A DNA stretch of 64,000 bases from a bacterium (GTDB taxonomy: Bacteria; Bacteroidota; Bacteroidia; B-17B0; Aurantibacillaceae), in the NCBI GenBank assembly GCA_029945625.1, contig JAQSCW010000002.1, forward strand, positions 1 through 64,000, in the 5' to 3' direction. How positions within the stretch are numbered: position 1 is the stretch's first letter; each line of letters starts with the position of its first letter. Below are positions 1-64,000 of this stretch, in pieces. Below the pieces are notes generated by a model. That model saw nothing but the letters and a program-made list of their open reading frames with translations. It did no database searches and was not told the origin of the DNA. The position numbers and the translations under genes are program-made.

Positions 1-741
1 TAGGGTAGCAAGTTGCCCAAGTTTTTGGTAATCAACTAGAGCTTGAGAATTATTTTCTTCAATATTTTTTTTCACAAACGAATCGAATTCAATGGCCCAA
101 TCGTATTTTTTTTCGGAGTTGCCCCAACTTACCATTCCCAAATTATGTACAATGTTTCCACTCCCCATAATTAACACGCCTTTGCGTCGCAATTCGCGAA
201 GTTCTTTTCCTAAATTAAAATGGTATTGCGGACTCTTATTATAATCGATACTCAATTGAAAAACCGGTACGTTGGCCAGGGGATAAAGGTGTTTGAGTAC
301 CGACCAGGCCCCATGGTCCAAGCCCCATTCAAGATCCTCATGTACCTTAATTGAATGGATTTCCGACATGGTTAACCGTGACAATTCAGGTGAGCCGGGA
401 GCAGGATATTGCACTTGAAACAATTCATCCGGAAATCCTCCAAAGTCGTGAATGGTTTTGGGTTTAGCACTCACTGTTACCGCTGTGCCATTTGTGAGCC
501 AATGAGCCGAAACACAGAGAATGGCTTTTGGCATGGGTAATTTCTTGCCCATTTCTGCCCAGGATTTACTGTATTTATTAATGGTGATGGCATTCATTGG
601 ATTTCCGTGACCAACAAAGATCACAGGCATTTTTTCGGTGCTTCCAAACGACTCGGTTATCTTTGTAAGTTCATTTAATTTCATGGCATGGCCTGCAAAG
701 GGCAGTATTAGTAGTGATTTTAGAAAATTCTTTCGTTTCAT
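1..741 (-). CDS. ygiD: 4,5-DOPA dioxygenase extradiol-like protein (LigB family), 3' end cut by window
   Basis: The ATG is at 739-741 and the frame stays open for 247 codons to the window edge, so only the C-terminus (an estimated 20-30 residues) is missing. The N-terminus carries a short hydrophobic stretch, then PVIFVGHGNPMNA and CVSAHWL, which match the metal-binding histidine segments of the YgiD/LigB extradiol dioxygenases. IHDFGGFP and the late ALVDYQKLG segment also fit this family. Family members open the aromatic ring of DOPA or related catechols using a non-haem metal; the real substrate here is unknown. The gene stands alone, with a roughly 125-base gap to the VOC gene. Family assignment is firm, substrate is inferred. 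Confidence 0.85.
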   Translation of the reverse strand, partial: MKRKNFLKSLLILPFAGHAMKLNELTKITESFGSTEKMPVIFVGHGNPMNAITINKYSKSWAEMGKKLPMPKAILCVSAHWLTNGTAVTVSAKPKTIHDFGGFPDELFQVQYPAPGSPELSRLTMSEIHSIKVHEDLEWGLDHGAWSVLKHLYPLANVPVFQLSIDYNKSPQYHFNLGKELRELRRKGVLIMGSGNIVHNLGMVSWGNSEKKYDWAIEFDSFVKKNIEENNSQALVDYQKLGQLATL

Positions 742-867
742 AAAAGATTGAAACTGGGGTATTCGTTATACTCATCTAAGTTCATGAAATTAGTTTAGAT
801 AGTCAGGATTTTATAAGTTTTTAAATCCATTCTCCGGTTGTGACTGCCTCTTTTTCCACTCCCTTCC

Positions 868-1257
868 TTACATTTCATAGAGCTCGATAGGAAGTTCATC
901 AGGATCAAAAATAAACGTGAACCTCTTGTTTGTGAATTCGTCCAGCCTGATATTCTCCGAGCGCACCTTATTTTCCTTCAATAATTTTACCGCTTCATCC
1001 AGGTCTGCCACTTTAAACGCAAGATGACGCAAGCCGCTTGCCTCCGGACGGCTCTGTCTCGGCGGAGGTTCGGGGAAAGAAAATAATTCGAGCAGGTAGT
1101 CGTTGTTGATGGCCAGGTCTAATTTATAGGAGTCTCGGTCTTTTCTGTATGTTTCATTTATTATGGTAAATCCCAAAACAGAAACATAAAAATGCTTTGA
1201 ACGCTCATAATTTGAACAAATGATCGCTACATGATGGATGCCTTTTAATAAACTCAT
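868..1257 (-). CDS. VOC family protein, YaeR/SMU1112c-type glyoxalase-like metalloprotein
   Basis: This 129-residue protein is one complete vicinal-oxygen-chelate module with two beta-alpha-beta-beta-beta halves. The first half opens with GIHHVAIICSNYERSKHFYV, and the second carries LRHLAFKVADLDEAV and the closing IELYEM. The His near residue 8, the Glu of LLELF, the His of LRHLAF and the terminal Glu sit where the family binds its metal. Length and order match the YaeR group rather than true glyoxalase I. The enzymatic role is not established for this group. It is 22 bases downstream of the DUF1304 gene on the same strand and may be co-transcribed with it. Confidence 0.85.
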   Translation of the reverse strand: MSLLKGIHHVAIICSNYERSKHFYVSVLGFTIINETYRKDRDSYKLDLAINNDYLLELFSFPEPPPRQSRPEASGLRHLAFKVADLDEAVKLLKENKVRSENIRLDEFTNKRFTFIFDPDELPIELYEM

Positions 1258-1279
1258 CGCGTCTGTTTTGAATTTGCGG

Positions 1280-1651
1280 TTATGCCCGATTCGCTAAGTA
1301 TGTAAAGATAATTGCCAATGCCGCAGGCACCGCTTGCACAAACAGGATCCTCTTTTGAGCAGTGAGTGCTCCGTAAATTCCCGCAACAAAAATACAGGTC
1401 AAAAAGAAATAGGCGGTATTTGCACTCCATGCCGGATCGCTGATTAGCAGCGACCAAACGAGCCCGGCAGCCAGAAAACCGTTATACAAACCTTGATTTG
1501 CGGCCAGCGTTTTTGTTTTTTCAAACAGGTCGGCTGGAAGCGACTTAAAAACCTTTCTACCGCGTGTGGTCCAGGCAAACATTTCCAACCACAGAATGTA
1601 AAGGTGCAGGGCTGCCACAAAGGCAATAAGCAAATCGGAAACTAATTTCAT
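1280..1651 (-). CDS. DUF1304 family membrane protein
   Basis: A 123-residue hydrophobic protein with four predicted membrane segments (about residues 4-24, 52-70, 76-94 and 101-119). The short loop between the first two carries LEMFAWTTRGRKVF, followed by LAANQGLYNGFLAAGLVW, the conserved core of DUF1304. The function of the family is unknown. It probably lies in the inner membrane. The following VOC gene is 22 bases away on the same strand, which suggests a two-gene transcript. Confidence 0.85.
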   Translation of the reverse strand: MKLVSDLLIAFVAALHLYILWLEMFAWTTRGRKVFKSLPADLFEKTKTLAANQGLYNGFLAAGLVWSLLISDPAWSANTAYFFLTCIFVAGIYGALTAQKRILFVQAVPAALAIIFTYLANRA

Positions 1652-1760
1652 AAGCAGGTGTTTTAAGAATTAAAAATACAAAATCAGTCGCAATTTCAAG
1701 TTCAGAAAAGTTCATCCAAAAACTGGTTGAAAACAAATAAAATGAACGACTTAATGGATC

Positions 1761-2333
1761 CTATTTTAGCATGCGTTCGATTCGTTTGTCAGGCACTAGC
1801 CACATCAGTGCAATGAAGACATAGATTCCACCGGAGATCCAGTGACTTATGAATGCGGAAGGAATAGCGATTAGGTAGAGTAGAAGGGAGACCTTTCCTT
1901 TGAGGTCGGAGCCCAGCGCTTTTGCTAAAGCAGAGTTGGGGCCATGTTGTTTTAGGATCAAACTTTGAAGTATAAAATAGGAAACCGCTGCCATTAACAT
2001 CACAAAACCATAGAGGGCGAGGGTTTCAGAGGCAAATTGATTTTGTCCCATCCAGGCGGTTACAAATGGCACCAGCGACAACCAAAACAATAAATGAAGG
2101 TTAGCCCATAGGATTCCGCCGCTTACTTTTTCGATAGTAGTTACGAGGTGATGATGGTTATTCCAGTATATTCCGATGTAGATAAAACTTAGAATATAAC
2201 TCACAAATACAGGAATTAAGTGACCCAAAGCCGAAAAACTGGAACCAAGGGGTGTTTTCAGTTCTAACACCATGATGGTAATAATTATGGCAATTACCCC
2301 ATCACTAAAAGCTTCCATCCTGCCTTTTTTCAT
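1761..2333 (-). CDS. TMEM175-like (DUF1211) membrane protein, putative potassium channel
   Basis: A 190-residue protein with about six membrane spans. It begins with the hallmark of the TMEM175 family: RMEAFSDGVIAI at residues 5-16 (RxxxFSDG), in the first helix. Bacterial relatives form homotetrameric potassium-permeable channels in the inner membrane. A second characteristic segment, YWNNHHHLV, lies near residues 56-64. The gene begins 9 bases after the stop of efp on the same strand and is probably read through from it. Channel function is inferred from the family only. Confidence 0.85.
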   Translation of the reverse strand: MKKGRMEAFSDGVIAIIITIMVLELKTPLGSSFSALGHLIPVFVSYILSFIYIGIYWNNHHHLVTTIEKVSGGILWANLHLLFWLSLVPFVTAWMGQNQFASETLALYGFVMLMAAVSYFILQSLILKQHGPNSALAKALGSDLKGKVSLLLYLIAIPSAFISHWISGGIYVFIALMWLVPDKRIERMLK

Positions 2334-2342
2334 TCGCGAAAA

Positions 2343-2897
2343 TTATTTCATCACCCGCTCCACGTATTCGCCGGTTTCGGTGTTTATTCTTAAACGATCG
2401 CCATTGTTCACAAACAAGGGAACTTGAATAGAGATCCCGCCTTCCACCTCGGCCTGCTTTAACAGCTTGCCTTTGTTCCCTTCTTCGGTATAGGTAACCA
2501 GTAATTCAACTTGTTTTGGCAGGTCGCCGTTAAGCGGCTTTTCATTGTCATCAAAACGAATGGTAAGGATCATTCCTTCTTGCAAAAATTTAATGGCGTC
2601 GGCAAATAAGATCTTAGGAATGTGCATTTGCTCAAAAGTTTCCTGGTTCATACAAACCAGAAACTCATCTTCCGAATAAATATACTGCATCTCAACCTCG
2701 TCTACCCTGATAAAATCTATTTTCTCACCGGAGCGGAAACGGATCTCACTTTGTTTGCCGGTCTCAACGTTACGACACTTCACGGAGTATATCGCATTGC
2801 CCTTTCCCGGTGTAATGTGATCGTAATCAAGAACTTTTAGTAATTCGTTTTCATGCCTAAAAAATGCGCCGCGCGAAATGTCGGATGTAGTTGCCAT
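2343..2897 (-). CDS. efp: Elongation factor P
   Basis: A 184-residue protein with the three beta-barrel domains of EF-P, which relieves ribosome stalling at polyproline stretches. Domain I (about 1-62) carries the exposed loop ITPGKGNA with a lysine at residue 32, the position that is post-translationally modified in many bacteria. Domains II and III follow, ending with VNNGDRLRINTETGEYVERV, the family's C-terminal signature. No EpmA or EpmB modification gene is visible in the window. The gene lies between the carboxylase gene and the TMEM175-like gene on the same strand. Confidence 0.97.
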   Translation of the reverse strand: MATTSDISRGAFFRHENELLKVLDYDHITPGKGNAIYSVKCRNVETGKQSEIRFRSGEKIDFIRVDEVEMQYIYSEDEFLVCMNQETFEQMHIPKILFADAIKFLQEGMILTIRFDDNEKPLNGDLPKQVELLVTYTEEGNKGKLLKQAEVEGGISIQVPLFVNNGDRLRINTETGEYVERVMK

Positions 2898-2957
2898 TGT
2901 GTAAAATTGTTAATGTTCGTGTTTAAATACCAAGTAACTAAATAATTTGAGAGAATT

Positions 2958-4499
2958 TTAAAGTGGAATATTACCATGCTTTTTCTTGGGTAACTGATCG
3001 ACTTTGTTTTCAAGCATTTTAAATGCCCTAATAAGTTTTGAACGGGTATCTTCAGGTTTGATGACTTCATCAATAAAACCCCTTTCTGCTGCCCTGTATG
3101 GATTCGCAAACATGGACTGGTACTCAGTTTCCTTTTCTTTCCATTTGCCTTCTTTATCTTTAGCGGTGGAAATCTCATTCTTAAAAATGATTTCTGCAGC
3201 GCCCTTTGCACCCATTACTGCAATTTCGGCGCTTGGCCAGGCATAATTCATATCGGCACCAATGTGTTTACTGTTCATTACATCATACGCACCACCATAG
3301 GCTTTGCGGGTTATTACGGTAATACGCGGTACAGTGGCCTCGCTAAATGCATAAAGTAGTTTCGCGCCATTTGTAATGATGGCGTTCCACTCTTGATCGG
3401 TACCCGGTAAGAAACCCGGAACATCCTCAAAAACTAAAAGTGGGATATTAAAACTATCACAAAATCGAACAAAACGGGCTGCCTTGGTACTGGAGTTAAT
3501 ATCTAACACACCTGCCAGAACGGCGGGCTGATTGGCCACAATGCCAATGCTGCGCCCTGCCAAACGTGCAAATCCCACCACAATGTTCTCGGCAAATAAT
3601 TTATGTACTTCCAGAAAAGTATCGGTATCAATTACCTTTTCGATAATTTCCCTAATATCATAGGGCTGGTTGGCATTTGCCGGAATAATATCGTTTAGTT
3701 CAGTACGCGTTTCATTATCGCTTGTATAAGATTGGGCAGGTGCGTCTTCTTCACAATTTTGAGGCATATAACTCAATAACTGTTTCAAATAATTAATAGT
3801 TTCCACTTCATTGGCGCAGGCAAAATGAGTGACCCCACTTTTTGTGGCATGGGTGATGGCTCCTCCTAGTTCTTCACTGGTTACTTCCTCGTGTGTAACC
3901 GTTTTTACTACATTTGGACCCGTTACAAACATGTAGCTGGTATTCTCCACCATCAAAATAAAATCGGTCATAGCCGGGCTGTACACCGCACCACCGGCGC
4001 AGGGACCCATAATTGCCGATAGCTGGGGAATTACTCCGCTGCTTCTTACATTTCGATAAAATATGTCGGCGTACCCGCCCAAAGAAACGACACCTTCCTG
4101 AATTCTTGCCCCACCACTATCGTTGAGACCAATAACCGGAGCGCCGTTTTGCATTGCCAGATCCATAATCTTGCAAATTTTTTCAGCATGTGTTTCACTT
4201 AAACTACCTCCAAAAACGGTGAAATCCTGCGAGAATACATACGTTAACCGTCCGTTCACATGGCCATAACCGGTTACCACGCCGTCTCCCAAATACCGCT
4301 CTTTATCTAAACCAAAATCACTGCTTCTGTGTTGCACCAACATCCCTATTTCTTCAAAAGTGCCTTCATCCATTAAAAAGTGAATGCGCTCTCTCGCTGT
4401 TAGTTTTCCTTTTTTATGTTGTGCATCAATACGTTTTTGACCTCCGCCCAATTGGGCTTCGGCAATTTTCTGTTCAAGTTGTTTAAGTTTTTCGTTCAT
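2958..4499 (-). CDS. pccB: Acyl-CoA (propionyl-CoA) carboxylase, carboxyltransferase beta subunit
   Basis: A 513-residue carboxyltransferase of the PccB/MmdA/AccD5 type. It transfers CO2 from carboxybiotin to an acyl-CoA, usually propionyl-CoA, giving methylmalonyl-CoA. The N-terminal half has KLTARERI, a glycine-rich segment near [16 protein letters not shown] (acyl-CoA/oxyanion site) and [13 protein letters not shown]. The C-terminal half has [15 protein letters not shown] and [14 protein letters not shown] (second oxyanion site). Length is normal for the family. No biotin carboxylase or carrier gene is adjacent, so whether it serves propionyl-CoA carboxylase or methylmalonyl-CoA decarboxylase cannot be decided here. 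Confidence 0.93.
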
Positions 4500-4716
4500 T
4501 CTATGTGACTAAGAGAGAAATAATATTATTTAACCTGCCGCTTGTAGTATTAAAAAAAAGTAGAGTCGGTAAAGATAGATATAATTTTAATTGCTCTAAA
4601 AGTGTGAAAATAAAATGAGATCCCGTGCAAATGTTCAATTAAAACCCTTTATCGCACCTATTACCCTTATTTCCATCAACGAGCTTGGCTTAGATCCCAT
4701 GCCGGTGTGCATTTAA

Positions 4717-6386
<1,670 letters not shown>

Positions 6387-6795
6387 CGTGATGAAATTTT
6401 TTCTAGCATGATCCAACTATGCAGTTATAGATCAATGTTTGTTTCTAAGTGGTTTAAAGTTCACTAGTGCACTGTTCAAAAGTTCTATTTGCAAAATTAC
6501 GCATACTCCTTTGTTTTTCATGCGTTATGCATGAAACCTGCACAATACAATGTGCAAACAAAGTCTAATCTTACATTAACTACGAGGGTAGCATTTGATT
6601 TCGAAAAAAATACTTGACTTTGGTAATTTTGCGATTCTTTAACGTGAAATATTGCTTAAAAAGATTCCTCAACCCAAGCTGGAAGAACGATCTAATGATT
6701 TTCAACCAATTTTTGAATATATTTGAAAAAATTAGGAAACTCTAGGATTTAATTAGAAATTTGGCTGAATGTGAGGAGATTAAACCAATCAAACT
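6387..6795. other. Intergenic region between ABC-F and sulfatase genes
   Basis: No coding sequence is seen in these 409 bases. They hold two adjacent inverted repeats (6516-6536 and 6539-6556) and a lone -7-like TAATTTTG at 6624-6631 without a well-spaced -33 partner. The sulfatase leader would be about 160 bases if that -7 box is used. Confidence 0.6.
6516..6556. repeat. Two adjacent short inverted repeats upstream of the sulfatase gene
   Basis: The first is TTTCATGC, 5-base spacer, GCATGAAA (6516-6536), a perfect 8-base arm. The second is TGCACA, 6-base spacer, TGTGCA (6539-6556), a perfect 6-base arm. Neither is followed by a T-run, so they look more like protein-binding sites or small hairpins than terminators. 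Confidence 0.45.
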
Positions 6796-8376
6796 ATGAA
6801 AAATACAAAATTCATCATCATTCTACTGCTAGCAACTAGTGCGTTGTATGCCCAGCAAAAGAAACAAGAGTCGAGTCCCTCCAGCAAGCCAAACATCGTT
6901 ATTATTTGGGGAGATGATATTGGACAAAGCAATATCAGCGCTTATTCTCATGGAGTGATGGGATATAAGACTCCTAACATTGACAGAATTGCCAAAGAAG
7001 GGATCATGTTTACGGATTATTATGCCGAACAAAGTTGTACCGCCGGTAGGGCTTCGTTTATTACAGGTCAAACCGGCTTGCGCACCGGGATGACAAAGGT
7101 AGGTATGCCAGGTGCGAATGTTGGTTTGCAAAAAGGTGACCCTACAATTGCTGAATTATTGAAAGGTCAAGGCTATGCCACTGGTCAATTCGGAAAAAAT
7201 CACCTGGGAGACAGAGACGAATTTTTGCCGACAGCTCACGGCTTTGATGAATTCTATGGAAACTTGTATCACCTCAATGCCGAGGAAGAGCCCGAACAGC
7301 GTGATTATCCAAGTGAAAAAGATTTTCCCGGATTCCGAGCAAAATTTGGACCTCGCGGAGTAATGCATACGTGGGCGAATGCCGATGGAACACAAAAGAT
7401 TGAAAACACGGGCCCGCTTACAAAGAAGCGCATGGAAACCATTGATGATGAGGTCGCCAAAATGAGTGCCGCCTATCTTGAAAAAGAAGTGAAAGCAGGT
7501 AAGCCTGTATTTTTGTGGGTGAACTTCACACACATGCATTTCCGCACGCACGCTAAACCTGAAAGCTATGGGCAGGCCGGTCGCTGGCAAAGCGAATATC
7601 ATGACGCTATGATAGATCATGATAAAAATGTAGGAACCGTGTTAGAAATGATTGACAAATTGGGTATCGGTGAAAATACCATTGTCATGTACAGTACTGA
7701 TAACGGTCCCCACGAAAATTCATGGCCTGATGCCGGAACCACACCTTATCGCAGCGAGAAAAACACCAACTGGGAAGGCGCGTACCGTGTTCCAGCTATG
7801 GTTCGCTGGCCTGGTCATTTTAAAGCGGGAACGATCTCAAATGATCTGATTTCTCATCTCGACTGGATGCCTACTATACTTGCAGCGGCGGGTGTTCCTG
7901 ATGTAAAAGAAAAGTTATTAAGCGGATACACCTCTGCCGGTAAAACCTTTAAAGCTCATCTTGACGGGTACAATATGTTGCCCCTTCTTACAAGCCAAAC
8001 AACAAAAGATCCGCGTGAAGAATTTTTCTATTTCAATGACGATGCTCAATTTGTTGCGCTTCGCTACGATAACTGGAAATTAGTGTTTATGGAGCAACGG
8101 ATGAAGGGTACTTTACAAATTTGGGCAGAACCTTTCACACCTTTGCGATTGCCTAAAATTTACAATTTAAGAACTGATCCCTATGAAATGGCAGATATTA
8201 CGTCCAATACCTACAATGATTGGTTAATTGACCATGCTTATTTATTAGTACCTGCACAAGCTTATGTAGGAAAATTTATTTCCACCTTTAAAGATTTTCC
8301 ACCGGCACAAAAAGCTGCATCCTTTAATCTTGATGACGTATTGAAGAAACTAACGGAAGGAGCTGGAGGTAAATAA
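6796..8376 (+). CDS. Secreted sulfatase (arylsulfatase-type)
   Basis: A 526-residue protein beginning with a signal peptide (residues 1-19, cleavage after LYAQ). It hydrolyses a sulfate ester in the periplasm or outside the cell. The calcium site starts at IIWGDDIG (Asp 40-41). The formylglycine motif is CTAGR with Cys 81, a CxAxR variant that still needs conversion by a formylglycine-generating enzyme; no such gene is in the window. GKNHLGD (about 133), FTHMHF (about 242) and YSTDNGPH (about 298-305) supply further metal and sulfate ligands. No T9SS sorting domain is visible at the C-terminus. The substrate is unknown. A DUF2490 barrel gene follows 123 bases downstream. Confidence 0.93.
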   Translation: MKNTKFIIILLLATSALYAQQKKQESSPSSKPNIVIIWGDDIGQSNISAYSHGVMGYKTPNIDRIAKEGIMFTDYYAEQSCTAGRASFITGQTGLRTGMTKVGMPGANVGLQKGDPTIAELLKGQGYATGQFGKNHLGDRDEFLPTAHGFDEFYGNLYHLNAEEEPEQRDYPSEKDFPGFRAKFGPRGVMHTWANADGTQKIENTGPLTKKRMETIDDEVAKMSAAYLEKEVKAGKPVFLWVNFTHMHFRTHAKPESYGQAGRWQSEYHDAMIDHDKNVGTVLEMIDKLGIGENTIVMYSTDNGPHENSWPDAGTTPYRSEKNTNWEGAYRVPAMVRWPGHFKAGTISNDLISHLDWMPTILAAAGVPDVKEKLLSGYTSAGKTFKAHLDGYNMLPLLTSQTTKDPREEFFYFNDDAQFVALRYDNWKLVFMEQRMKGTLQIWAEPFTPLRLPKIYNLRTDPYEMADITSNTYNDWLIDHAYLLVPAQAYVGKFISTFKDFPPAQKAASFNLDDVLKKLTEGAGGK

Positions 8377-8499
8377 GTGAAGAGTAATATTTTTTTCTAG
8401 AGTTTTCCTCGCTCAGAATTTTAAACATGAGCGTTTATACAATATTATTTGCTGCGCTTTTGTATATTGTAAGTGGTGATTAAATAAACAGACGTCCTC

Positions 8500-9243
8500 A
8501 TGAACCTAAGAAACAAGGGATTTCTTCTCTTCCTAATTTTTCAATTTGGGAAAGCCCATTCACAGTCATCCTACCCTATAAATTATACAGGTTGGTATGG
8601 CTGGGATGGTTATGTTGCATTCAAAGAAGGAAAACCATGGGGACTTATGGGCGAAGCCTATTGGATCAGAGACGAAGTAATTTTAAAGCAAAATGCGCTC
8701 TTTGCAAGATTAGGTATTAACTACTATTTGAAATCAGGGCATCGGTTAAACGCAGGTATTGCTTATCAATACAATTACCCATACGATGAAAGTTCAAAAC
8801 CATACAACTGGCCCGACTATAGGTTGTTTCAACAATTTTTGATGAGGTTTCCAAAACCAAAAGGCATGTGGCAGTTTCGCTTTCGACTAGAAGAACGGTG
8901 GCTTGGAAGAAAAACAGACCCCACGTCAAGTACCTTCGATCATTACCAGTACGAAACCTCCCTGATCATTCGAGCACAAAAATCATTTGTGATTGGTCCC
9001 CGGTTTTACGCTGTAGTGTACGATGAAATTTGGTTATTGTTTAGTACACCCGACAGACCTCTTGATCAGAATCGTGCGTATGTCGGTCTCGGCACTTACC
9101 TCAACAGCAAGAAAGAATGGAAACTGGAACTTGGGTACATGAATCAACCCAATTTTACCGGTTCACCTGACACTGATGAAAAGTCTAGATTGAATAATGC
9201 ATTACGTATAACATTGATATCAGAGGCTCCCTTCAAGCGGTAA
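8500..9243 (+). CDS. DUF2490 family outer-membrane beta-barrel protein
   Basis: A 247-residue protein with a signal peptide ending near residue 21 (KAHSQ). The mature part alternates aromatic and polar residues in strand-length blocks such as ALFARLGINYYL, RLNAGIAYQYNY, QFRFRLEERWL and AYVGLGTYL. This is the pattern of DUF2490 proteins, predicted outer-membrane beta-barrels of unknown role common in Bacteroidota. It follows the sulfatase gene on the same strand, but the 123-base gap makes a shared transcript uncertain. Confidence 0.82.
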   Translation: MNLRNKGFLLFLIFQFGKAHSQSSYPINYTGWYGWDGYVAFKEGKPWGLMGEAYWIRDEVILKQNALFARLGINYYLKSGHRLNAGIAYQYNYPYDESSKPYNWPDYRLFQQFLMRFPKPKGMWQFRFRLEERWLGRKTDPTSSTFDHYQYETSLIIRAQKSFVIGPRFYAVVYDEIWLLFSTPDRPLDQNRAYVGLGTYLNSKKEWKLELGYMNQPNFTGSPDTDEKSRLNNALRITLISEAPFKR

Positions 9244-9889
9244 TTTCAAAAAGTAGTCCTGTAGGCGAATTTTACATCTAAAATAAACCACCCTGATGTT
9301 TTACTTATGAAGCTGATGTAGAAGCATCAAGTCTTCCCGTATTCGCACTGATACAAAGTAGGTGATCACACAACTGGGCGCCTAGACAACCGATTTAATT
9401 GAATTAATATGTCCCAAAAACAAAAAAATTGGGACTACTAGATTTTTTAGGGCCATTAATGTAACGGTGAGCCTTCAAAATCTTAGCGCTACAGGATAAT
9501 TCAGACTACTTATGCCATACATGCCGTAACACCATGCAAAGCAATTACATCCGCATGGCTAGGAGTAGAGCAAGGACCGCACGATGAATTACAATTCATC
9601 AAGAAAAATGGTGGAGTTCAGGTTAAGTTAAATATTTGTCATTCTTTAGAGTTCCGTTAACGGTCGACGGACTTGGCTTTGCTCGGTATAACTCATGTTA
9701 AACAAGAAAACTAGGTCATAATTCCACTGATTAAGCATTACGTACGCGTATTATATGCCCAGCAAACGGATGGGAAAGGAATTATAAATTATAAATTAAG
9801 AATTGAAAATTAGGTGGGACGAAATACGGTCGACGACACCCCACTAGAATTCGCATTCACTACCTATTTTTTTCGTAATTTAGTTTGTC
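9244..9889. other. Long non-coding or degenerate region before the DNA glycosylase gene
   Basis: About 646 bases without an intact gene. I see a start-less reading frame at 9487-9660 (listed separately), a near-perfect palindrome GATGAATT-AC-AATTCATC at 9583-9600, a palindrome CCGTTAACGG at 9654-9663, two copies of ACGGTCGACG (9660-9669 and 9826-9835), and an AT-rich tandem block ATTATAAATTATAAATTA from about 9781. This mixture suggests decayed DNA rather than an active regulatory region. Confidence 0.5.
9487..9660 (+). pseudogene. Possible decayed coding fragment
   Basis: This frame stays open for 57 codons after an in-frame TAG at 9484 and has protein-like composition, for example SAWLGVEQGPHDELQFIKK, but no ATG, GTG or TTG near its 5' end. 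It ends at a TAA (9658-9660). I do not recognise the family. It could equally be chance. Its neighbours on both sides are short repeats and AT-rich filler. Confidence 0.2.
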
Positions 9890-10513
9890 ATGCAAAGATC
9901 AACTTCTAAAAATGAGGCCCTTATACATCTTAAAAAGGACAAGGTCCTCAAGAAATTAATTACCCAAGTGGGGGAGATAAAACTTCGAAAAGAAACAGAT
10001 CTGTATTTTTCATTGTGTCGCTCTATTGTGAGTCAGCAATTATCCATTAAGGCTGCTGCCACCATTTTTGGTCGTTTCCTTGTTCTCTTTAAAAAAGGTT
10101 ACCCGGAACCCGGCCTATTATTAAAACTCAGTGATGAACAACTCCGGGCGGTAGGATTATCGTATCAAAAAGCAGGATATCTGAAGAACATAGCACGCTT
10201 TTCTTTCGAGAAAACATTGGATTATAAGAAACTTAAGAAAATGTCCGATGATGAGTTAATCGACTTCCTGGTGCAGATAAAGGGAGTAGGTAGGTGGACC
10301 GTTGAGATGATACTGATGTTCAATCTTAACCGCCCCGACATTTTACCTAAGGATGATCTGGGAATTCAAAACGGAATCATTAAACAATTTGGATTGCAGG
10401 AATCAACCAAAAAAGAGCTCCATAAAAAAATGGAACTCATCGCAGAGAATTGGCGACCGCACCGAACCCTGGCCTGTTTGTATATTTGGAAATATAAGGA
10501 CTCTGCTCTTTAA
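9890..10513 (+). CDS. DNA-3-methyladenine glycosylase-like protein (HhH-GPD, AlkA type)
   Basis: A 207-residue base-excision glycosylase of the HhH-GPD superfamily. It begins with a helical region containing SIVSQQLSIKAA, followed by the helix-hairpin-helix IKGVGRWTVEMILMF and the catalytic aspartate segment ILPKDDLGIQNGI. LACLYIWKY near the end is typical of AlkA-like enzymes, which remove alkylated purines. It lacks the N-terminal AlkA domain and the iron-sulfur cluster cysteines of Nth. A weak -7 (TAGTTTG at 9881-9887) almost touches the ATG, so the mRNA may be leaderless. Confidence 0.88.
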   Translation: MQRSTSKNEALIHLKKDKVLKKLITQVGEIKLRKETDLYFSLCRSIVSQQLSIKAAATIFGRFLVLFKKGYPEPGLLLKLSDEQLRAVGLSYQKAGYLKNIARFSFEKTLDYKKLKKMSDDELIDFLVQIKGVGRWTVEMILMFNLNRPDILPKDDLGIQNGIIKQFGLQESTKKELHKKMELIAENWRPHRTLACLYIWKYKDSAL

Positions 10514-10632
10514 TAAAAGTAAACCCATATCGTGCGCAGAAGACACTGTCTGTGATCGTTTTTCGTGTAGTTTAACTTGATACAGTAGATTTCGAATCTC
10601 CCTGAAAGGGCATCTATTCGTTCATAACCTTC

Positions 10633-10663
10633 CAAAAAAAAAAGGCCGGAAAATGCCGACCTT
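10633..10663 (-). terminator. Intrinsic terminator of the S8 peptidase gene
   Basis: Read on the minus strand, AAGGTCGG (10663-10656), a 6-base loop and CCGGCCTT (10649-10642) form a stem with one G-U pair, followed by a T-run. It lies about 20 bases beyond the peptidase stop codon. Confidence 0.8.
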
Positions 10664-10682
10664 AAATTAGTTTAGGTATTCA

Positions 10683-12299
10683 TTAAGTTTTTGTTTTTGT
10701 AAACTTCTCTGCCATTTTCACCGCTTCATACAAATTTACGATACCGGCATTCTTACTTAATTTTTCAAACTTCACCAGTTCATCTTTTGTTCCCGGCTTG
10801 ATTACTTTTTTGCCTTTGTAGGTTTTTACACTACTTTTTATCAAAATCTTTTTGATTTGTTCCGGCGTGAGGGTAGGGTAGTATGACTTTAAAACTGCCG
10901 CCACACCCGCTGTTACCGGTGCAGCCATGCTGGTACCGCTGGCATCTTTGTACCCGTTCTTTGGTGTTGTTGAATAAATATCCACCCCCGGCGAAAACAC
11001 ATCCACGGTATTCTTGCCATAATTCGAAAATGGTGCTACCACCTCATCATTTGGTTTCCAGCTCAAGGCCCCAATGTCCATAAAATTTGTCGCTATTCCT
11101 TTTCCTTCAAATTTCTTACTGGGATAATTAGGAACTTTATCTATATCTGCGCCATCGTTTCCGGCTGCGTGGATGAGGAGAACTCCTTTACTGTCGGCAT
11201 ATTTCACGGCATCATCCACCACCTTTTTGTCCCAGCTATATCCCTTTCCAAAACTCATGTTTAAAATTTTTGCACCATTGTCAACGGCGTAACGAATAGC
11301 ATTTGCTACATCCTTATCACGCTCGTCACCCGCAGGCACACAGCGCACAGCCATAATGCGCACATTGCCGGCAATACCATCCATGCCCATACTGTTGTTG
11401 CGTGAAGCTGCAATGATTCCCGCCACGTGAGTACCGTGAAAACTATCGGGTCCATTACAATCGTTATTTCCATAATTGTGTTCATTTGAATTTGAATAGT
11501 CGTCGCCCACAATGTTTCGTGGATCAAAATCCATATTAAGACCAAATTCCACCAGAGATTTAAATTGCTCCAAACCTCCTTTAATTTCTTCAATTACCTG
11601 ATCCAGCGTGGTGGTTCCGTCGCCGTTCTTAAGAATATTCATGGCTATCGTTTTGCCTTTGAGATCGGCTTTATCAACCGCATTAAATTTCTCCACTTCG
11701 GGCAGACCAACTTTCTCAACCTTTTGTTCGTTTTTTATTTTGGTAGTGATGCCGATTAGGGCTTCGTTTACAAATTTGTACTGCGCGTAATTAGAACTAT
11801 AGCGCTCCAGTGTTTTGGTATAATCTTCTTTTAATTTGGAGTAAAATTCCAGTTCTTTTTTTTCATCTTTGGTGCTGAAATCCGCTTCTGTTTTACCGTC
11901 AAATTTGGGTTTTAGTTTGCGCATGAGGCGGGTCATTTCCAGATTATCATCGCTCACGTTTTTCCCGTCTTTGCCGCCAATAAAATTCCATCCATGGATA
12001 TCGTCAATGTACCCATTATTATCATCATCTTTTCCGTTTCCGTCAATTTCTCCCGGATTGGTCCACATGACTTCTTTCAAGTCTTCATGGTTAAAATCAA
12101 CGCCGCTGTCGATTACTCCTACTATGATAGTGGTTGATTTCTTGTCTTTTAAAAGTTCTTTATAAGCCTTTTCTGTGCTCACACCATTCACCTTGTCGGA
12201 AACGGCATCAAGATTGAACCAGTTATCGGGTCGTTTACTACTTTGCGCGTAAGTAATAAGTGAGAAAGCAACGAGTATGGGAATCAGAAATTTTTTCAT
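10683..12299 (-). CDS. Secreted S8 (subtilisin-like) serine peptidase with large insertion
   Basis: A 538-residue protein with a signal peptide (about 1-19, LITYAQ). Its catalytic triad is visible: Asp 64 in GVIDSGVDFNHEDL, His near 288 in FHGTHVAGI, and Ser near 459 in GTSMAAPVTAG. The oxyanion Asn is in HAAGNDGAD. The distance between Asp and His is about 220 residues, far more than the roughly 40-70 in plain subtilases. The insertion is rich in Lys and Glu, and such insertions occur in Bacteroidota members. It ends after the catalytic domain with no T9SS sorting domain, so it probably stays periplasmic. A strong terminator follows it. Confidence 0.92.
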   Translation of the reverse strand: MKKFLIPILVAFSLITYAQSSKRPDNWFNLDAVSDKVNGVSTEKAYKELLKDKKSTTIIVGVIDSGVDFNHEDLKEVMWTNPGEIDGNGKDDDNNGYIDDIHGWNFIGGKDGKNVSDDNLEMTRLMRKLKPKFDGKTEADFSTKDEKKELEFYSKLKEDYTKTLERYSSNYAQYKFVNEALIGITTKIKNEQKVEKVGLPEVEKFNAVDKADLKGKTIAMNILKNGDGTTTLDQVIEEIKGGLEQFKSLVEFGLNMDFDPRNIVGDDYSNSNEHNYGNNDCNGPDSFHGTHVAGIIAASRNNSMGMDGIAGNVRIMAVRCVPAGDERDKDVANAIRYAVDNGAKILNMSFGKGYSWDKKVVDDAVKYADSKGVLLIHAAGNDGADIDKVPNYPSKKFEGKGIATNFMDIGALSWKPNDEVVAPFSNYGKNTVDVFSPGVDIYSTTPKNGYKDASGTSMAAPVTAGVAAVLKSYYPTLTPEQIKKILIKSSVKTYKGKKVIKPGTKDELVKFEKLSKNAGIVNLYEAVKMAEKFTKTKT

Positions 12300-12609
12300 G
12301 TTATACTGTTTAAGTGTATGGTATATTTGTTTACGTGTAGGGTATAAATCTGTTTTTTGCGATTTTCGGGCCGAATAGTTAAAAAGTCAAGTAAAATTCA
12401 ATTACACACGCTAAAATTAGGCACTAAAGACAAATATAAAGGAAGTTTAATCAGCATTAAATACCGTTCACACTTTTTAATGGAAAGGAGAAACAAAATG
12501 TCTGATTTGGATGATTAATATCATAAGCAAAAAAATTCACACAATTCTTGCTCTATTAATTCTTTTTTTTATACATTTGAATCGATAACCTTATAAAATA
12601 AACAATAAC
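12300..12609. other. Divergent intergenic region between S8 peptidase and T9SS protein
   Basis: A 310-base AT-rich spacer carrying the plus-strand promoter at 12548-12579. I see no convincing promoter for the minus-strand peptidase gene and no coding sequence. Confidence 0.6.
12548..12579 (+). promoter_or_regulatory. Bacteroidota-type promoter of T9SS cargo gene
   Basis: TTG at 12548-12550 and TACATTTG at 12572-12579 are separated by 21 bases. The ATG at 12610 gives an AT-rich leader of about 25 bases. Confidence 0.65.
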
Positions 12610-14544
12610 ATGAAAAAAATTACTTTAGCAATTATCGCTTTGGCTACGTGTGCATCTTCTGCATTTAGTCAGGTCACAACTACCGTTACAGCTCCTCCTT
12701 CCAGTAACGCGTCTACCCAAGTTAGAGCCCCAAATGGGAATGCCACCCATAAATTCGTTCGCGGATGTTTTATTGTCCCTCAAAGCGATTGTCAGGGTTT
12801 CTTAATGACTAATAGCGTTGTTACAAACTGGGGTCTAAGACTACTTCAAGGAACATCTGCTCAGGCAGTAACAGGAAGTTTTACATTATACATTCAAAAC
12901 ACTGCTGATGCAACATACTTAAAAGGAACCAATTTTCCTGCGGCCATCGTGGGTATGCCGGTTGCTTATGTTGGAAATATGACTGTTCCGGTAGCGGCCG
13001 GTGCAGCTACGATCACGCTTCCATTGATTCCAAATTTCACGTATGCTGGTCAAGGTATTTATGTGGCATATGCTTGGGATAGTAATGGTCCTTTTGATGC
13101 CAATTATGCCACCTATGATGCTAACCACTTAATGACCATTGGCGGTGCAACAGCCGATGCTTCGGTTACACCGGCTCCAACTACCTTAACCAATACCAAT
13201 TTCAGACCGGTTTTCCTTTGGACGTGTGCTAACACTGCTACAAACGAATTGGCTCTGGAAAATGTGGTGGCTCCCGGAAAAGTGGCCAAATTATTCAATA
13301 GCCCACACATCATTACCGCTACTGTGAGAAACCTGAGCAATGTAGCCTTAAACAGCGTGAGTGTTGGCTTGGCCGTTACAGGTGCAAACACCATGGCAAA
13401 TTCACAAGTTATTAGCAGTATTCCTGCTGGTGGAACCCAAACAGTTGGTTTTACTCCATTTAATCCCCTTAATTTGGGTTTAAACAACATGGTAGTATCT
13501 TTATTACCTGACCAAAACCCGGCAAATAATAGCGCTTCATGGACACAAAGTGTTACCTGTGATGTTCAAGCTCAAAATCCTTCAGCAGGATCTTATACCT
13601 CAGGTGTTGGTACTACTGCAACAGGTTGTATCGTAAACCGTTTCACAGTGCCTGTGGGAGCTACTCTAACCGCCGTTAGACTGGCAATTGCCAGTGGCGC
13701 AAGCAGCACCGGAAGCACTATTGCTGCTGTTTTATTGGACGGTGCAGGAGCCCTTATCGGCTACTCGTCTAATACGATCACTATTAGCGGAAGTATGTTA
13801 AACACTTTCCAAACGTTTAATTTTTCTCCCGGACTTATTTTAAGTTCCGGCACTAATTTTCATGTTGGTTTTGCACAACTTCAAGGAGGTCACTTCCCTA
13901 TGGGATTCACTCCAGGTACTTCTTTCATTCCTTCCGGTTATTATTACTGTCCTTTGGCCGGTGGTACGCTTCAAGGCTTGGGCTACGGATACTTTGGAAT
14001 TGAGCCGGTTTTCCAGTTTGATAATATGGTAATTACTGCTTCAGCTACCAAAACTGTTGTTTGTAAAGGAAGCCCTCAAAATGTTACTCTTTCTGTTACA
14101 GGTGCCGATACGTATGTATGGAGTGCTGGTTTGGGAACTGGAAGTACAGTAACTATTACTCCATCTGCTAACGGTGCAAGTACCGCTACACAAGTTTCTG
14201 TTATTGGATCTTATACTACAGGAGCCGCTAGTGGTTGCAAAAGTAACCAGTCAGCTATTACCTTCACTCTTCTTGCTTGCAGTGGTTTAGCAAATAATTC
14301 AGCAAATGATGCTGTAAAACTTTATCCAAATCCTACAGCTAGTGGAAAAACTAATGTAACAGGATTGGTTGGAGAAAACACCATCCTTGTTTACAATACA
14401 TTGGGTCAGGTTGTTCATAGTCAAATCACGACTAACGAAACCGCAACCATTGATATTTCAGCCTATCCGGCAGGAAACTATCTGGTGAAGATCACCGATT
14501 CATCACGTGAATCACGCATCATCAAGATCGTGAATCAGAACTAA
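12610..14544 (+). CDS. T9SS type A sorting-domain secreted protein with CARDB-like domain
   Basis: A 644-residue protein with a signal peptide (about 1-20, SSAFSQ). After a beta-rich N-terminal domain comes a CARDB-like segment (about 215-310) with TVRNLSNVALNSVSVGL and PDQNPANNSASW, and then a domain that includes a Gly/Ser/Thr-rich stretch. A PKD/Ig-like piece follows (about 480-550). The last 75 residues are a T9SS type A sorting domain, recognised by KLYPNPTASG, a central YNTLGQVV and the basic end RIIKIVN. It is therefore exported across the outer membrane by the type IX system. The biological role is unknown. A strong terminator follows. Confidence 0.88.
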   Translation: MKKITLAIIALATCASSAFSQVTTTVTAPPSSNASTQVRAPNGNATHKFVRGCFIVPQSDCQGFLMTNSVVTNWGLRLLQGTSAQAVTGSFTLYIQNTADATYLKGTNFPAAIVGMPVAYVGNMTVPVAAGAATITLPLIPNFTYAGQGIYVAYAWDSNGPFDANYATYDANHLMTIGGATADASVTPAPTTLTNTNFRPVFLWTCANTATNELALENVVAPGKVAKLFNSPHIITATVRNLSNVALNSVSVGLAVTGANTMANSQVISSIPAGGTQTVGFTPFNPLNLGLNNMVVSLLPDQNPANNSASWTQSVTCDVQAQNPSAGSYTSGVGTTATGCIVNRFTVPVGATLTAVRLAIASGASSTGSTIAAVLLDGAGALIGYSSNTITISGSMLNTFQTFNFSPGLILSSGTNFHVGFAQLQGGHFPMGFTPGTSFIPSGYYYCPLAGGTLQGLGYGYFGIEPVFQFDNMVITASATKTVVCKGSPQNVTLSVTGADTYVWSAGLGTGSTVTITPSANGASTATQVSVIGSYTTGAASGCKSNQSAITFTLLACSGLANNSANDAVKLYPNPTASGKTNVTGLVGENTILVYNTLGQVVHSQITTNETATIDISAYPAGNYLVKITDSSRESRIIKIVNQN

Positions 14545-14561
14545 ATTTGGTTTTTTAGCAT

Positions 14562-14597
14562 AAAAAAGGGCTCCGACAACGGGGCCCTTTTTTTTTT
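14562..14597 (+). terminator. Intrinsic terminator after T9SS cargo gene
   Basis: GGGCTCCG (14568-14575), an ACAA loop and CGGGGCCC (14580-14587) form a GC-rich stem with one G-U pair, followed by ten Ts. An A-run on the 5' side makes it potentially bidirectional. Confidence 0.9.
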
Positions 14598-14697
14598 GGA
14601 ATAGTTTCAAACAAAAATGTGCCCATGTTAAAATCAATCGCTTTGTATTGATTTCTCATTTTTTTTGGTAACTTTAATATTAACTAATTCTGACATC

Positions 14698-16533
14698 ATG
14701 AAAAAATATGTATTTACATGTTCAGCCGCTTTATTTTTTTGTTTTTTATCAAAAGGACAATGTCCGCCTTTAAAAGTGGAAACTGCCTCAGTTTACATGC
14801 CAACAGAGGCTTCCCGACCTGCCCAACAGAGCGGGCCCGCAAGTCAGGCAGCATCGTCGGTAATTAACGATACGCTGCTCTACTTTTTTAATAAACATTA
14901 CTTTCGCAACCCGAATACCCCCACCACCAATCCTCCAAATTTAAGTTTCTATACTGTAAAATCTCCTTATCCCGGGGCTTTGGCGATTAGCCACTTGGGA
15001 TCTGTTTTTCTCAACTCCAATCTCATCACCATACATGGTTTGAAAGCCTTGGTCATTAAACATCCCGGGTCTCCCTCTGCAAGCGTGCCCTTCCGAATCT
15101 ATTTATGTAATGTAAATTCATCTAATTTGCCTGTATTTCCACCCATCGACTCTGTTTCTACCTCTGTATCTACCAGTACCATTGGCGTGTGGAGAGGAGG
15201 GGTATTCTCGAGTCCTACCAGTGTGAATGGAAATTATGCCGTGGTTGCAAAATGCACCTCCACCGTATCGGGCGATACCATAAGAGTATTTCTTAATAAT
15301 GCCAATACCTTTACATCAACGGCACCTGCCTATCAGCAGTATGGTGAGGGTTTGGGCGTGTTGCGTTTTCTTGGAAATTTCCAGTCAAACACCAATACTT
15401 TTGGAACGGGCACCGATTATGAATTTGTGGTTGCCCCTTATGTTTCTTATAATACAAATGCCGGTGTAAGTGTACTCACACCTACCATCTGCAGTCTCAC
15501 TCAAGGCACTTTCAGCAATGTTACCACGCCAATGTCTTTGATCGAAAGTAGATTTTTTAATCTCAATAAATTCAAACCCTTTTGGGCTCCAACAAATTCT
15601 TCCATGCCAATTACAGACTCAATTTACAATTGGACATTCAGTGGAAGCATTACGCCTCCAACTACCAATAAAAATGCCTCTGCTATTTTTAATGTGCTTG
15701 GTAATCAAACCGCCAATTTAACGGTTAAAGTAAGGAGCTATAACTTTTTTTACAGTGCCAATTATACGTTTAATGATGTGAGTGTTGGCACCATCACTGT
15801 GACCAATGGTTCGGCACCAAATCTGTCAGTTACCGGCACTACCACTTTTTGTTCCAACTCTTTTGTTACAACCACTTTAACTGTTTCGGGGGCCAGTAAT
15901 TTCACATGGACCTCTCCTTATTCCCTTTCCAGTAGCGTTGTGGTTACTTCCAGCACAACTTCGGTGTATACAGTAATGTCTGAAAACCTGGGCTGCACTG
16001 CCGTTAAAACGGTAACAGTAGTGGTGAACCCTATTCCTAATGTACTCTTGATTACGAGTAGCTCTCTGGTATGCACAAGTGCATCGGGTGGGGCTACGGT
16101 GAACCTGTCGGGAACTCCTGTAGGTGGCTATTACACCGGAACAAATGTAGCGGGTGCAAAGTTTGTTCCTGCGAGCACCGGAACTTTTTCGCCCGTATAT
16201 TCTTATACAAACTTAACCACAGGCTGCACCAATTCCACGTCGGCTAAAATAACCGTGATGAGCTGCAGCGGAATTGAACAACAACATGCCGGCCCTCATC
16301 CGGTGGTGTATCCAAACCCGGCGGTGAATGGAAAAATAGTGATTTCTAACTTGCAAGGAGCCGGTAATTTCGTGGAACTGTATTCGATTTTAGGGGAATT
16401 GCTTTATCGTGAACGCAGCGACAAGGACGAAATCCTCATCGACCTATCGGGTAAATCGGCCGGAACTTACTTTTTGAAAGTGACCGATGAAAGCGGAAAT
16501 TCAAAAACCGTAAAAATTGTTAATCCGGGTTAA
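14698..16533 (+). CDS. T9SS type A sorting-domain secreted protein
   Basis: A 611-residue protein. I chose the ATG at 14698 because it directly precedes a standard signal peptide (MKKYVFTCSAALFFCFLSKGQ); an in-frame TTG at 14665 overlaps a possible -7 box (TAACTTTA at 14669-14676). The middle consists of beta-rich domains with Ig/PKD-like segments such as LSVTGTTTFCSNSFVTTTL. The C-terminal 75 residues form a type A sorting domain with VVYPNPAVNGKIV, YSILGELLY, an Asp-rich turn and the basic end SKTVKIVNPG. It lies downstream of another T9SS cargo gene, but the terminator between them argues for separate transcription. The ligand or substrate is unknown. Confidence 0.86.
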   Translation: MKKYVFTCSAALFFCFLSKGQCPPLKVETASVYMPTEASRPAQQSGPASQAASSVINDTLLYFFNKHYFRNPNTPTTNPPNLSFYTVKSPYPGALAISHLGSVFLNSNLITIHGLKALVIKHPGSPSASVPFRIYLCNVNSSNLPVFPPIDSVSTSVSTSTIGVWRGGVFSSPTSVNGNYAVVAKCTSTVSGDTIRVFLNNANTFTSTAPAYQQYGEGLGVLRFLGNFQSNTNTFGTGTDYEFVVAPYVSYNTNAGVSVLTPTICSLTQGTFSNVTTPMSLIESRFFNLNKFKPFWAPTNSSMPITDSIYNWTFSGSITPPTTNKNASAIFNVLGNQTANLTVKVRSYNFFYSANYTFNDVSVGTITVTNGSAPNLSVTGTTTFCSNSFVTTTLTVSGASNFTWTSPYSLSSSVVVTSSTTSVYTVMSENLGCTAVKTVTVVVNPIPNVLLITSSSLVCTSASGGATVNLSGTPVGGYYTGTNVAGAKFVPASTGTFSPVYSYTNLTTGCTNSTSAKITVMSCSGIEQQHAGPHPVVYPNPAVNGKIVISNLQGAGNFVELYSILGELLYRERSDKDEILIDLSGKSAGTYFLKVTDESGNSKTVKIVNPG

Positions 16534-16580
16534 ATGGCTGAAATGCCCATTTGACAGTGAATTCGTGAACAAAAATTTAG

Positions 16581-16588
16581 TACTTTTG
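16581..16588 (+). promoter_or_regulatory. Possible -7 element upstream of bamD
   Basis: TACTTTTG at 16581-16588 matches the -7 consensus TAnnTTTG. No well-spaced -33 TTG is visible. If it is used, transcription would start at about 16594, exactly where the proposed CTG start codon lies. Confidence 0.4.
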
Positions 16589-16593
16589 ACGTT

Positions 16594-17391
16594 CTGAAAT
16601 CAATTGCTATAATCGCCGCCCTGGTGCTTAGTGTGCTTTTTAGTGCTTGTGATAATTATAATCGCCTGCTAAAAAGTACCGACTATGAACTAAAGCTCAA
16701 ACGCGCAAAAGAGTATTACGAAAAAAAACAATACATCAAATCCTCACAGTTGTACGAAGAACTTATTCCGGTTGTGAAAGGAACAGACAGGGCAGAAGAG
16801 GTATATTATTATTATACCTGGAGCGAGTATAATTTGGGCGATTATTTGTTAAGTCAATACCATTTCAAAAACTTTACCAGGCAGTTTCCAACGAGTAAAC
16901 ATGTGGAAGAGTGTTTTTACATGAATGCGTATTGTTATTTTTTGAATTCGCCCAATTACAAGCTTGACCAAACCTATACTAAAAATGCGATAAAAGAATT
17001 CCAATCTTTTGTTGATCTGTATCCCGAGAGCATCAAATTAGACACCTGCAATTTGCTGGTGGACCAGCTAAACAGTAAACTTGAGAGGAAAGACTATGAG
17101 ATCACCAAACAGTACTTTAAGTTGAGTGATTGGAAAGCTGCCATTGTGACCACTCGAAATTTCATCAAAGAATACCCTTCAAGCTTGTACAATGAAGAAA
17201 TGTTTTATATGTTAATCGACGCCTATTATTCACTGGCCGTAAACAGTATCTATTCGAAAAAAGAGGAGCGTTTGAACGGGGCCATTGAGAATTATGTAAA
17301 ATTTCTCGATTTATACCCCAAAAGTTCGTATCTTAGCCGCGCAGAAAACATTTATAATAGCAGTAAACGACTAAAAGCAAACCTTAAATAA
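16594..17391 (+). CDS. bamD: Outer membrane protein assembly factor BamD
   Basis: A lipoprotein of about 265 residues. It belongs to the BAM complex, which inserts beta-barrels into the outer membrane. Tetratricopeptide-like helices run through it, with YYEKKQYIKSSQLYEELI, YHFKNFTRQFPTSKHVEE and AIVTTRNFIKEYPSS. The lipobox is LFSAC. The start is odd. Between the in-frame stop at 16558 and the lipobox there is no ATG or TTG. CTG at 16594 gives a proper signal peptide (KSIAIIAALVLSVLFSAC after the initiator), whereas GTG at 16624 leaves only seven residues before the cysteine. It is one base from rpoZ, as is usual in Bacteroidota. Confidence 0.85.
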   Translation: MKSIAIIAALVLSVLFSACDNYNRLLKSTDYELKLKRAKEYYEKKQYIKSSQLYEELIPVVKGTDRAEEVYYYYTWSEYNLGDYLLSQYHFKNFTRQFPTSKHVEECFYMNAYCYFLNSPNYKLDQTYTKNAIKEFQSFVDLYPESIKLDTCNLLVDQLNSKLERKDYEITKQYFKLSDWKAAIVTTRNFIKEYPSSLYNEEMFYMLIDAYYSLAVNSIYSKKEERLNGAIENYVKFLDLYPKSSYLSRAENIYNSSKRLKANLK

Positions 17392-17392
17392 A

Positions 17393-17719
17393 ATGGATTT
17401 TAAGAAAACTAACGCAGAACAAAGTATTGTAACACGTGATATCCGTAGATTTGACGGGGTAACCGGTAATATTTATGAAGCGGTTTCAATTATGAGTAAA
17501 CGTGCTAATCAGATTAGTTCCGAAATTAAGGAAGAACTATCCGGTAAGTTGCAGGAATTTAGTAGTCATACTGATAATTTGGAGGAAGTTTTCGAAAACA
17601 GAGAGCAAATTGAGATCTCTAAACATTACGAAAAGCTGCCAAAACCAACATTGATCTCTATTCAAGAGTTTCTTGAGGACAAGGTATACTACCGCAATCC
17701 AACTAAAGAAGCTAAATAA
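17393..17719 (+). CDS. rpoZ: RNA polymerase subunit omega (Bacteroidota type)
   Basis: A 108-residue Rpb6/omega-like protein. It begins with NAEQSIVTRDIRRFDGVTGN, followed by IYEAVSIMSKRANQISSEIK, the conserved helical segment that wraps the beta-prime C-terminus. It is longer than the E. coli subunit and follows the Bacteroidota pattern. It starts one base after the bamD stop, and the pair is likely co-transcribed. A terminator follows before coaBC. Confidence 0.9.
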   Translation: MDFKKTNAEQSIVTRDIRRFDGVTGNIYEAVSIMSKRANQISSEIKEELSGKLQEFSSHTDNLEEVFENREQIEISKHYEKLPKPTLISIQEFLEDKVYYRNPTKEAK

Positions 17720-17736
17720 TACGAATGATTTTATGG

Positions 17737-17774
17737 AAAGGCAGTAAGCATTCGCTCTACTGCCTTTTTGTTTT
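17737..17774 (+). terminator. Intrinsic terminator between rpoZ and coaBC
   Basis: AAAGGCAGTA (17737-17746) pairs perfectly with TACTGCCTTT (17758-17767) across an 11-base loop, followed by T-rich sequence. It should end or attenuate the bamD-rpoZ transcript. Confidence 0.82.
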
Positions 17775-17789
17775 AAACCACCTTTCCTC

Positions 17790-18998
17790 TTGTTAGAAAA
17801 AAAGAAAATACTTTTGGGGATTACCGGGGGAATTTCGGCCTACAAATGCGCCCATTTGGTGCGACTGCTGGTGAAGGAAGGTGCCGAAGTAAAAGTGATT
17901 GTAACTGCGGCAGCAACCACTTTTGTAAGCCCTCAAACACTTTCGGTGTTGAGCCGAAATGAGGTAGTGAGCGATTTTTTTGATTCCAATCACAATTGGC
18001 AGAGTCATGTGCAATTGGCCGAATGGGCCGATCTCATGCTCATTGCACCTCTTACGGCAAATACCCTCGCCAAAATGGCTGTGGGACAATGTGATAATAT
18101 TTTAATGGCTACTTATTTGTCGGCCCGTACTAAAATAATAATAGCACCGGCCATGGATCTGGACATGTACCGGCATCCCACTGTCATAAAAAATCTGGCG
18201 ATTATTCAAAGCTTTGGAAACCTGGTAATTCCTGCCGAATTTGGTGAACTTGCCAGCGGTTTGGTGGGTGAGGGAAGAATGGCGGAACCGGAAACCATTG
18301 TGGACTATGTGAAGAATTATTTCAGGCAAAGCTTGCCCTTAATTGGCATAAAAGCCTTGGTGAATGCTGGTCCAACCTATGAAGCCATTGATCCGGTAAG
18401 ATTTATTGGGAATAGGAGCAGCGGGAAGATGGGCCTGGCGATTGCAGAAGCTTTAGCCGGAATGGGAGCAGAAGTTAGCCTCGTGCTTGGACCATCGTCT
18501 ATTTCGGTCTCTAATTCTTCCATTTTAGTTTATCATGTCGAAAGCAGCGATGATATGTATGCAGCTACATTAAAGAACTATGTTGATATGGATATTGTGG
18601 TGTGTGCAGCGGCTGTGGCTGATTATAAACCACTGAAAGCTGCCACCGAGAAAATAAAGAAACTGGAGAAAGAATTTGATCTTCATCTTGTTAAGACGAA
18701 GGACATATTGGAAGAATTGGGCAAACGGAAAAAAAAACAGATTTTGGTTGGATTTGCCCTAGAGACACAACACTTGGAGAAGAACGCGCTTGTAAAGTTA
18801 CAAAAAAAGAACCTTGATATTGTGGTGGCAAACTCTGCAACAGAAGCAGGAAGCGGTTTTGGAGGGGACACCAATAAGATCACCATCCTTGACAAACACA
18901 ATAAAAAACAAGAATTTGAGTTAAAAAGCAAAGAAGAAGTGGCGCTTGACATTGTGAATTATATCATTGCTTATAAAAAACAGAATTCGACCTCATGA
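17790..18998 (+). CDS. coaBC: Bifunctional phosphopantothenoylcysteine decarboxylase / phosphopantothenate-cysteine ligase
   Basis: A 402-residue fusion enzyme of coenzyme A synthesis. It joins cysteine to 4'-phosphopantothenate and then decarboxylates the product. The N-terminal CoaC domain (about 1-180) is a flavoprotein with GITGGISAYK, the active-site His in NHNWQSHVQLAEWAD and APAMDLDMY. The C-terminal CoaB domain has NAGPTYEAIDPVRFIGNRSSGKMG and the lysine-rich KIKKLEKEF. The start is TTG at 17790, because no ATG lies near the conserved N-terminus. It begins only 16 bases after a terminator, so it needs a promoter of its own or read-through. Its end overlaps the next gene by four bases (ATGA). 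Confidence 0.95.
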   Translation: MLEKKKILLGITGGISAYKCAHLVRLLVKEGAEVKVIVTAAATTFVSPQTLSVLSRNEVVSDFFDSNHNWQSHVQLAEWADLMLIAPLTANTLAKMAVGQCDNILMATYLSARTKIIIAPAMDLDMYRHPTVIKNLAIIQSFGNLVIPAEFGELASGLVGEGRMAEPETIVDYVKNYFRQSLPLIGIKALVNAGPTYEAIDPVRFIGNRSSGKMGLAIAEALAGMGAEVSLVLGPSSISVSNSSILVYHVESSDDMYAATLKNYVDMDIVVCAAAVADYKPLKAATEKIKKLEKEFDLHLVKTKDILEELGKRKKKQILVGFALETQHLEKNALVKLQKKNLDIVVANSATEAGSGFGGDTNKITILDKHNKKQEFELKSKEEVALDIVNYIIAYKKQNSTS

Positions 18999-19897
18999 AA
19001 TTAAAGCTAGCAATCTTGTGTATTGGTTTTCTCCTGTCCAATTCGGCAGTAGCTCAAGAACTCAATTGCCAGATCGACATTAATTATTCTCAAATTCAAG
19101 GTTCCACCAACAAACAGATCTTTGATCAAATGAAACGGGTGGTTTTTGAGTTCATGAATAATACGAAATGGACCAGTGATCAATTTACGAGTAGTGAGAA
19201 AATTGAATGTTCATTTTTGATCATTGTAAAAGAGGTAGTAGGAACCGACGAATACAGCGGCAGTATTCAGGTAATCAGCAGGCGCCCGGTATATAACAGC
19301 GGCTATTATACCCAACTGGTAAACATTGAGGACAACGAATTTCAGTTCAAATTTCAGCAATTTTCGCAATTGGAATACAATATCAATTCATTTCAAAACA
19401 ACCTTACGTCGGTGCTGCAATATTACGCCTACGTAGTGATTGCGGCCGACTACGACTCCTATTCCCCATTAGGAGGAACGCCCTTCTGGCAAAAGGCACA
19501 ACTCATTGTTCAAAATGCGCAGGGAGCCTCTGAACCCGGCTGGAGACTGTCGCAGAAAGATAGCAAGAACCGAAATTTGTTGGTGGAAAATACACTGCAG
19601 CCAGTTTTTAAAGGAATACGAGACTGCCATTACGATTACTGCAGGAACGGCCTGGATAAAATGTATGAAAGTCCGGATGATGCCCGTGCCAGCATTCTAA
19701 AGTCGCTCGACTTGCTCCTTCCTGTTTACCGCACGCGCCCGGCTTCATTTAATATGCAGGTGTTTTTTAATGCCAAGAGGGATGAAATCATCAACATCTT
19801 CAAGGGGGGCACTTCAGAGGAAAAAACAAAAATAATTGACTTGCTTCAGATCATTGATCCCGCAGGAACCACAAAATACTCTAAAATTCAGGGTTAG
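18995..19897 (+). CDS. DUF4835 family protein (annotated by some as T9SS protein PorD)
   Basis: A 300-residue protein with a signal peptide (about 1-20, SAVAQ). It carries the DUF4835 core: ELNCQIDINYSQIQG near the mature N-terminus, then FEFMNNTKWTSDQF and the middle segment YNSGYYTQLVN. Some databases link this family to the type IX secretion system as PorD, which would fit the T9SS cargo genes nearby; I recall this rather than deriving it. It overlaps coaBC by four bases (ATGA), which suggests translational coupling. The gene order bamD-rpoZ-coaBC-DUF4835 is common in the phylum. Confidence 0.85.
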   Translation: MKLKLAILCIGFLLSNSAVAQELNCQIDINYSQIQGSTNKQIFDQMKRVVFEFMNNTKWTSDQFTSSEKIECSFLIIVKEVVGTDEYSGSIQVISRRPVYNSGYYTQLVNIEDNEFQFKFQQFSQLEYNINSFQNNLTSVLQYYAYVVIAADYDSYSPLGGTPFWQKAQLIVQNAQGASEPGWRLSQKDSKNRNLLVENTLQPVFKGIRDCHYDYCRNGLDKMYESPDDARASILKSLDLLLPVYRTRPASFNMQVFFNAKRDEIINIFKGGTSEEKTKIIDLLQIIDPAGTTKYSKIQG

Positions 19898-19899
19898 AA

Positions 19900-20727
19900 T
19901 TAGAAGCCGGTACCAAAATCCATCATGTTTCCTCGTTCCATGGGCTGGATGGTCATAACGGGAATGTTACTGATGTCAACAATCTTCTGCGAATCGGTCC
20001 CTTTGAAGAATCCTTTCACCCCAAGACTTTTTTCACTCATGATCATGATCAAATCGGCTTCGATTTTATTTGCATATTCCACCACCGTTGTCGCAATATC
20101 TTTGGTTGGAACGGATTTATTGGTACAAGAAATCCCTCTGCTTTTTACATATTGTTTCACTTGGTAGGCATACGCAAGTAATTTGTTCTCATACACCGCA
20201 TCATCGGCATCAAAAACTCCTATGATACGGATGCTTGCCCCAAAATACTGTGCAAATTGAATGGCCACATCGGTCTTCTCGCGGGTTTCGGGTGAAAGGT
20301 CGAGCGGTAGGAGGATATTCTCACACCCGTCGCGGTGATCGTTGCCCCGAATGGTAATTACCGGACAAGGGGCTTTTCGCACCAGTTTGCTGGCACTTCG
20401 TCCCACGATTTGGCTGAATTTCATGTGGCTTTCGAGACCGGCAATAATAAGGGTAGCATGCATCTCCTCAGCAACTTTGTCGACCAGGGCATAAATGTCT
20501 CCCTTTCGGCTCATGTAGTCGGTTGGAACTCCGCTTTCCTTCTCGGTCTGTTTGGCCAATTTGGTAAGGGCTTCAAAGCTTTCGTCGCCCTTTTTATCAA
20601 AGGCATTTAACAGAATGATCTTTGAGTGCGTATATTTTGCCAGATTATACGATTGTTTGATCGCAAAAAGTGACTGTTTAGAAAAGTCGATGGGAATAAG
20701 AATGATCCCTCTCTCTTTTATTTGCAT
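19900..20727 (-). CDS. Universal stress protein, two tandem UspA domains
   Basis: About 275 residues made of two UspA folds. The first starts with GIILIPIDFSKQSLFAIKQS and ends with the ATP-site-like GRSASKLVRKAPCPVITI; the second has NILLPLDLSPETREKT and ends with SNIPVMTI. I chose the ATG at 20727 because a -7 box lies at 20755-20748 on this strand, which would exclude an in-frame start at 20793. The second domain lacks the full G-2x-G-9x-G nucleotide motif (it reads GTDSQKIVDISN). The role is in stress survival, mechanism unknown. It ends two bases from the stop of the convergent DUF4835 gene. Confidence 0.88.
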   Translation of the reverse strand: MQIKERGIILIPIDFSKQSLFAIKQSYNLAKYTHSKIILLNAFDKKGDESFEALTKLAKQTEKESGVPTDYMSRKGDIYALVDKVAEEMHATLIIAGLESHMKFSQIVGRSASKLVRKAPCPVITIRGNDHRDGCENILLPLDLSPETREKTDVAIQFAQYFGASIRIIGVFDADDAVYENKLLAYAYQVKQYVKSRGISCTNKSVPTKDIATTVVEYANKIEADLIMIMSEKSLGVKGFFKGTDSQKIVDISNIPVMTIQPMERGNMMDFGTGF

Positions 20728-20747
20728 AGATGTAATAGTTGAAGCAA

Positions 20748-20755
20748 CAAAAGTA
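20748..20755 (-). promoter_or_regulatory. -7 element of the universal stress protein gene
   Basis: On the minus strand, TACTTTTG matches TAnnTTTG and lies about 20 bases upstream of the ATG at 20727. No clear -33 element is visible. Confidence 0.45.
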
Positions 20756-20805
20756 GCGATTTTTGCGACTAGGCGAAGCTTAAAATTTAACAAATTAAGC
20801 CATTT

Positions 20806-20837
20806 TTTGATAATACCGGATTAATAGCTTATATTTG
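20806..20837 (+). promoter_or_regulatory. Bacteroidota-type promoter of rpsP
   Basis: TTTG at 20806-20809, a 20-base spacer, then TATATTTG at 20830-20837: a full consensus match. The leader to the ATG at 20910 is about 67 bases, A-rich, and could carry translational control, but I see no recognisable ribosomal-protein leader structure. Confidence 0.8.
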
Positions 20838-20909
20838 CAGCCTTAAATTTTAACAAAGAGGCCTTATTCGTAAGACTTCATTACTAATAAAAATAAAAAA
20901 ACAAACAAC

Positions 20910-21464
20910 ATGGCAGTAAAGATTAGACTCCAAAGATTTGGTAAGAAAGACGCAGCTTTCTTTCATTTGGTAGTTGCGGATGGTCGAGCACCACGCGATG
21001 GAAAATTCATTGAAAAATTAGGCACGTATAATCCTAATTCAAACCCGGCTACTATTGAGCTGAACTTCGATTCAACCTTAGATTGGTTGATGAAAGGGGC
21101 ACAACCAACCGACACCTGTCGCGCGATTTTATCGTACAAAGGTGTTATGATGAAAAAGCACCTGGTTGAAGGGATGAAAAAAGGAGCCTTAACAGAAGCG
21201 CAAGTTGAACAAAAGTTCAGCAAGTGGTTAGAAGAAAAATCTGGAAAGATTCTTGGTAAGCACGATCGTTTAAGCACCGATGCCACCGAAAAAGCAAGCA
21301 AGCGCCATAAAGCAGAATCGGCCGCGAAAGAAGCAAAAGCTGAAAAACTAGCTGCAAAGTTAGCTGAGAAAGAAGCACATGCTCACGCTGCACGTGAAGC
21401 GGCATTGGCAAGCGCGGAAGCAAAAGCAGCCGAAACTCCTGCAAGCGACGAAGCTGCCGGTTAA
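20910..21464 (+). CDS. rpsP: 30S ribosomal protein S16 with extended C-terminus
   Basis: A 184-residue protein. The first 80 or so residues are canonical S16: VKIRLQRFGKKDAAFFHLVV, then DGKFIEKLGTYNPN and DWLMKGAQPTDTCRAILS. Beyond residue about 115 it has a low-complexity Ala/Lys/Glu tail, seen in many Bacteroidota but absent from E. coli S16 (82 residues). The usual partners rimM, trmD and rplS are not adjacent here. Own promoter upstream and own terminator downstream make it monocistronic. Confidence 0.97.
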   Translation: MAVKIRLQRFGKKDAAFFHLVVADGRAPRDGKFIEKLGTYNPNSNPATIELNFDSTLDWLMKGAQPTDTCRAILSYKGVMMKKHLVEGMKKGALTEAQVEQKFSKWLEEKSGKILGKHDRLSTDATEKASKRHKAESAAKEAKAEKLAAKLAEKEAHAHAAREAALASAEAKAAETPASDEAAG

Positions 21465-21486
21465 TAATACCTTTTAAATGTTAATG

Positions 21487-21516
21487 AAACCGTTCCAAAT
21501 TTGGGACGGTTTTTTT
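21487..21516 (+). terminator. Intrinsic terminator of rpsP
   Basis: AAACCGTTCC (21487-21496), a 6-base loop and GGGACGGTTT (21503-21512) form a stem with one G-U pair, followed by Ts. The next gene starts only 15 bases later. Confidence 0.88.
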
Positions 21517-21530
21517 GTTATTTTGCGCCC

Positions 21531-22379
21531 ATGTACGTGCTCATTGCCGATAGCGGATCAACCAAAACTGATTGGATCCTTTTAAATGGCTCAAAAGTCA
21601 TCAAACAGCTAAAAACAATAGGATTTAATCCCTACTTTCAAAGTAAAGATCAGGTTAGTCTTGAGATTCTCAACAGCTTAAAACCGCAACTCAGTGCCGA
21701 ACTGAGCCATATCGAGCAGGTGTATTATTATGGGGCAGGTTGTTCTACCCCCGAAAATTGCCAACTCATTGAAGATGCTATCGCGATTACCCTTAACGTG
21801 CCGAAAATAAATGTCTCGCACGACTTGTTGGCGGCGGCGAGAGCCCTTTGCGGAAGAGAGTGGGGCATAGCAGCCATTTTGGGAACCGGCAGCAACAGTT
21901 GTTTATATAATGGCAGGGAGATTCTTGAAAATGTACCCTCCACAGGATATCTCTGGAGTGATTATGGTGGAGGTTCACAAATTGGTAAATACTTTATTAA
22001 GGAATATTTTGAAGGCACTCTTCCTCTTGATTTACAACAAGCCTTTGAAAAGGCGGGCTATAGCAGGGAAGTGATCCTTCAGAATGTGTACAAAAAAAGT
22101 GTGCCGGGTAAATACCTTGCTTCTGTAAGCCTCTTCACGTGTGAGCACATCCAGCACCCCGCCGTGGTAAAAATACTGGAGTCCTGTTTCGATTCCTTTT
22201 TTGTGCAACAAATAGATAAATACTCGCATTCAAAGAACTACAAAGTACATACCGTTGGTTCAGTGGGATATGTGTATAAGGACCTGATAGCGAAAGTGGC
22301 GGCCAAACACGGGTATGAGATGGGCAATGTGATTAAATCACCCATTGAAGGACTTATTGCTTATCACGCAAAATCATAA
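21531..22379 (+). CDS. BadF/BadG/BcrA/BcrD-type ATPase, N-acetylglucosamine-kinase-like
   Basis: A 282-residue kinase of the actin/hexokinase/Hsp70 fold. The phosphate-1 loop is ADSGSTKTDW, close to the start; GAGCSTPEN and GTGSNSCLYN provide the second phosphate and adenosine loops. Relatives phosphorylate N-acetylglucosamine, so a role in cell-wall amino-sugar recycling is plausible but not shown. I chose the ATG at 21531 over a TTG at 21501 because the latter lies inside the rpsP terminator. A partial -7 (TATTTTG at 21519-21525) lies just upstream, which would give a nearly leaderless message. Confidence 0.87.
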   Translation: MYVLIADSGSTKTDWILLNGSKVIKQLKTIGFNPYFQSKDQVSLEILNSLKPQLSAELSHIEQVYYYGAGCSTPENCQLIEDAIAITLNVPKINVSHDLLAAARALCGREWGIAAILGTGSNSCLYNGREILENVPSTGYLWSDYGGGSQIGKYFIKEYFEGTLPLDLQQAFEKAGYSREVILQNVYKKSVPGKYLASVSLFTCEHIQHPAVVKILESCFDSFFVQQIDKYSHSKNYKVHTVGSVGYVYKDLIAKVAAKHGYEMGNVIKSPIEGLIAYHAKS

Positions 22380-22387
22380 ACCCTGAA

Positions 22388-23833
22388 ATGAAAAAGAAAT
22401 TACTGTTACTGAGTTTTATTGAAGGTGCGGCAGTAATGGCAGCTGAACTGTGTGGGGCAAAACTTTTGGCACCAATTTTTGGCAGTAGTTTAGTTGTTTG
22501 GGCCTCGGTGATGGGAATAACACTTGCTGCTTTGGCTGCAGGTTATTTCTTTGGCGGCCGAATTAGTCACCAAACAAAAAACCACCGGCAGACCTTGTTT
22601 CGAATTTTAGCCGGAGCTGCTTTATTCATAACTCTGATGCCGGTATTAAGCTATTACCTTGTACCGAGAATCTCCTATCTTCCTTTTTTAAGCGGAGTGG
22701 TGCTGAGCACTTTTAGCATTTTATTTTTTCCGATTTTTTTCTTGGGAGCCGCTTCGCCCTTATTTATAGTATTGCAAACCCATAAGGAAACAGAAGCTGG
22801 TCGCGTGAGTGGCACTGTATATGCAGTTTCTACGGCAGGGGGCATACTCGCCACCTTCTTGTGTGGTTTCTTCATTATTCCGGTATTTGGATTGAGCCAG
22901 TGTTTGATTTTTTTTGGAAGCCTGTTATTGCTTACAAATTTTTTAGTGTTCCGCAGCGTTAAAGTGCTGCATTTGTTTTTTTTTGTACTTTTTGTTTATT
23001 TGAACTTTCAGTTTATTTCTAAAAGTTCAGGAACTTTATTTTCATCCGACAGTATTCAGGGGCATTTGGAGGTGCAAGATGTGGCGAGAGGGGCGGATTC
23101 GGTTCGTCTGTTAACAATAAACGACATCATTCAGTCGGAAATGAATGTGCAAACCCATCGTTCGGTTTCGGCTTATGTTCGCTTACTCGATTCACTTGTT
23201 CCAAATTCGATAATGACAGGAAATGCACTGGTGCTTGGACTCGGCGCAGGTTTAACGGCCAATATGGTGGTGGAAAAAAATTACAGTACGGATGGTGTGG
23301 AGTTCGACGATCGCATCATAGAATCTGCCAAGCACTATTTTTACTTGAATAAAAACGTAAACACGACACATGCCGATGCCCGATTTTTTTTGAATTCTTG
23401 TACGAAGAAATATGATATTGTGTTGGCCGATTTGTTTAAAGCCGAAGAACAACCCTCCCATGTACTCACGCTTGAGAGTTTAACAGCGCTGAAAAAGAAT
23501 TTACAGGAGGGGGCCATCGTATTAGTGAGCTGGCACGGATACCTCAGTGAAGAGAAGGGTAGGGGCAGTGTTATTTTAGTCAATACTTTTGTGAAGGCAG
23601 GTTATTTTGTAAAACTCTGTGCCATGTCGCACGACGAACGTTTTCGAAATATTGTGTTCGTTGCTTCCCTAAACAAACTTCCTGAATTACCTTTTGAACT
23701 TCATGAAGAGATGGCCAAGATTGATTTAATTAATACCGACGATGCACCACGCCTGGAGAAATATAATGCGGAGGCAAATAAGGCTTGGAGGACTCAGTAT
23801 TTGAGATACTACCAAAATGCGGCAGTGAACTGA
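22388..23833 (+). CDS. Membrane-anchored spermidine synthase-like protein (fused MFS/SpeE type)
   Basis: A 481-residue protein in two parts. Residues 1-215 form about seven membrane helices that begin with SFIEGAAVMAAELCGAKLLAP, a sequence typical of the membrane part of these fusions. Residues from about 220 onward form a Rossmann methyltransferase fold resembling polyamine aminopropyltransferases, with VLGLGAGLTANMV as the nucleotide-binding loop, GVEFDDRIIE as the acidic ribose-binding strand and YDIVLADLF. Whether it makes spermidine is uncertain because the gatekeeping aspartates are not obvious. It begins nine bases after the kinase gene and probably shares its transcript. Confidence 0.85.
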   Translation: MKKKLLLLSFIEGAAVMAAELCGAKLLAPIFGSSLVVWASVMGITLAALAAGYFFGGRISHQTKNHRQTLFRILAGAALFITLMPVLSYYLVPRISYLPFLSGVVLSTFSILFFPIFFLGAASPLFIVLQTHKETEAGRVSGTVYAVSTAGGILATFLCGFFIIPVFGLSQCLIFFGSLLLLTNFLVFRSVKVLHLFFFVLFVYLNFQFISKSSGTLFSSDSIQGHLEVQDVARGADSVRLLTINDIIQSEMNVQTHRSVSAYVRLLDSLVPNSIMTGNALVLGLGAGLTANMVVEKNYSTDGVEFDDRIIESAKHYFYLNKNVNTTHADARFFLNSCTKKYDIVLADLFKAEEQPSHVLTLESLTALKKNLQEGAIVLVSWHGYLSEEKGRGSVILVNTFVKAGYFVKLCAMSHDERFRNIVFVASLNKLPELPFELHEEMAKIDLINTDDAPRLEKYNAEANKAWRTQYLRYYQNAAVN

Positions 23834-23859
23834 ATGTCTTAATTAATACTTCAGACATC

Positions 23860-26208
23860 TTATTCAATAAGCAGTTTACCCCCGTCGAATTTATGATCTT
23901 GAATAATTCGGTAGGTATAGACCCCCCTTGATAGGCCCGTTCTGAGAACATTGTTTTCAGAGTTTAATTTTGTTTCAAAAACCATTTGACCCAGGCAATT
24001 GTAGATCTCGAATGTAAGTGGATCCTTATTTATATATGGTAATTCAATATTGATTACGGCTTGGCTGGGGTTTGGATAAATCTTGTGTTCAATATCCAAT
24101 TGATATTCGGGGATGCTAACGCAAGATTCTCCTGAAATTACGGATATCATTATAGATGCCGAATTGGCGCAGCCATTAAGATCAGATCCGGTCACAGTAA
24201 CTGTCTTGTTACCGGTTGATGACGTTGTATAAATTATCGTGGAATTGATGACGCCATTCATCCAGGTATAAGATGCAGCACCAGAAGCACTTAAAGTGGT
24301 AGTACCATTTGGTGAATTATTAAACCTGCAGATCATTGTTCTAGTTGCTGCGACATTCAAAATTGGCAAAGAAAGAACCGTTATGGTTTTTGTGGCACTG
24401 CTCTGGCACCCTGCCGTGCTTGTGCCAATTACAGTAGCCACATATACTGTACTTGTGGGGACAACAGAGATAGTGAGGCTGGTTGCGGTAGTATTCCAGG
24501 TATAGGTAGTCGCCCCTGATGCACTTAAAGTAATACTTGAACCCGAGCAAACCTGGTTGGTACCAGTAATAGTTATGCTTGGATTAGGGCTTACAGTAAG
24601 GGTCACTGCTAGTCTTGGCTTTAGCAGGCAAGCAGCTTGTGCAAAGTAGGGGTAAAGAGTTGGGGAATTAACAGCAACAAGCGGCGGTGTTGTATAAGTG
24701 CTCCCTGTTGCGATAGAAAGAGTACCGGTTGAACTTTGATACCATACAATTGCAGAAAAGGTATTTGCTATTGATAAAGTTGCCGAATAACTGCTACAGA
24801 GATTTGCGGAAGGAAATGCTGCAATACTATCTGCACTTAGGTTAGCGTCGTAGCGCCATAAATCGTTTAGGTGATCAATAGAAGGACTGGCAGCATCGAA
24901 ACCCTCGCCCCCAAAGAGCCAAAACTTCCCTTTGGTATCACGCCAAAAACTACTGTACATTCTTGAACCCGGATTATTTAGTGGCGCTGCAATACCCTGA
25001 GTCCCGTAAACTCCGGATTGATTCGGAAAAATGCTGCCTTTCATCCAGGTCCACTGTGCGCTACAAGGATCATACCTAAACAAATCGTTGAGCGAATTCA
25101 ACGTACTGGCCGCCCAGCCCGTTCCTCCCGCGAGCCAGAAATTGCCTGAAAGATCTTGCCAGCATGCTGAAGCAAATCGTCCACCCGGCATGGTGGTAGA
25201 GGTGGGCACACCTATGGGTCCGTAAGTACTCAACTGATTGGCGACATTTGCTCCGCCAATCCAGGTCCAGGTATTACCTGTTATATCGTAGCGCCACAAA
25301 TCATTAAAATAACCTGCGCCGCGACCACCAAATAAATAAAGGCTTCCCTGAGTGCCTTTCCAGTAGGAAGGAAACTCTTTGGCACCGGGATAATTTGAAG
25401 GAGAAGGAATATTTATGGTTCCGAAAGATCCGGCTTGTCCGGCAGTATTACTACCATTAATCCAGGTCCATTGATTTGAACTAATGTTGTATTTCCAAAG
25501 GTCATTTAAAAAATTTCCGGGTCCGGTGGCTGCATAACCCCTTCCGCCAAACATCCAAAGATCACCTGTATCGTCAACCCATGGAGCAGCACCAAAGCGG
25601 GCACCCGGATCGTTAGTAATTGTGGGCACGCCAAGAATTCCGTAAAAACCATTCTGATTGAGTGCTGTAAAGCCTCTTACCCATGTCCATTGATTTGTAG
25701 TGGGATTATATTTCCACAAATCAGATAATCTACCAAATGTAGATGTGGAAGAGAATCCATCGCCACCAAACATCCAAAAATTCCCGGAATTATCAACCCA
25801 ACACGTTGGAAATTCTCTTGCTCCCGGATTGTTGCTTGGCAAAGGCACACCAATAGTACCATAGGCACCGATTTGATTGGCCAGATTAGATCCCTTTATC
25901 CACGTCCATTGATTGGTAGAAAGATCATATTTCCAAAGATCGTTTAACCAACAAAGTGTATTTACAGAAGAGTAACCTTCTCCGCCAAATAACCACAGGT
26001 TCCCTGCTGCATCCACCCATTTGGCCGAGCCATGCCTTCCACCCGGATCATTAGTAGGGGAGGGTGTTCCCATTGTGCCATAATTGCCTGCCACCCCGCT
26101 TACATTACTTCCTCGCACCCAGGTATAGGATTGCGAAGAAACCGAAAAAGTAGAGAGTAAAAAAATAAAAAATAATTTTTGGGCTAATGAAAAAGTTCGA
26201 GGATTCAT
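23860..26208 (-). CDS. Kelch-like repeat T9SS type A secreted protein
   Basis: About 782 residues. I chose the ATG at 26208 because it precedes a clear signal peptide (FFIFLLSTFSVSSQS); an in-frame ATG at 26274 adds 22 residues that do not fit one. The mature N-terminal half consists of six repeats of roughly 70 residues, each with WTWxxGsN, YGTxGvP, NDPGaR, GNxWlFGG and LNDLWkY, a six-bladed kelch-type propeller. Ig/PKD-like linkers (about 510-700) follow. The end is a type A sorting domain with KIYPNPSQAVINIEL, YNCLGQMVFET and GVYTYRIIQ. It is likely secreted by the T9SS and involved in binding, ligand unknown. Confidence 0.88.
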   Translation of the reverse strand: MNPRTFSLAQKLFFIFLLSTFSVSSQSYTWVRGSNVSGVAGNYGTMGTPSPTNDPGGRHGSAKWVDAAGNLWLFGGEGYSSVNTLCWLNDLWKYDLSTNQWTWIKGSNLANQIGAYGTIGVPLPSNNPGAREFPTCWVDNSGNFWMFGGDGFSSTSTFGRLSDLWKYNPTTNQWTWVRGFTALNQNGFYGILGVPTITNDPGARFGAAPWVDDTGDLWMFGGRGYAATGPGNFLNDLWKYNISSNQWTWINGSNTAGQAGSFGTINIPSPSNYPGAKEFPSYWKGTQGSLYLFGGRGAGYFNDLWRYDITGNTWTWIGGANVANQLSTYGPIGVPTSTTMPGGRFASACWQDLSGNFWLAGGTGWAASTLNSLNDLFRYDPCSAQWTWMKGSIFPNQSGVYGTQGIAAPLNNPGSRMYSSFWRDTKGKFWLFGGEGFDAASPSIDHLNDLWRYDANLSADSIAAFPSANLCSSYSATLSIANTFSAIVWYQSSTGTLSIATGSTYTTPPLVAVNSPTLYPYFAQAACLLKPRLAVTLTVSPNPSITITGTNQVCSGSSITLSASGATTYTWNTTATSLTISVVPTSTVYVATVIGTSTAGCQSSATKTITVLSLPILNVAATRTMICRFNNSPNGTTTLSASGAASYTWMNGVINSTIIYTTSSTGNKTVTVTGSDLNGCANSASIMISVISGESCVSIPEYQLDIEHKIYPNPSQAVINIELPYINKDPLTFEIYNCLGQMVFETKLNSENNVLRTGLSRGVYTYRIIQDHKFDGGKLLIE

Positions 26209-26412
26209 TCTCAGGGAATTTAGTACACTAAATTTATAAATAAAATTCGACTTCTTGACGTAATATGCGTTCAAACATCAAGTTTCGCAGCGCATTCGCT
26301 TAAACTACCCGTTAGCATGCAACAACAGCAATTCGGACCCCGTTTCTAATCGCCTTTTTAATTTAGAGTCTTAGCTTTTTTTTCCTAGTTTTACAATCTA
26401 GTTTAGAACCAC

Positions 26413-27117
26413 ATGACCAACTTAAAACAGCTGCTGTTTCTCTTTATTATTTTGATCACTCTGCAACTTCAGGCTCAGGATGTGGGCAGGGTGGTGATTA
26501 AGAATGCCAGCGATAATTTTCCAAAATTCATAGTTTCTCTTAATGGCATTCGGGCCAGTAATGATTACAACTCATCGGCTACTTATGATTTTTTGGATGA
26601 ATACAATTACAAGATCAATATTTTGCAGGCAGGTTCACGTACCACGCTCTCATTTATGGTATACAGTGCGCCCAATTTTATATCCACCTATGTGATTGAC
26701 AAAGACAAATACGGAAACTATTTATTTAGTCTTGCCAGTAAAGTGCTGATGGTTGATTCTACCGCGGGCGCCTCAAAGCCTTCAAGTACTGCCGTTGCGG
26801 GCAAGACAGCTGCTGTGGCAACAGGTACCGTGATTGAAGAGGGGGAATATTTTGAGATTGTAAAAACCCTCAAAAAGGAAGCGAATGAAAAGAACCGTTT
26901 AGACCTATCGATGACGTTTTTTGCCGACAAATGGTTTTTAGCGAGTATGGTGAAAGATGCCTTGAAGATGTTTGGGCAGGAGAAATCACGTGTCACGTTT
27001 GCGAAATTTGCCTATCCGCGTACCGTTGATAAGAAGAACTACTTTAAGGTATTTGATTCGTTAACTCTAAGCAATTCGAAAAAGGAAATGAACGAATTTA
27101 TTAAGGCCAATCCCTGA
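26413..27117 (+). CDS. DUF4476 domain protein, secreted or periplasmic
   Basis: A 234-residue protein with a signal peptide (about 1-21, LQLQAQ). Residues 145-230 match DUF4476, with IVKTLKKEANEKNRLDLSM, VKDALKMFG and RVTFAKFAYPRTVDKKNYFKV. The N-terminal half is a small beta-rich domain, and an Ala/Ser/Thr linker (about 118-138) joins the two. The function of DUF4476 is unknown. It converges on the response regulator gene, with five bases between the stops. Confidence 0.83.
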   Translation: MTNLKQLLFLFIILITLQLQAQDVGRVVIKNASDNFPKFIVSLNGIRASNDYNSSATYDFLDEYNYKINILQAGSRTTLSFMVYSAPNFISTYVIDKDKYGNYLFSLASKVLMVDSTAGASKPSSTAVAGKTAAVATGTVIEEGEYFEIVKTLKKEANEKNRLDLSMTFFADKWFLASMVKDALKMFGQEKSRVTFAKFAYPRTVDKKNYFKVFDSLTLSNSKKEMNEFIKANP

Positions 27118-27122
27118 GTGGC

Positions 27123-27815
27123 CTAGGCTGTAAATTTGTATCCCACGCCCCGGATGGAATGGAAATGAAGAGGTTCCTTGGGATTTCGCTCGAAATATTT
27201 TCTGAAATTAAGGATGTAATTGTCAATTGTTCGTGAGGAGGCATTTTCATTCACATCCCACAATTCCTGAATAATCTCATCACGGGAGATCGCTTTATTT
27301 TTATTCACCGTAAGGAGTTCCAGAAGTCCGATTTCACGTTTCGACAATGTGATCACTTTTCCATCAACATCTTTGGCGGTGAAGGTCTGAAAATTGATCT
27401 CACAATTTCCGAATCTGCAAACGGGTTCGGGTTCCTTTTGGGAACGTTTTAATAAATTACTGACCCTCAACAGTAACTCTTCCAAATCAAACGGTTTGGT
27501 GATATAATCGTCGGCACCCAATTTTAGTCCGCCAATTTTATCGACTATTTGGTTTTTTGCGGTGAGAAAAATTACCGGCACATCCGGTTTTTTGTATTTA
27601 AATTCTTTGCACAATTCAAAGCCATTGATGTCGGGCAGCATCACGTCGAGCAGTACCAGATCAAAATTTCCCTCATTACTTAAGAACGCGCTCATGGCTT
27701 CGCTACCACTGCGAGCCAGGGTAACCAGGTAATTTTCGAGGCGAAAATTGAGTGCCAGTGTTTCGGAAAGACTTAGTTCATCTTCAACAATAAATATATG
27801 GTGTTGCCGTGACAT
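27123..27815 (-). CDS. OmpR/PhoB-family response regulator
   Basis: A 230-residue two-domain regulator. The receiver has the acidic pair Glu11-Asp12, the phospho-acceptor Asp57 in LLDVMLPD, Thr85 in FLTAK and Lys107 in YITKPFD. The C-terminal winged helix (about 135-230) includes LSKREIGLLELL, SRDEIIQELWD, SRTIDNYILNFRKYF and the wing SIRGVGYKF. No histidine kinase gene is next to it, so it is an orphan in this window and its target genes are unknown. The ATG at 27815 is directly supported by the conserved start of the receiver. Confidence 0.95.
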   Translation of the reverse strand: MSRQHHIFIVEDELSLSETLALNFRLENYLVTLARSGSEAMSAFLSNEGNFDLVLLDVMLPDINGFELCKEFKYKKPDVPVIFLTAKNQIVDKIGGLKLGADDYITKPFDLEELLLRVSNLLKRSQKEPEPVCRFGNCEINFQTFTAKDVDGKVITLSKREIGLLELLTVNKNKAISRDEIIQELWDVNENASSRTIDNYILNFRKYFERNPKEPLHFHSIRGVGYKFTA

Positions 27816-27885
27816 GTTTTTTCTGATTGCTGTAAAGATAAGTTTATTTCAAATCATTGACATGAGGTGCAACTGAAAGAAATGT

Positions 27886-27893
27886 TATTTTTG
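27886..27893 (+). promoter_or_regulatory. -7 element of rnhA
   Basis: TATTTTTG matches TAnnTTTG and lies 16 bases before the TTG start codon of rnhA. The nearest TTG upstream is 26 bases away, too far for a standard -33. Confidence 0.4.
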
Positions 27894-27909
27894 CAGAATC
27901 AAAATCCTG

Positions 27910-28377
27910 TTGAAACAAGAACTAAAAGTATATACTGATGGCAGTTGTCACACCCAGTTGCTACTGGGAGCTTGGGTGGCCATTCTACTAATTAACGAAG
28001 ATAAAATTATACTGAGTGGCCTCGAAAATAACACCAGTCATAACCGCATGGAATTATTAGCGGTAATCAAAGCACTTGCGCATCTAAAAAGGTTGAAACA
28101 TCTGCCGGCCAGGGTAGTTGTGTATTCCGACAGTCAGTATGTAGTAAGATTACCGGAACGAATGAAGAAACTGGAAGATCAAAAATTTCGAACAAGGGCG
28201 GGAAATGAGATTCAAAATGCCGATCTTGTGATGAATTTCAGAGAGAGCATCGCGGGTTTACCGGTAGAATTTATTAAGGTAAAAGCACATCAGAAAAACG
28301 GAGATCTCTTGAACAGGGAAGCTGATGTAATGGTGCGTAAAATGTTACGAAAGGAAATCGAGAGACGACATGAATGA
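27910..28377 (+). CDS. rnhA: Ribonuclease HI
   Basis: A 155-residue enzyme that cuts RNA in RNA-DNA hybrids. The four carboxylates of the active site are present: Asp10 (YTDGSC), Glu48 (HNRMELLAV), Asp74 (VYSDSQYV) and Asp139 (NREADVMV), with His127 in [10 protein letters not shown]. The usual glycine-rich loop after YTDGSC is shortened and altered to HTQLLLGAW. The start is TTG at 27910; no upstream ATG exists. It overlaps the next gene by eight bases. Confidence 0.92.
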
Positions 28378-28600
28378 GGAGAAACACAAAGACCCTTTGC
28401 ATGGGAAAACGCTTGAGATGGTAATTAATCACTTGGTGGAGTATTACGGCTGGGAGCATCTCGGGAATAAGATCCCAATTCGATGTTTTACTGAAAACCC
28501 CAGTATCAAATCGAGTCTCACGTTTTTGCGAAAAACGCCATGGGCACGTAAAAAGGTGGAGGAGCTCTTTTTGCGCGTAGCGGGAACGACTCGGAAATGA
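28370..28600 (+). CDS. VF530 (DUF2132) family small DNA-binding-like protein
   Basis: A 76-residue protein that is entirely the VF530 domain: [57 protein letters not shown]. Relatives have a compact helical fold proposed to bind DNA. It starts inside the rnhA gene (eight-base overlap), implying coupled translation. It converges with the next small gene, whose stop lies five bases away. Confidence 0.88.
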
Positions 28601-28604
28601 AAAT

Positions 28605-28772
28605 CTATTTCTTATGCTTCTTTACAGCGGTCTTTTTAGCCGGAGCTTTTTCGGGCGCTGACTTAAGATTCATTGTAGTTTCCGGAGCAGATTCTTTAAT
28701 TTTCAAATGAGCCATGATCAGCTTCTGATTGGAGAGAATTTTCCGAAGTATTTCTTTTGATTCTTTTCCCAT
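28605..28772 (-). CDS. Small basic hypothetical protein
   Basis: About 55 residues from the ATG at 28772. The N-terminal half is a short amphipathic helix (KEILRKILSNQKLIMAHLKI) and the C-terminal end is a Lys/Ala/Pro-rich tail ending KKTAVKKHKK, which suggests nucleic-acid binding. An in-frame ATG at 28829 is possible, but the added residues look like leader sequence. I do not recognise the family. Confidence 0.45.
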   Translation of the reverse strand: MGKESKEILRKILSNQKLIMAHLKIKESAPETTMNLKSAPEKAPAKKTAVKKHKK

Positions 28773-28941
28773 ATTATTTTTTTGTCGAAAGTAACTAATT
28801 AGTTCAGTTGTTTTTGTGACAAAGATCACTTTCTGAGCTGATATAATGCGGTCGAGAAAGTGGACCCTGCTTTAAAGGCGGAGGAAAATACGCAGGGAAG
28901 TAGCAAACAAAAAAAGAAAAAAGGAGCCTAAACTAAAAAAG

Positions 28942-29187
28942 CTATTTTAATCTTTTAATGAATTCGGGACAGCAATAGGCCATCAGTTCGGCTTTTGGGT
29001 CGGCCCCTTTTACGGCGTACACTTTAATTTTATTAGGACTACTGGGATGTTTGCGGCATTTACGTTTGCCGATTAACTTCTTTAAATGTTCAAAGGCATG
29101 TTTAGCAGCCACATTTGAAGTTTCTATAACTTTGGAATCAGCACCAGTAGGATCTTCGGGCAGTAATTTCAAAACGAATCTGATCAT
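28942..29187 (-). CDS. Small hypothetical protein with Cys/His pairs
   Basis: About 81 residues from the ATG at 29187. It is basic (KKLIGKRKCRKHP) and near the end has MAYCCPEFIKRLK, so a metal site built from Cys-x-x-x-His and Cys-Cys is possible but not shown. A well-spaced promoter sits directly upstream (29208-29238), which supports this start over an ATG at 29238. I do not recognise the family. Confidence 0.5.
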   Translation of the reverse strand: MIRFVLKLLPEDPTGADSKVIETSNVAAKHAFEHLKKLIGKRKCRKHPSSPNKIKVYAVKGADPKAELMAYCCPEFIKRLK

Positions 29188-29207
29188 AATTCTTTGATTT
29201 GTAGAAG

Positions 29208-29238
29208 TAAATATATAGAAATAAATTAAGTCGGTCAA
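29208..29238 (-). promoter_or_regulatory. Promoter of the small Cys/His protein gene
   Basis: On the minus strand, TTG (29238-29236), a 20-base spacer and TATATTTA (29215-29208) match the Bacteroidota consensus except for the final base. The leader to the ATG at 29187 is about 15 bases. Confidence 0.55.
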
Positions 29239-29335
29239 TAAAATTAATTAGGTGCTTTGTAAAGGCCGTACTACCTGTATTTATAAGCGAGACGACGCCT
29301 TGCATTTTTGCTAAAAAAAATTAAGCCCTTAAAAT

Positions 29336-29374
29336 TTTAAAAAAAAACCGCCCTCTCTAATCAGAAGGGCGGTT
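29336..29374 (-). terminator. Strong intrinsic terminator without an obvious upstream gene
   Basis: AACCGCCCT (29374-29366 on the minus strand), an 11-base loop and AGGGCGGTT (29354-29346) form a perfect 9-base stem, followed by a long T-run on the minus strand. On the plus strand the 3' tail is weak (AATTTT). No minus-strand gene is visible immediately upstream of it (29375-29680). Confidence 0.8.
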
Positions 29375-29682
29375 AATTTTGAGATGTTGATTTCACACAA
29401 ATCACCAACTTTTGAAGTAAAACTAGGGTTAAAATGCAGACTTGCAAGCGGAATTTAAGATAAAATGAGTGGGTGATATAAATGACTTAGTAAGTATTAA
29501 GCGAGTAGAGGTATTAGATTATGTTAGTTTTAAGGTAAAAGGATGACCGTCGAAAGGCGGATTATGGGTCAACGGAGGCGAATATTGACCGCAAAATTTG
29601 GGGTAAAAACCTCTATTTGTGGAACTTGGTAAAATGAGCTGTTAACTTTACGTACCGACAGCCTTATTAAACGAAGATCAAC
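29375..29682. other. Non-coding stretch upstream of a minus-strand terminator
   Basis: These 308 bases contain no convincing reading frame on either strand. Because a strong minus-strand terminator lies at the low-coordinate end, they may encode a small RNA or be the remains of a lost gene. Confidence 0.35.
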
Positions 29683-29889
29683 ATGGGCACCAAAAATAAT
29701 TTTAAAATGTATCAAAAGGCGTTTACAGAAGACACAGGTTTTCCTGTTACGAAGGATACCATGAGTATGTATATTCAATATTATTTGGCGCGTTCAACGG
29801 ATGCGGAGCACCAGATGCTGGCAGAATTGCTGAAACTATTTGAGGAGGTTCCACTTTCGCGAAAGAAATTGAGATTGGTCGTTCAGTAG
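29683..29889 (+). CDS. Small hypothetical protein, possibly frameshifted
   Basis: A 68-residue frame from ATG 29683, with a hydrophilic N-terminus (NNFKMYQKAFTEDTG) and a helical centre (AEHQMLAELLKLFEEV). After it ends, a different frame on the same strand continues with protein-like sequence to a TAA at 29976-29978 (KEIEIGRSVDFGAEEKQGLL, then a basic end RPKRAKRIS). A single-base frameshift near 29860 would join them into one protein of roughly 97 residues. Family not recognised. Confidence 0.4.
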   Translation: MGTKNNFKMYQKAFTEDTGFPVTKDTMSMYIQYYLARSTDAEHQMLAELLKLFEEVPLSRKKLRLVVQ

Positions 29890-29995
29890 ATTTTGGTGCC
29901 GAAGAAAAACAAGGCCTTTTAAGATTGGCGCGTAACGTTAGGTTCATGCGCCCAAAACGAGCGAAGAGAATTTCATAAATAGCTTATATTAAACC

Positions 29996-30003
29996 TATAT
30001 TTG
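29996..30003 (+). promoter_or_regulatory. -7 element before a 33-residue ORF
   Basis: TATATTTG is a full match to TAnnTTTG. A TTTC at 29971-29974, 21 bases upstream, could serve as a weak -33. The ATG at 30007 follows almost immediately, so the message would be leaderless. Confidence 0.4.
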
Positions 30004-30006
30004 GCT

Positions 30007-30108
30007 ATGAAATCACTAATCAGATTTTTTAAATTAATTTGGAAATCCATTGTGCAGAATCTTTGGTTAGGCCATCATTTAAAATCACACGGTAAGAAGG
30101 CGGACTAA
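30007..30108 (+). CDS. Possible 33-residue small protein
   Basis: An ATG-initiated frame of 33 codons, with aromatic and basic residues (IRFFKLIWKSIVQNLWLG) and a basic hydrophilic end (LKSHGKKAD). The hydrophobic segment could lie along or in a membrane. A -7 box is immediately upstream and a structured element follows. Too short for a family call. Confidence 0.35.
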   Translation: MKSLIRFFKLIWKSIVQNLWLGHHLKSHGKKAD

Positions 30109-30111
30109 ACT

Positions 30112-30222
30112 AGGCACAAGTGATTGCAGCGGTAATCCTTTTACCCTTCGCGCAAGATTGGAGCGTAAAGCTCGGCCCTCCCTAAAACAGAATGCAAAAA
30201 GGATGGTAGGGTGTCCGAATAG
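30112..30222 (+). ncRNA. Structured intergenic element, possibly Flavo-1-like RNA
   Basis: The element begins GTGATTGCAGCGGTAATCC, has ATCCTTTT at 30135-30142 and its exact complement AAAAGGAT at 30197-30204, and ends GGTAGGGTGTCCGA. From memory, sequences of this kind (tgat..agcgg..atcctttt ... aaaaggat...agcgg.. with a variable middle) recur between genes across Flavobacteria and relatives and may correspond to the Rfam Flavo-1 motif. I could not run a covariance search, so both identity and limits are tentative. Confidence 0.4.
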
Positions 30223-30274
30223 TCGGGGTGGTATGTGGGGCGGTTTGGTTATTCGTAAATTAGTGCATTTGATT

Positions 30275-30475
30275 ATGTCAATTTTCAATAATTTCAAGAA
30301 TCTTCCACTAGGAATAAGGAGAATTTTATTAATTGGAGTTTTTGTGCCGTTACTCATTACAGTACCCAATAGCTCGAATGTTGGAGAGACTATAAGTTTG
30401 GTTGTGCCAATTTACATTGGCTCGGTTCTGGTATTTGCTTGGATTGTTGCTGGATTTAAAAATGATAAAAAATGA
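30275..30475 (+). CDS. Small two-helix membrane protein
   Basis: A 66-residue protein from the ATG at 30275, with two predicted membrane helices (about residues 14-31 and 42-60) and a basic end (GFKNDKK). An in-frame upstream start at 30158 would run through the structured non-coding element and is rejected. It overlaps the next gene by four bases (ATGA), so the pair is translationally coupled. Function unknown. Confidence 0.5.
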   Translation: MSIFNNFKNLPLGIRRILLIGVFVPLLITVPNSSNVGETISLVVPIYIGSVLVFAWIVAGFKNDKK

Positions 30476-30759
30476 CCATCGACGTAGTTATTTCTCTTAT
30501 TGGTTTGGTTTTAGATATTATTGGTGCATTTTTGTTGGCAATTTATGGAATATGGTCAACAGCCTTAAATGAGAATTTTGAAGTGGATCTTAAAAAACTC
30601 ATGGTGGATAATCCTGAATTAAAGAATCACTATTTGAGGACTAAAAGGCGATTTAGATTTGGGATGTCCCTTTTGGTTTTTGGATTTCTCTTGCAATTTA
30701 TCGGCACAGCCAAAGTTGTATCCAAATATTACCCCAACACTCAAAATTGCTCCCACTAA
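30472..30759 (+). CDS. Small two-helix membrane protein
   Basis: A 95-residue protein with hydrophobic helices at about 5-27 and 65-85, separated by a charged segment (NFEVDLKKLMVDNPELKNHY and RTKRRFRFG). By the positive-inside rule, that charged segment lies in the cytoplasm. It starts within the stop codon of the previous small membrane gene. The pair may form a complex. Neither is recognised. Confidence 0.6.
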   Translation: MTIDVVISLIGLVLDIIGAFLLAIYGIWSTALNENFEVDLKKLMVDNPELKNHYLRTKRRFRFGMSLLVFGFLLQFIGTAKVVSKYYPNTQNCSH

Positions 30760-30836
30760 TTCAGACAAAATTAGAACTCTTAAGGTTTCAATAGCATAGG
30801 TTGTGAGGAGCGCAAGGTTGGGTTTGTTTCTTGTTC

Positions 30837-31154
30837 TTACTCTAAAATTATTTCTTTTTTAAAAAATTGAATCACTTCTCCGTATGAACCGTTCGACAAT
30901 GAATTAAGTGAATGAGAGATGTCTATTCCTTCACCCATTTTGCTTGTCCATAAAACATTTGATAACTGCCTTGCGGCGTGGAAAGAAGATGGATTATTAT
31001 ATTCGTTCTGTGAGTAGAAGAAGGCTATTTTATTAAAATTATCTTCAAAATCTCCATTTTCGCATTTTGAATACCCACGTCTAGTGCAGTGGTGTGCGGA
31101 TGCGGAATTGATCGGTGCCACTTTTGGCACCCGACAAGGGGCGGCTATTTGCAC
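30837..31154 (-). pseudogene. Probable 3' fragment of an unknown gene
   Basis: A frame of 105 codons from a GTG at 31154. Its second half looks like real protein (FNKIAFFYSQNEYNNPSSF, QFFKKEIILE), but the first 27 codons read through a hairpin and have unlikely composition. I suspect the C-terminal remnant of a gene whose 5' part was lost or replaced next to the inverted repeat at 31153-31231. Family not recognised. Confidence 0.3.
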
Positions 31155-31231
31155 ATAACGTTAATTATATTTCGAAGCGTCCTGCGAATGAAATGTAGCA
31201 GTGATGTAACGGAATATAATTAACATTATGT
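31153..31231. repeat. 79-base imperfect inverted repeat (attC-like)
   Basis: The left arm (31153-31174) and the complement of the right arm (31210-31231) agree at 20 of 22 positions, around a 35-base loop that contains a further CTGC/GCAG pairing. The ends have AAC/GTT triplets (ACATAAC on the left; GTTAATT at 31230-31236) as in integron attC sites, but neither core matches the RYYYAAC/GTTRRRY consensus fully. No T-run follows, so it is not a simple terminator. Confidence 0.4.
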
Positions 31232-31279
31232 TAATTAGAAATATTAAAAGTAAAAGTATCCTTTCAGATACTTTAGGGT

Positions 31280-31405
31280 TTAAATTGACTTCTTATTGGA
31301 CTGCTCTACCTTGCCGTAGGCCGGACATTTTTCGTGACTCTTGCAAGATGAACATGCCAACGCGATCACAAAAGCAACAAGGGTAAATGGAATAAATTTC
31401 TTCAT
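31280..31405 (-). CDS. Small lipoprotein
   Basis: A 41-residue protein from the ATG at 31405. It is a lipoprotein signal peptide (KKFIPFTLVAFVIALACSSC) with a lipobox, followed by a mature part of only about 20 residues (KSHEKCPAYGKVEQ). Short lipoproteins with SCKSHEKCPAYG-like sequences are, as I recall, common in Bacteroidota. A promoter (31423-31453) supports this start over an in-frame ATG at 31492. Function unknown. Confidence 0.65.
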   Translation of the reverse strand: MKKFIPFTLVAFVIALACSSCKSHEKCPAYGKVEQSNKKSI

Positions 31406-31422
31406 AATTTTTAAATATTTTC

Positions 31423-31453
31423 TAAAGATAGGTAAAAACATTTTTGGACTCAA
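31423..31453 (-). promoter_or_regulatory. Promoter of the small lipoprotein gene
   Basis: On the minus strand, TTG (31453-31451), a 20-base spacer and TATCTTTA (31430-31423) match the phylum consensus but for the last base. The ATG lies at 31405. Confidence 0.55.
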
Positions 31454-31498
31454 GTTAAAAAGAAATAATTCGCTAAATTTAGTAACAATCATAAGTTA

Positions 31499-32170
31499 AT
31501 GATCAACAAGCTCTCGCCCGAATGGAATGAACTTTTGAATTCGGAGTTCGAAAAACCGTATTTCAAATCACTGAGCGAATCGGTAAATACTGCCTATCGC
31601 ACACAAACAGTGTACCCTCCGGCTCCTCTGGTCTATAATGCCTTGCAGCTCTGTTCACTCGCCAATAGTAAGGTGGTGATAATTGGTCAGGACCCCTATC
31701 ATGGCCCCGGGCAAGCTCATGGACTTTCATTTTCGGTGAATCCCGGAATTCGCCAGCCCCCGAGCCTTAAGAATATTTTTAAAGAACTTTCTTCAGATCT
31801 CCCCGGTTTTAGTGCTCCCGTGTCGGGCGATCTCAGTGCCTGGGCAAAACAAGGTGTGTTGTTATTAAATGCTGTACTAACTGTACAGGAAGCGTTGCCG
31901 GGAAGCCATAGAGCATTTGGCTGGGAACAATTTACCGATGCCATCATTCGTTTGATCAGCGACAAAAAACAACATGTGGTATTTTTGTTATGGGGAAACT
32001 ATGCCATTTCAAAATCACATTTGATAGATGCACAGAAACATCTCGTACTTACCGCGGCCCATCCCTCGCCGCTGGCACGGGGTGCTTTTTTTGGATCTAA
32101 GCACTTTAGTAAAACAAATACCTATTTGAAAAATAAGGGTTTAGCTCCGATTACGTGGAGTTTAGATTAA
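31499..32170 (+). CDS. ung: Uracil-DNA glycosylase
   Basis: A 223-residue family 1 enzyme that removes uracil from DNA. The water-activating loop is GQDPYHGPGQAHGLSFSV, with the catalytic Asp at residue 65. The uracil-binding Asn is in GVLLLNAVLTVQ, and the DNA-intercalation loop with the second catalytic His is AAHPSPLARG (about residue 187). Length is normal. It stands alone, divergent from the small lipoprotein gene and convergent with the GNAT gene. Confidence 0.97.
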   Translation: MINKLSPEWNELLNSEFEKPYFKSLSESVNTAYRTQTVYPPAPLVYNALQLCSLANSKVVIIGQDPYHGPGQAHGLSFSVNPGIRQPPSLKNIFKELSSDLPGFSAPVSGDLSAWAKQGVLLLNAVLTVQEALPGSHRAFGWEQFTDAIIRLISDKKQHVVFLLWGNYAISKSHLIDAQKHLVLTAAHPSPLARGAFFGSKHFSKTNTYLKNKGLAPITWSLD

Positions 32171-32196
32171 GCAACAGCTGACGTGTTTTTACCCGG

Positions 32197-32646
32197 TTAT
32201 TTCGCGGGATAAACCATTTTTATATGTGGAATATCGTCCTCAAGATACCCTTCACCTTCCGCCACAAATCCTAACGACGAGTAAAATTTGTTGAGGTAGG
32301 CTTGTGCAGAGATTACGATAGATTTGCCTGCAAAAATTTCATTAGTTTTTTGAATGCCCAGTTTCATTATTTCGATTCCCAACCTCTTTCCCCGATTTGC
32401 AGGATCAACAACTACCCTGCCAATGTGCGGCGAATCCAGCTCGCTTGCAGGTGGAATAATTCTGCAATAGGCTACAAGTAAACCTTTATTATCCAGCAAC
32501 ATAATATGCCAGGCTTCCAAATCTAGTTCATCTACATCCTGATACGCACAATTTTGCTCCACCACAAAAACGCGACTACGTAACTTGTAGATCTCAAACA
32601 GTTGTTTGGTACTTATTTGCTGGAATTGTTTGATTAGGAAATTCAT
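32197..32646 (-). CDS. ElaA-like GNAT family N-acetyltransferase
   Basis: A 149-residue acetyltransferase. I chose the ATG at 32646 because it overlaps the stop of the upstream gene by one base (TGATG) and gives the usual ElaA start, TKQLFEIYKLRSRVFVVEQNC. The acetyl-CoA pyrophosphate loop is NRGKRLGIEIM, and the ending SLGFVAEGEGYLEDDIPHIKM is the ElaA hallmark. The acceptor is unknown. It is the last gene of a five-gene run. Confidence 0.88.
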   Translation of the reverse strand: MNFLIKQFQQISTKQLFEIYKLRSRVFVVEQNCAYQDVDELDLEAWHIMLLDNKGLLVAYCRIIPPASELDSPHIGRVVVDPANRGKRLGIEIMKLGIQKTNEIFAGKSIVISAQAYLNKFYSSLGFVAEGEGYLEDDIPHIKMVYPAK

Positions 32647-33008
32647 CAGTAATTGCCAATGCTTAACATCACTAAGGTACACGCTTCCACGCACTCAATC
32701 CCTCTTTTTTCAGCTTCCTGCAAAAGAACCGGGTTTTCGGTGCCGGGATTAAAGATCAATCGTTTGGGTTTTAAACTAAAGATATAATCGGCCCAGACTT
32801 CCTGATGCTGCGGCCCTACGTACAAGGTAACTGTATCAATGTCGGCAAGTTGAGGACGGTTGGTTAAAATAAATTCATTCCCAATCATGCCTTCTCTAAG
32901 TCCAATTGGAAATACTTTATGGCCATGTTTTAAAAGGCTCAAAGTAGCCAAGTACGCATAACGTTCGGGCTTAGAAGATGCCCCGATGATTGCTGTGTTC
33001 TTAGTCAT
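32646..33008 (-). CDS. CoA-binding domain protein (YccU type)
   Basis: A 120-residue single Rossmann domain. It starts TKNTAIIGASSKPERYAY, with a nucleotide-binding turn, and later has FPIGLREGMIGNEF and LIFNPGTENPVLLQEAEKRG, all characteristic of the stand-alone CoA-binding family related to YccU. Its biological function is unknown. It overlaps the MFS gene by one base upstream and the ElaA-like gene by one base downstream, so translation is probably coupled. Confidence 0.87.
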   Translation of the reverse strand: MTKNTAIIGASSKPERYAYLATLSLLKHGHKVFPIGLREGMIGNEFILTNRPQLADIDTVTLYVGPQHQEVWADYIFSLKPKRLIFNPGTENPVLLQEAEKRGIECVEACTLVMLSIGNY

Positions 33009-34267
33009 TATTCCAGGTAATTTAAGTCTTTGTGAAAGGTCTCTTTTAAATTAAACCACGCGATGGCAGCCAATACTGCCACCACGAAACCCACTGCAAT
33101 GGCGGCATTTTGTGCATTGGAAGTGCCTTCATTTGTGAATACAAAGTTCTGAAAAAATTTGAACAAAAAGGCAAGAAAAATAACAGAGCCCCTTACGAAG
33201 TTAGGTGCCGTGGTAGTTGCGGTTGCCCGGATGTTGGTGCCGAACAATTCGGCGGCGGTGCTCATAAACACGGCCCAGTAACCGGTAGCAAAACCAATTA
33301 CTGTGATGATGGTATAATAGTAAACCTCAGAGATGATGGCAAGTTTAAAATAAAGTACGATGGACCCGGCGGTAAGTGACATAAAAATGGCCAATGCTTT
33401 TTTTCTACTTTTTAGAAGTTGACTTATTAGGCCACTGGCTAGGTCTCCAACGGTAATGCCGATATAGGCATACATGATGGATTTACCGGCATCGGGTTTA
33501 AAATGTGTGACGCCCATGGATACAAAGATTTCGGGAGAAAAGGTGATCAAAATGCCCATCACGTACCATACCGGTACGGCAATCATAATAACGCTGAGAT
33601 ATTGTATGGCTGTTTTTCTTGTTCGGAACAAATCGAAGAAATTGCCTTTTCGTGCGCCACTTTTCTTTGCACTTTCAAACATGCCCGACTCCAGCACTCC
33701 CATACGCAAGATGAGAAGCAAAAGTCCCATCCCTCCCCCAATAAAAAAGCTCCAACGCCAATTGGGAATAATATTGCCCATAAAACCTGCCACTACGGCG
33801 CCGAATACGCCCACTGTGGCCACAATCATGGTGCCTATCCCCCTCCTCTCTTTGCTCATTGACTCACTCACCAGGGTAATGCCGGCACCTAACTCACCGG
33901 CCAGACCAAAACCAGAGATAAATCTTAGTACGGCGTACCACTGAACGTTTGTCACAAAACCATTGGCGATGTTAGCGACAGAATACATGAGAATGGAGCC
34001 GAAGAGAACCGACAATCGTCCTTTTTTATCGCCCAAAATTCCCCAAAACAGTCCTCCCACCAACATGCCTCCCATTTGCCAGTTTAAGAGGGAAAGTCCT
34101 ATGTTCATGAGATTCGCGGGGGTGGCATTGCCGGCACCCAAAATTTCGGTGAGACTATCCTTACGTTCGACGCTGAACAGCACCAAGTCATAAATATCGA
34201 CAAAGTACCCAAGAGCAGCCACGATGATGATCTTGTTGAGAGAAGCTGAAGATTTTACAAGATTCAT
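33008..34267 (-). CDS. MFS transporter
   Basis: A 419-residue inner-membrane transporter with about 12 helices. The motif between helices 2 and 3 is GGLFWGILGDKKGRLSVLFG, matching the major-facilitator motif GxLaDrxGRkxxl. A second charged loop, SESMSKERRGIGTM, lies between helices 4 and 5, and the long central loop carries AKKSGARKGNFFDLF. It resembles sugar or metabolite:proton symporters, but the substrate cannot be read from the sequence. It begins three bases after the subtilase gene on the same strand. Confidence 0.88.
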   Translation of the reverse strand: MNLVKSSASLNKIIIVAALGYFVDIYDLVLFSVERKDSLTEILGAGNATPANLMNIGLSLLNWQMGGMLVGGLFWGILGDKKGRLSVLFGSILMYSVANIANGFVTNVQWYAVLRFISGFGLAGELGAGITLVSESMSKERRGIGTMIVATVGVFGAVVAGFMGNIIPNWRWSFFIGGGMGLLLLILRMGVLESGMFESAKKSGARKGNFFDLFRTRKTAIQYLSVIMIAVPVWYVMGILITFSPEIFVSMGVTHFKPDAGKSIMYAYIGITVGDLASGLISQLLKSRKKALAIFMSLTAGSIVLYFKLAIISEVYYYTIITVIGFATGYWAVFMSTAAELFGTNIRATATTTAPNFVRGSVIFLAFLFKFFQNFVFTNEGTSNAQNAAIAVGFVVAVLAAIAWFNLKETFHKDLNYLE

Positions 34268-34270
34268 AAT

Positions 34271-35926
34271 TTACTTTCTGAGGATCTTCTTGGTTTTATC
34301 GCCGTTCGATGTTTTTAGGGTAACAAGGTAAACGGCATCAGAAAGTGAGGGACTATCAATTAAAAAGGTTCGGTCGTTTGGGTCTTCGGTGGACTGGTAG
34401 AGGACCTTTCCATTTAGATCGCAAATCTCAACGGCTATTTTATTGTAGGTGGATTCAATAAGTTCGATGGTAATGATTGATGTGCCGGGGTCACAATACG
34501 CTGTAAAATCGACAGGTTGTACCTGACACAGGTTAGGTATTCCCCAACCATTCAGTGTGTCGGGGGCGAATGATCTTGATGCTGATTTTTTTAGATTTTC
34601 AAGAATCTTCATGTTATTATAGTCACGATGTGCCTGCCAATAACACGCCACAGCTCCAGCTAATACAGGAGTAGCGAAGGAAGTACCATTGCCGGGAAAA
34701 CACACGAGACCCGATTCACTTACCCATGTTCCGGCCCCTCGGGCCATGAGGTCGGGTTTAATACGACCATCGGCGGTTGGACCTACTGAACTGAAAGGAG
34801 CGTCCAAACCTGCCCCATCAACGGCTCCAACTGAGCAAATGCTGTCGGCATCAGAAGGAACGCTGATAAAATGCCAAGCCGAAGCTCGTTCGTTGCCGGC
34901 GGCGTTTAAAACAAAGAGGCCTTTTCGGGAAGCCATGGTAGCTGCGATACTCATGGGTGCTGTTCTTCCGTTTAAAGTCTGATAGGTATGATTCATGGAG
35001 GGATCGTCAAAATCGGTATAGCCCAACGATGTGGTGAGAATATCGGCCCCAACGCTATCTGCAAATTCTGCACCCCGAATCCAGTTGTATTCTTCACTGA
35101 TTGTTTCGCCTGGACCTTCTTCGGTGGTAAGTAACCAATAATTGGCCATTGGCGCAGTTCCCAAAATAAGTCCGGGCACATTGGCCGCCATGCACGACAT
35201 CACCATAGTACCGTGAGTGCTTCCCGTGTACACAAAGGTGCCTCCGTTTACAAAGTTTCTGGTGCCTAGGAGGCCTCCCCTATTCCGTAAACTGTCGAAT
35301 ACAGGATTGGTATCTACAAAACCAAAGCCGGCATCCATAACTGCAATGGTCATCCCCTGCCCTCGGAAACCTTTTTCATGCAGACAATCGGCATTGAGTT
35401 GTTTATTTTGTGTTTCAGAACCCCCGTAACTGTATGTACTTAAAGTTTTACTTGAAGCAGGGCCAGCTTGTTTTGCAAAAGGAGTAAAAGGCAGAGTATC
35501 CTTTATAGGAAGTGATGAATGGACTGCGTAGCGCTTTACCTTTTCGGAGCCGCTGACATAAGGGAGGGAATTGATTTGACTAAGTGCCGGAGCTGCCAGA
35601 TCACTACTGTCAAGATAGATGACCACAGCATTAAGCCATTTGAGCGCAAAGAGCACTCTTACATTGGGTACAGCATCAACACCGGCAAAGTAAGAAGGTG
35701 AAACCGGGAGGTCACTTTCGTGGAGCGGCACATGGTAAAAATTTCTTCTGTTTATCGATTTTGTACTTAAAAATGCGGTGGGATTGTCGAGTGTGAAAGG
35801 AGTTCCCTTCTTATCTTTGAATTTCACCAGATATTTTACGGGAGGTTTTGAAGCAAAGACAAAAGGTGCAAGAATTCCAAAAAATACCAACAGTAAAAGC
35901 GAGGCAGTTCTATTATTCATAACCAT
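34271..35926 (-). CDS. S8 family serine peptidase with T9SS type A sorting domain
   Basis: A 551-residue secreted subtilase. The catalytic Asp is in IAVMDAGFGFVDTN, the His in TGSTHGTMVMSCMA, the oxyanion Asn in LNAAGNERAS and the Ser in GNGTSFATPVLAGAVA. The signal peptide is LLLLVFFGILAPFVFA. The last 75 residues form a type A sorting domain (VEICDLNGKVLYQ, AVYLVTLKTSNGDKTKKIL). Two in-frame ATGs (35926 and 35920) are possible. Its start overlaps the upstream lipoprotein gene by 8-14 bases, so the two are co-transcribed. Unlike the S8 gene at 10683, this one is exported through the type IX system. Confidence 0.92.
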   Translation of the reverse strand: MVMNNRTASLLLLVFFGILAPFVFASKPPVKYLVKFKDKKGTPFTLDNPTAFLSTKSINRRNFYHVPLHESDLPVSPSYFAGVDAVPNVRVLFALKWLNAVVIYLDSSDLAAPALSQINSLPYVSGSEKVKRYAVHSSLPIKDTLPFTPFAKQAGPASSKTLSTYSYGGSETQNKQLNADCLHEKGFRGQGMTIAVMDAGFGFVDTNPVFDSLRNRGGLLGTRNFVNGGTFVYTGSTHGTMVMSCMAANVPGLILGTAPMANYWLLTTEEGPGETISEEYNWIRGAEFADSVGADILTTSLGYTDFDDPSMNHTYQTLNGRTAPMSIAATMASRKGLFVLNAAGNERASAWHFISVPSDADSICSVGAVDGAGLDAPFSSVGPTADGRIKPDLMARGAGTWVSESGLVCFPGNGTSFATPVLAGAVACYWQAHRDYNNMKILENLKKSASRSFAPDTLNGWGIPNLCQVQPVDFTAYCDPGTSIITIELIESTYNKIAVEICDLNGKVLYQSTEDPNDRTFLIDSPSLSDAVYLVTLKTSNGDKTKKILRK

Positions 35927-36629
35927 ATGTCAAAACCGTTTGTTTGTATATTATTCCACTTTCAATTCTATCTTTTACATCTTTGGAAGGATCGATGGTA
36001 TTGGAGAGGAGATCAGTAATTTCTCTGCTAATAAGTCCCAGGTCTTTTCCATATTTTTCGGAGTAATCCTGAAGTGAAATTAACGTAGAGTAGTATAACT
36101 GCTTAACTCGCAATACATTGCTAAATTTGTTATTATTTATCACTTCGGTACGATCCACATAATCGTAGGAATACACGCGTTCGGGTAGCGTGTTCGCCGA
36201 ATTACCATTCCAGCTAGCTTTTTCCTGAATGGGGAAAATCAATTTAGTGTAACGCATGTTGTTTTCCAGCATCTGAATGTGTTTGTTAGTGGCGGTGAGC
36301 ATCCAAACTTCTTTAATTGTCCACGGCATATTTTCGTAGGAAATAGCAGGATTAAACTTCTTAATGAAACGCTCCATCCGATAAGCTGTATTACCTTCAT
36401 TATCGGTATATGAATCGGCAATTTTTTCTTTGATCAGATATTTGTACGTAAAAGTGTCTTTTGGCAATTCTGTGTATACAGTGCTATCTATATCGTAGAT
36501 CACAAATTTACCCTGAGTAAGGGGGTAATATTCTAATCCCAGCAGACCTTCGGTTTGGGGCACTTCTTTTTTGACGCAGGAAAAAACAATTAGACTCAGC
36601 AGGGAAATTATGTAGAGGGCCTTTTTCAA
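35913..36629 (-). CDS. Hypothetical lipoprotein
   Basis: A 238-residue protein with a lipoprotein signal peptide (KKALYIISLLSLIVFSC, Cys at residue 18), then a region rich in Tyr, Lys and Glu that begins LLGLEYYPLTQGKFVIYDID, a pattern I associate with Bacteroidota lipoproteins of unknown role. The start codon is TTG (36629-36627). It leads a tightly packed run that continues with the subtilase, MFS transporter, CoA-binding and ElaA-like genes. Confidence 0.7.
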   Translation of the reverse strand: MKKALYIISLLSLIVFSCVKKEVPQTEGLLGLEYYPLTQGKFVIYDIDSTVYTELPKDTFTYKYLIKEKIADSYTDNEGNTAYRMERFIKKFNPAISYENMPWTIKEVWMLTATNKHIQMLENNMRYTKLIFPIQEKASWNGNSANTLPERVYSYDYVDRTEVINNNKFSNVLRVKQLYYSTLISLQDYSEKYGKDLGLISREITDLLSNTIDPSKDVKDRIESGIIYKQTVLTYGYE

Positions 36630-36878
36630 TGTTTTAAAGATAATAAAAAGAAACAGGAATTGCAGTGGGCCCCATTTTGAAAATAGAAAATTGTTAACAG
36701 ATGAATTGAGACAGAATTTTGGGGAATACCGGTACTAAAGAGGGACCCTATTGGTGAGGGCGAGCGCAATTAAGCGGTCTTAGTTATAGTGCGCCAGAAA
36801 TTGTCTATCCCCATTAAACGTGGAGGTTCGAGCCCCTTGCTGCGCGTAAATTTAGGGAAGAAGGACCTAGGGATCCAC

Positions 36879-37736
36879 TTAAAAGCCGTAGCCGGGAAAG
36901 TTACGGGTAAATTCGTTTTCTTCAAACTTTGGATTAACCTGAAGGTAGTGGTAATTGTATTCTTCGAACAAGCCTTTGTCGTCGATCACTTTTACACTCA
37001 CGGGCAGGAAATAGAGTTGGTCAACATACATCACCACGTCTTTACAATACCAATTTGGGATGTTGATGACTTCCCCTTTTTTCAGAATATCGAAGTAATC
37101 TTTAAAGCGGGGGTTACTTTCAAGGATCATATATTCTGCGATAAAGAACTTTCGGGCAATGGAAGTGATGCTTTCATTTACCCCCACTGTGTGGGTAATG
37201 TAATGAAAATCTTTGTTATGGATGTGGATTTTATAACACGGGCGATTATTGATCTTTTCTTCTCCTGCGTACTCAAAAGACTCATTAAATCTTGGGCCTA
37301 GATAATCGATCGTGTGCTGAATGATTCCGGCAAAATAATCGTACCCCAATTCGTTGAGGGTATGGTGCTGATCTTGACGCATGAGATTACCCATTGGGTC
37401 GAGATTCAAATTAAAGAAGGGGAAAGAATTAGGTTTTACTAGAGCCTTCCCATCATTTTTACCTTGCACCCAAAGCACTTCAATGCCTTTGATGTATAAA
37501 TAGATGAGGCGGGGATTTCGAGTGAACTTTACAGTACTTTCGTAAAAATTGAATCCTTTTTTTCCTCTTTCGGTGATTTTTAGATGATACTTGAGACCCT
37601 TTACTTCTTTTATAGAGCGCAGGGTTTTGCCAACAATCTCGGCACAGGTAATTGGCACTTTTTGCGAATGCGCCACAGCGATTTGCACAAAGATGAACAA
37701 GGAAACAAGAAATACCTTCTTTAGTGTTAGTCGCAT
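36879..37736 (-). CDS. DUF1571 domain protein with an internal LysM module
   Basis: A 285-residue protein with a signal peptide (about 1-24). The N-terminal part (KTLRSIKEVKGLKYHLKITE) and later FNFYESTVKFTRNPRLIYLYI fit DUF1571, related to the LolA/LolB-like fold. Residues about 183-230 interrupt it with a LysM-like module: HTVGVNESITSIARKF, MILESNPRF and KKGEVINIPNW. The DUF1571 fold then resumes (MYVDQLYFLPVSVKVIDD and FEEYNYHYLQVNPKF). LysM modules usually bind peptidoglycan. The embedded arrangement is unusual. It is divergent from the SPOR gene. Confidence 0.8.
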   Translation of the reverse strand: MRLTLKKVFLVSLFIFVQIAVAHSQKVPITCAEIVGKTLRSIKEVKGLKYHLKITERGKKGFNFYESTVKFTRNPRLIYLYIKGIEVLWVQGKNDGKALVKPNSFPFFNLNLDPMGNLMRQDQHHTLNELGYDYFAGIIQHTIDYLGPRFNESFEYAGEEKINNRPCYKIHIHNKDFHYITHTVGVNESITSIARKFFIAEYMILESNPRFKDYFDILKKGEVINIPNWYCKDVVMYVDQLYFLPVSVKVIDDKGLFEEYNYHYLQVNPKFEENEFTRNFPGYGF

Positions 37737-37811
37737 AAGGAGCGCAAAAATACTATTCTCAGCAAAACAGGGCCATTAAATCTCATATTTTTTAGAAATT
37801 ATTTAAAAATT

Positions 37812-37845
37812 TTTGAGGATGGGCGTGTGGGAATATATATCTTTG
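37812..37845 (+). promoter_or_regulatory. Promoter of the HU-CCDC81/SPOR gene
   Basis: TTTG at 37812-37815 and TATCTTTG at 37838-37845 are 22 bases apart, slightly longer than usual. A small hairpin (AGCCT at 37854-37858 with AGGCT at 37865-37869) lies in the short leader just before the TTG start codon. Confidence 0.55.
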
Positions 37846-37873
37846 AGAGCGAAAGCCTAAAAAAAGGCTCACA

Positions 37874-38926
37874 TTGAGTATTCAACAATCTATAGTTACC
37901 GGCATCAAAGAGCAGTTGTTTTTTAATGACTATTTGGTGCTGCCCGGATTTGGGGGGTTTGTACTCCGATCTGCTTCAGCTCACTTTTCAGCTAGCGGCG
38001 GGGGCTTAATCCCACCATCCAAAACGGTTAGCTTTAACTCTCAACTTAAGCAAAACGATGGCGTTTTAGCCATTTGGCTGCAGAAAAAGTTGAATTGCTC
38101 GGCAGAAGAAGCCTTGAGTCATCTGAAGGAGTTCTCGGAATATTGTTCCAGTATTTTGGGAACGAAGCGGAGACTCAGTCTTGATGGCATTGGATTTTTT
38201 TATCTTGATTTTGAAAATAATATTTGTTTTGAACCGCAGGCGGATTCAAATTTTTTGAGCAGCAGTTTTGGCCTAGCCCCTGTTTCTCTTTTTCCAATAG
38301 AACCACTACTAAAAGAGCCTAAACGGGAACCTGTATTTATTGACAGAACGCAGGTAGCTTCAGATCCTAAGCATGAGGCAATCAAACGCCGCGTTCCTTT
38401 GAGGAGAATAGCCAACTATGCATTTGCAAGTTTTGTGATCGTAAGTTTACTCTTTCTATTGGTTGCCAATTCCAAGATTAGCGGTGAAATGCGGTCTTCC
38501 TTATTTGTTGGTCGCACAACTACCGCTTATGTTCCGAACGACTACCCAGAGCTACAAATCGCTTCGGCGGTAACCGGCAATAAGGCCTATGTAGTAGATG
38601 CAAATGGCATTGCAGTGATGGCGTTGAGCGCCACAAAAGGTCTTGCGGTAAAAGCAGTGGAGACGTTTTCGCGTTCATCGGAAGCGAGTCTTTCGGGGGT
38701 AAATAGTTATCATGTGGTGCTTGGTTGTTTTTCAAAATTGCAGAACGCCAAGCGCATGCTCAAAAAATTGTCCTCCCAGAATATTGTAGCTCATATATGG
38801 GGGAAGAATGCTAAAGGGATGTTTGTAGTTAGTTATGGCGACTTCTCTTCGAAGAAAGACGCACTATCACGACTGGCCGATATTAAAGACACATTTCCAA
38901 CTGCCTGGGTAAAACAGCCTGAGTAA
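37874..38926 (+). CDS. HU-CCDC81 and SPOR domain protein
   Basis: A 350-residue cell-envelope protein. The N-terminal 120 residues match the bacterial HU-CCDC81 domain (IKEQLFFNDYLVLPGFGGFV, FNSQLKQNDGVLAIWLQ). One membrane helix follows at about 178-198 (ANYAFASFVIVSLLFLLVA). The C-terminal SPOR domain (about 278-348, SYHVVLGCFSKLQNAKRMLK) should bind peptidoglycan stripped of stem peptides at division sites. The start is TTG at 37874. The orientation places the HU-like domain in the cytoplasm and SPOR in the periplasm. Confidence 0.88.
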   Translation: MSIQQSIVTGIKEQLFFNDYLVLPGFGGFVLRSASAHFSASGGGLIPPSKTVSFNSQLKQNDGVLAIWLQKKLNCSAEEALSHLKEFSEYCSSILGTKRRLSLDGIGFFYLDFENNICFEPQADSNFLSSSFGLAPVSLFPIEPLLKEPKREPVFIDRTQVASDPKHEAIKRRVPLRRIANYAFASFVIVSLLFLLVANSKISGEMRSSLFVGRTTTAYVPNDYPELQIASAVTGNKAYVVDANGIAVMALSATKGLAVKAVETFSRSSEASLSGVNSYHVVLGCFSKLQNAKRMLKKLSSQNIVAHIWGKNAKGMFVVSYGDFSSKKDALSRLADIKDTFPTAWVKQPE

Positions 38927-39010
38927 TCCTTCCCTGCAAGATAAAATCCTTAAGTACTTTTTTTTGTAATAAAGGCAGGAGATTCAGGTCCAGTTTCCAC
39001 AAAGACTAAT

Positions 39011-39556
39011 TCAGCTTCCGCTCTCTTGTTTTCTGTTCCTCTTATAAATCATCACCGCCAACATCAGTGACGAAGCAAACCCTACCAAGCCAAGCAGCCC
39101 CCATAGAAGTCCTGAACTGGATTTAATGACCACCAGAAAAACGATGGCTACCAAAAGCACAGTTGCTAATTCATTCAGCAAACGGAGTTTAAAGGACGAA
39201 TGCGCAAAATGATTTCGTTTTTGTTGTTGCAGAATACGTTCGCAGATCATATGGTAAAGTGTAAGGAACACCACGGCAATAAGTTTTAGCCACATCCAAG
39301 GCATCTGCAAATAGCCAGGAACTAGGAGGATCATCCACCAACCAAAAATATAGGTACCAATCATTGCCGGCCAACCAATGATGTACCATAATTTTCGCTG
39401 CATGAGCACTAATTGCGTCGTTAACACAGTTTTGGCGGCATTCTCCTTGCTTTGCGCCTCCGTTGCGTATATGAAGAGTCGCACAATATAAAACATGGCG
39501 GCGAACCAGCTTACAACAAACACAATATGAATCGCTTTCACGTATAAAAATTCCAT
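39011..39556 (-). CDS. hemJ: Protoporphyrinogen oxidase HemJ / CopD-like membrane protein
   Basis: A 181-residue membrane protein with about five helices. It starts with YVKAIHIVFVVSWFAAMFYIVRLF, which carries the conserved His of HemJ, then KLWYIIGWPAMIGTYIFG and the second region WLKLIAVVFLTLYHMICERI. HemJ oxidises protoporphyrinogen IX to protoporphyrin IX in haem synthesis. It is longer than the minimal HemJ (about 140-150 residues) because of an extra C-terminal helix, which fits Bacteroidota members. The start is ATG at 39556, divergent from the thioesterase gene. Confidence 0.87.
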   Translation of the reverse strand: MEFLYVKAIHIVFVVSWFAAMFYIVRLFIYATEAQSKENAAKTVLTTQLVLMQRKLWYIIGWPAMIGTYIFGWWMILLVPGYLQMPWMWLKLIAVVFLTLYHMICERILQQQKRNHFAHSSFKLRLLNELATVLLVAIVFLVVIKSSSGLLWGLLGLVGFASSLMLAVMIYKRNRKQESGS

Positions 39557-39580
39557 GCAGTAAAAGTAAGGTATTATACG

Positions 39581-39588
39581 TAAATTTG
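39581..39588 (+). promoter_or_regulatory. -7 element of the hotdog thioesterase gene
   Basis: TAAATTTG matches TAnnTTTG. It lies 36 bases before the ATG at 39625 and would exclude an in-frame TTG at 39586 as a start codon. No clear -33 is present. Confidence 0.45.
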
Positions 39589-39624
39589 TGTTCTCTATTT
39601 AACAAGGTATTTTTTACAAAGCCA

Positions 39625-40140
39625 ATGAAATCAAAAACTCCGTCGCAATCGGCCACCATAAATACAGAAGTAGTTTTACCAAACGATACCAATCACGTGG
39701 GTAATTTGTTTGGAGGAAAATTGATGCAGTGGGTTGATATTACCGCAGCCATTGCCGCTCAACGGCATTGTGGAAGAGTTGTTGTAACAGCAGCTATCAA
39801 TCATGTTTCATTTGATAAACCCATTCGTCAAAACAGCGTGGTAACGCTCGAAGCCAAGGTTACGCGCGCATTTACCAGCAGTATGGAAGTAATTGTGGAT
39901 GTTTTTGTAGAGAATCCTTCAACCGGCGCCAAAACGAAATGCAACGAAGCTATTCTTACATTTGTGGCCATTGATCAAAACGGGTCGCCACTTCATGTAC
40001 CAGAATTGGAGCCTGAAACAGAGCTTGACAAGAAACGTTTTGAGGGAGCCCTCAGGCGACGTCAGCTTTCGTTAGTGATTGCCGGAAGGATGAAAGCCGA
40101 AGATGCAACAGAGCTAAAGGCACTGTTTATCAAAGAGTAA
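39625..40140 (+). CDS. Acyl-CoA thioesterase, hotdog fold
   Basis: A 171-residue YciA/BACH-like hotdog protein. The core motif is NHVGNLFGGKLMQWVDITAAIAA, with the catalytic Asp, followed by VVTAAINHVSFDKPIRQNSVVTLEAKV, characteristic of acyl-CoA hydrolases. A C-terminal helical tail (KKRFEGALRRRQ) extends it. It hydrolyses medium to long acyl-CoA; the exact substrate is unknown. The ATG at 39625 fits the -7 box at 39581. It converges on the OstA-like gene. Confidence 0.9.
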   Translation: MKSKTPSQSATINTEVVLPNDTNHVGNLFGGKLMQWVDITAAIAAQRHCGRVVVTAAINHVSFDKPIRQNSVVTLEAKVTRAFTSSMEVIVDVFVENPSTGAKTKCNEAILTFVAIDQNGSPLHVPELEPETELDKKRFEGALRRRQLSLVIAGRMKAEDATELKALFIKE

Positions 40141-40156
40141 ATAGCATTCTAAAATT

Positions 40157-41695
40157 CTATTTTTCATTTCTGTCATGAAGCTCAAATCTTGATTTAGGTC
40201 TTTTGTTATACAGCCAGGAAAAGCCTTTTAATTTTGCATTCTCAATGTCGACCGTCACCATGGGGTCGACGGTACCCTGTGTTTGTGGTTTCATGGTTAC
40301 ACGCTCCACGTCATTGCCTTTGAACCACATGTAAATTTCGGTGCAGGTGGTTTTATTAAGACCAATTAATTTATTTTTATTTTTGGGGTAATACAAGATA
40401 TCGGCATTTCCGGTAACGATGGCTCTTCGTATGGTGTCTCTCACAATGAGTCCGATGATGGATCGACCGGAGAGCTGATTAAATTTATCTTGCCTCACAC
40501 TGTCTACTGCTTGAATCAGGAAGGCTTTTCCCTCGAGGGTAAAACCTTTTACAGAATTTTTACCGATATCCACCAGCATGAACTTTGAGGTGGCCTGGGA
40601 ATTATGGCTCCAGAGCACGGGGGTGTCGAACAATTGCATGAGGGAGTCTTTTGAGTTCAGGGTGCACGAATCGCACATGGCCTGAAGATCCTTTTTGAAG
40701 ATACGTACGCGGTGAAATGCGTTAAGGAAATTATCCACCGAATCAATATCGCGATGATAGAGGGTATCGGCTGCAACAAAAAGGGTGTCTTTATCAACAA
40801 TGCGCGCGTAGATGGCCTTTTTGGTTACAAAGGCCTCCGATTTAAATTGGCGGTACTCAATGTAGTTGCCATAAATAATGGATTTTTGAGAGGTATCGGT
40901 TAAGGTCACATTTCTAAAGGCTCGTCCAATTTTGGTGTTGCGATCGTAAAGCAAACTGTCGCCACGAAGCTTTTGTTGTTTTGTAACAAGAACCGCATTG
41001 CGGCTAAACTGTGCTTTTTCTTTATTGGTATCGTACCAACCGTTTTCGCAATAAATGTAATCGGATTTACTGGTGATGATGCTCGGACCAAGAAAATAGG
41101 AAGTCTTGCTAAGAATCTTATAGCGCAGGGTATCGCTGTTCATTTTGTAATCGGGATTTGTGAGCACCACGTCGTAATGAAAAGTAGCTTCTTTCGTCGC
41201 CGAATAGTAGTGTCCGTTTTTACTCACCAGCGTGTTTTGTTTGTTTACAAGTGTGCCCCCGTCGTAATAATTAGCCACCGAGTGTCCCACATCAAACGTA
41301 AGAAGATTGGTCGTGAGGGTCATGTCCTTTTCAATACACTTTACATTATTTTGAAGTGTGGCCAATTTTGTTTTGCCGTCGTAATTAAGGCGATCGCCGG
41401 TCACACGGATGCTATCCCCTTTTGTGATAAGAATGTGACCCCTTGCCACCATTTTATTCTCCTCCTCATAAATAAGCGCCGTATCGCAATATAAAAGGGC
41501 ACCATCGTGTTCACAAATCACATTTCCCTGCAATACCCTGGCATTGTTTTTCTCTTTGTCGAAGCTCAGACTTTCTGCTTGACGGATTTCAATAGAATGC
41601 ACTTTGGTTTTTGAAGCAGTAGTTTGCGCCCACGAAAAGCTTTTCATCAGCAACCAAGCAATTGATATGAAATAGAGTTTATACATTCCTTTCAA
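40157..41695 (-). CDS. OstA/LptA-like periplasmic protein (LPS transport)
   Basis: A 512-residue protein with a signal peptide (about 1-23, SFSWAQ). Its mature part consists of repeating OstA-type strands with the pattern of LptA and the LptD N-domain (RVLQGNVICEHDGALLYCD, VRVTGDRLNYDGKTKLATL, KAQFSRNAVLVTKQQKLRGDSLLYD). Such proteins form a beta-jellyroll bridge that carries lipopolysaccharide from the inner to the outer membrane. It is longer than E. coli LptA (185 residues), as usual in Bacteroidota. It is the last gene of the operon led by the LptF-like gene, overlapping the glycosyltransferase gene by 17 bases. Confidence 0.82.
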   Translation of the reverse strand: MKGMYKLYFISIAWLLMKSFSWAQTTASKTKVHSIEIRQAESLSFDKEKNNARVLQGNVICEHDGALLYCDTALIYEEENKMVARGHILITKGDSIRVTGDRLNYDGKTKLATLQNNVKCIEKDMTLTTNLLTFDVGHSVANYYDGGTLVNKQNTLVSKNGHYYSATKEATFHYDVVLTNPDYKMNSDTLRYKILSKTSYFLGPSIITSKSDYIYCENGWYDTNKEKAQFSRNAVLVTKQQKLRGDSLLYDRNTKIGRAFRNVTLTDTSQKSIIYGNYIEYRQFKSEAFVTKKAIYARIVDKDTLFVAADTLYHRDIDSVDNFLNAFHRVRIFKKDLQAMCDSCTLNSKDSLMQLFDTPVLWSHNSQATSKFMLVDIGKNSVKGFTLEGKAFLIQAVDSVRQDKFNQLSGRSIIGLIVRDTIRRAIVTGNADILYYPKNKNKLIGLNKTTCTEIYMWFKGNDVERVTMKPQTQGTVDPMVTVDIENAKLKGFSWLYNKRPKSRFELHDRNEK

Positions 41696-42845
41696 CGGGC
41701 TGCCATACGCTAGACTGGATACCTTTTACAAAACGAAAAAATCCATCGAGCAAAGCAAAGTTCATCAAATAAAAGTGACTAATAAATTTAAGGGTGGAAT
41801 GTTTAAATTGAAACAAGGTGTCGAAAAGGGGGAATAGAAAACCCGTAGCCTGCAACACAAACAGAAAAACAAACGCGGAATAGTGGGACATAAGAAATGC
41901 AGAACAAATAAAACTGAGAAGAAGGAAAAAGGGAGTTAGCCATCGAAGTACCTTATGCGACCAAAATGTAAAACTGAGAGGTTGCCAAAAAAAGAGGAGA
42001 ATACGTTTGAAAAAGAACAAATTTTGAAAATTCCCCGATGAGATTCTCACTTTGCGGCGGTATTCACCGCCAGTATCACTGGCTACATCCTCCATACAAA
42101 TTGCTTTGGTATTAAATAACGTGAATTTTCCTCTAATGAGGACTTGCAAGGTGATATAAAAATCATCAACTATAAATTTAAGAGGCACTTTACTGAACAA
42201 ACTGTTCCGAATTGCGTAACAACCCCCTTCGGCACCCATAATGAGCTTAAAAGCATTGCTTTCGCAGGATTTAATTTTATTTTCGAGTGACAAGTATTTT
42301 TTCTCCTGTTCGGAAATTCCTTCACTATTGCGCGACACTTTTACAATATTGGCGGCTACCATGCCCACGCGCTCATCCTTAAAACTCTTAACAAGTTCAA
42401 AAAGGGTATCGGGTGAAAAAATCACATTGGCGTCGGTCATGATAAGAATATCCTCATCGCCCAAAGATTGCAAATGATTGATAATGCTGATCTTCCCTAC
42501 CCTGCTTTCAAACTTCACCAATTCAAGTTGCTCATATTTCCCTTTCAATCCTTCCACAATGGCTTCGGTATCATCAATAGACGCATCTGAGCCCACGTAC
42601 ACTCGTATCTTAGAAGAGGGATAATTGCTCTGAAATACAGATTCTAACTTCTCTCGGATCACTTTCCCTTCATTATGGGCAGCAACAAGAACTGCAACTT
42701 TTGGCAAATCATGTTGGTTGCTATAGTGATTGATGATTTTCTTTTCTTTAGAGAAGAAAAAAAGCATAAATACCGGGTAAAACAAATACGTATGAAGTAT
42801 CAATACTACCGAGATTATAAATATCACTAGCAGCGTATTATACAT
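41679..42845 (-). CDS. Glycosyltransferase family 2 with membrane segments
   Basis: A 388-residue enzyme. An N-terminal helix (LLVIFIISVVLILHTYLFYP) is followed by a GT-A fold: VAVLVAAHNEGKVI, VYVGSDASIDDTEAIVEG, the metal-site segment ILIMTDANVIFSPDTL and GAEGGCYAIRNSLF. C-terminal hydrophobic helices (about 293-370) resemble processive or membrane-linked family members. Donor and acceptor cannot be read from the sequence. It overlaps the upstream glycosyltransferase gene by eight bases and the OstA-like gene by 17. Confidence 0.87.
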   Translation of the reverse strand: MYNTLLVIFIISVVLILHTYLFYPVFMLFFFSKEKKIINHYSNQHDLPKVAVLVAAHNEGKVIREKLESVFQSNYPSSKIRVYVGSDASIDDTEAIVEGLKGKYEQLELVKFESRVGKISIINHLQSLGDEDILIMTDANVIFSPDTLFELVKSFKDERVGMVAANIVKVSRNSEGISEQEKKYLSLENKIKSCESNAFKLIMGAEGGCYAIRNSLFSKVPLKFIVDDFYITLQVLIRGKFTLFNTKAICMEDVASDTGGEYRRKVRISSGNFQNLFFFKRILLFFWQPLSFTFWSHKVLRWLTPFFLLLSFICSAFLMSHYSAFVFLFVLQATGFLFPLFDTLFQFKHSTLKFISHFYLMNFALLDGFFRFVKGIQSSVWQPVERNV

Positions 42846-44046
42846 GCAGTAATTGATTATAAAACTGAACTAATCGCGACACAACTTGCCGGTTGTCAAA
42901 TTCAGACGCTGCAAATGATGAGGCCTCCCTTTCGATGCTTTCGCGATCGCTTTGATTGTTCAAAAGACGAATAACCGCATCGGCAAAATCCGAAGGTGCA
43001 TCGGCAATTAAAATATTCTTCCCATTGATGCAATTAATACCTTCAGCGCCAATGGTGGTGCTCACAATCGCTTTTCCGTAGGACATTCCTTCAATGATTT
43101 TGATTCGCAGGCCACTCCCTGATTGCAGCGGAACCACCATGATTTCGTTTTGCAGAAAGAACAGTTTTCCATTTTCTACGTTCTCCATGATTTGCACATT
43201 GGGTTTGGTAATGTGAAAAAATTCAAGAGGCATACCTCGTCCTGCTATAATAAATTTAGCATCGGGAACTGCATGATGGATTCTCTCCCAGCAATTTTGA
43301 AGAAACCAATTGGCAGCTTCCTGATTCGGCAACCAATCCATTGATCCGAAATAGAAGATGGTTTTCGGTTTACGCAGAAATGTTGTTTTTTCCTGATACA
43401 AATCTATGTCCACCCCGGTAATGCAGGAATACATTGGTTTTTTGAAACCGAGTTTTTTGAATTCAAGTTCATCGATAGGGGTTATTGGCACAATGGCATC
43501 TACCTGCGCGATTACCTCGAGTTCAAACTGTTTGAGGCGCTGGATTTGTATTCTTAAATATGTTTTTCGCAGAAGTGACTTATTGTGCGAAATATGCCGC
43601 TGCCAAATAAGATGTTCGATATTATGGGCCCTTAAAACGATTTTAGCCTTGCTGTATTTTTTAATAGATTCAATGTAAGATCCCATAAACAAGCCTTCCA
43701 GCTGAATAATGTCAAAACTAGATTTGCTAAGTGTTTCACGCAGTTTGTTTTCAAACAATTTAAAGTGAAATCGCGAAACAAAATACGAACTCTTAGCAAA
43801 CAGGTTTAGAAACGCTCCCAACAGACCCGTGTTGGTGTTTTTGTATACCGAAACATAGTGCGATTTTTCTCTGAAATTCTCGGGCACTTTTGCATCGTCT
43901 TTAAAGTGCTTTTTTGTATTAATGATCAGCAAGTGTAGTTCTACCTGGTTTTCGATAAAGCCCCTGGCCATATTGTAAATGGCAATACTGCTTCCATCGT
44001 TGGCAGGGAAAGGTGCTTTGTTACATATTTGAAGTACCTTAAGCAC
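42838..44046 (-). CDS. Glycosyltransferase family 4
   Basis: About 402 residues with a GT-B fold. I chose GTG at 44046 because it gives the standard start LKVLQICNKAPFPANDGSSIA and overlaps the end of the LptF-like gene by eight bases; an ATG at 44100 lies further inside that gene. The C-terminal domain has VGRGMPL-type and NGKLFFLQNEIMVVPLQSGSGLRIKIIEGMSYGKAIVST, the nucleotide-sugar loop with the conserved E-x7-E region. Acceptor and donor are unknown. Its position between LptF-like and OstA-like genes suggests lipopolysaccharide core or O-chain synthesis. Confidence 0.88.
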   Translation of the reverse strand: MLKVLQICNKAPFPANDGSSIAIYNMARGFIENQVELHLLIINTKKHFKDDAKVPENFREKSHYVSVYKNTNTGLLGAFLNLFAKSSYFVSRFHFKLFENKLRETLSKSSFDIIQLEGLFMGSYIESIKKYSKAKIVLRAHNIEHLIWQRHISHNKSLLRKTYLRIQIQRLKQFELEVIAQVDAIVPITPIDELEFKKLGFKKPMYSCITGVDIDLYQEKTTFLRKPKTIFYFGSMDWLPNQEAANWFLQNCWERIHHAVPDAKFIIAGRGMPLEFFHITKPNVQIMENVENGKLFFLQNEIMVVPLQSGSGLRIKIIEGMSYGKAIVSTTIGAEGINCINGKNILIADAPSDFADAVIRLLNNQSDRESIEREASSFAASEFDNRQVVSRLVQFYNQLLHV

Positions 44047-45472
44047 GCTTTTTCCTTTTGAATAGTTTGCCGATCCAGTAATAATAAATGCTGAAATCAA
44101 AAATCACCGAATCTTTGGCCGCCTTTATGGTGAGAAAAATACTGATGGGCAGAAAGATCACCAAGGGCATCCACAGCGCCTGATAGACCGGTAGTTTACG
44201 ATCAAGGGCCAATTGCATAAAAACCTCGGTAAGAATGTAATATGCCAGAAAAAAGAAAACCGATACAATCACGGGCATCCCCAATCCCCCCTTTTTGATG
44301 ATGGCGCCTAAAGGGGCACCCACAAAGAACAGCACAATGCAAGCAAAACAAATCACGATCTTCTTGTGCCATTCCATTAAAAACTTAGTGATCACACTTT
44401 TGTCGTTCTCAAAAGCCATTTGCGAATTATCAATATTCCCCTGCGCAGTGCGTGCCATGTTCATCGAATTATCAACAGCCCTGTTAAAATCGTCAACCTT
44501 CAAACTATCGAACACAGAATGAACGGAAACCAAGGGATTATTTTGTTTGGTTTTAATGGATGCGGATGTTCTGGTATAGAAAGAGGTTTGCGCTTGTGTA
44601 TTAAGATTGTTTATTCTTCGTTGAAGGATGCGTTTTGTTGAATCCACTACTGAATCGAGTTGCCAAACATTGAGCATTTCTTCATTGCCCTTAAACAGTT
44701 CTTCGTTGGTGCGTTTCAATTTAAAATCCTCAAGTGGAATATTCACCTGAAGTTGTTTGTAGGTAAGTTGCGATAAGGAAGTTCTCTCATCCGAGTTATT
44801 GGAATAAGCACTTTCCTCATAACGATTTCCATCACGCAGTATCAGCACTAAATCGGAGGTATCGGCGGTGGTCGTTATTTTTCCTGTATTGGAATACATT
44901 TGAATGTTATTTCCTAAATGGGCCGTATGGTTATAAATGAATATATCATGCAGGGTGTCTTTATTTGCCGATTTTCTTCCCACCCGAATACTGAAGTTCT
45001 CTATCCCGTTGTAAAAGATGCCCTCCTTAATATTTACGGTCGGCTTTTTTTGCCGAATGTCGTACAAAAGGGAGGTTGATTTTAAGTGCACGACGGGTAA
45101 GATGAAATTATTGAATACAAAGGTGAGACCTGCCAATACCAGAATTAGCACGAATACCGGAGCCATAATCTTGTAGAGAGAAAGGCCAGAGCTCTTCATG
45201 GCTGCCAATTCATAATTTTCGGCGAGATTGCCAAAACTCATGATGGACGCGAGCAAAACCGCCAATGGAATGCACTGAGGAATGATGGCGATCCAGGCGT
45301 ATGTAAACAACTTTATGAGGTCTGTTGTCTTAAGTCCTTTTCCAATCAGGTCATCGAGGTAGGTGATCACAATCTCCACGAGGAAAAAGAGGAAAACACT
45401 TATGAATAAAGTGGCTACAAACGGTGGCAGGAAAGACTTTAGCGTTAGCTTATGTAGTTTTTTCAGATGCAC
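44039..45472 (-). CDS. lptF: LptF/LptG-family permease
   Basis: A 477-residue permease of the lipopolysaccharide export ABC transporter LptB2FG. It has three N-terminal membrane helices (about 13-35, 54-76, 98-120), a long periplasmic jellyroll region (about 125-345) and three C-terminal helices (about 350-460). The opening THLKKLHKLTLKSFLPPF-type sequence and YAWIAIIPQCIPLAVLLASIMSFGNLAEN are typical. The periplasmic part is larger than in E. coli. I use lptF, but LptF and LptG cannot be separated with certainty. The start is GTG at 45472. It leads an operon of four overlapping genes. Confidence 0.85.
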   Translation of the reverse strand: MHLKKLHKLTLKSFLPPFVATLFISVFLFFLVEIVITYLDDLIGKGLKTTDLIKLFTYAWIAIIPQCIPLAVLLASIMSFGNLAENYELAAMKSSGLSLYKIMAPVFVLILVLAGLTFVFNNFILPVVHLKSTSLLYDIRQKKPTVNIKEGIFYNGIENFSIRVGRKSANKDTLHDIFIYNHTAHLGNNIQMYSNTGKITTTADTSDLVLILRDGNRYEESAYSNNSDERTSLSQLTYKQLQVNIPLEDFKLKRTNEELFKGNEEMLNVWQLDSVVDSTKRILQRRINNLNTQAQTSFYTRTSASIKTKQNNPLVSVHSVFDSLKVDDFNRAVDNSMNMARTAQGNIDNSQMAFENDKSVITKFLMEWHKKIVICFACIVLFFVGAPLGAIIKKGGLGMPVIVSVFFFLAYYILTEVFMQLALDRKLPVYQALWMPLVIFLPISIFLTIKAAKDSVIFDFSIYYYWIGKLFKRKKRA

Positions 45473-45535
45473 AATATCGTGTATAAAAATACATTTATTT
45501 GCTAACTTTTAATTTATTAATTAATTAAACTTTGT

Positions 45536-45543
45536 TATTTTTG
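45536..45543 (+). promoter_or_regulatory. -7 element of the DPM-like glycosyltransferase gene
   Basis: TATTTTTG matches TAnnTTTG and lies eight bases before the ATG at 45551, which would give a leaderless or near-leaderless message. No -33 at standard spacing. Confidence 0.4.
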
Positions 45544-45550
45544 TTGACTT

Positions 45551-46300
45551 ATGATTAACGGAAAAAAAATAGTGGCTGTACTACCTGCCTACAATGCAGC
45601 GTTGACACTAAAAAAAACCTACGATGAAATTCCATTTGATATTGTGGACGATGTGGTGTTAGTGGATGATTACAGTAAAGACAATACCTCTGAAGTGGCC
45701 CGTGAGATTGGGATCAAGAATGTGATCCGCCATGAAAAAAACAAGGGGTACGGAGGAAATCAAAAAACATGTTATGACACCGCCATGGCATTGGGTGCTG
45801 ATATCGTCATCATGCTGCATCCCGACTATCAGTATACTCCCAAGCTTATTCAAAGTCTGAGTTATTTAATCGCGAATGACCTTTATCCGGTAGCATTTGG
45901 TTCCAGAATTCTTGGTAAGGGTGCTTTAAAAGGAGGCATGCCGATGTACAAGTATATTTTTAATCGGTTCCTTACATTTACACAAAATGTACTCATAAAC
46001 CAAAAACTATCTGAGTACCATACCGGCTATCGCGCATTTTCAAAAGAAGTGATTCAAAAGATCAATTACCATGCGAATTCAGATGATTTCGTTTTCGACA
46101 ATCAGATGATCTCACAGATCTTTTATGCCGGCTTCGACATTGCTGAAGTAACTTGTCCTACCAAATACTTTCCGGAGGCGAGTTCCATTAATTTCAGAAG
46201 AAGCATGAAATATGGCCTGGGGGTTCTGGGAGTTTCATTCATTCATTTTTTTAATAGGATGGGACTTGTGAAATCTGAAATCTATAAATCAAGAAAATAA
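45551..46300 (+). CDS. Glycosyltransferase family 2, polyprenyl-phosphate glycosyltransferase-like
   Basis: A 249-residue GT-A enzyme without membrane helices. IVAVLPAYNAALTLKKT, VVLVDDYSKDNTSEVA and the metal-site segment VIMLHPDYQYTP match the dolichol/undecaprenyl-phosphate glycosyltransferase branch of family 2, and the EYHTGYRAFSKEVI segment is typical too. It probably loads a sugar onto polyprenyl phosphate for later use in glycan or glycolipid assembly. It is divergent from the LptF-like gene and may be co-transcribed with the TnpR-passenger-like gene, which starts five bases downstream. Confidence 0.88.
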   Translation: MINGKKIVAVLPAYNAALTLKKTYDEIPFDIVDDVVLVDDYSKDNTSEVAREIGIKNVIRHEKNKGYGGNQKTCYDTAMALGADIVIMLHPDYQYTPKLIQSLSYLIANDLYPVAFGSRILGKGALKGGMPMYKYIFNRFLTFTQNVLINQKLSEYHTGYRAFSKEVIQKINYHANSDDFVFDNQMISQIFYAGFDIAEVTCPTKYFPEASSINFRRSMKYGLGVLGVSFIHFFNRMGLVKSEIYKSRK

Positions 46301-46305
46301 TTAAC

Positions 46306-46980
46306 ATGGCAGTCTATCGGTTTAAAGTTTACCTGGAAGATAACGAAGATGTTTTTAGAGATATTGATATTAAGGCAGGACAGTCCTTCGAACAATTTCA
46401 TGTGATCATACAGGCAGCTTTTAAATTTGACGCCAAACACGCAGCATCCTTTTTTGTGAGCGATGACTACTGGCGCAAAGGCCAAGAGATCACCCTGCGC
46501 AAGGAAGACCTGCCTCTTGACGAAGAGGAGATCAGAAAACTGGTAGAGCCGAAAAAACTCATGTCCGATGCCAAGGTTGCAAAATTCATCGAACAACCAC
46601 ATCAGCGATTTGTATACGTATTTGACCCAAGCGTTCAATGGAGTTTTTTTATTGAAATGATAAAAATAGCGGAAGAGAATTCTAAATTAGTTTATCCCGC
46701 AATTGTGAAAAGTTTAGGTACCGCACCAAAACAATACAAACAAGTGAATATGTCGAAAGAGGAACTTAGTCCCGATTTGGCCATGGCAGGTTTATTGAGT
46801 GATCTGGATGAGGTAGAAGACGAGGAAGTTTACAAAGTCATTGATACCGGAGAAGAAGCCATAGAAGATGATGATATCAATAGTTTGGAAGGCGAAGAAG
46901 GTGAAGGAGACGCGCTGGAAGATCCTGAAAGTGAGCCTTTGGAAGACTTTGATGTGGAAGAAGACAATGAAGACCTCTAA
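46306..46980 (+). CDS. IS1096-passenger TnpR-like (pRiA4b ORF-3-type) protein with acidic tail
   Basis: A 224-residue protein. The N-terminal 150 residues match the plasmid pRiA4b ORF-3 family: VYRFKVYLEDNEDVFRDIDI, QSFEQFHVIIQAAFKFDAKHAASFF, QRFVYVFDPSVQWSFFIEM. The last 60 residues are almost entirely Asp and Glu. Despite the database name (IS1096 element passenger), no transposase or terminal repeats are nearby, and similar genes sit in ordinary Bacteroidota loci. Function unknown. The gene follows the glycosyltransferase gene by five bases. Confidence 0.82.
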   Translation: MAVYRFKVYLEDNEDVFRDIDIKAGQSFEQFHVIIQAAFKFDAKHAASFFVSDDYWRKGQEITLRKEDLPLDEEEIRKLVEPKKLMSDAKVAKFIEQPHQRFVYVFDPSVQWSFFIEMIKIAEENSKLVYPAIVKSLGTAPKQYKQVNMSKEELSPDLAMAGLLSDLDEVEDEEVYKVIDTGEEAIEDDDINSLEGEEGEGDALEDPESEPLEDFDVEEDNEDL

Positions 46981-46985
46981 ATTAG

Positions 46986-47501
46986 TTATCTCGTATTGAG
47001 GTCTTGAAAATTAATATTCACGATCCTCAAATGAACTCTTGCATTTACTTTTATTCTTTTTATTCCCATTTCTCTGATGAGCAGTCCGGTAGTCACCAGT
47101 CCTGCCGAAATGAGTGCTGCTGTTTCCGAGATCACGGGTTCGGTTGGAACTATAAGGTTATTGACGGTAGTAAGGGATATAAAAGCTACCCCTCCAATGA
47201 TAAACAGATGATGAAAAACAGAAACCAGTGCATTGCCTGAGTGAATCTTTAATTTTCGAATATCGCTCAAAAAGATGGAATTTCCGTCCGAAAACACAAG
47301 GACAGAGTCCTGCATGTTTACCAATTTATCTTTTCTGAATTTACGTTCCCCTCTCAATTTATATTCCAGCACATCGTAATTTTTGATCCTCGAGATCTTC
47401 AGGCCACCAGCCCAACCAACCTTAGTAACTTCTAGAGATTTCTGGGCACTAAACAATTGGGAGCACATCACCAAAATAAGTATAGCGAAAATTCTATGCA
47501 T
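46986..47501 (-). CDS. Hypothetical secreted or membrane protein
   Basis: A 171-residue protein from the ATG at 47501, with a signal peptide (HRIFAILILVMCSQLFSAQ), a polar region (LEYKLRGERKFRKDKLVNMQ) and then one or two hydrophobic segments (about 100-117 and 125-145). I do not recognise the family. Its start is 29 bases downstream of the flippase stop, so it may be the last gene of the glycan cluster. Confidence 0.6.
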   Translation of the reverse strand: MHRIFAILILVMCSQLFSAQKSLEVTKVGWAGGLKISRIKNYDVLEYKLRGERKFRKDKLVNMQDSVLVFSDGNSIFLSDIRKLKIHSGNALVSVFHHLFIIGGVAFISLTTVNNLIVPTEPVISETAALISAGLVTTGLLIREMGIKRIKVNARVHLRIVNINFQDLNTR

Positions 47502-47529
47502 CTTACATGACCCGGTTAGCATCGGTAAG

Positions 47530-48996
47530 CTACTTTATGAGTTTAAATCGTCTGAATAGTTTATTTATCTCTTCGATGGTCTTAAATTTAATGTTGATAA
47601 ACGAAAATAACATCAAGGTAACAGATGCTCCAATAATGGCTTTAATGAATGCATTTGTTGAAGAAGGAAGAGATAGAATTACGGTTATAGAAAGGAAAAT
47701 TACCAGTAGAATGTAGAGCGTGTGTTTTGAAAAGGGTTGCATGTTGAAGCGGATTAGAATATAAACGTATTTTAAGATATTGAAACTTCCTATGGCAATT
47801 AAGGTGGCCCATGCCGCCCCTGAAATACCATAGGGACCAATAAGGAGCTTGTTGGCAAAAAATGCGACAGCAATCAACACAAACAAAAAGACCGAGGCTG
47901 CAAAATACTTATGTGAATAGAGAATTACTGAGGAGTTCACCCCCGTAAGTAAATTTAGAAGAGACGAAAAGGAAACGATGTAAAAAGCCACTTTGCCCTG
48001 CTGATATTCAGGAGGAAGGTACTGAAAAATGAGGTCGGTGCCGGCCCATAATAAACAAAATAAGAGTCCCCCTACAAAGAACATATACCTACTGCTCATT
48101 TCATAGATCTTTTCAACTTCAGCAATATCATGGATGTGCCAGGCATAAGAAATTTTTGGGTTAGCAATCCTTTCCAAACTATTAAACGGAATTTCCATCA
48201 CCACACACATCATTACGCAGGTAGCATAAACACCTACCAGACTCGCACTTAAATAATGACCAATCATCAATTGGTCAATGAATTTAATTCCCAAAGAAGC
48301 AAAAGCAGTAGCCATCATGAGGAGGCCAAACAAGGAAATCTCCTTGAGATCCATGGCCCGAAAAAATTTATAATTAATGGTAAAGGATACCGATTTGCTT
48401 TTAAACAAGTAGAGGATTAATACTACCAGTTGAAGAAGAAAAATGAAAATATAACTGAGCACAAAAACATGTCGGTCGAAGAATTGGTAATGGTAAAGGA
48501 TCACAATGATCAACTGCCCTACTCTGGTGAAAATATCGGTTAAAAAAACCGTAAACGTTGTTTTAAGCAAAGAGGAAGAATAAATACTGTACACCGATAT
48601 AAGCGAAAGGATGTACGCAAAAACAAGGGCTTCATTAAAATACTCCGGAAATTGGGGAGATTTGCTATAATAACCCTCAAAAAATGATTTATTGAGATAG
48701 AGTATCCCGGCAATTATAAAAGCCCCCATGGAGGCAAGAATAAAAATAAGTGAGAAAAATCCATGGTGTTTGTTTTCCGGATTGTTGATCTTCGGGAAAA
48801 ACCTTACCGTGATACTTCCCAATCCAAAAGGCATAATTACGGCCGCCATCCATGAAAATGAAAAAAGTAGACGAATGAGACCGATATCGGACGAGGAAAT
48901 AAGGTGCGGCTGAATGTAAATGAGAAGGAATCCCAGTCCGGCCCCTATATAGCTCAAAAAGGAATTGTTGATGCTTTGCCTTTTTATTTCGCCCAT
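47530..48996 (-). CDS. Polysaccharide flippase (Wzx/MATE-like)
   Basis: A 488-residue membrane protein with about 12-14 helices and few charges, matching the MOP-superfamily flippases that move undecaprenyl-linked repeat units across the inner membrane. The start SINNSFLSYIGAGLGFLLIYI and GLIRLLFSFSWMAAVIMPFGLGSITVRFFP are typical of the polysaccharide-biosynthesis branch. It sits among glycosyltransferase, acyltransferase and deacetylase genes, so a surface-glycan substrate is likely; the exact glycan is unknown. Confidence 0.86.
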   Translation of the reverse strand: MGEIKRQSINNSFLSYIGAGLGFLLIYIQPHLISSSDIGLIRLLFSFSWMAAVIMPFGLGSITVRFFPKINNPENKHHGFFSLIFILASMGAFIIAGILYLNKSFFEGYYSKSPQFPEYFNEALVFAYILSLISVYSIYSSSLLKTTFTVFLTDIFTRVGQLIIVILYHYQFFDRHVFVLSYIFIFLLQLVVLILYLFKSKSVSFTINYKFFRAMDLKEISLFGLLMMATAFASLGIKFIDQLMIGHYLSASLVGVYATCVMMCVVMEIPFNSLERIANPKISYAWHIHDIAEVEKIYEMSSRYMFFVGGLLFCLLWAGTDLIFQYLPPEYQQGKVAFYIVSFSSLLNLLTGVNSSVILYSHKYFAASVFLFVLIAVAFFANKLLIGPYGISGAAWATLIAIGSFNILKYVYILIRFNMQPFSKHTLYILLVIFLSITVILSLPSSTNAFIKAIIGASVTLMLFSFINIKFKTIEEINKLFRRFKLIK

Positions 48997-49073
48997 TCCC
49001 TCACTATGTTTTTTGTTGAACTGTAAAATTAATCAAATTTGACCTAAATACGGGTTGTTTTCCACGCAGATGC

Positions 49074-50171
49074 TTACGATCTCCTTCCCGCTTCTATTAT
49101 CCTTTCGTAGAGACTTATCTGCTGACTAATATTATTTTGAAGATCATATTTCTTTAAAGCATGCGTATAAGCATGATCCCGCATGTTCGTGTAAAGTTCT
49201 TTATTTGAGATCAACTCAACAAGTGCATTGGCGCTTTGTTCAGCATCGTTAATGGGCACAAACAGTGCGTTCTCATTCGTTTCAGCTACTTCCATAAATC
49301 CAACAGTTCGGCTAACCACCAGTGGTACTCCCGTTGCCATGGCTTCCAGCAGTGATACGCCAAAACTCTCGTGGCGCGACAAGTACATACAAACATCCAT
49401 GCTGTGCAGTAAAACGGGAACGCGGTCGGCATTTACCCATCCCGCGAATTCTACTTGTTTTTCGATGCCGAGTTCCTTTGCCAGTTCCTTCATTTGCGGC
49501 AACAAAGTGCCTTCGCCGGCAATAAGAAGTTTTAGATCATAGCCGGCTAATTTTTTTTCAGCCAAAGCAAATGCGCGTAGCAGTATATCGGTTCCATAAA
49601 TGGCTTCAATCTGTTTAAAACATCCGATCTGTATTGTTTTTTTATCTTGGTTTTGCGTGTTGGTGGAGAATTTATAAATATTAAAATCAATGCCGAAGGG
49701 GATCACTTGAACCTGTTTCGTAGTATATAGTTTGAGTTCTTTCGCCATGACCTCACTTGTTGAAATGAGAGCTGTTGCTTTTATAAGATTGTATCGGATG
49801 AATGCTGCATGCAGGAAGCTTTTTTTCGGAAAAAGAAATACATCGCTCCCCCAGGCGGTGAGCACATGAGGCTTAAAACCCGAAAGACCAGCGAGAAACG
49901 AATAATTAGTGATAAAATGCGAGTGTAAAATTTCGGGCTGAAAGGCAGAAATTGTTTTACGTAAGTGAAAATTGAAACGAAGGTACTTGAGCAGAATATT
50001 CCCCTTGTTTGATAAGGGAAAATATACATGATCTAAGCTATTATACCAGGGGTCGCTCAATACAGGTGCATGTAAGCTAAACAAGCCAACAGTGAGACCA
50101 TGTGATTTTAATGCCAAAGCCCATTTTTTGGTGTGCGTAGAAGTGATATTGGCAATGAGAAGTACTTTCAT
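49074..50171 (-). CDS. Glycosyltransferase family 4
   Basis: A 365-residue GT-B enzyme. The N-terminal domain starts KVLLIANITSTHTKKWALAL and has LTAWGSDVFLFPKKS. The C-terminal domain includes LLIAGEGTLLPQMKELAKEL, VEFAGWVN, and SRHESFGVSLLEAMATGVPLV with the conserved glutamates of the sugar-nucleotide site. Donor and acceptor unknown. It is separated by 28 bases from the GNAT gene and by 77 bases from the flippase, within the glycan cluster. Confidence 0.9.
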   Translation of the reverse strand: MKVLLIANITSTHTKKWALALKSHGLTVGLFSLHAPVLSDPWYNSLDHVYFPLSNKGNILLKYLRFNFHLRKTISAFQPEILHSHFITNYSFLAGLSGFKPHVLTAWGSDVFLFPKKSFLHAAFIRYNLIKATALISTSEVMAKELKLYTTKQVQVIPFGIDFNIYKFSTNTQNQDKKTIQIGCFKQIEAIYGTDILLRAFALAEKKLAGYDLKLLIAGEGTLLPQMKELAKELGIEKQVEFAGWVNADRVPVLLHSMDVCMYLSRHESFGVSLLEAMATGVPLVVSRTVGFMEVAETNENALFVPINDAEQSANALVELISNKELYTNMRDHAYTHALKKYDLQNNISQQISLYERIIEAGRRS

Positions 50172-50199
50172 GAAATAATTTGAAAATGTGTTGAGTTTC

Positions 50200-51264
50200 T
50201 CAATCGGTGCCCTGTGAAGCCATTCTTGAGATTACAAAATTAGAAGGATCAAGGCCGGATTCTTTCGAAAGATTTAACCATACAAAGGATATTCCTCTCT
50301 TAATAAAAGTAAAGCCGATGGATTTAAGCAATTTAATTTCGGTGGCATTCTGAGGGTTGTGATCAAAGCCCCAAAAACGAATCAGATCACAGGGGGCTAA
50401 ATCGGATTGCCGGATAGACTGAGCCAAAATTTTCCGCAATTCCGGCGACTTTAAAGACGCAGAGGCATACAAGTGGATTATATATCCCACATTGTCATTA
50501 CTCACATGATATACCATCGAGAATTTTAAACCATTTGCTTCTCGCGATCTCACCTCGTAGTAATTACTGCTGTAGGGGTTCGTAGAAATTCTGTAGTCCA
50601 TAAACTCTTTGTCAAGCTTCAAGCCAAAAGTGCCTTGCTGCGTCAGGTAATTAAAATTGCTTGTAATAAGGGCGTCTACCTGCGCATCCACTTCAAGTGC
50701 TACGCTTGAGTTTGGCAAAAGCGTTAACCCTTTTAATTTCGAGAAATAGGATAGTCCTTTAATCTTCAGCTTGTCTAATGCAGAATTCTTTGAAGACCGA
50801 GAGCTGAGGTATTTTTCTGCATTGGCCGAATTAAGTACCATTAGGCCCATAGAAGATTTGAAAGGCACCGTGAATCCCAAACGAAAAAAGGGTTTGGTAG
50901 CATACGTAAACCCCCAGATACATTCAATTTTCTTTTTTTTGCATTCCTCAATCAAGAGAGCATACATTTTTTCGAAGATCTTCTTTCCCCGTTGATCCTG
51001 CGCGACTAAAGTATCTTCTGATTTACCACTCAGAATCGTTTTATTATCGCTTGTGATCATATTATACGGGATGATACATTGTGTGCCCACAATCCGTTTC
51101 TCCAACTCCGCTATTACATATATGGAAGGTCCGGCAGGTGAAGAATTAAATTCCCAATTAAATTTCAGGTTGTCCCGATCGCTTTTGTAGACGTTATTAT
51201 AGAAGCTGTTAATGGCCTCTGTATCGGAAGGGGTGGCAAGTCTGATTACGATTTCTTTTTCCAT
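50200..51264 (-). CDS. GNAT family N-acetyltransferase
   Basis: A 354-residue protein with one GNAT domain in the first 150 residues: VIRLATPSDTEAINSFYNNVY, a typical start; VAQDQRGKKIFEKMY, the acetyl-CoA loop; and GFTYATKPFFRLGFTVPF. The long C-terminal region (about 170-354) contains a second alpha/beta segment that may be a degenerate GNAT fold. Its location in the glycan cluster suggests acetylation of a sugar or precursor, which remains inference. It overlaps the upstream deacetylase-like gene by 19 bases. Confidence 0.78.
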   Translation of the reverse strand: MEKEIVIRLATPSDTEAINSFYNNVYKSDRDNLKFNWEFNSSPAGPSIYVIAELEKRIVGTQCIIPYNMITSDNKTILSGKSEDTLVAQDQRGKKIFEKMYALLIEECKKKKIECIWGFTYATKPFFRLGFTVPFKSSMGLMVLNSANAEKYLSSRSSKNSALDKLKIKGLSYFSKLKGLTLLPNSSVALEVDAQVDALITSNFNYLTQQGTFGLKLDKEFMDYRISTNPYSSNYYEVRSREANGLKFSMVYHVSNDNVGYIIHLYASASLKSPELRKILAQSIRQSDLAPCDLIRFWGFDHNPQNATEIKLLKSIGFTFIKRGISFVWLNLSKESGLDPSNFVISRMASQGTD

Positions 51265-52487
51265 GAAAACTCCCTGATGATTCCCGACTGGTTAATATTA
51301 ATAAATGAAGATTCCCTAAGATACTGCAGAATTTTGATGTATTCGTTGCGATAGCCCCGATATTTATAGTTTGAAAAAAAGGTGTTGTGCCAAAGCAGTG
51401 AGAGCAGACAATTTTGTTTGTTCGTCTCCAAAAATGCGATCACTGTATTGGCCGTTTTTTCCACTGGAATCCCTTTGTATCTCTGAAAGCTCCCATCCAT
51501 TATATTTAGTGGCACTTCCACAAACGAATGCACGGTATTTTTTTCGAAATTGTAGGGTGAAAAAGGGTAACCGTAACTGTTTCTAAATCCGTGATGTTCG
51601 GCAAAACCGAGACTGGCATCGAGTTTTAGTCCGGATGATTCTATGTTCTGATAGGCATCGGGAACATTAAACTTAAGATAATGGAAGCGATTGCCGCTCA
51701 CTTTTGACGGCAATTTACCCAGTTCTGTAACAAAATCATCGCTTGAAATGCTTTTGTGCAGGCCGTTTTCAAAGCCGCGCTCCTCCACTCTTCTATACAC
51801 CTTTTGCATCTCTCCTGATGAAATTGTGTAATCTGCATTTGTCTGTCTTTTATCAATTCTCCCTTTATTTACCAACCAATAGAAGGTGCTCTTGAAATCA
51901 TATTCCGATTCCAGGTCCATAATGAGATCCATATTCAACCAACCGGGATGTTGTAGAACCACATTGGCAAAGAGTTTTAACAGAATGTCAAAACGTCCGT
52001 TCTTTAAGGCCCACATGCCATCTTGCAGAAAGGACCCGTTTACGGAGTCGATATCGTGACTTAGGAAAATATAGCTCGCATGATTTTTAATTCGAAACGA
52101 ACGAGATAAAACATCATTCTTAATCGTAGCATGGTGGATCAATTGTAAAACCAGATTTTCTTCAACCCCGATCTGTTTTTGAACGGAATCTTGATATCGA
52201 AATCTTCCAAGTTCATCTGTCGTTGCATCCACCCGGTGTTCGGCTATTGAATTGATCAAATAGAAAATGTAAAGGAATGGGTGTGATTCAAGCAGATTCC
52301 TAATTACCGAAAAATCATGATGTTGTAGGTAATGAATCAGTTCTTGCTCTGTGTTCAAATCCAATTGAACCAATACCTCTTTTGTTTTCGATTCTAATTC
52401 AGCCACTACTGATTCACCATCAAATTGAGGAGATTCAACGAGGGACTTGCACTGCGTGAATACTAAAAAAAGATAGGAGCTGATCAT
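51246..52487 (-). CDS. Polysaccharide deacetylase-like protein (DUF7033-type)
   Basis: A 413-residue protein with a divergent carbohydrate-esterase-4 core. The metal-binding segment is FLSHDIDSVNG (His-Asp-x-Asp), later followed by FENGLHKSISSDD with a second His, GLKLDASLGFAEHHGFRNSYGYPFSPYNF and the closing LLWHNTFFSNYKY. These match a Bacteroidota subgroup of polysaccharide deacetylases that differs from the classical NodB motifs. No signal peptide is visible, so it may act on cytoplasmic glycolipid precursors. It is related to the gene at 61933. It is the first gene of the cluster. Confidence 0.78.
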   Translation of the reverse strand: MISSYLFLVFTQCKSLVESPQFDGESVVAELESKTKEVLVQLDLNTEQELIHYLQHHDFSVIRNLLESHPFLYIFYLINSIAEHRVDATTDELGRFRYQDSVQKQIGVEENLVLQLIHHATIKNDVLSRSFRIKNHASYIFLSHDIDSVNGSFLQDGMWALKNGRFDILLKLFANVVLQHPGWLNMDLIMDLESEYDFKSTFYWLVNKGRIDKRQTNADYTISSGEMQKVYRRVEERGFENGLHKSISSDDFVTELGKLPSKVSGNRFHYLKFNVPDAYQNIESSGLKLDASLGFAEHHGFRNSYGYPFSPYNFEKNTVHSFVEVPLNIMDGSFQRYKGIPVEKTANTVIAFLETNKQNCLLSLLWHNTFFSNYKYRGYRNEYIKILQYLRESSFININQSGIIREFSWKKKS

Positions 52488-52667
52488 ACTTGTTTAAACT
52501 AAGCCATCGTTGAAACGGGTTAGCATTGAAAAATACCAAAAATACGAAAAAACAGACGCAAAGGTTTTAAACAAAATAGTAAATGACCGGGTAGATTGAG
52601 TAGTCGCCATCTCATTTTCGGAGAACAAGCAGCGATTAGCGGAGGTAAAAGGAATCAGGTGATTGTT

Positions 52668-52967
52668 TTAATTCATAATGAGACCCGGCAAAGATATTGG
52701 AGCTGAGTCGTGAAATGCGAGTTCATGAATTTTAACCTTTACTTCCTGAATAATGGGCAGCGAGCTTAACAAAGTTCTGACCTCGCGAAGGCCATCTGCC
52801 TGAAATACCGCCCAAACGTTCTTTCGATCCATATCCAGGGCATAGCTCAGGAGGATTCTCTTTTCAAGTAATTCCTGAATGCGTTGCCTATGTTTCGGAA
52901 TCAGCGCATAAAAACCGGGTCCAATCACCTCCGGCAAAATGAAATGCACTAGAAAAACATCTTTCAT
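52668..52967 (-). CDS. Small ferredoxin-like-fold protein, muconolactone-isomerase-like
   Basis: A 99-residue protein with the layout of dimeric alpha/beta-barrel proteins: FLVHFILPEVIGPGF, a helix HRQRIQELLEKRILLSYAL, DRKNVWAVFQADGLREVRTLLSSLPII and a final strand VKVKIHELAFH. This matches muconolactone-delta-isomerase-like or YciI-like families in general shape. No catabolic genes for muconolactone lie nearby, so an isomerase role is not supported. Function unknown. Confidence 0.55.
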   Translation of the reverse strand: MKDVFLVHFILPEVIGPGFYALIPKHRQRIQELLEKRILLSYALDMDRKNVWAVFQADGLREVRTLLSSLPIIQEVKVKIHELAFHDSAPISLPGLIMN

Positions 52968-53025
52968 AGTGACAAAGTTAAAGCAAATTCTTTCTTCTTT
53001 TTAGATAATTTTTTGGATGAATTTC

Positions 53026-53055
53026 CAAAAAAAAACGGGAACCCAGGGTCCCCGT
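53026..53055 (-). terminator. Intrinsic terminator of the GIN/beta-barrel gene
   Basis: On the minus strand, ACGGGGACC (53055-53047), a 3-base loop and GGTTCCCGT (53043-53035) form a stem with one G-U pair, followed by a T-run. It lies 20 bases past the stop of the barrel gene at 53076. Confidence 0.85.
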
Positions 53056-53075
53056 CCAAAAAAGGAGCTAAGCTT

Positions 53076-54506
53076 TTAACTAAATGGTATCAATCTGATA
53101 CCCATGCTGAAGGGGTATAATTCGGGGCCTTTGCCAGGCTGGAAAAGGGAAGTTACACTATATTCACCAAAGACGGTCCAACCTCTGTATCCAAGATTCA
53201 CATGCGCTTTGGCAGCGAACGGAGTAAGATTGTATCCGTCTTTTCTAACCTTAGTGTACTCGTCCTTTTCGTCCTCCAAAACCTGCTTTGTACGAGAAGC
53301 GATGAGGAACTGACCCACCACACCCACAGCAATATGAAATGTTTTGAGGGGATCATTACTGGTATTAAACTCTAGTAAGAGAGGAACCTGAATATAGGTG
53401 CAACGTAATTTATTTTTATGATAAGCCAATTTAGAATCGGTATCAATGGTGCCCCAAGTATATGACGTATCGGGATTTAGAGTGGTTTTGTTGGAGAACT
53501 CATATAAGTGATAATCAAATCCAAAGCCGGTCACAATTTTCATTTTATTACTTATCAAATTAAATTGCTTTTCAAAAAGATTGAATTGATAATTGAAACT
53601 TTTTGAATAGTTTAGATCCATAAACTCTGTTGATTTAGGCATGGTCATACTTCCGGTATTTGTCAAATACCCGTTTACGCCCATCGAAAACCCGGTCCAG
53701 TGTTTAAATTTGCGCTCCACGTCTATTTCGTGTTCTTCCATTCCAAACCCATCAATCACAATTATCTTTTTATGTTTTAAGTTATAATAGGTAGTATCGT
53801 TTTCGGTTCCTTCTTCGGATTGCGCATGTTCTTTGATCCGTGAAATGCTGGCTGAATTACCCGATTCGGCTGCCACTTCACGCGGCTCGCCCTTTATTTT
53901 AATATCGCTTGCGCCGGTGGCATTCGCCTTTAAGGTTTCGGTCACGTACACTTTTGCTGTTGCAGCACCGGTGGAGGTGACGTGCGCATTTTTCACTACC
54001 AGACTATAGGCTTTCAGCGAAGACGCGCCAGTTACCTCTGTGTTGAGTTCGTTTGCCGTCCCCTTCAATACCACAGTGCTGGCCCCCGATTGTTGATTGG
54101 TGATCTTTTTTGCATCTATTTTTAAATTCACATTGGCCGAACCTGATACATTAATGTCCATGCTGTCGACTTTAATACTATTCATCGATCTAAAATCAGT
54201 GGCACCACTTGCTTCCAGCGAAATAAGATGATTATTTTTCACATATACCGATATTGGCCCGGTAAATTTTCCTTTGTTTGAAATCATTAACGTAGAATTT
54301 TCAACATGTGTTTCCACGTGTTCCAATTCACTCGATTTGGCTTTTACGCTCACGTCCAGCGTATCGGAATGGGTGTAGAAAACACTTACCGATCCGGCGA
54401 CCTCTATCTTTTCGAAAGGACTTACCGTGCGGGTTTGAACTTGTTGCGCATTGCACCTGATTAGTAAAAAAAGAAGGGAAAACGAGAGAAGGTTTAATTT
54501 ATTCAT
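53076..54506 (-). CDS. GIN-domain (DUF2807) protein with C-terminal outer-membrane beta-barrel
   Basis: A 476-residue protein. After a signal peptide (LLFLLIRCNAQ) comes a head-GIN (DUF2807) domain, about 25-215, recognised by VSPFEKIEVAGSVSVFY and repeated right-handed strands with VSGSANVNLKIDAKKITNQQ and GASTVVLKGTANELNTEVTG. Residues about 265-476 look like a PorT-like outer-membrane beta-barrel (FSMGVNGYLTN and TFHIAVGVVGQFLIASR, then a final strand MGIRLIPFS). It is preceded by an ECF-type promoter that is also present upstream of the sigma gene, so it is the likely target of that sigma factor. Function unknown; an envelope role is likely. Confidence 0.85.
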   Translation of the reverse strand: MNKLNLLSFSLLFLLIRCNAQQVQTRTVSPFEKIEVAGSVSVFYTHSDTLDVSVKAKSSELEHVETHVENSTLMISNKGKFTGPISVYVKNNHLISLEASGATDFRSMNSIKVDSMDINVSGSANVNLKIDAKKITNQQSGASTVVLKGTANELNTEVTGASSLKAYSLVVKNAHVTSTGAATAKVYVTETLKANATGASDIKIKGEPREVAAESGNSASISRIKEHAQSEEGTENDTTYYNLKHKKIIVIDGFGMEEHEIDVERKFKHWTGFSMGVNGYLTNTGSMTMPKSTEFMDLNYSKSFNYQFNLFEKQFNLISNKMKIVTGFGFDYHLYEFSNKTTLNPDTSYTWGTIDTDSKLAYHKNKLRCTYIQVPLLLEFNTSNDPLKTFHIAVGVVGQFLIASRTKQVLEDEKDEYTKVRKDGYNLTPFAAKAHVNLGYRGWTVFGEYSVTSLFQPGKGPELYPFSMGIRLIPFS

Positions 54507-54531
54507 GATTGCAGTATTAGTTGTTTTGGAG

Positions 54532-54560
54532 TAAGACGAAGTAGATTCCTTAAAAGTTAC
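54532..54560 (-). promoter_or_regulatory. ECF-type promoter of the GIN/beta-barrel gene
   Basis: On the minus strand, -35 GTAAC (54560-54556), a 17-base spacer and -10 CGTCTTA (54538-54532). It lies 26 bases before the ATG at 54506. The flanking bases GTAACTTTT and ACTTCGTCTTA are identical to those of the promoter upstream of the sigma gene (56360-56387). Confidence 0.75.
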
Positions 54561-54607
54561 AGACTTCTATTTATTTTTTTGATGAGATAATTTCAACTCT
54601 TGTCGCA

Positions 54608-55867
54608 TCAACGTTTTTCAACACTAAAATTATTAATTGCCAAACGGAATTTTTGATGGGGGGCTTCAACCCCCTCTACCGATTTAAATCCAAATTTGTT
54701 CACCTGTTGCGCAAATACAACTGCTTTTTGCCAGAAACCTCTTGCGTTAAGTGGTTTCTCCTCTGCATCCATTCTACTATCTTCATCTTCTTCGAGGGCC
54801 AATAAATAAAATTGAGTTGTGTTTATACTATCACCAACTTGAACTTTCTGTTTAGCAGGAGAAAGTGCGGTCAACGTTTTTTCAACTTGGGGTTGAGGCA
54901 CTAACATAAGATTATTCTGCACTTCATTTTCTGCAGTATGCGTTGTTGCAATCTGAGGAGTTTCATCTCCAACCGAGGTATTTAAAACGTTTTCTATCGG
55001 ATGAACAGTGCTGCTCTTCGGAAGCTGGCTTGCACCTGCCCTTTGCTGCGTTGCAGCCTTGGAAATTAATTTTTTACTTTTTGTAATGACCACCTCCGTT
55101 TTTGAAGGGGCTGTCAAAATATTGTCCGCTTTAGTAACGCCTGCTTGTGCAAGTTTTACAGGTTCTTTTCCCCCGTAGTAGGATACAAGAAATGAAAAAC
55201 TGAGGAGCAATAGAATTGCGGCAGCCATCCTCATCAGGTTTTTGGTGCTGTATAGCGCGAACACCCTGTTCTTTTTCTTCAGCTGCTCTTTATTTGGGAA
55301 TACGATCGTGAGGTCCGCCTTCTGAAAGGTCTTTAATACAAGGTCCAATTCTTTTCTGAGTGCTGCACCTTGCGTTAATTCCTTCTCAAAATCAAGCCTC
55401 TCGCCGGCAGTCATGCCATTTTCAGAAAAAGCAACAAGTTTAAAAGCCTCAGTTCTAACTAAATCATTTTCTGTTTTGGCCAGTATCGACTTGCTATCAA
55501 AACTAATTTGTTCATCAGGAACAAGAATTGTTTTCTTATATAACTCCCATTCAGCTGACAATAGCGGCTCTGAATTGATTTTTTGTTCCATCGCCAATTT
55601 TTCTTGAGCACTGAGATTGTTTTCGAGGTAATTCAACAGGGATTCATTGTATTGATTAAATTCGGTTTTTTTTAGGCTTTCTTTGGCTTCGTATGGCAAC
55701 GATTCTGCCGAAAAATAAGGAAGCTGCAATTCATCCGGATCGATCTCGAGTTCGGGGTGTGAGATTATAAAAGATCTAAGTTCCTGCGCCTCTTCTGCAC
55801 TCAGAGCGCCTTCGCTGTAATCGAGCAGAAAACCCTCATAATTATGTAGGTTTATAGAAGTCATCAT
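54608..55867 (-). CDS. Anti-sigma-factor-like single-pass membrane protein
   Basis: A 419-residue protein encoded directly after an ECF sigma gene (four-base overlap). The N-terminal 190 residues contain three related modules starting at about residues 10, 72 and 140: FLLDYSEGALSAEEAQELR, SLLNYLENNLSAQEKLAME and KLVAFSENGMTAGERLDFE. One membrane helix follows at about 211-228 (MRMAAAILLLLSFSFLVSYY), then a long Thr/Gln/Pro-rich periplasmic part. There are no cysteines at all, so the HxxxCxxC zinc-binding anti-sigma motif is absent. It presumably sequesters the sigma factor. The signal it senses is unknown. Confidence 0.82.
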   Translation of the reverse strand: MMTSINLHNYEGFLLDYSEGALSAEEAQELRSFIISHPELEIDPDELQLPYFSAESLPYEAKESLKKTEFNQYNESLLNYLENNLSAQEKLAMEQKINSEPLLSAEWELYKKTILVPDEQISFDSKSILAKTENDLVRTEAFKLVAFSENGMTAGERLDFEKELTQGAALRKELDLVLKTFQKADLTIVFPNKEQLKKKNRVFALYSTKNLMRMAAAILLLLSFSFLVSYYGGKEPVKLAQAGVTKADNILTAPSKTEVVITKSKKLISKAATQQRAGASQLPKSSTVHPIENVLNTSVGDETPQIATTHTAENEVQNNLMLVPQPQVEKTLTALSPAKQKVQVGDSINTTQFYLLALEEDEDSRMDAEEKPLNARGFWQKAVVFAQQVNKFGFKSVEGVEAPHQKFRLAINNFSVEKR

Positions 55868-56349
55868 ATAACGGTTTCCACCTTACCAATATAGTTCTTT
55901 AAAAATGTTCGGGCTCTGAAAATATACACTTTCACCTGACTCTCTGATAGGCCGGTGATCTCTCCAATTTCAGCATAATCATACCCCTCGTAGTCCCGCA
56001 GTAACACTACTGTTTTCTGAATTTCAGGCAATTGTTCCAATCCCCTGTTAAGCACCTCTTTCAAGTCTGAATACTGCCTTGAATGACTATGATGTTTAAG
56101 ATCCACCTCACTGAGAGCACTATTTTTTGATGATTTTCGGGTATAATCAATCAGGGTATGATAAGCCGTAGTGAATAGGTAAGTCTTACTTTTTGCGGCG
56201 TCAATCGTGTCCACTTTGCGCCACATTTTTTCAAAAGCATCCTGAACTATGTCTTTGGCCACATCTCTATCTCTAATGTGTTTCAGCACAAACCGATACA
56301 CACCATCGGCGTGTGCATCCACACATGAATTATAATCAGATAGTTCCAA
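55864..56349 (-). CDS. ECF-family RNA polymerase sigma factor
   Basis: A 161-residue sigma factor with region 2 (about 10-75: VDAHADGVYRFVLKHIRDRDVAKDIVQDAFEKMW) and region 4 (about 105-155: LEQLPEIQKTVVLLRDYEGYDYAEIGEITGLSESQVKVYIFRARTFLK). The start is TTG (56349-56347); no ATG fits. An ECF promoter sits immediately upstream (56360-56387), so it probably autoregulates. Its stop overlaps the start of the anti-sigma-like gene by four bases. The shared promoter places it in control of at least the GIN/barrel gene at 53076. Confidence 0.93.
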   Translation of the reverse strand: MELSDYNSCVDAHADGVYRFVLKHIRDRDVAKDIVQDAFEKMWRKVDTIDAAKSKTYLFTTAYHTLIDYTRKSSKNSALSEVDLKHHSHSRQYSDLKEVLNRGLEQLPEIQKTVVLLRDYEGYDYAEIGEITGLSESQVKVYIFRARTFLKNYIGKVETVI

Positions 56350-56359
56350 ATTCTAAGTA

Positions 56360-56387
56360 TAAGACGAAGTTACGCACGAAAAGTTAC
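56360..56387 (-). promoter_or_regulatory. ECF-type promoter of the sigma/anti-sigma operon
   Basis: On the minus strand, -35 GTAAC (56387-56383), a 16-base spacer and -10 CGTCTTA (56366-56360). The TTG start codon at 56349 lies only 10 bases beyond, so the leader is minimal. Confidence 0.75.
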
Positions 56388-56560
56388 ACGCCCGATTAGA
56401 TTGTAACACATTGATAACCAATTATATGTATCTTTTTGAGTTAGGAGCGACAGGCTAGCGTAGGGTTGTCACCCCACTTTAATCAATTCATGAAAGAAGG
56501 AAGTTATCCCAATTTGATTATAACAAACACACCACTAGTTTCTATTTGTTTCCTCGTACT

Positions 56561-57904
56561 TTACACATATTTGAGGATCTCATTTTCAACTTCAATGGAT
56601 GACCATTTGTTTTCAATATCAGGAAGGGCCATAATCTTGTCCATAATAGCCTGTTGTTTAGCACCCTCCTTCATGGCGGTACTGTATCGTATGTGCGGAC
56701 TATATGTCACCATGCTATACAGCGGTATCCATTTTTCAGGATGTTTTTCTGAAAAACGGGCTTCTATTTTTTTCTGCAGTAGGAACTTCGGGTCAGCTGT
56801 TTTATCGCGCATTTCCACAAAATTCGCGATGGCCAAATCGGCAATGGCGTCACTGTCGGGCTTTCTCAAGGACTGGTATTCCGGCAAAATGAGATCCCAA
56901 TTCTCTTTGTGTTTATCAATCAATTCATTAAGCACCACACAATCTTCAAATCCGCAGTTCATCCCCTGGCCGTAAAATGGCACAATGGCATGTGCGGCAT
57001 CGCCAATGAGAGCGATCTTATTATCAAAGGTCCATGGAAAACACTTTACCGTAACCAGTGAAGAAACGGGATTTTGTTTAAAATCTTGCAGCAGCGTTGG
57101 CATGAAAGGGACAGCGTCGGCAAACTCACGTTCAAAGAATTGTTTGATATCGGCATCGGTGGTCAACTTTGAGAAGGATTTCTCGCCTTCAAAGGGAAGA
57201 AATAATGTGCAGGTGAAATTTCCATCCGGATTTGGAAGCGCAATCATCATAAAACTTCCACGTGGCCATATATGAAGGGCATTTTCTTCCAGTTGAAATT
57301 TTCCACCTTCGCCGGGAGGGATAATGAGCTCCTTGTAACCACAATCAATATAATGTTGGTTGTATTCGAAACGATCGGCTTGCAATTGCACACTTAAACG
57401 CGAGGCGGCAAAGGCTCCGTCGGCGCCAAACAAAAGGTCTGACTGAGTTTCGGTTTGCTGTTTCGTGTTATTATCTTCAAACGAGGCTTTCAGATCGTTG
57501 CGGTTAACTGCCGTGCAACGTTTATCAAAATGAATTTTTACATTTTTTTGTTTTTCAGCGAGGTCCATTAACTTCATATTGATATCGGCCCGCGACACCG
57601 AATAAATGGCCTGTTTGTCTTTACCATAAGGTTGATAGGCATTAGAACCATCTTTATGATGAATAAAGCGGCCGTACATGGGAATGGCTATCTTTTTAAT
57701 CTCATCCGCAATGCCAACACCCGCCAGGCCTCTCCAGCCTCTGTCGCTCAATGCCAGATTAATTGATTTACCGGCCGACATTTGAGTGGCGCGCATATCC
57801 GGTCGGCGTTCAAATATATTTACATGATAACCCTTTTTAGCAAGGTATATTGATAATAATGAGCCAACTAGTCCGGCACCTACAATGGTTACTTTCTTTT
57901 CCAT
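56561..57904 (-). CDS. kmo: Kynurenine 3-monooxygenase
   Basis: A 447-residue FAD-dependent hydroxylase that converts kynurenine to 3-hydroxykynurenine in tryptophan breakdown. The FAD dinucleotide site is VTIVGAGLVGSLLSIYLAKKGYHV (GxGxxG, 9-14). DMRATQMSAGKSINLALSDRGW is the KMO signature, YSVSRADINMKLMDLAE the second, and ALIGDAAHAIVPFYGQGMNCGFED the third FAD motif. No C-terminal membrane anchor of the eukaryotic type is present. No other kynurenine-pathway gene is in the window. It has its own promoter. Confidence 0.95.
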   Translation of the reverse strand: MEKKVTIVGAGLVGSLLSIYLAKKGYHVNIFERRPDMRATQMSAGKSINLALSDRGWRGLAGVGIADEIKKIAIPMYGRFIHHKDGSNAYQPYGKDKQAIYSVSRADINMKLMDLAEKQKNVKIHFDKRCTAVNRNDLKASFEDNNTKQQTETQSDLLFGADGAFAASRLSVQLQADRFEYNQHYIDCGYKELIIPPGEGGKFQLEENALHIWPRGSFMMIALPNPDGNFTCTLFLPFEGEKSFSKLTTDADIKQFFEREFADAVPFMPTLLQDFKQNPVSSLVTVKCFPWTFDNKIALIGDAAHAIVPFYGQGMNCGFEDCVVLNELIDKHKENWDLILPEYQSLRKPDSDAIADLAIANFVEMRDKTADPKFLLQKKIEARFSEKHPEKWIPLYSMVTYSPHIRYSTAMKEGAKQQAIMDKIMALPDIENKWSSIEVENEILKYV

Positions 57905-57950
57905 GAGTTTCTATTAATTTAAGAGGTTCAAAAATTTCAATTTCTAAGAA

Positions 57951-57983
57951 CAAAGGTAACAATTTAGAAGGTGCAATCTCAAA
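57951..57983 (-). promoter_or_regulatory. Bacteroidota-type promoter of kmo
   Basis: On the minus strand, TTTG (57983-57980), a 21-base spacer and TACCTTTG (57958-57951). It lies about 47 bases before the ATG at 57904. Confidence 0.7.
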
Positions 57984-58097
57984 TGGGGAATAGAAATCGG
58001 GATAAACTGATTATTGTCATTTCGGGATCTACGATCCATTTCATTGCGGTAAACGATTATTATAATAAAGGCAATATTAATGTTATTTAGCTTTTAG

Positions 58098-58105
58098 TAT
58101 CTTTG
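58098..58105 (+). promoter_or_regulatory. -7 element of tilS
   Basis: TATCTTTG matches TAnnTTTG and lies four bases before the ATG at 58110, so the mRNA would be leaderless. No -33 at standard spacing is visible. Confidence 0.45.
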
Positions 58106-58109
58106 TTTA

Positions 58110-59426
58110 ATGCTCAGTGAATTTGAATCGCATATCCTCAAAAACAACCTATTCGGCAAGAACCACAAATTATTGTTAGCTATTAGTGGTGGCATAGATT
58201 CAGTTGTACTTAGTCACATGCTGAAGAGTTTGGATTATGATTTCAGCGTGGCTCACTGCAATTTTCAGTTGCGTGGTAAGGACAGTGATTTGGATGATAA
58301 ATTTTGCAGGGATATGGCGAGGAAATTACATGTGCCCATTTTCAGCAAGAAATTCGACACCAACAACTATTGCATCGAACATAAATGCAGTGTCCAATTA
58401 GCAGCTCGAAAATTGCGTTACGATTGGTTTCATCAACTAATTCGTGAGCACCGGTTTGATTATGTACTTACAGCTCATCATGCCAATGATCAGGTAGAAA
58501 CTATCCTGATTAATCTTATTCGCGGAACCGGCATTGGCGGATTAAAAGGCATTCCCGAGAAAAATGGTATAATTGTTCGTCCCCTGCTGAGTTTCAAAAA
58601 AGCTGATCTTGAAAAATATGCCAAAGTTGAGAAGATTAAATTTAGGTTTGATAAAAGCAATTTAGAGGAAAAATACGAACGAAATTTCATTCGAAAAAAT
58701 GTAGTTCCGCTTTTAAAAAAGTTGAATCCCAATCTTGAGGATACTATTATCAGAAGCAGTTTTCATTTTAATCAGGAAGCGGGAATCATAAAGGAGTTTC
58801 TAAGTGCCAAAGCCGTTGAATATGCCACTCAAACACACGATGCCCTGTTCATCAATAAAACGCGGCTCAAACACGAACGTTATATTGAAAGCATTGTGCA
58901 CCATTTGATCATCGGATATGGTTTTAACCACACCCAACAACGAAATCTTGTAAGATGCGTAGTTGAAAATGCAGATATTGGAAAGATTTTCCTTTCCACC
59001 ACACACAAATTAACCATTGATCGCAACGACCTGGTGATAAAACTCCGCTCGGTTCCTAAAACGGAGTTGAACGTCAATTCCATGGCTGAATTGAAGAAGC
59101 TGACCTTTCTCAAAGTGGCTCCCATAAAAAAATTTACGTTGCCTTCCAATAAACAATTCGTGATTGGCCGCTCACAGCTTCTATTTCCCCTCACCTTTCG
59201 CACCCGTCGAATTGGAGATAAGTTTAAACCTTTTGGTATGAAAGGATTTAAGCTGTTAAGCGATTTTTTGAAAGACGAGAAATTGAATTCATTGGATAAG
59301 GAAAACTGTATGCTTTTGGTTAACGGAAATAAGGATATTATTTGGGTGATGGGTTACCGCAGCGACGAGCGATACAGAGTAAAAGGGAACGAAACAGATT
59401 TGATTAAGATCGCACTCATTGACTGA
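58110..59426 (+). CDS. tilS: tRNA(Ile)-lysidine synthase
   Basis: A 438-residue enzyme that attaches lysine to C34 of the tRNA-Ile CAU anticodon, changing its decoding to AUA. The ATP pyrophosphatase loop is AISGGIDSVVL (SGGxDS, residues 26-31), followed by AHCNFQLRGKDSDLDDKFC and LTAHHANDQVETILINLIRG. The C-terminal TilS domain includes LTFRTRRIGDKFKPFGMKG and KKLSDFLKD-like sequence (KLLSDFLKDEKLN). Length is typical. It overlaps the next gene by eight bases. Confidence 0.96.
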   Translation: MLSEFESHILKNNLFGKNHKLLLAISGGIDSVVLSHMLKSLDYDFSVAHCNFQLRGKDSDLDDKFCRDMARKLHVPIFSKKFDTNNYCIEHKCSVQLAARKLRYDWFHQLIREHRFDYVLTAHHANDQVETILINLIRGTGIGGLKGIPEKNGIIVRPLLSFKKADLEKYAKVEKIKFRFDKSNLEEKYERNFIRKNVVPLLKKLNPNLEDTIIRSSFHFNQEAGIIKEFLSAKAVEYATQTHDALFINKTRLKHERYIESIVHHLIIGYGFNHTQQRNLVRCVVENADIGKIFLSTTHKLTIDRNDLVIKLRSVPKTELNVNSMAELKKLTFLKVAPIKKFTLPSNKQFVIGRSQLLFPLTFRTRRIGDKFKPFGMKGFKLLSDFLKDEKLNSLDKENCMLLVNGNKDIIWVMGYRSDERYRVKGNETDLIKIALID

Positions 59427-59955
59427 AAACGAAATACTCTTTGAAGAGAAGCAGTACCTCGGTCATAACCGATTGAGTATGGTTGTGCGCACAGCCCTTA
59501 CCATTTTTTGTTTTCTGGGCTATTACTGGAGCGAGAATCCGGAGCCCGTGCAGGTATCTTTTTTCAGAATCGGATCCTATCCTATTCGCAACATAAGTAG
59601 TTCGGGCTTAATTTTCTTCATCATGGGATTGAGTATTCTTATTCTCAGCGCGGCACTCACTTACGTTTTACATATTCAAACCAGGATTTACCATGGCTAT
59701 ATGTTGCTTGACGGTTTTTGGACATCACGCCGTATCAAGATCGATTTAAATAATATTGTTTCGGTTAGATTGGCGCGGTACAAAAAAAACATTTGGCGAA
59801 GGGCCGTTTATAATTTATACAACAAGGGGGTGACCCGTTTTTACGCGAGTGGGGAAGATTTTTTGGAACTTACTGATAATGCGGGATTTATGTACAAAAT
59901 TGGAAGTCAAAAACCACACGAATTGTATCTTATTCTTACTAACGAAATTTCCTAA
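59419..59955 (+). CDS. Conserved two-helix membrane protein, PH-like C-terminal part
   Basis: A 178-residue protein starting with TTG at 59419 inside tilS. Two membrane helices at about 23-41 (SMVVRTALTIFCFLGYYW) and 60-83 (SSGLIFFIMGLSILILSAALTY) precede a region (about 92-178) with beta strands such as GYMLLDGFWTSRRIKIDLNN, VTRFYASGEDFLELTD and YKIGSQKPHEL, resembling membrane PH-like domains. Function unknown. Confidence 0.7.
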   Translation: MTENEILFEEKQYLGHNRLSMVVRTALTIFCFLGYYWSENPEPVQVSFFRIGSYPIRNISSSGLIFFIMGLSILILSAALTYVLHIQTRIYHGYMLLDGFWTSRRIKIDLNNIVSVRLARYKKNIWRRAVYNLYNKGVTRFYASGEDFLELTDNAGFMYKIGSQKPHELYLILTNEIS

Positions 59956-59960
59956 ATTTT

Positions 59961-59991
59961 TTTGATTTAATGAACAAATGGGTTATATTTG
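59961..59991 (+). promoter_or_regulatory. Bacteroidota-type promoter of the 95-residue protein gene
   Basis: TTTG at 59961-59964, a 19-base spacer and TATATTTG at 59984-59991: one of the best consensus matches in the window. The ATG is at 60037. Confidence 0.75.
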
Positions 59992-60036
59992 ATTTACAAA
60001 CCCGTACTCTTTTTATACCCCTAAGTTTAAGAAGCC

Positions 60037-60324
60037 ATGATTGTATCAGATTTTGAACGCATTGAAAAAGAGAAAATGGAACAACTCAAATTTCCTAAAA
60101 GAGATGTTCTGAAGAGTGCGCGTGACATTGAAGACCGAAGTTCAGAATTAAGTAGAGCACTTGTAGAAGCTCGGCAAAATAATGCCCGACTTAAGATCTA
60201 TTTTGAAGACGAAAAATCAAGAAAAGTAGTTGAAACATCCATTTGGGGACTCACCAACAAACAAGTGATTCTCGATTCACACGTTGGCATTCCTATTAGT
60301 CGCATCCACTCCGTTAAGCCATAA
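60037..60324 (+). CDS. Conserved small hypothetical protein
   Basis: A 95-residue soluble protein. The first half is a charged helix (ERIEKEKMEQLKFPKRDVLK), and the second half has strands NARLKIYFEDEKSRKVVETS, SIWGLTNKQVILDSHVGIP and a terminal SRIHSVKP. It has its own strong promoter. I do not recognise a function. It overlaps the end of cdsA on the opposite strand by 11 bases. Confidence 0.65.
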   Translation: MIVSDFERIEKEKMEQLKFPKRDVLKSARDIEDRSSELSRALVEARQNNARLKIYFEDEKSRKVVETSIWGLTNKQVILDSHVGIPISRIHSVKP

Positions 60325-61168
60325 GTTTTGTTAATACAACTACAAATGGCGTTACAAAAATCAAGCTGTCAAAACGGTCAAGTATGCCTCCATGTCCCGG
60401 CATAATGCTACCGGTATCTTTTATAGCTGCTTGTCTTTTCATGGCACTTTGAACCAGATCTCCGAGAGTAGCCAATAGAGGCACCAGCAAACCCATTACG
60501 ACCCAAAGCTGGGCTGCTGTTGCAGGTTGGAAATGAGCAATCACAAAACTGCCCCCAAAGGTCACCAAAACGCCAAATGCCGTACCCTCCCACGTTTTTC
60601 CGGGTGAAACGCGTTCAATCAATTTATGTTTTCCAAAAATACTACCACCAAGATAGGCAAAGGTATCGTTGCACCAGATTAGAAGAATAACCCCGAGTAA
60701 TGTGGAAGGATCGAAAAACAAATAAGGTGCTTCCGGCCGATGAGTAATTACCAAATGATGCAGTAACGCAAATGGCAAAACGGTATATATAATGCCCACC
60801 ATGGTGTAAATTGCATTGCTGAAAGGAAGTGTCTTCTTACTGAACACGGCTCCGGCGAAAATCACAAAAGGAAAACAGAGGAGTGTCAATTGCAGAGAGG
60901 CCAACACAATGGATAACCCCGTTAAAAAAAGATCCCCCTCTACAAAAGCAAAGTAGCTGATGCCACCAAGAAGGTAACCTAAATTTTTTTGAGGTGCAGC
61001 GCCAAGTGCCTCGCACACCTTATAGAACTCATACAAACCCCAGATTGCGATGATAAAAAATAATAGCGTGAAAGAATAGTAATTCCACAAGAGCCCCGTA
61101 AGTAATACCAGCACAAACACCAATGCGGTGAGGGCACGTGTTCCAAGTTTTTTAAGAGAAAGAGCCAT
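60314..61168 (-). CDS. cdsA: Phosphatidate cytidylyltransferase
   Basis: A 284-residue inner-membrane enzyme with about eight helices that makes CDP-diacylglycerol for phospholipid synthesis. The PROSITE CDP-DAG synthase signature is intact near the end: SAMKRQAAIKDTGSIMPGHG followed by GILDRFD. RVSPGKTWEGTAFG is the other conserved cytoplasmic loop. Length is typical. A -7 box (TATTTTTG at 61193-61186, minus strand) lies 18 bases before the ATG. Confidence 0.95.
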   Translation of the reverse strand: MALSLKKLGTRALTALVFVLVLLTGLLWNYYSFTLLFFIIAIWGLYEFYKVCEALGAAPQKNLGYLLGGISYFAFVEGDLFLTGLSIVLASLQLTLLCFPFVIFAGAVFSKKTLPFSNAIYTMVGIIYTVLPFALLHHLVITHRPEAPYLFFDPSTLLGVILLIWCNDTFAYLGGSIFGKHKLIERVSPGKTWEGTAFGVLVTFGGSFVIAHFQPATAAQLWVVMGLLVPLLATLGDLVQSAMKRQAAIKDTGSIMPGHGGILDRFDSLIFVTPFVVVLTKLMA

Positions 61169-61185
61169 ACTGTTTTTCTTGCCAG

Positions 61186-61193
61186 CAAAAATA
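61186..61193 (-). promoter_or_regulatory. -7 element of cdsA
   Basis: On the minus strand, TATTTTTG matches TAnnTTTG about 18 bases before the ATG at 61168. No -33 at standard spacing. Confidence 0.4.
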
Positions 61194-61261
61194 GAATAAT
61201 TTGTTTGTGATTTGTTAATGTAAATGATAAATTGATTCTTAATGTTGAATGAATTAAAAAG

Positions 61262-61269
61262 TACTTTTG
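61262..61269 (+). promoter_or_regulatory. -7 element of the MarC family gene
   Basis: TACTTTTG matches TAnnTTTG and lies four bases before the ATG at 61274, so the message would be leaderless. Confidence 0.4.
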
Positions 61270-61273
61270 TGGC

Positions 61274-61936
61274 ATGTTTGAAATGTCGGTCTTTGTGACC
61301 ATTTTGATAGGTTTGTTCTCACTCATCAATCCACTTGGGGCCTTGCCCGTATATATTGGGCTCACACAAGACGATACAGAGGCCAATAAGCTTGCCACGC
61401 TCAAGAAAACCTGTGCGTATATTCTCATGATCTGTCTCGTTTCTTACTATTTGGGTGTTTACCTTCTCCATTTTTTTGGAATTACCATTCCGGCGCTGCG
61501 GGTTGCAGGGGGTATTATTATCTTTAGGTCGGGATGGCAGCTTTTAAATGTTACGCATAAAAGTGAATTAAGAGGGAAAATTCCGGAAGACGGGCGTGAG
61601 AAAGTTGATATTTCATTTTCGCCCTTGGCCATGCCCCTTTTGGCAGGACCGGGCTCTATGTCTTTCCTCATCACACTCTATTCCAACCGCAGTGAGATGA
61701 TGCGGGATGCACTATGGCAGGATGTGGCGGCGATTAGCGCGATTATTATAGTAGTTATTTCTATTTATTTTGTGTTTAAATATGCGCCGCGCTTGGTAAA
61801 ATATGCCGGCCAGGCCGGACTCACCTCTTTATCGAAGGTGATGGGGTTTATCGTGACAGGAATTGGGGTTCAGATGATCATTTCAAGTCTTTCAACGGTG
61901 GTTAAGACTATTTTCTTAGACCTTCACCATCCTTAA
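61274..61936 (+). CDS. MarC (UPF0056) family membrane protein
   Basis: A 220-residue protein with six membrane helices in two related halves. GLFSLINPLGALPVYIGL near residues 14-31 and FSPLAMPLLAGPGSMSFLITL near 115-135 are the paired NP / AGPG motifs of the MarC family. These were once linked to multiple antibiotic resistance, but that link was later doubted, so the transport role is unproven. It converges with the deacetylase-like gene, whose stop overlaps its end by four bases. Confidence 0.9.
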   Translation: MFEMSVFVTILIGLFSLINPLGALPVYIGLTQDDTEANKLATLKKTCAYILMICLVSYYLGVYLLHFFGITIPALRVAGGIIIFRSGWQLLNVTHKSELRGKIPEDGREKVDISFSPLAMPLLAGPGSMSFLITLYSNRSEMMRDALWQDVAAISAIIIVVISIYFVFKYAPRLVKYAGQAGLTSLSKVMGFIVTGIGVQMIISSLSTVVKTIFLDLHHP

Positions 61937-63231
61937 GCGGAGGTGTCTAGTGTGGTGGCTTTGGCCAATTTGAGAAAGTCAAGGTAAAACGATTTTATTT
62001 CGGCGGAAAAAGTATCGTTATGACAAATCGAAATGCATTGCCCTCCATACTTCTTTACTTCAGTGATCAACTGGCGGGCCAAATCTGGTTTCGATGTATT
62101 AAGTCGGCGGGATTCCGACAGAGTAGTGACTTCTGACATGCAATACGGATGAATGGTAAGTGAACTCACCGATTCAATGTCGAGATTATACCATTTATAA
62201 GGGTAACAATAGGATGCTCTAAAACCATTGCAATTGGTATATCCCATTGAGTAGTCGGCAAAAATTCCCGCCTGCAATAGATTTTGATAGGTTTGCGGAA
62301 ACTTTAGCATAGAAAAATGTTGCCGACTTTTGCTGATTAGTTTATGTGTGATGTTGCCCAAGCGAATGATCTCCTTTTTTAATTGTTTTAAATTGTTGTT
62401 AGAACCATAAGAAGGGTGAATACCTACCATGGAATAATCGGCCAATTGTTTGATGAGAGATTGAAAGCGAAGATCGGTGGAAGAGTGATTTTTGTCGTTT
62501 GGTCCATAATCACCCAGTAAGAAAAAATAGATTACCGTTGTTTCTATTTCCTTATGGGCTTCTATCAAAAAGTCGTAACAATCAAAAGGATCCTTTTCCC
62601 TTCCAAGTATAATTCTGATGCGCTGTTTGCGCTCGGCAAAATTCTTGTCCGAAAAAAAACCTGCCATGGTTCTTACAAATCCTTTGTATTTGTATTTGTA
62701 TACACTGTCAATATCTATGGTGGAAATAAAATTGTACTTACGCTTTAAAAAGTCAAGTTTCGGAAAATGTTCTTCCAATAGTTTTCTCAACTTTTCCAAC
62801 CACAAGTTTACGAGCGGATAATGAAGAAATTCGTACTGATACGCCAAACTGCTTTTGTATCCAAACCGATTTTGTAAATCCGACTTATGAGGTAAATATT
62901 CTTCGTATCTGCTTAAGAGCCAAAAAGACGCTCCAAAAAGATCAAAGGGTATTTCTCCCATGGAATTACTGAAAAGAATCTTATCAAAAATAGGATGTGC
63001 CTTCACCTGAAGATGGTAATCTCGAATGCCGTGATCAAACAACACCGAGTGGGGCTTGATGTTGATGCAATCGCTAATTTCCAAATCAGAATAATTGATC
63101 TTGGGAAGATCAGAAGAGTAAACTTCATCAATGTCGTCGGTACACAAAAACTCACAACCCAGCCCTTCATACAACAAGGTTTTTAGAATATACGTGAGCC
63201 TGTTACTGCTTTTTGGCGAATATACCAGAAT
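61933..63231 (-). CDS. Polysaccharide deacetylase-like protein (DUF7033-type)
   Basis: About 432 residues of the same subgroup as the gene at 51246. The metal-binding start of the core is FISTIDIDSVYKYKY, followed by VGIHPSYGSN with a His, YSMGYTNCNGFRASYCYPYKWYN and LTIHPYCMSE, as in CE4-like esterases that remove acetyl groups from glycans. The 5' end is uncertain. The reading frame is open to 63270 and codes for ILVYSPKSSNRLTYILK before the first TTG at 63177; this segment resembles the normal family N-terminus, yet no ATG, GTG or TTG precedes it. I extended it to an ATT at 63231 (CTG at 63228 is an alternative). Confidence 0.72.
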   Translation of the reverse strand: MLVYSPKSSNRLTYILKTLLYEGLGCEFLCTDDIDEVYSSDLPKINYSDLEISDCINIKPHSVLFDHGIRDYHLQVKAHPIFDKILFSNSMGEIPFDLFGASFWLLSRYEEYLPHKSDLQNRFGYKSSLAYQYEFLHYPLVNLWLEKLRKLLEEHFPKLDFLKRKYNFISTIDIDSVYKYKYKGFVRTMAGFFSDKNFAERKQRIRIILGREKDPFDCYDFLIEAHKEIETTVIYFFLLGDYGPNDKNHSSTDLRFQSLIKQLADYSMVGIHPSYGSNNNLKQLKKEIIRLGNITHKLISKSRQHFSMLKFPQTYQNLLQAGIFADYSMGYTNCNGFRASYCYPYKWYNLDIESVSSLTIHPYCMSEVTTLSESRRLNTSKPDLARQLITEVKKYGGQCISICHNDTFSAEIKSFYLDFLKLAKATTLDTSA

Positions 63232-63411
63232 GGAATTGATGGACCTAAGGTAGAAAAGGACTTGAAAACAGGAAAGAGTTTCCTGATTATTTTACCAGTT
63301 AGATTCTAACCGTAATCTAATTTTGCGGTGTTGAAATCTGCAAACATTGAACTCATTGAAAAATGAATTTGCGAATTTGTAACCCATTAAACGGGAAACC
63401 GAGACTCCATT

Positions 63412-63774
63412 TTAAAATATCTTGAGGTAAGGATAGAAGATAAGAAGGCCCACAATGAGGGCAAACACCGCCCCAAAAAGTACCGCTGCCGCAGATATGT
63501 CTTTAATAAATTTGATGTTGGGATGCTGTCCCGGATGGTTGAAATCGCAGATTTTTTCAATGGCCGTGTTAAATAATTCGCTCATAAAAACGAGTGCTAT
63601 CGCCAGAGCGATTAGTATCCATTCGAGTTTTGTGATCGATACATAGATTCCTGCCGCAATTACTAACACCGTGATTACCGTATGGATCTTTATATGCGCT
63701 TCCGTCACAAAAGCCTCATAAATGCCCGAAAATGCGAATTTAAAGGCCCGTAAACGCTTTTTTAAATAGGTCAT
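63412..63774 (-). CDS. dgkA: Diacylglycerol kinase family protein (DgkA-like)
   Basis: A 120-residue inner-membrane protein with three helices. The hallmark MSELFNTAIEKICDFNHP carries the catalytic Glu and the metal ligands (E-x-x-N-T-A-I-E), and EAFVTEAHIKIHTVI forms the first helical region. Relatives phosphorylate diacylglycerol or undecaprenol; the undecaprenol kinase role is common outside Proteobacteria and cannot be excluded. A -7 TAAATTTG (63808-63801, minus strand) lies about 27 bases before the ATG. Confidence 0.88.
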   Translation of the reverse strand: MTYLKKRLRAFKFAFSGIYEAFVTEAHIKIHTVITVLVIAAGIYVSITKLEWILIALAIALVFMSELFNTAIEKICDFNHPGQHPNIKFIKDISAAAVLFGAVFALIVGLLIFYPYLKIF

Positions 63775-63969
63775 CTTTTCATTAAGTGTTCCTAAAAATA
63801 CAAATTTAAGTACTGAAACTGTTGGCCGGGAGCGGAACGTATTGCTTTTGCTCCATAACCGAGTTCCTAATAGCAGCCTGTTAATATATAAAATTATGGC
63901 CGTCCGAATTTGATGCTTTAGAAACTACTTTTAAACAGGTTAATACTGATAATCTAAATTAGAGAGAGC

Positions 63970-64000
63970 ATGAGCGATATTGCGCATTTTTTTGGTCCGG
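63970..64000 (+). CDS. Possible 5' end of a gene running out of the window
   Basis: An ATG at 63970 opens ten codons (SDIAHFFGP) to the window edge. I see no clear promoter upstream. There is not enough sequence to name it. Confidence 0.2.
   Translation, partial: MSDIAHFFGP

Follow-up and report, generated by a model that had tools for sequence, protein, structure and literature searches.

The window, i.e., the whole 64-kb stretch of DNA that was analysed, carries on its minus strand, read from position 56387 down to position 53076, a promoter-like site, a sigma factor gene, a gene for a 419-residue protein, a second promoter-like site and a gene for a 476-residue protein. The features discussed below are as follows:

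56360–56387, minus strand: promoter-like site of the sigma/anti-sigma operon, GTAACTTTTCGTGCGTAACTTCGTCTTA, an exact motif match (-35 box GTAAC at 56383–56387, 16-base spacer, -10 box CGTCTTA at 56360–56366)
55864–56349, minus strand: ECF sigma factor, 161 residues, with a TTG start codon 10 nt past the -10 box (Pfam Sigma70_r2 and Sigma70_r4_2)
54608–55867, minus strand: putative cognate anti-sigma factor, 419 residues, overlapping the sigma gene by 4 bases (AlphaFold2 model, hydrophobicity, RslA match)
54532–54560, minus strand: promoter-like site of the GIN/barrel gene, GTAACTTTTAAGGAATCTACTTCGTCTTA, an exact motif match (-35 box GTAAC at 54556–54560, 17-base spacer, -10 box CGTCTTA at 54532–54538)
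53076–54506, minus strand: putative target gene, 476 residues, with a DUF2807 GIN head and an outer-membrane barrel (Pfam DUF2807 and OMP_b-brl_2; AlphaFold2)
16597–17385, plus strand: bamD (YfiO), without the motif upstream

Sigma70_r2 covers residues 10–74 and Sigma70_r4_2 residues 101–150 of the 161-residue sigma factor, and the Pfam scan detected no region 3 family, in agreement with the ECF arrangement of regions 2 and 4 without region 3. The best NCBIfam match of the sigma factor is NF058625 (GFO_1088/PG0214), but its score of 110.2 bits is below the curated cut-off of 130, and so membership was rejected in favour of a neighbouring family. The available parts of the literature gave no ECF group number for it. 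In 28 of 29 genus loci, only 9–23 nt separate CGTC from the sigma start codon, which by the nearest-start rule is mostly TTG (22 of the 29); the sigma transcript would thus have almost no leader, and its start codon would be a weak one.

The AlphaFold2 model of the putative anti-sigma factor (mean pLDDT 68) has three N-terminal helical repeats, one membrane helix (residues 208–231), about 145 low-confidence residues modelled as disordered, and a C-terminus made of a helix (residues 378–391) and three short strands. A hydrophobic segment is present in all 55 aligned members (best 19-residue mean, 1.24–3.22) and is followed by 169–264 residues, and many of the C-termini of these members are alike by eye. 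The closest structural neighbour of residues 70–122 is the anti-sigma factor RslA (Z = 6.0, rmsd 3.4, 53 residues), a resemblance between helical pieces in the model that may be just a common arrangement. Foldseek with the anti-sigma model gave nothing at E ≤ 0.001 and RslA weakly. No family match was obtained for the window protein in Pfam and NCBIfam, zf-HC2 gave weak matches only, in three of the 55 members, and the anti-sigma and barrel profiles matched none of the sequences of solved structures. In the model of the 476-residue protein (mean pLDDT 87.5), the GIN head spans residues 30–208, and the barrel, with eight long strands, spans residues 272–474. A 99-residue protein with a sub-threshold muconolactone-isomerase match is encoded at 52668–52967 of the minus strand and lies 3' of the barrel gene in several genomes of the genus; its gene may be on the barrel-gene transcript.

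Motif sites in the window and in its genome

Both pairs of boxes had been reported, in a reading of the sequence alone, at the positions, on the strand and with the spacers listed above, and they were recovered there exactly. They are the only two exact matches to GTAACN14-20CGTCTTA in the 64-kb window; 100 dinucleotide shuffles of the window gave a mean of 0.02 matches, and none of the shuffles contained two. The ACTT found 5' of CGTCTTA in both window sites is absent from the orthologous sites compared. As judged from their sequence, both sites would act as ECF-type promoters.

The genome from which the window derives (4.12 Mb) contains three exact matches to the same pattern, two of them the window sites, versus eight for the reversed-pattern control. 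The reversed control was also higher than the forward count in other pattern searches of this genome (87 versus 22, 20 versus 4 and 15 versus 10), and so the number of matches alone is no proof. Since they lie above the forward counts there, reversed-pattern counts were set aside as a sole statistic; we think that the reversed pattern overstates the background, its words being commoner. At the level of sequence, the case is carried by location, spacer and conservation, not by raw counts.

The matrix used for scoring sites was derived from 56 sigma-locus sites of the genus, which include both window sites and leave out the two further sites described next. When two mismatches to GTAACTTT-N13/14-CGTCTTA were allowed, 14 sites were found in the own genome. 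The sigma-operon and barrel-gene sites score 29.0 each, a site on contig C50 scores 26.2, and a site upstream of uppS-bamA scores 20.8; the next score is 15.7. Ten others, with scores of 10.8–15.7 and several of them inside genes, were not taken as targets. The genome-wide motif search proposed in the sequence-only reading thus separates four sites clearly by score, whereas the bare count does not rise above the control.

The site on contig C50 (C50:67481–67509; L003 1501–1529) is the third exact match and an orphan. No open reading frame of at least 90 codons was found to start in the 600 bp downstream of it, and the next one on the same strand begins about 590 bp after the site. The 66-base stretch past the site folds no better than its shuffles (z = 0.44).

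Conservation of the motif with the sigma factor

The sigma ortholog search covered 60 genomes, 37 of which belong to the genus, and an ortholog of the window sigma was found at E ≤ 1e-49 in 30 of these 37, both counts including the own genome. Three further genomes (G060–G062) have the sigma and the motif, the sigma there being recognised via the motif sites. GTAAC-N16/17-CGTC precedes the sigma gene in 29 of the 30 genus loci, the window included, G023 being the exception. It also precedes the GIN/barrel gene in all 25 genus loci that have this gene, again with the window included; the other five stretches lack the gene. The motif is kept in all six genomes in which the barrel gene lies apart from the anti-sigma gene (G006, G018, G020, G034, G007 and G029), and it stands in front of the barrel gene in all three in which that gene is elsewhere in the genome (G014, G015 and G036).

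All 30 genus genomes whose sigma was found independently contain the exact pattern with a spacer of 16–17 (33 genomes with sigma when G060–G062 are included), and none of the seven without the sigma does. These seven genomes, which are smaller and three of which are 60–73% complete, retain two to seven other sigma matches each. Because loss of the locus removes two sites, the co-occurrence of motif and sigma is partly trivial; for unlinked sites, none was found in the sigma-lacking genomes versus 6.95 expected (P ~0.001, with sites treated as independent). Across 40 genus genomes, 110 pattern matches were counted versus 52 for the reversed control, and part of the 110 may be background.

A wider scan with one genome per species gave 80 loci, the best 80 among at least 575 relatives; Marinifilum, Labilibaculum, Carboxylicivirga, Alkaliflexus, Sunxiuqinia and Mariniphaga are represented. 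This set is not independent of the genus set, at least nine of the 80 loci being shared. GTAAC-N15-18-CGTC occurs within 150 bp before the sigma gene in 75 of these Bacteroidota loci, where the remaining sequence of the loci would predict 0.09, and is absent from this position in the other five. The spacer is 17 bases in 43 loci and 16 bases in 32; 15 and 18 were allowed and never found. A comparison of the upstream regions of orthologous sigma genes, suggested as a check when the motif was first noticed, agrees with it, both here and in the 29 of 30 genus loci.

Within the wider set, the motif lies within 200 bp before the GIN/barrel-family gene in 34 of the 36 loci having a recognisable gene. 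Another 42 loci have the anti-sigma gene without a GIN/barrel gene, and no second motif was found within 3.5 kb in 40 of them; in L180 and L212, a second motif and the anti-sigma gene are present and the contigs end before the next gene. The motif precedes the barrel gene in three of five cases from other sampled families, and both sites occur in loci of isolated relatives such as Marinifilum, Labilibaculum and Alkaliflexus (L209, L215, L224 and L251). When 30 barrel-family proteins were scanned, the window protein included, OMP_b-brl_2 was detected in 27 and DUF2807 in eight. By these domain assignments, the conserved target is an outer-membrane barrel, and the GIN head is a feature of certain members only. 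The sequence-only reading, which named a GIN-domain barrel as the target, is upheld for the barrel, but not for the GIN head as its conserved part.

Among 30 loci of sigma factors found with the NF058625 profile, 16 have GTAAC/CGTC upstream: 8 of the 17 that score over the cut-off and 8 of the 13 that score below it. Since some related ECF sigma factors share these boxes, crosstalk is possible, and another ECF sigma factor could read the sites.

The BAM link and other genes behind the motif

In the own genome, the site upstream of uppS-bamA has one mismatch to the motif. The gene after uppS is bamA, as identified by its POTRA domains and its best NCBIfam match, although the protein is a partial piece scoring 266 against a cut-off of 297. 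A SAM riboswitch (RF00162, 61 bits) lies near the own uppS locus (L292 2165–2340, plus strand). A strong uppS-bamA site is present in seven of 30 tested genus genomes, with scores of 20.8–29.4 in G030, G017, G001, G011, G010 and the own genome (G000) and an exact match in G062, and a weaker one in G019 (10.1). The motif precedes bamD and a SurA-like gene in one of 30 genomes each, in both cases G030 (scores of 20.9 and 28.5); this genome has ten exact sites, three of which are on uppS-bamA, bamD and the SurA-like gene. The high scores of these uppS, bamD and SurA-like sites were not reached in any of 200 shuffles per window, and the remaining tested windows score at most 3.5. The own bamD and surA lack the motif (scores of -7.3 and -3.9). 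As G030 is the only one of 30 genomes with such sites, bamD and SurA-like genes were rejected as general targets. On this sequence evidence, control of BAM genes looks real but patchy.

Of the exact sites that the genus has outside its sigma loci, 52 were examined: 49 sit 0–158 bp before an open reading frame on the same strand, and 45 are outside long open frames. The commonest cluster of genes behind them encodes CarboxypepD_reg-like proteins, with 14 sites in 13 genomes (e.g., L147, L136, L141, L162, L164, L166 and L171; four members were domain-checked, one of them having DUF5686). GIN proteins account for ten sites, some of which belong to displaced barrel genes and two of which are also counted in the sigma loci. 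Further clusters are uppS-bamA (five exact sites), beta-lactamase-family hydrolases (five), ABC transporters (four) and small exported-looking proteins (three), and the single cases include genes for a DUF4270 protein, for a DUF2268 protease and, both in G030, for BamD and the SurA-like rotamase. Domain identities were assigned by HMM and checked on representatives.

In three loci, L390 (G001), L401 (G012) and L410 (G061), the sigma motif lies within about 110 bases 3' of the pspC stop codon and is followed by a stretch of 70–80 bases with a strong terminator hairpin at its end; TTTTTCATGT and the hairpin loop GCTGCAAATT are invariant in all three. With an RNA model built from them, 16 of 40 genus genomes have matches at E ≤ 1e-3 (22 in all), near pspC in 15 of the 16; the own genome has no clear match, and the C50 locus has none. 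The stem covaries, six of its 12 pairs being changed on both sides (0/500 shuffles), in an alignment that was fitted to the model and in which two of 26 rows are opposite-strand echoes. The sigma motif directly precedes the element in three of 27 rows, those of L390, L401 and L410 only, and five other rows have the motif and a hydrolase gene between pspC and the element. The U-run and CAU of the element could pair with AUGAAAAA at the starts of exported proteins. The element may be a small RNA or merely a conserved pspC terminator.

A candidate outer-membrane stress circuit and its known relatives

Taken together, the sequence evidence makes it very likely that the locus encodes an autoregulated, sigma-E-like ECF circuit for outer-membrane assembly stress. 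The role in envelope stress is suggested by the identity of the target. A membrane-anchored anti-sigma factor made from the same operon would hold the ECF sigma factor inactive, and a disturbance of the outer membrane would cause it to free the sigma factor, perhaps through proteolysis; recognition of the motif by this sigma factor, its binding by the anti-sigma factor, the signal and the release are all deduced steps. The freed sigma factor would transcribe from GTAAC-N16/17-CGTC(TTA) promoters, among them that of its own operon, which would amount to positive autoregulation. It would also switch on the adjacent gene for the outer-membrane barrel, here with a GIN head, to give more barrel, and in the own genome probably uppS-bamA to give more BamA, the outer-membrane protein insertase. 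The earlier proposal of an autoregulated ECF sigma factor with one adjacent target agrees with the motif before the sigma gene (75/80) and before the barrel gene (25/25), but the word "one" does not hold, given the uppS-bamA site here and further sites in relatives.

The same boxes could be real ECF promoters read by one or more paralogous ECF sigma factors, the adjacent sigma being merely one of the targets. The upstream boxes of NF058625-profile sigma factors and the eight sigma matches in the own genome (E ≤ 1e-3, window sigma included) fit this explanation, but the motif tracks the window sigma across the 37 genus genomes even though the seven sigma-less ones keep other sigma matches, and it stands before window-sigma orthologs throughout most of the wider set, so that such a reading is improbable. 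A circuit limited to the sigma operon and the barrel gene, in which the sites at uppS-bamA, bamD and the SurA-like gene arose by coincidence or are weak, is a possibility that we consider rather unlikely. It would account for the finding of bamD and SurA-like sites in a single genome and of uppS-bamA sites in seven of 30, the own one with a mismatch; against it, the scores are bimodal, with the high sites at 20.8–29.4, G019 at 10.1 and the rest at 3.5 or below, the shuffles do not match the high scores, and three of the ten exact sites of G030 fall on just these genes.

A reading of the two boxes as the operator of a DNA-binding regulator, instead of as a promoter, is highly improbable. A pair of conserved blocks that keep a nearly constant distance might in principle represent two half-sites, but the blocks are dissimilar, the spacer is either 16 or 17, and the sigma start keeps its short distance from CGTC. 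That the two window sites are alike by chance has a vanishingly small probability: the own-genome counts, which do not exceed the reversed-pattern control, would leave room for it, but conservation in loci of many species refutes it. Random occurrence of the motif throughout the genome, the objection foreseen in the sequence-only reading, is not what is seen, since the four own sites stand apart and the seven sigma-less genomes have no exact match.

For the autoregulated stress circuit, a broader scheme can be put forward tentatively, and we regard it as doubtful: an independently arisen, Bacteroidota-wide counterpart of sigma-E, in which an anti-sigma factor with a disordered tether as long as the periplasm and a small C-terminal tip gauges barrel assembly, a separate sigma-controlled barrel is its partner in the outer membrane, as in a split Dma, and BAM is among the outputs, joined in some species by the short RNA found behind pspC. 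Contact between the anti-sigma tip and the barrel is a guess. An autoregulated ECF stress sigma factor is an already known kind of system; what sets this one apart is a putative anti-sigma factor that lacks a barrel, next to a barrel gene that would be under the same control, together with the motif code and the link to bamA. Neither the motif nor ECF control of bamA in Bacteroidota was found named in the available portions of the open-licence literature. The promoter code, the likely cognate sigma factor, the constant target and the bamA link are readable from sequence and bear on the largely open question of how members of Bacteroidota detect and mend faults in the assembly of the outer membrane.

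By profile, the nearest family is NF058625, the best NCBIfam match, whose members over the cut-off have GTAAC/CGTC upstream in 8 of 17 loci. The SigP motif of Porphyromonas gingivalis was rejected as an equivalent, being a different motif in the accessible text on it (PMC4800418). EcfO/Reo is alike in being an ECF pair tied to outer-membrane insult: according to the available parts of the reports, EcfO was first described in Bacteroides fragilis, and EcfO/Reo of Phocaeicola vulgatus is upregulated by the toxins BcpT or Bd-A, of which Bd-A is said to inhibit BamA (PMC9308784, PMC13114119). In the same parts, Reo differs in having a C-terminal barrel, and its regulon includes nigD genes and longer O-antigen. 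Das/Dma of Bacteroides thetaiotaomicron is alike in layout. In the available text, Dma (dual membrane-spanning anti-sigma) consists of an N-terminal domain, one membrane helix, a disordered tether and a C-terminal beta-barrel (PMC13088901); in the present system, too, a Bacteroidota ECF sigma factor goes with a putative anti-sigma factor, modelled with an N-terminal domain, a membrane helix and a disordered tether. The window anti-sigma factor is different in that it ends in a helix and three strands, the barrel being a separate gene with the same motif; membership in Dma was rejected because the model has no C-terminal beta-barrel. The literature available on Das/Dma and EcfO/Reo gave no promoter motif for either.

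The promoter boxes of E. coli sigma-E differ from GTAAC/CGTCTTA. Of the features that would mark a sigma-E-like regulon, the motif stands before the bamA-holding gene pair in the own genome, and not before bamD and surA. According to the available part of a published account, E. coli sigma-E controls BAM genes, and its outputs include SurA and the sRNAs MicA, RybB and MicL (PMC6737893). The likeness to sigma-E (RpoE)/RseA, as far as that account goes, lies in an ECF sigma factor, a membrane anti-sigma factor (here putative) in the same operon and control of BAM genes (here probable, for bamA) (PMC6737893). The systems differ in the anti-sigma factor, whose model here has repeats in tandem at the N-terminus and a long stretch of disorder, and in the control of BAM genes, which here would be patchy, the constant target being the barrel protein.
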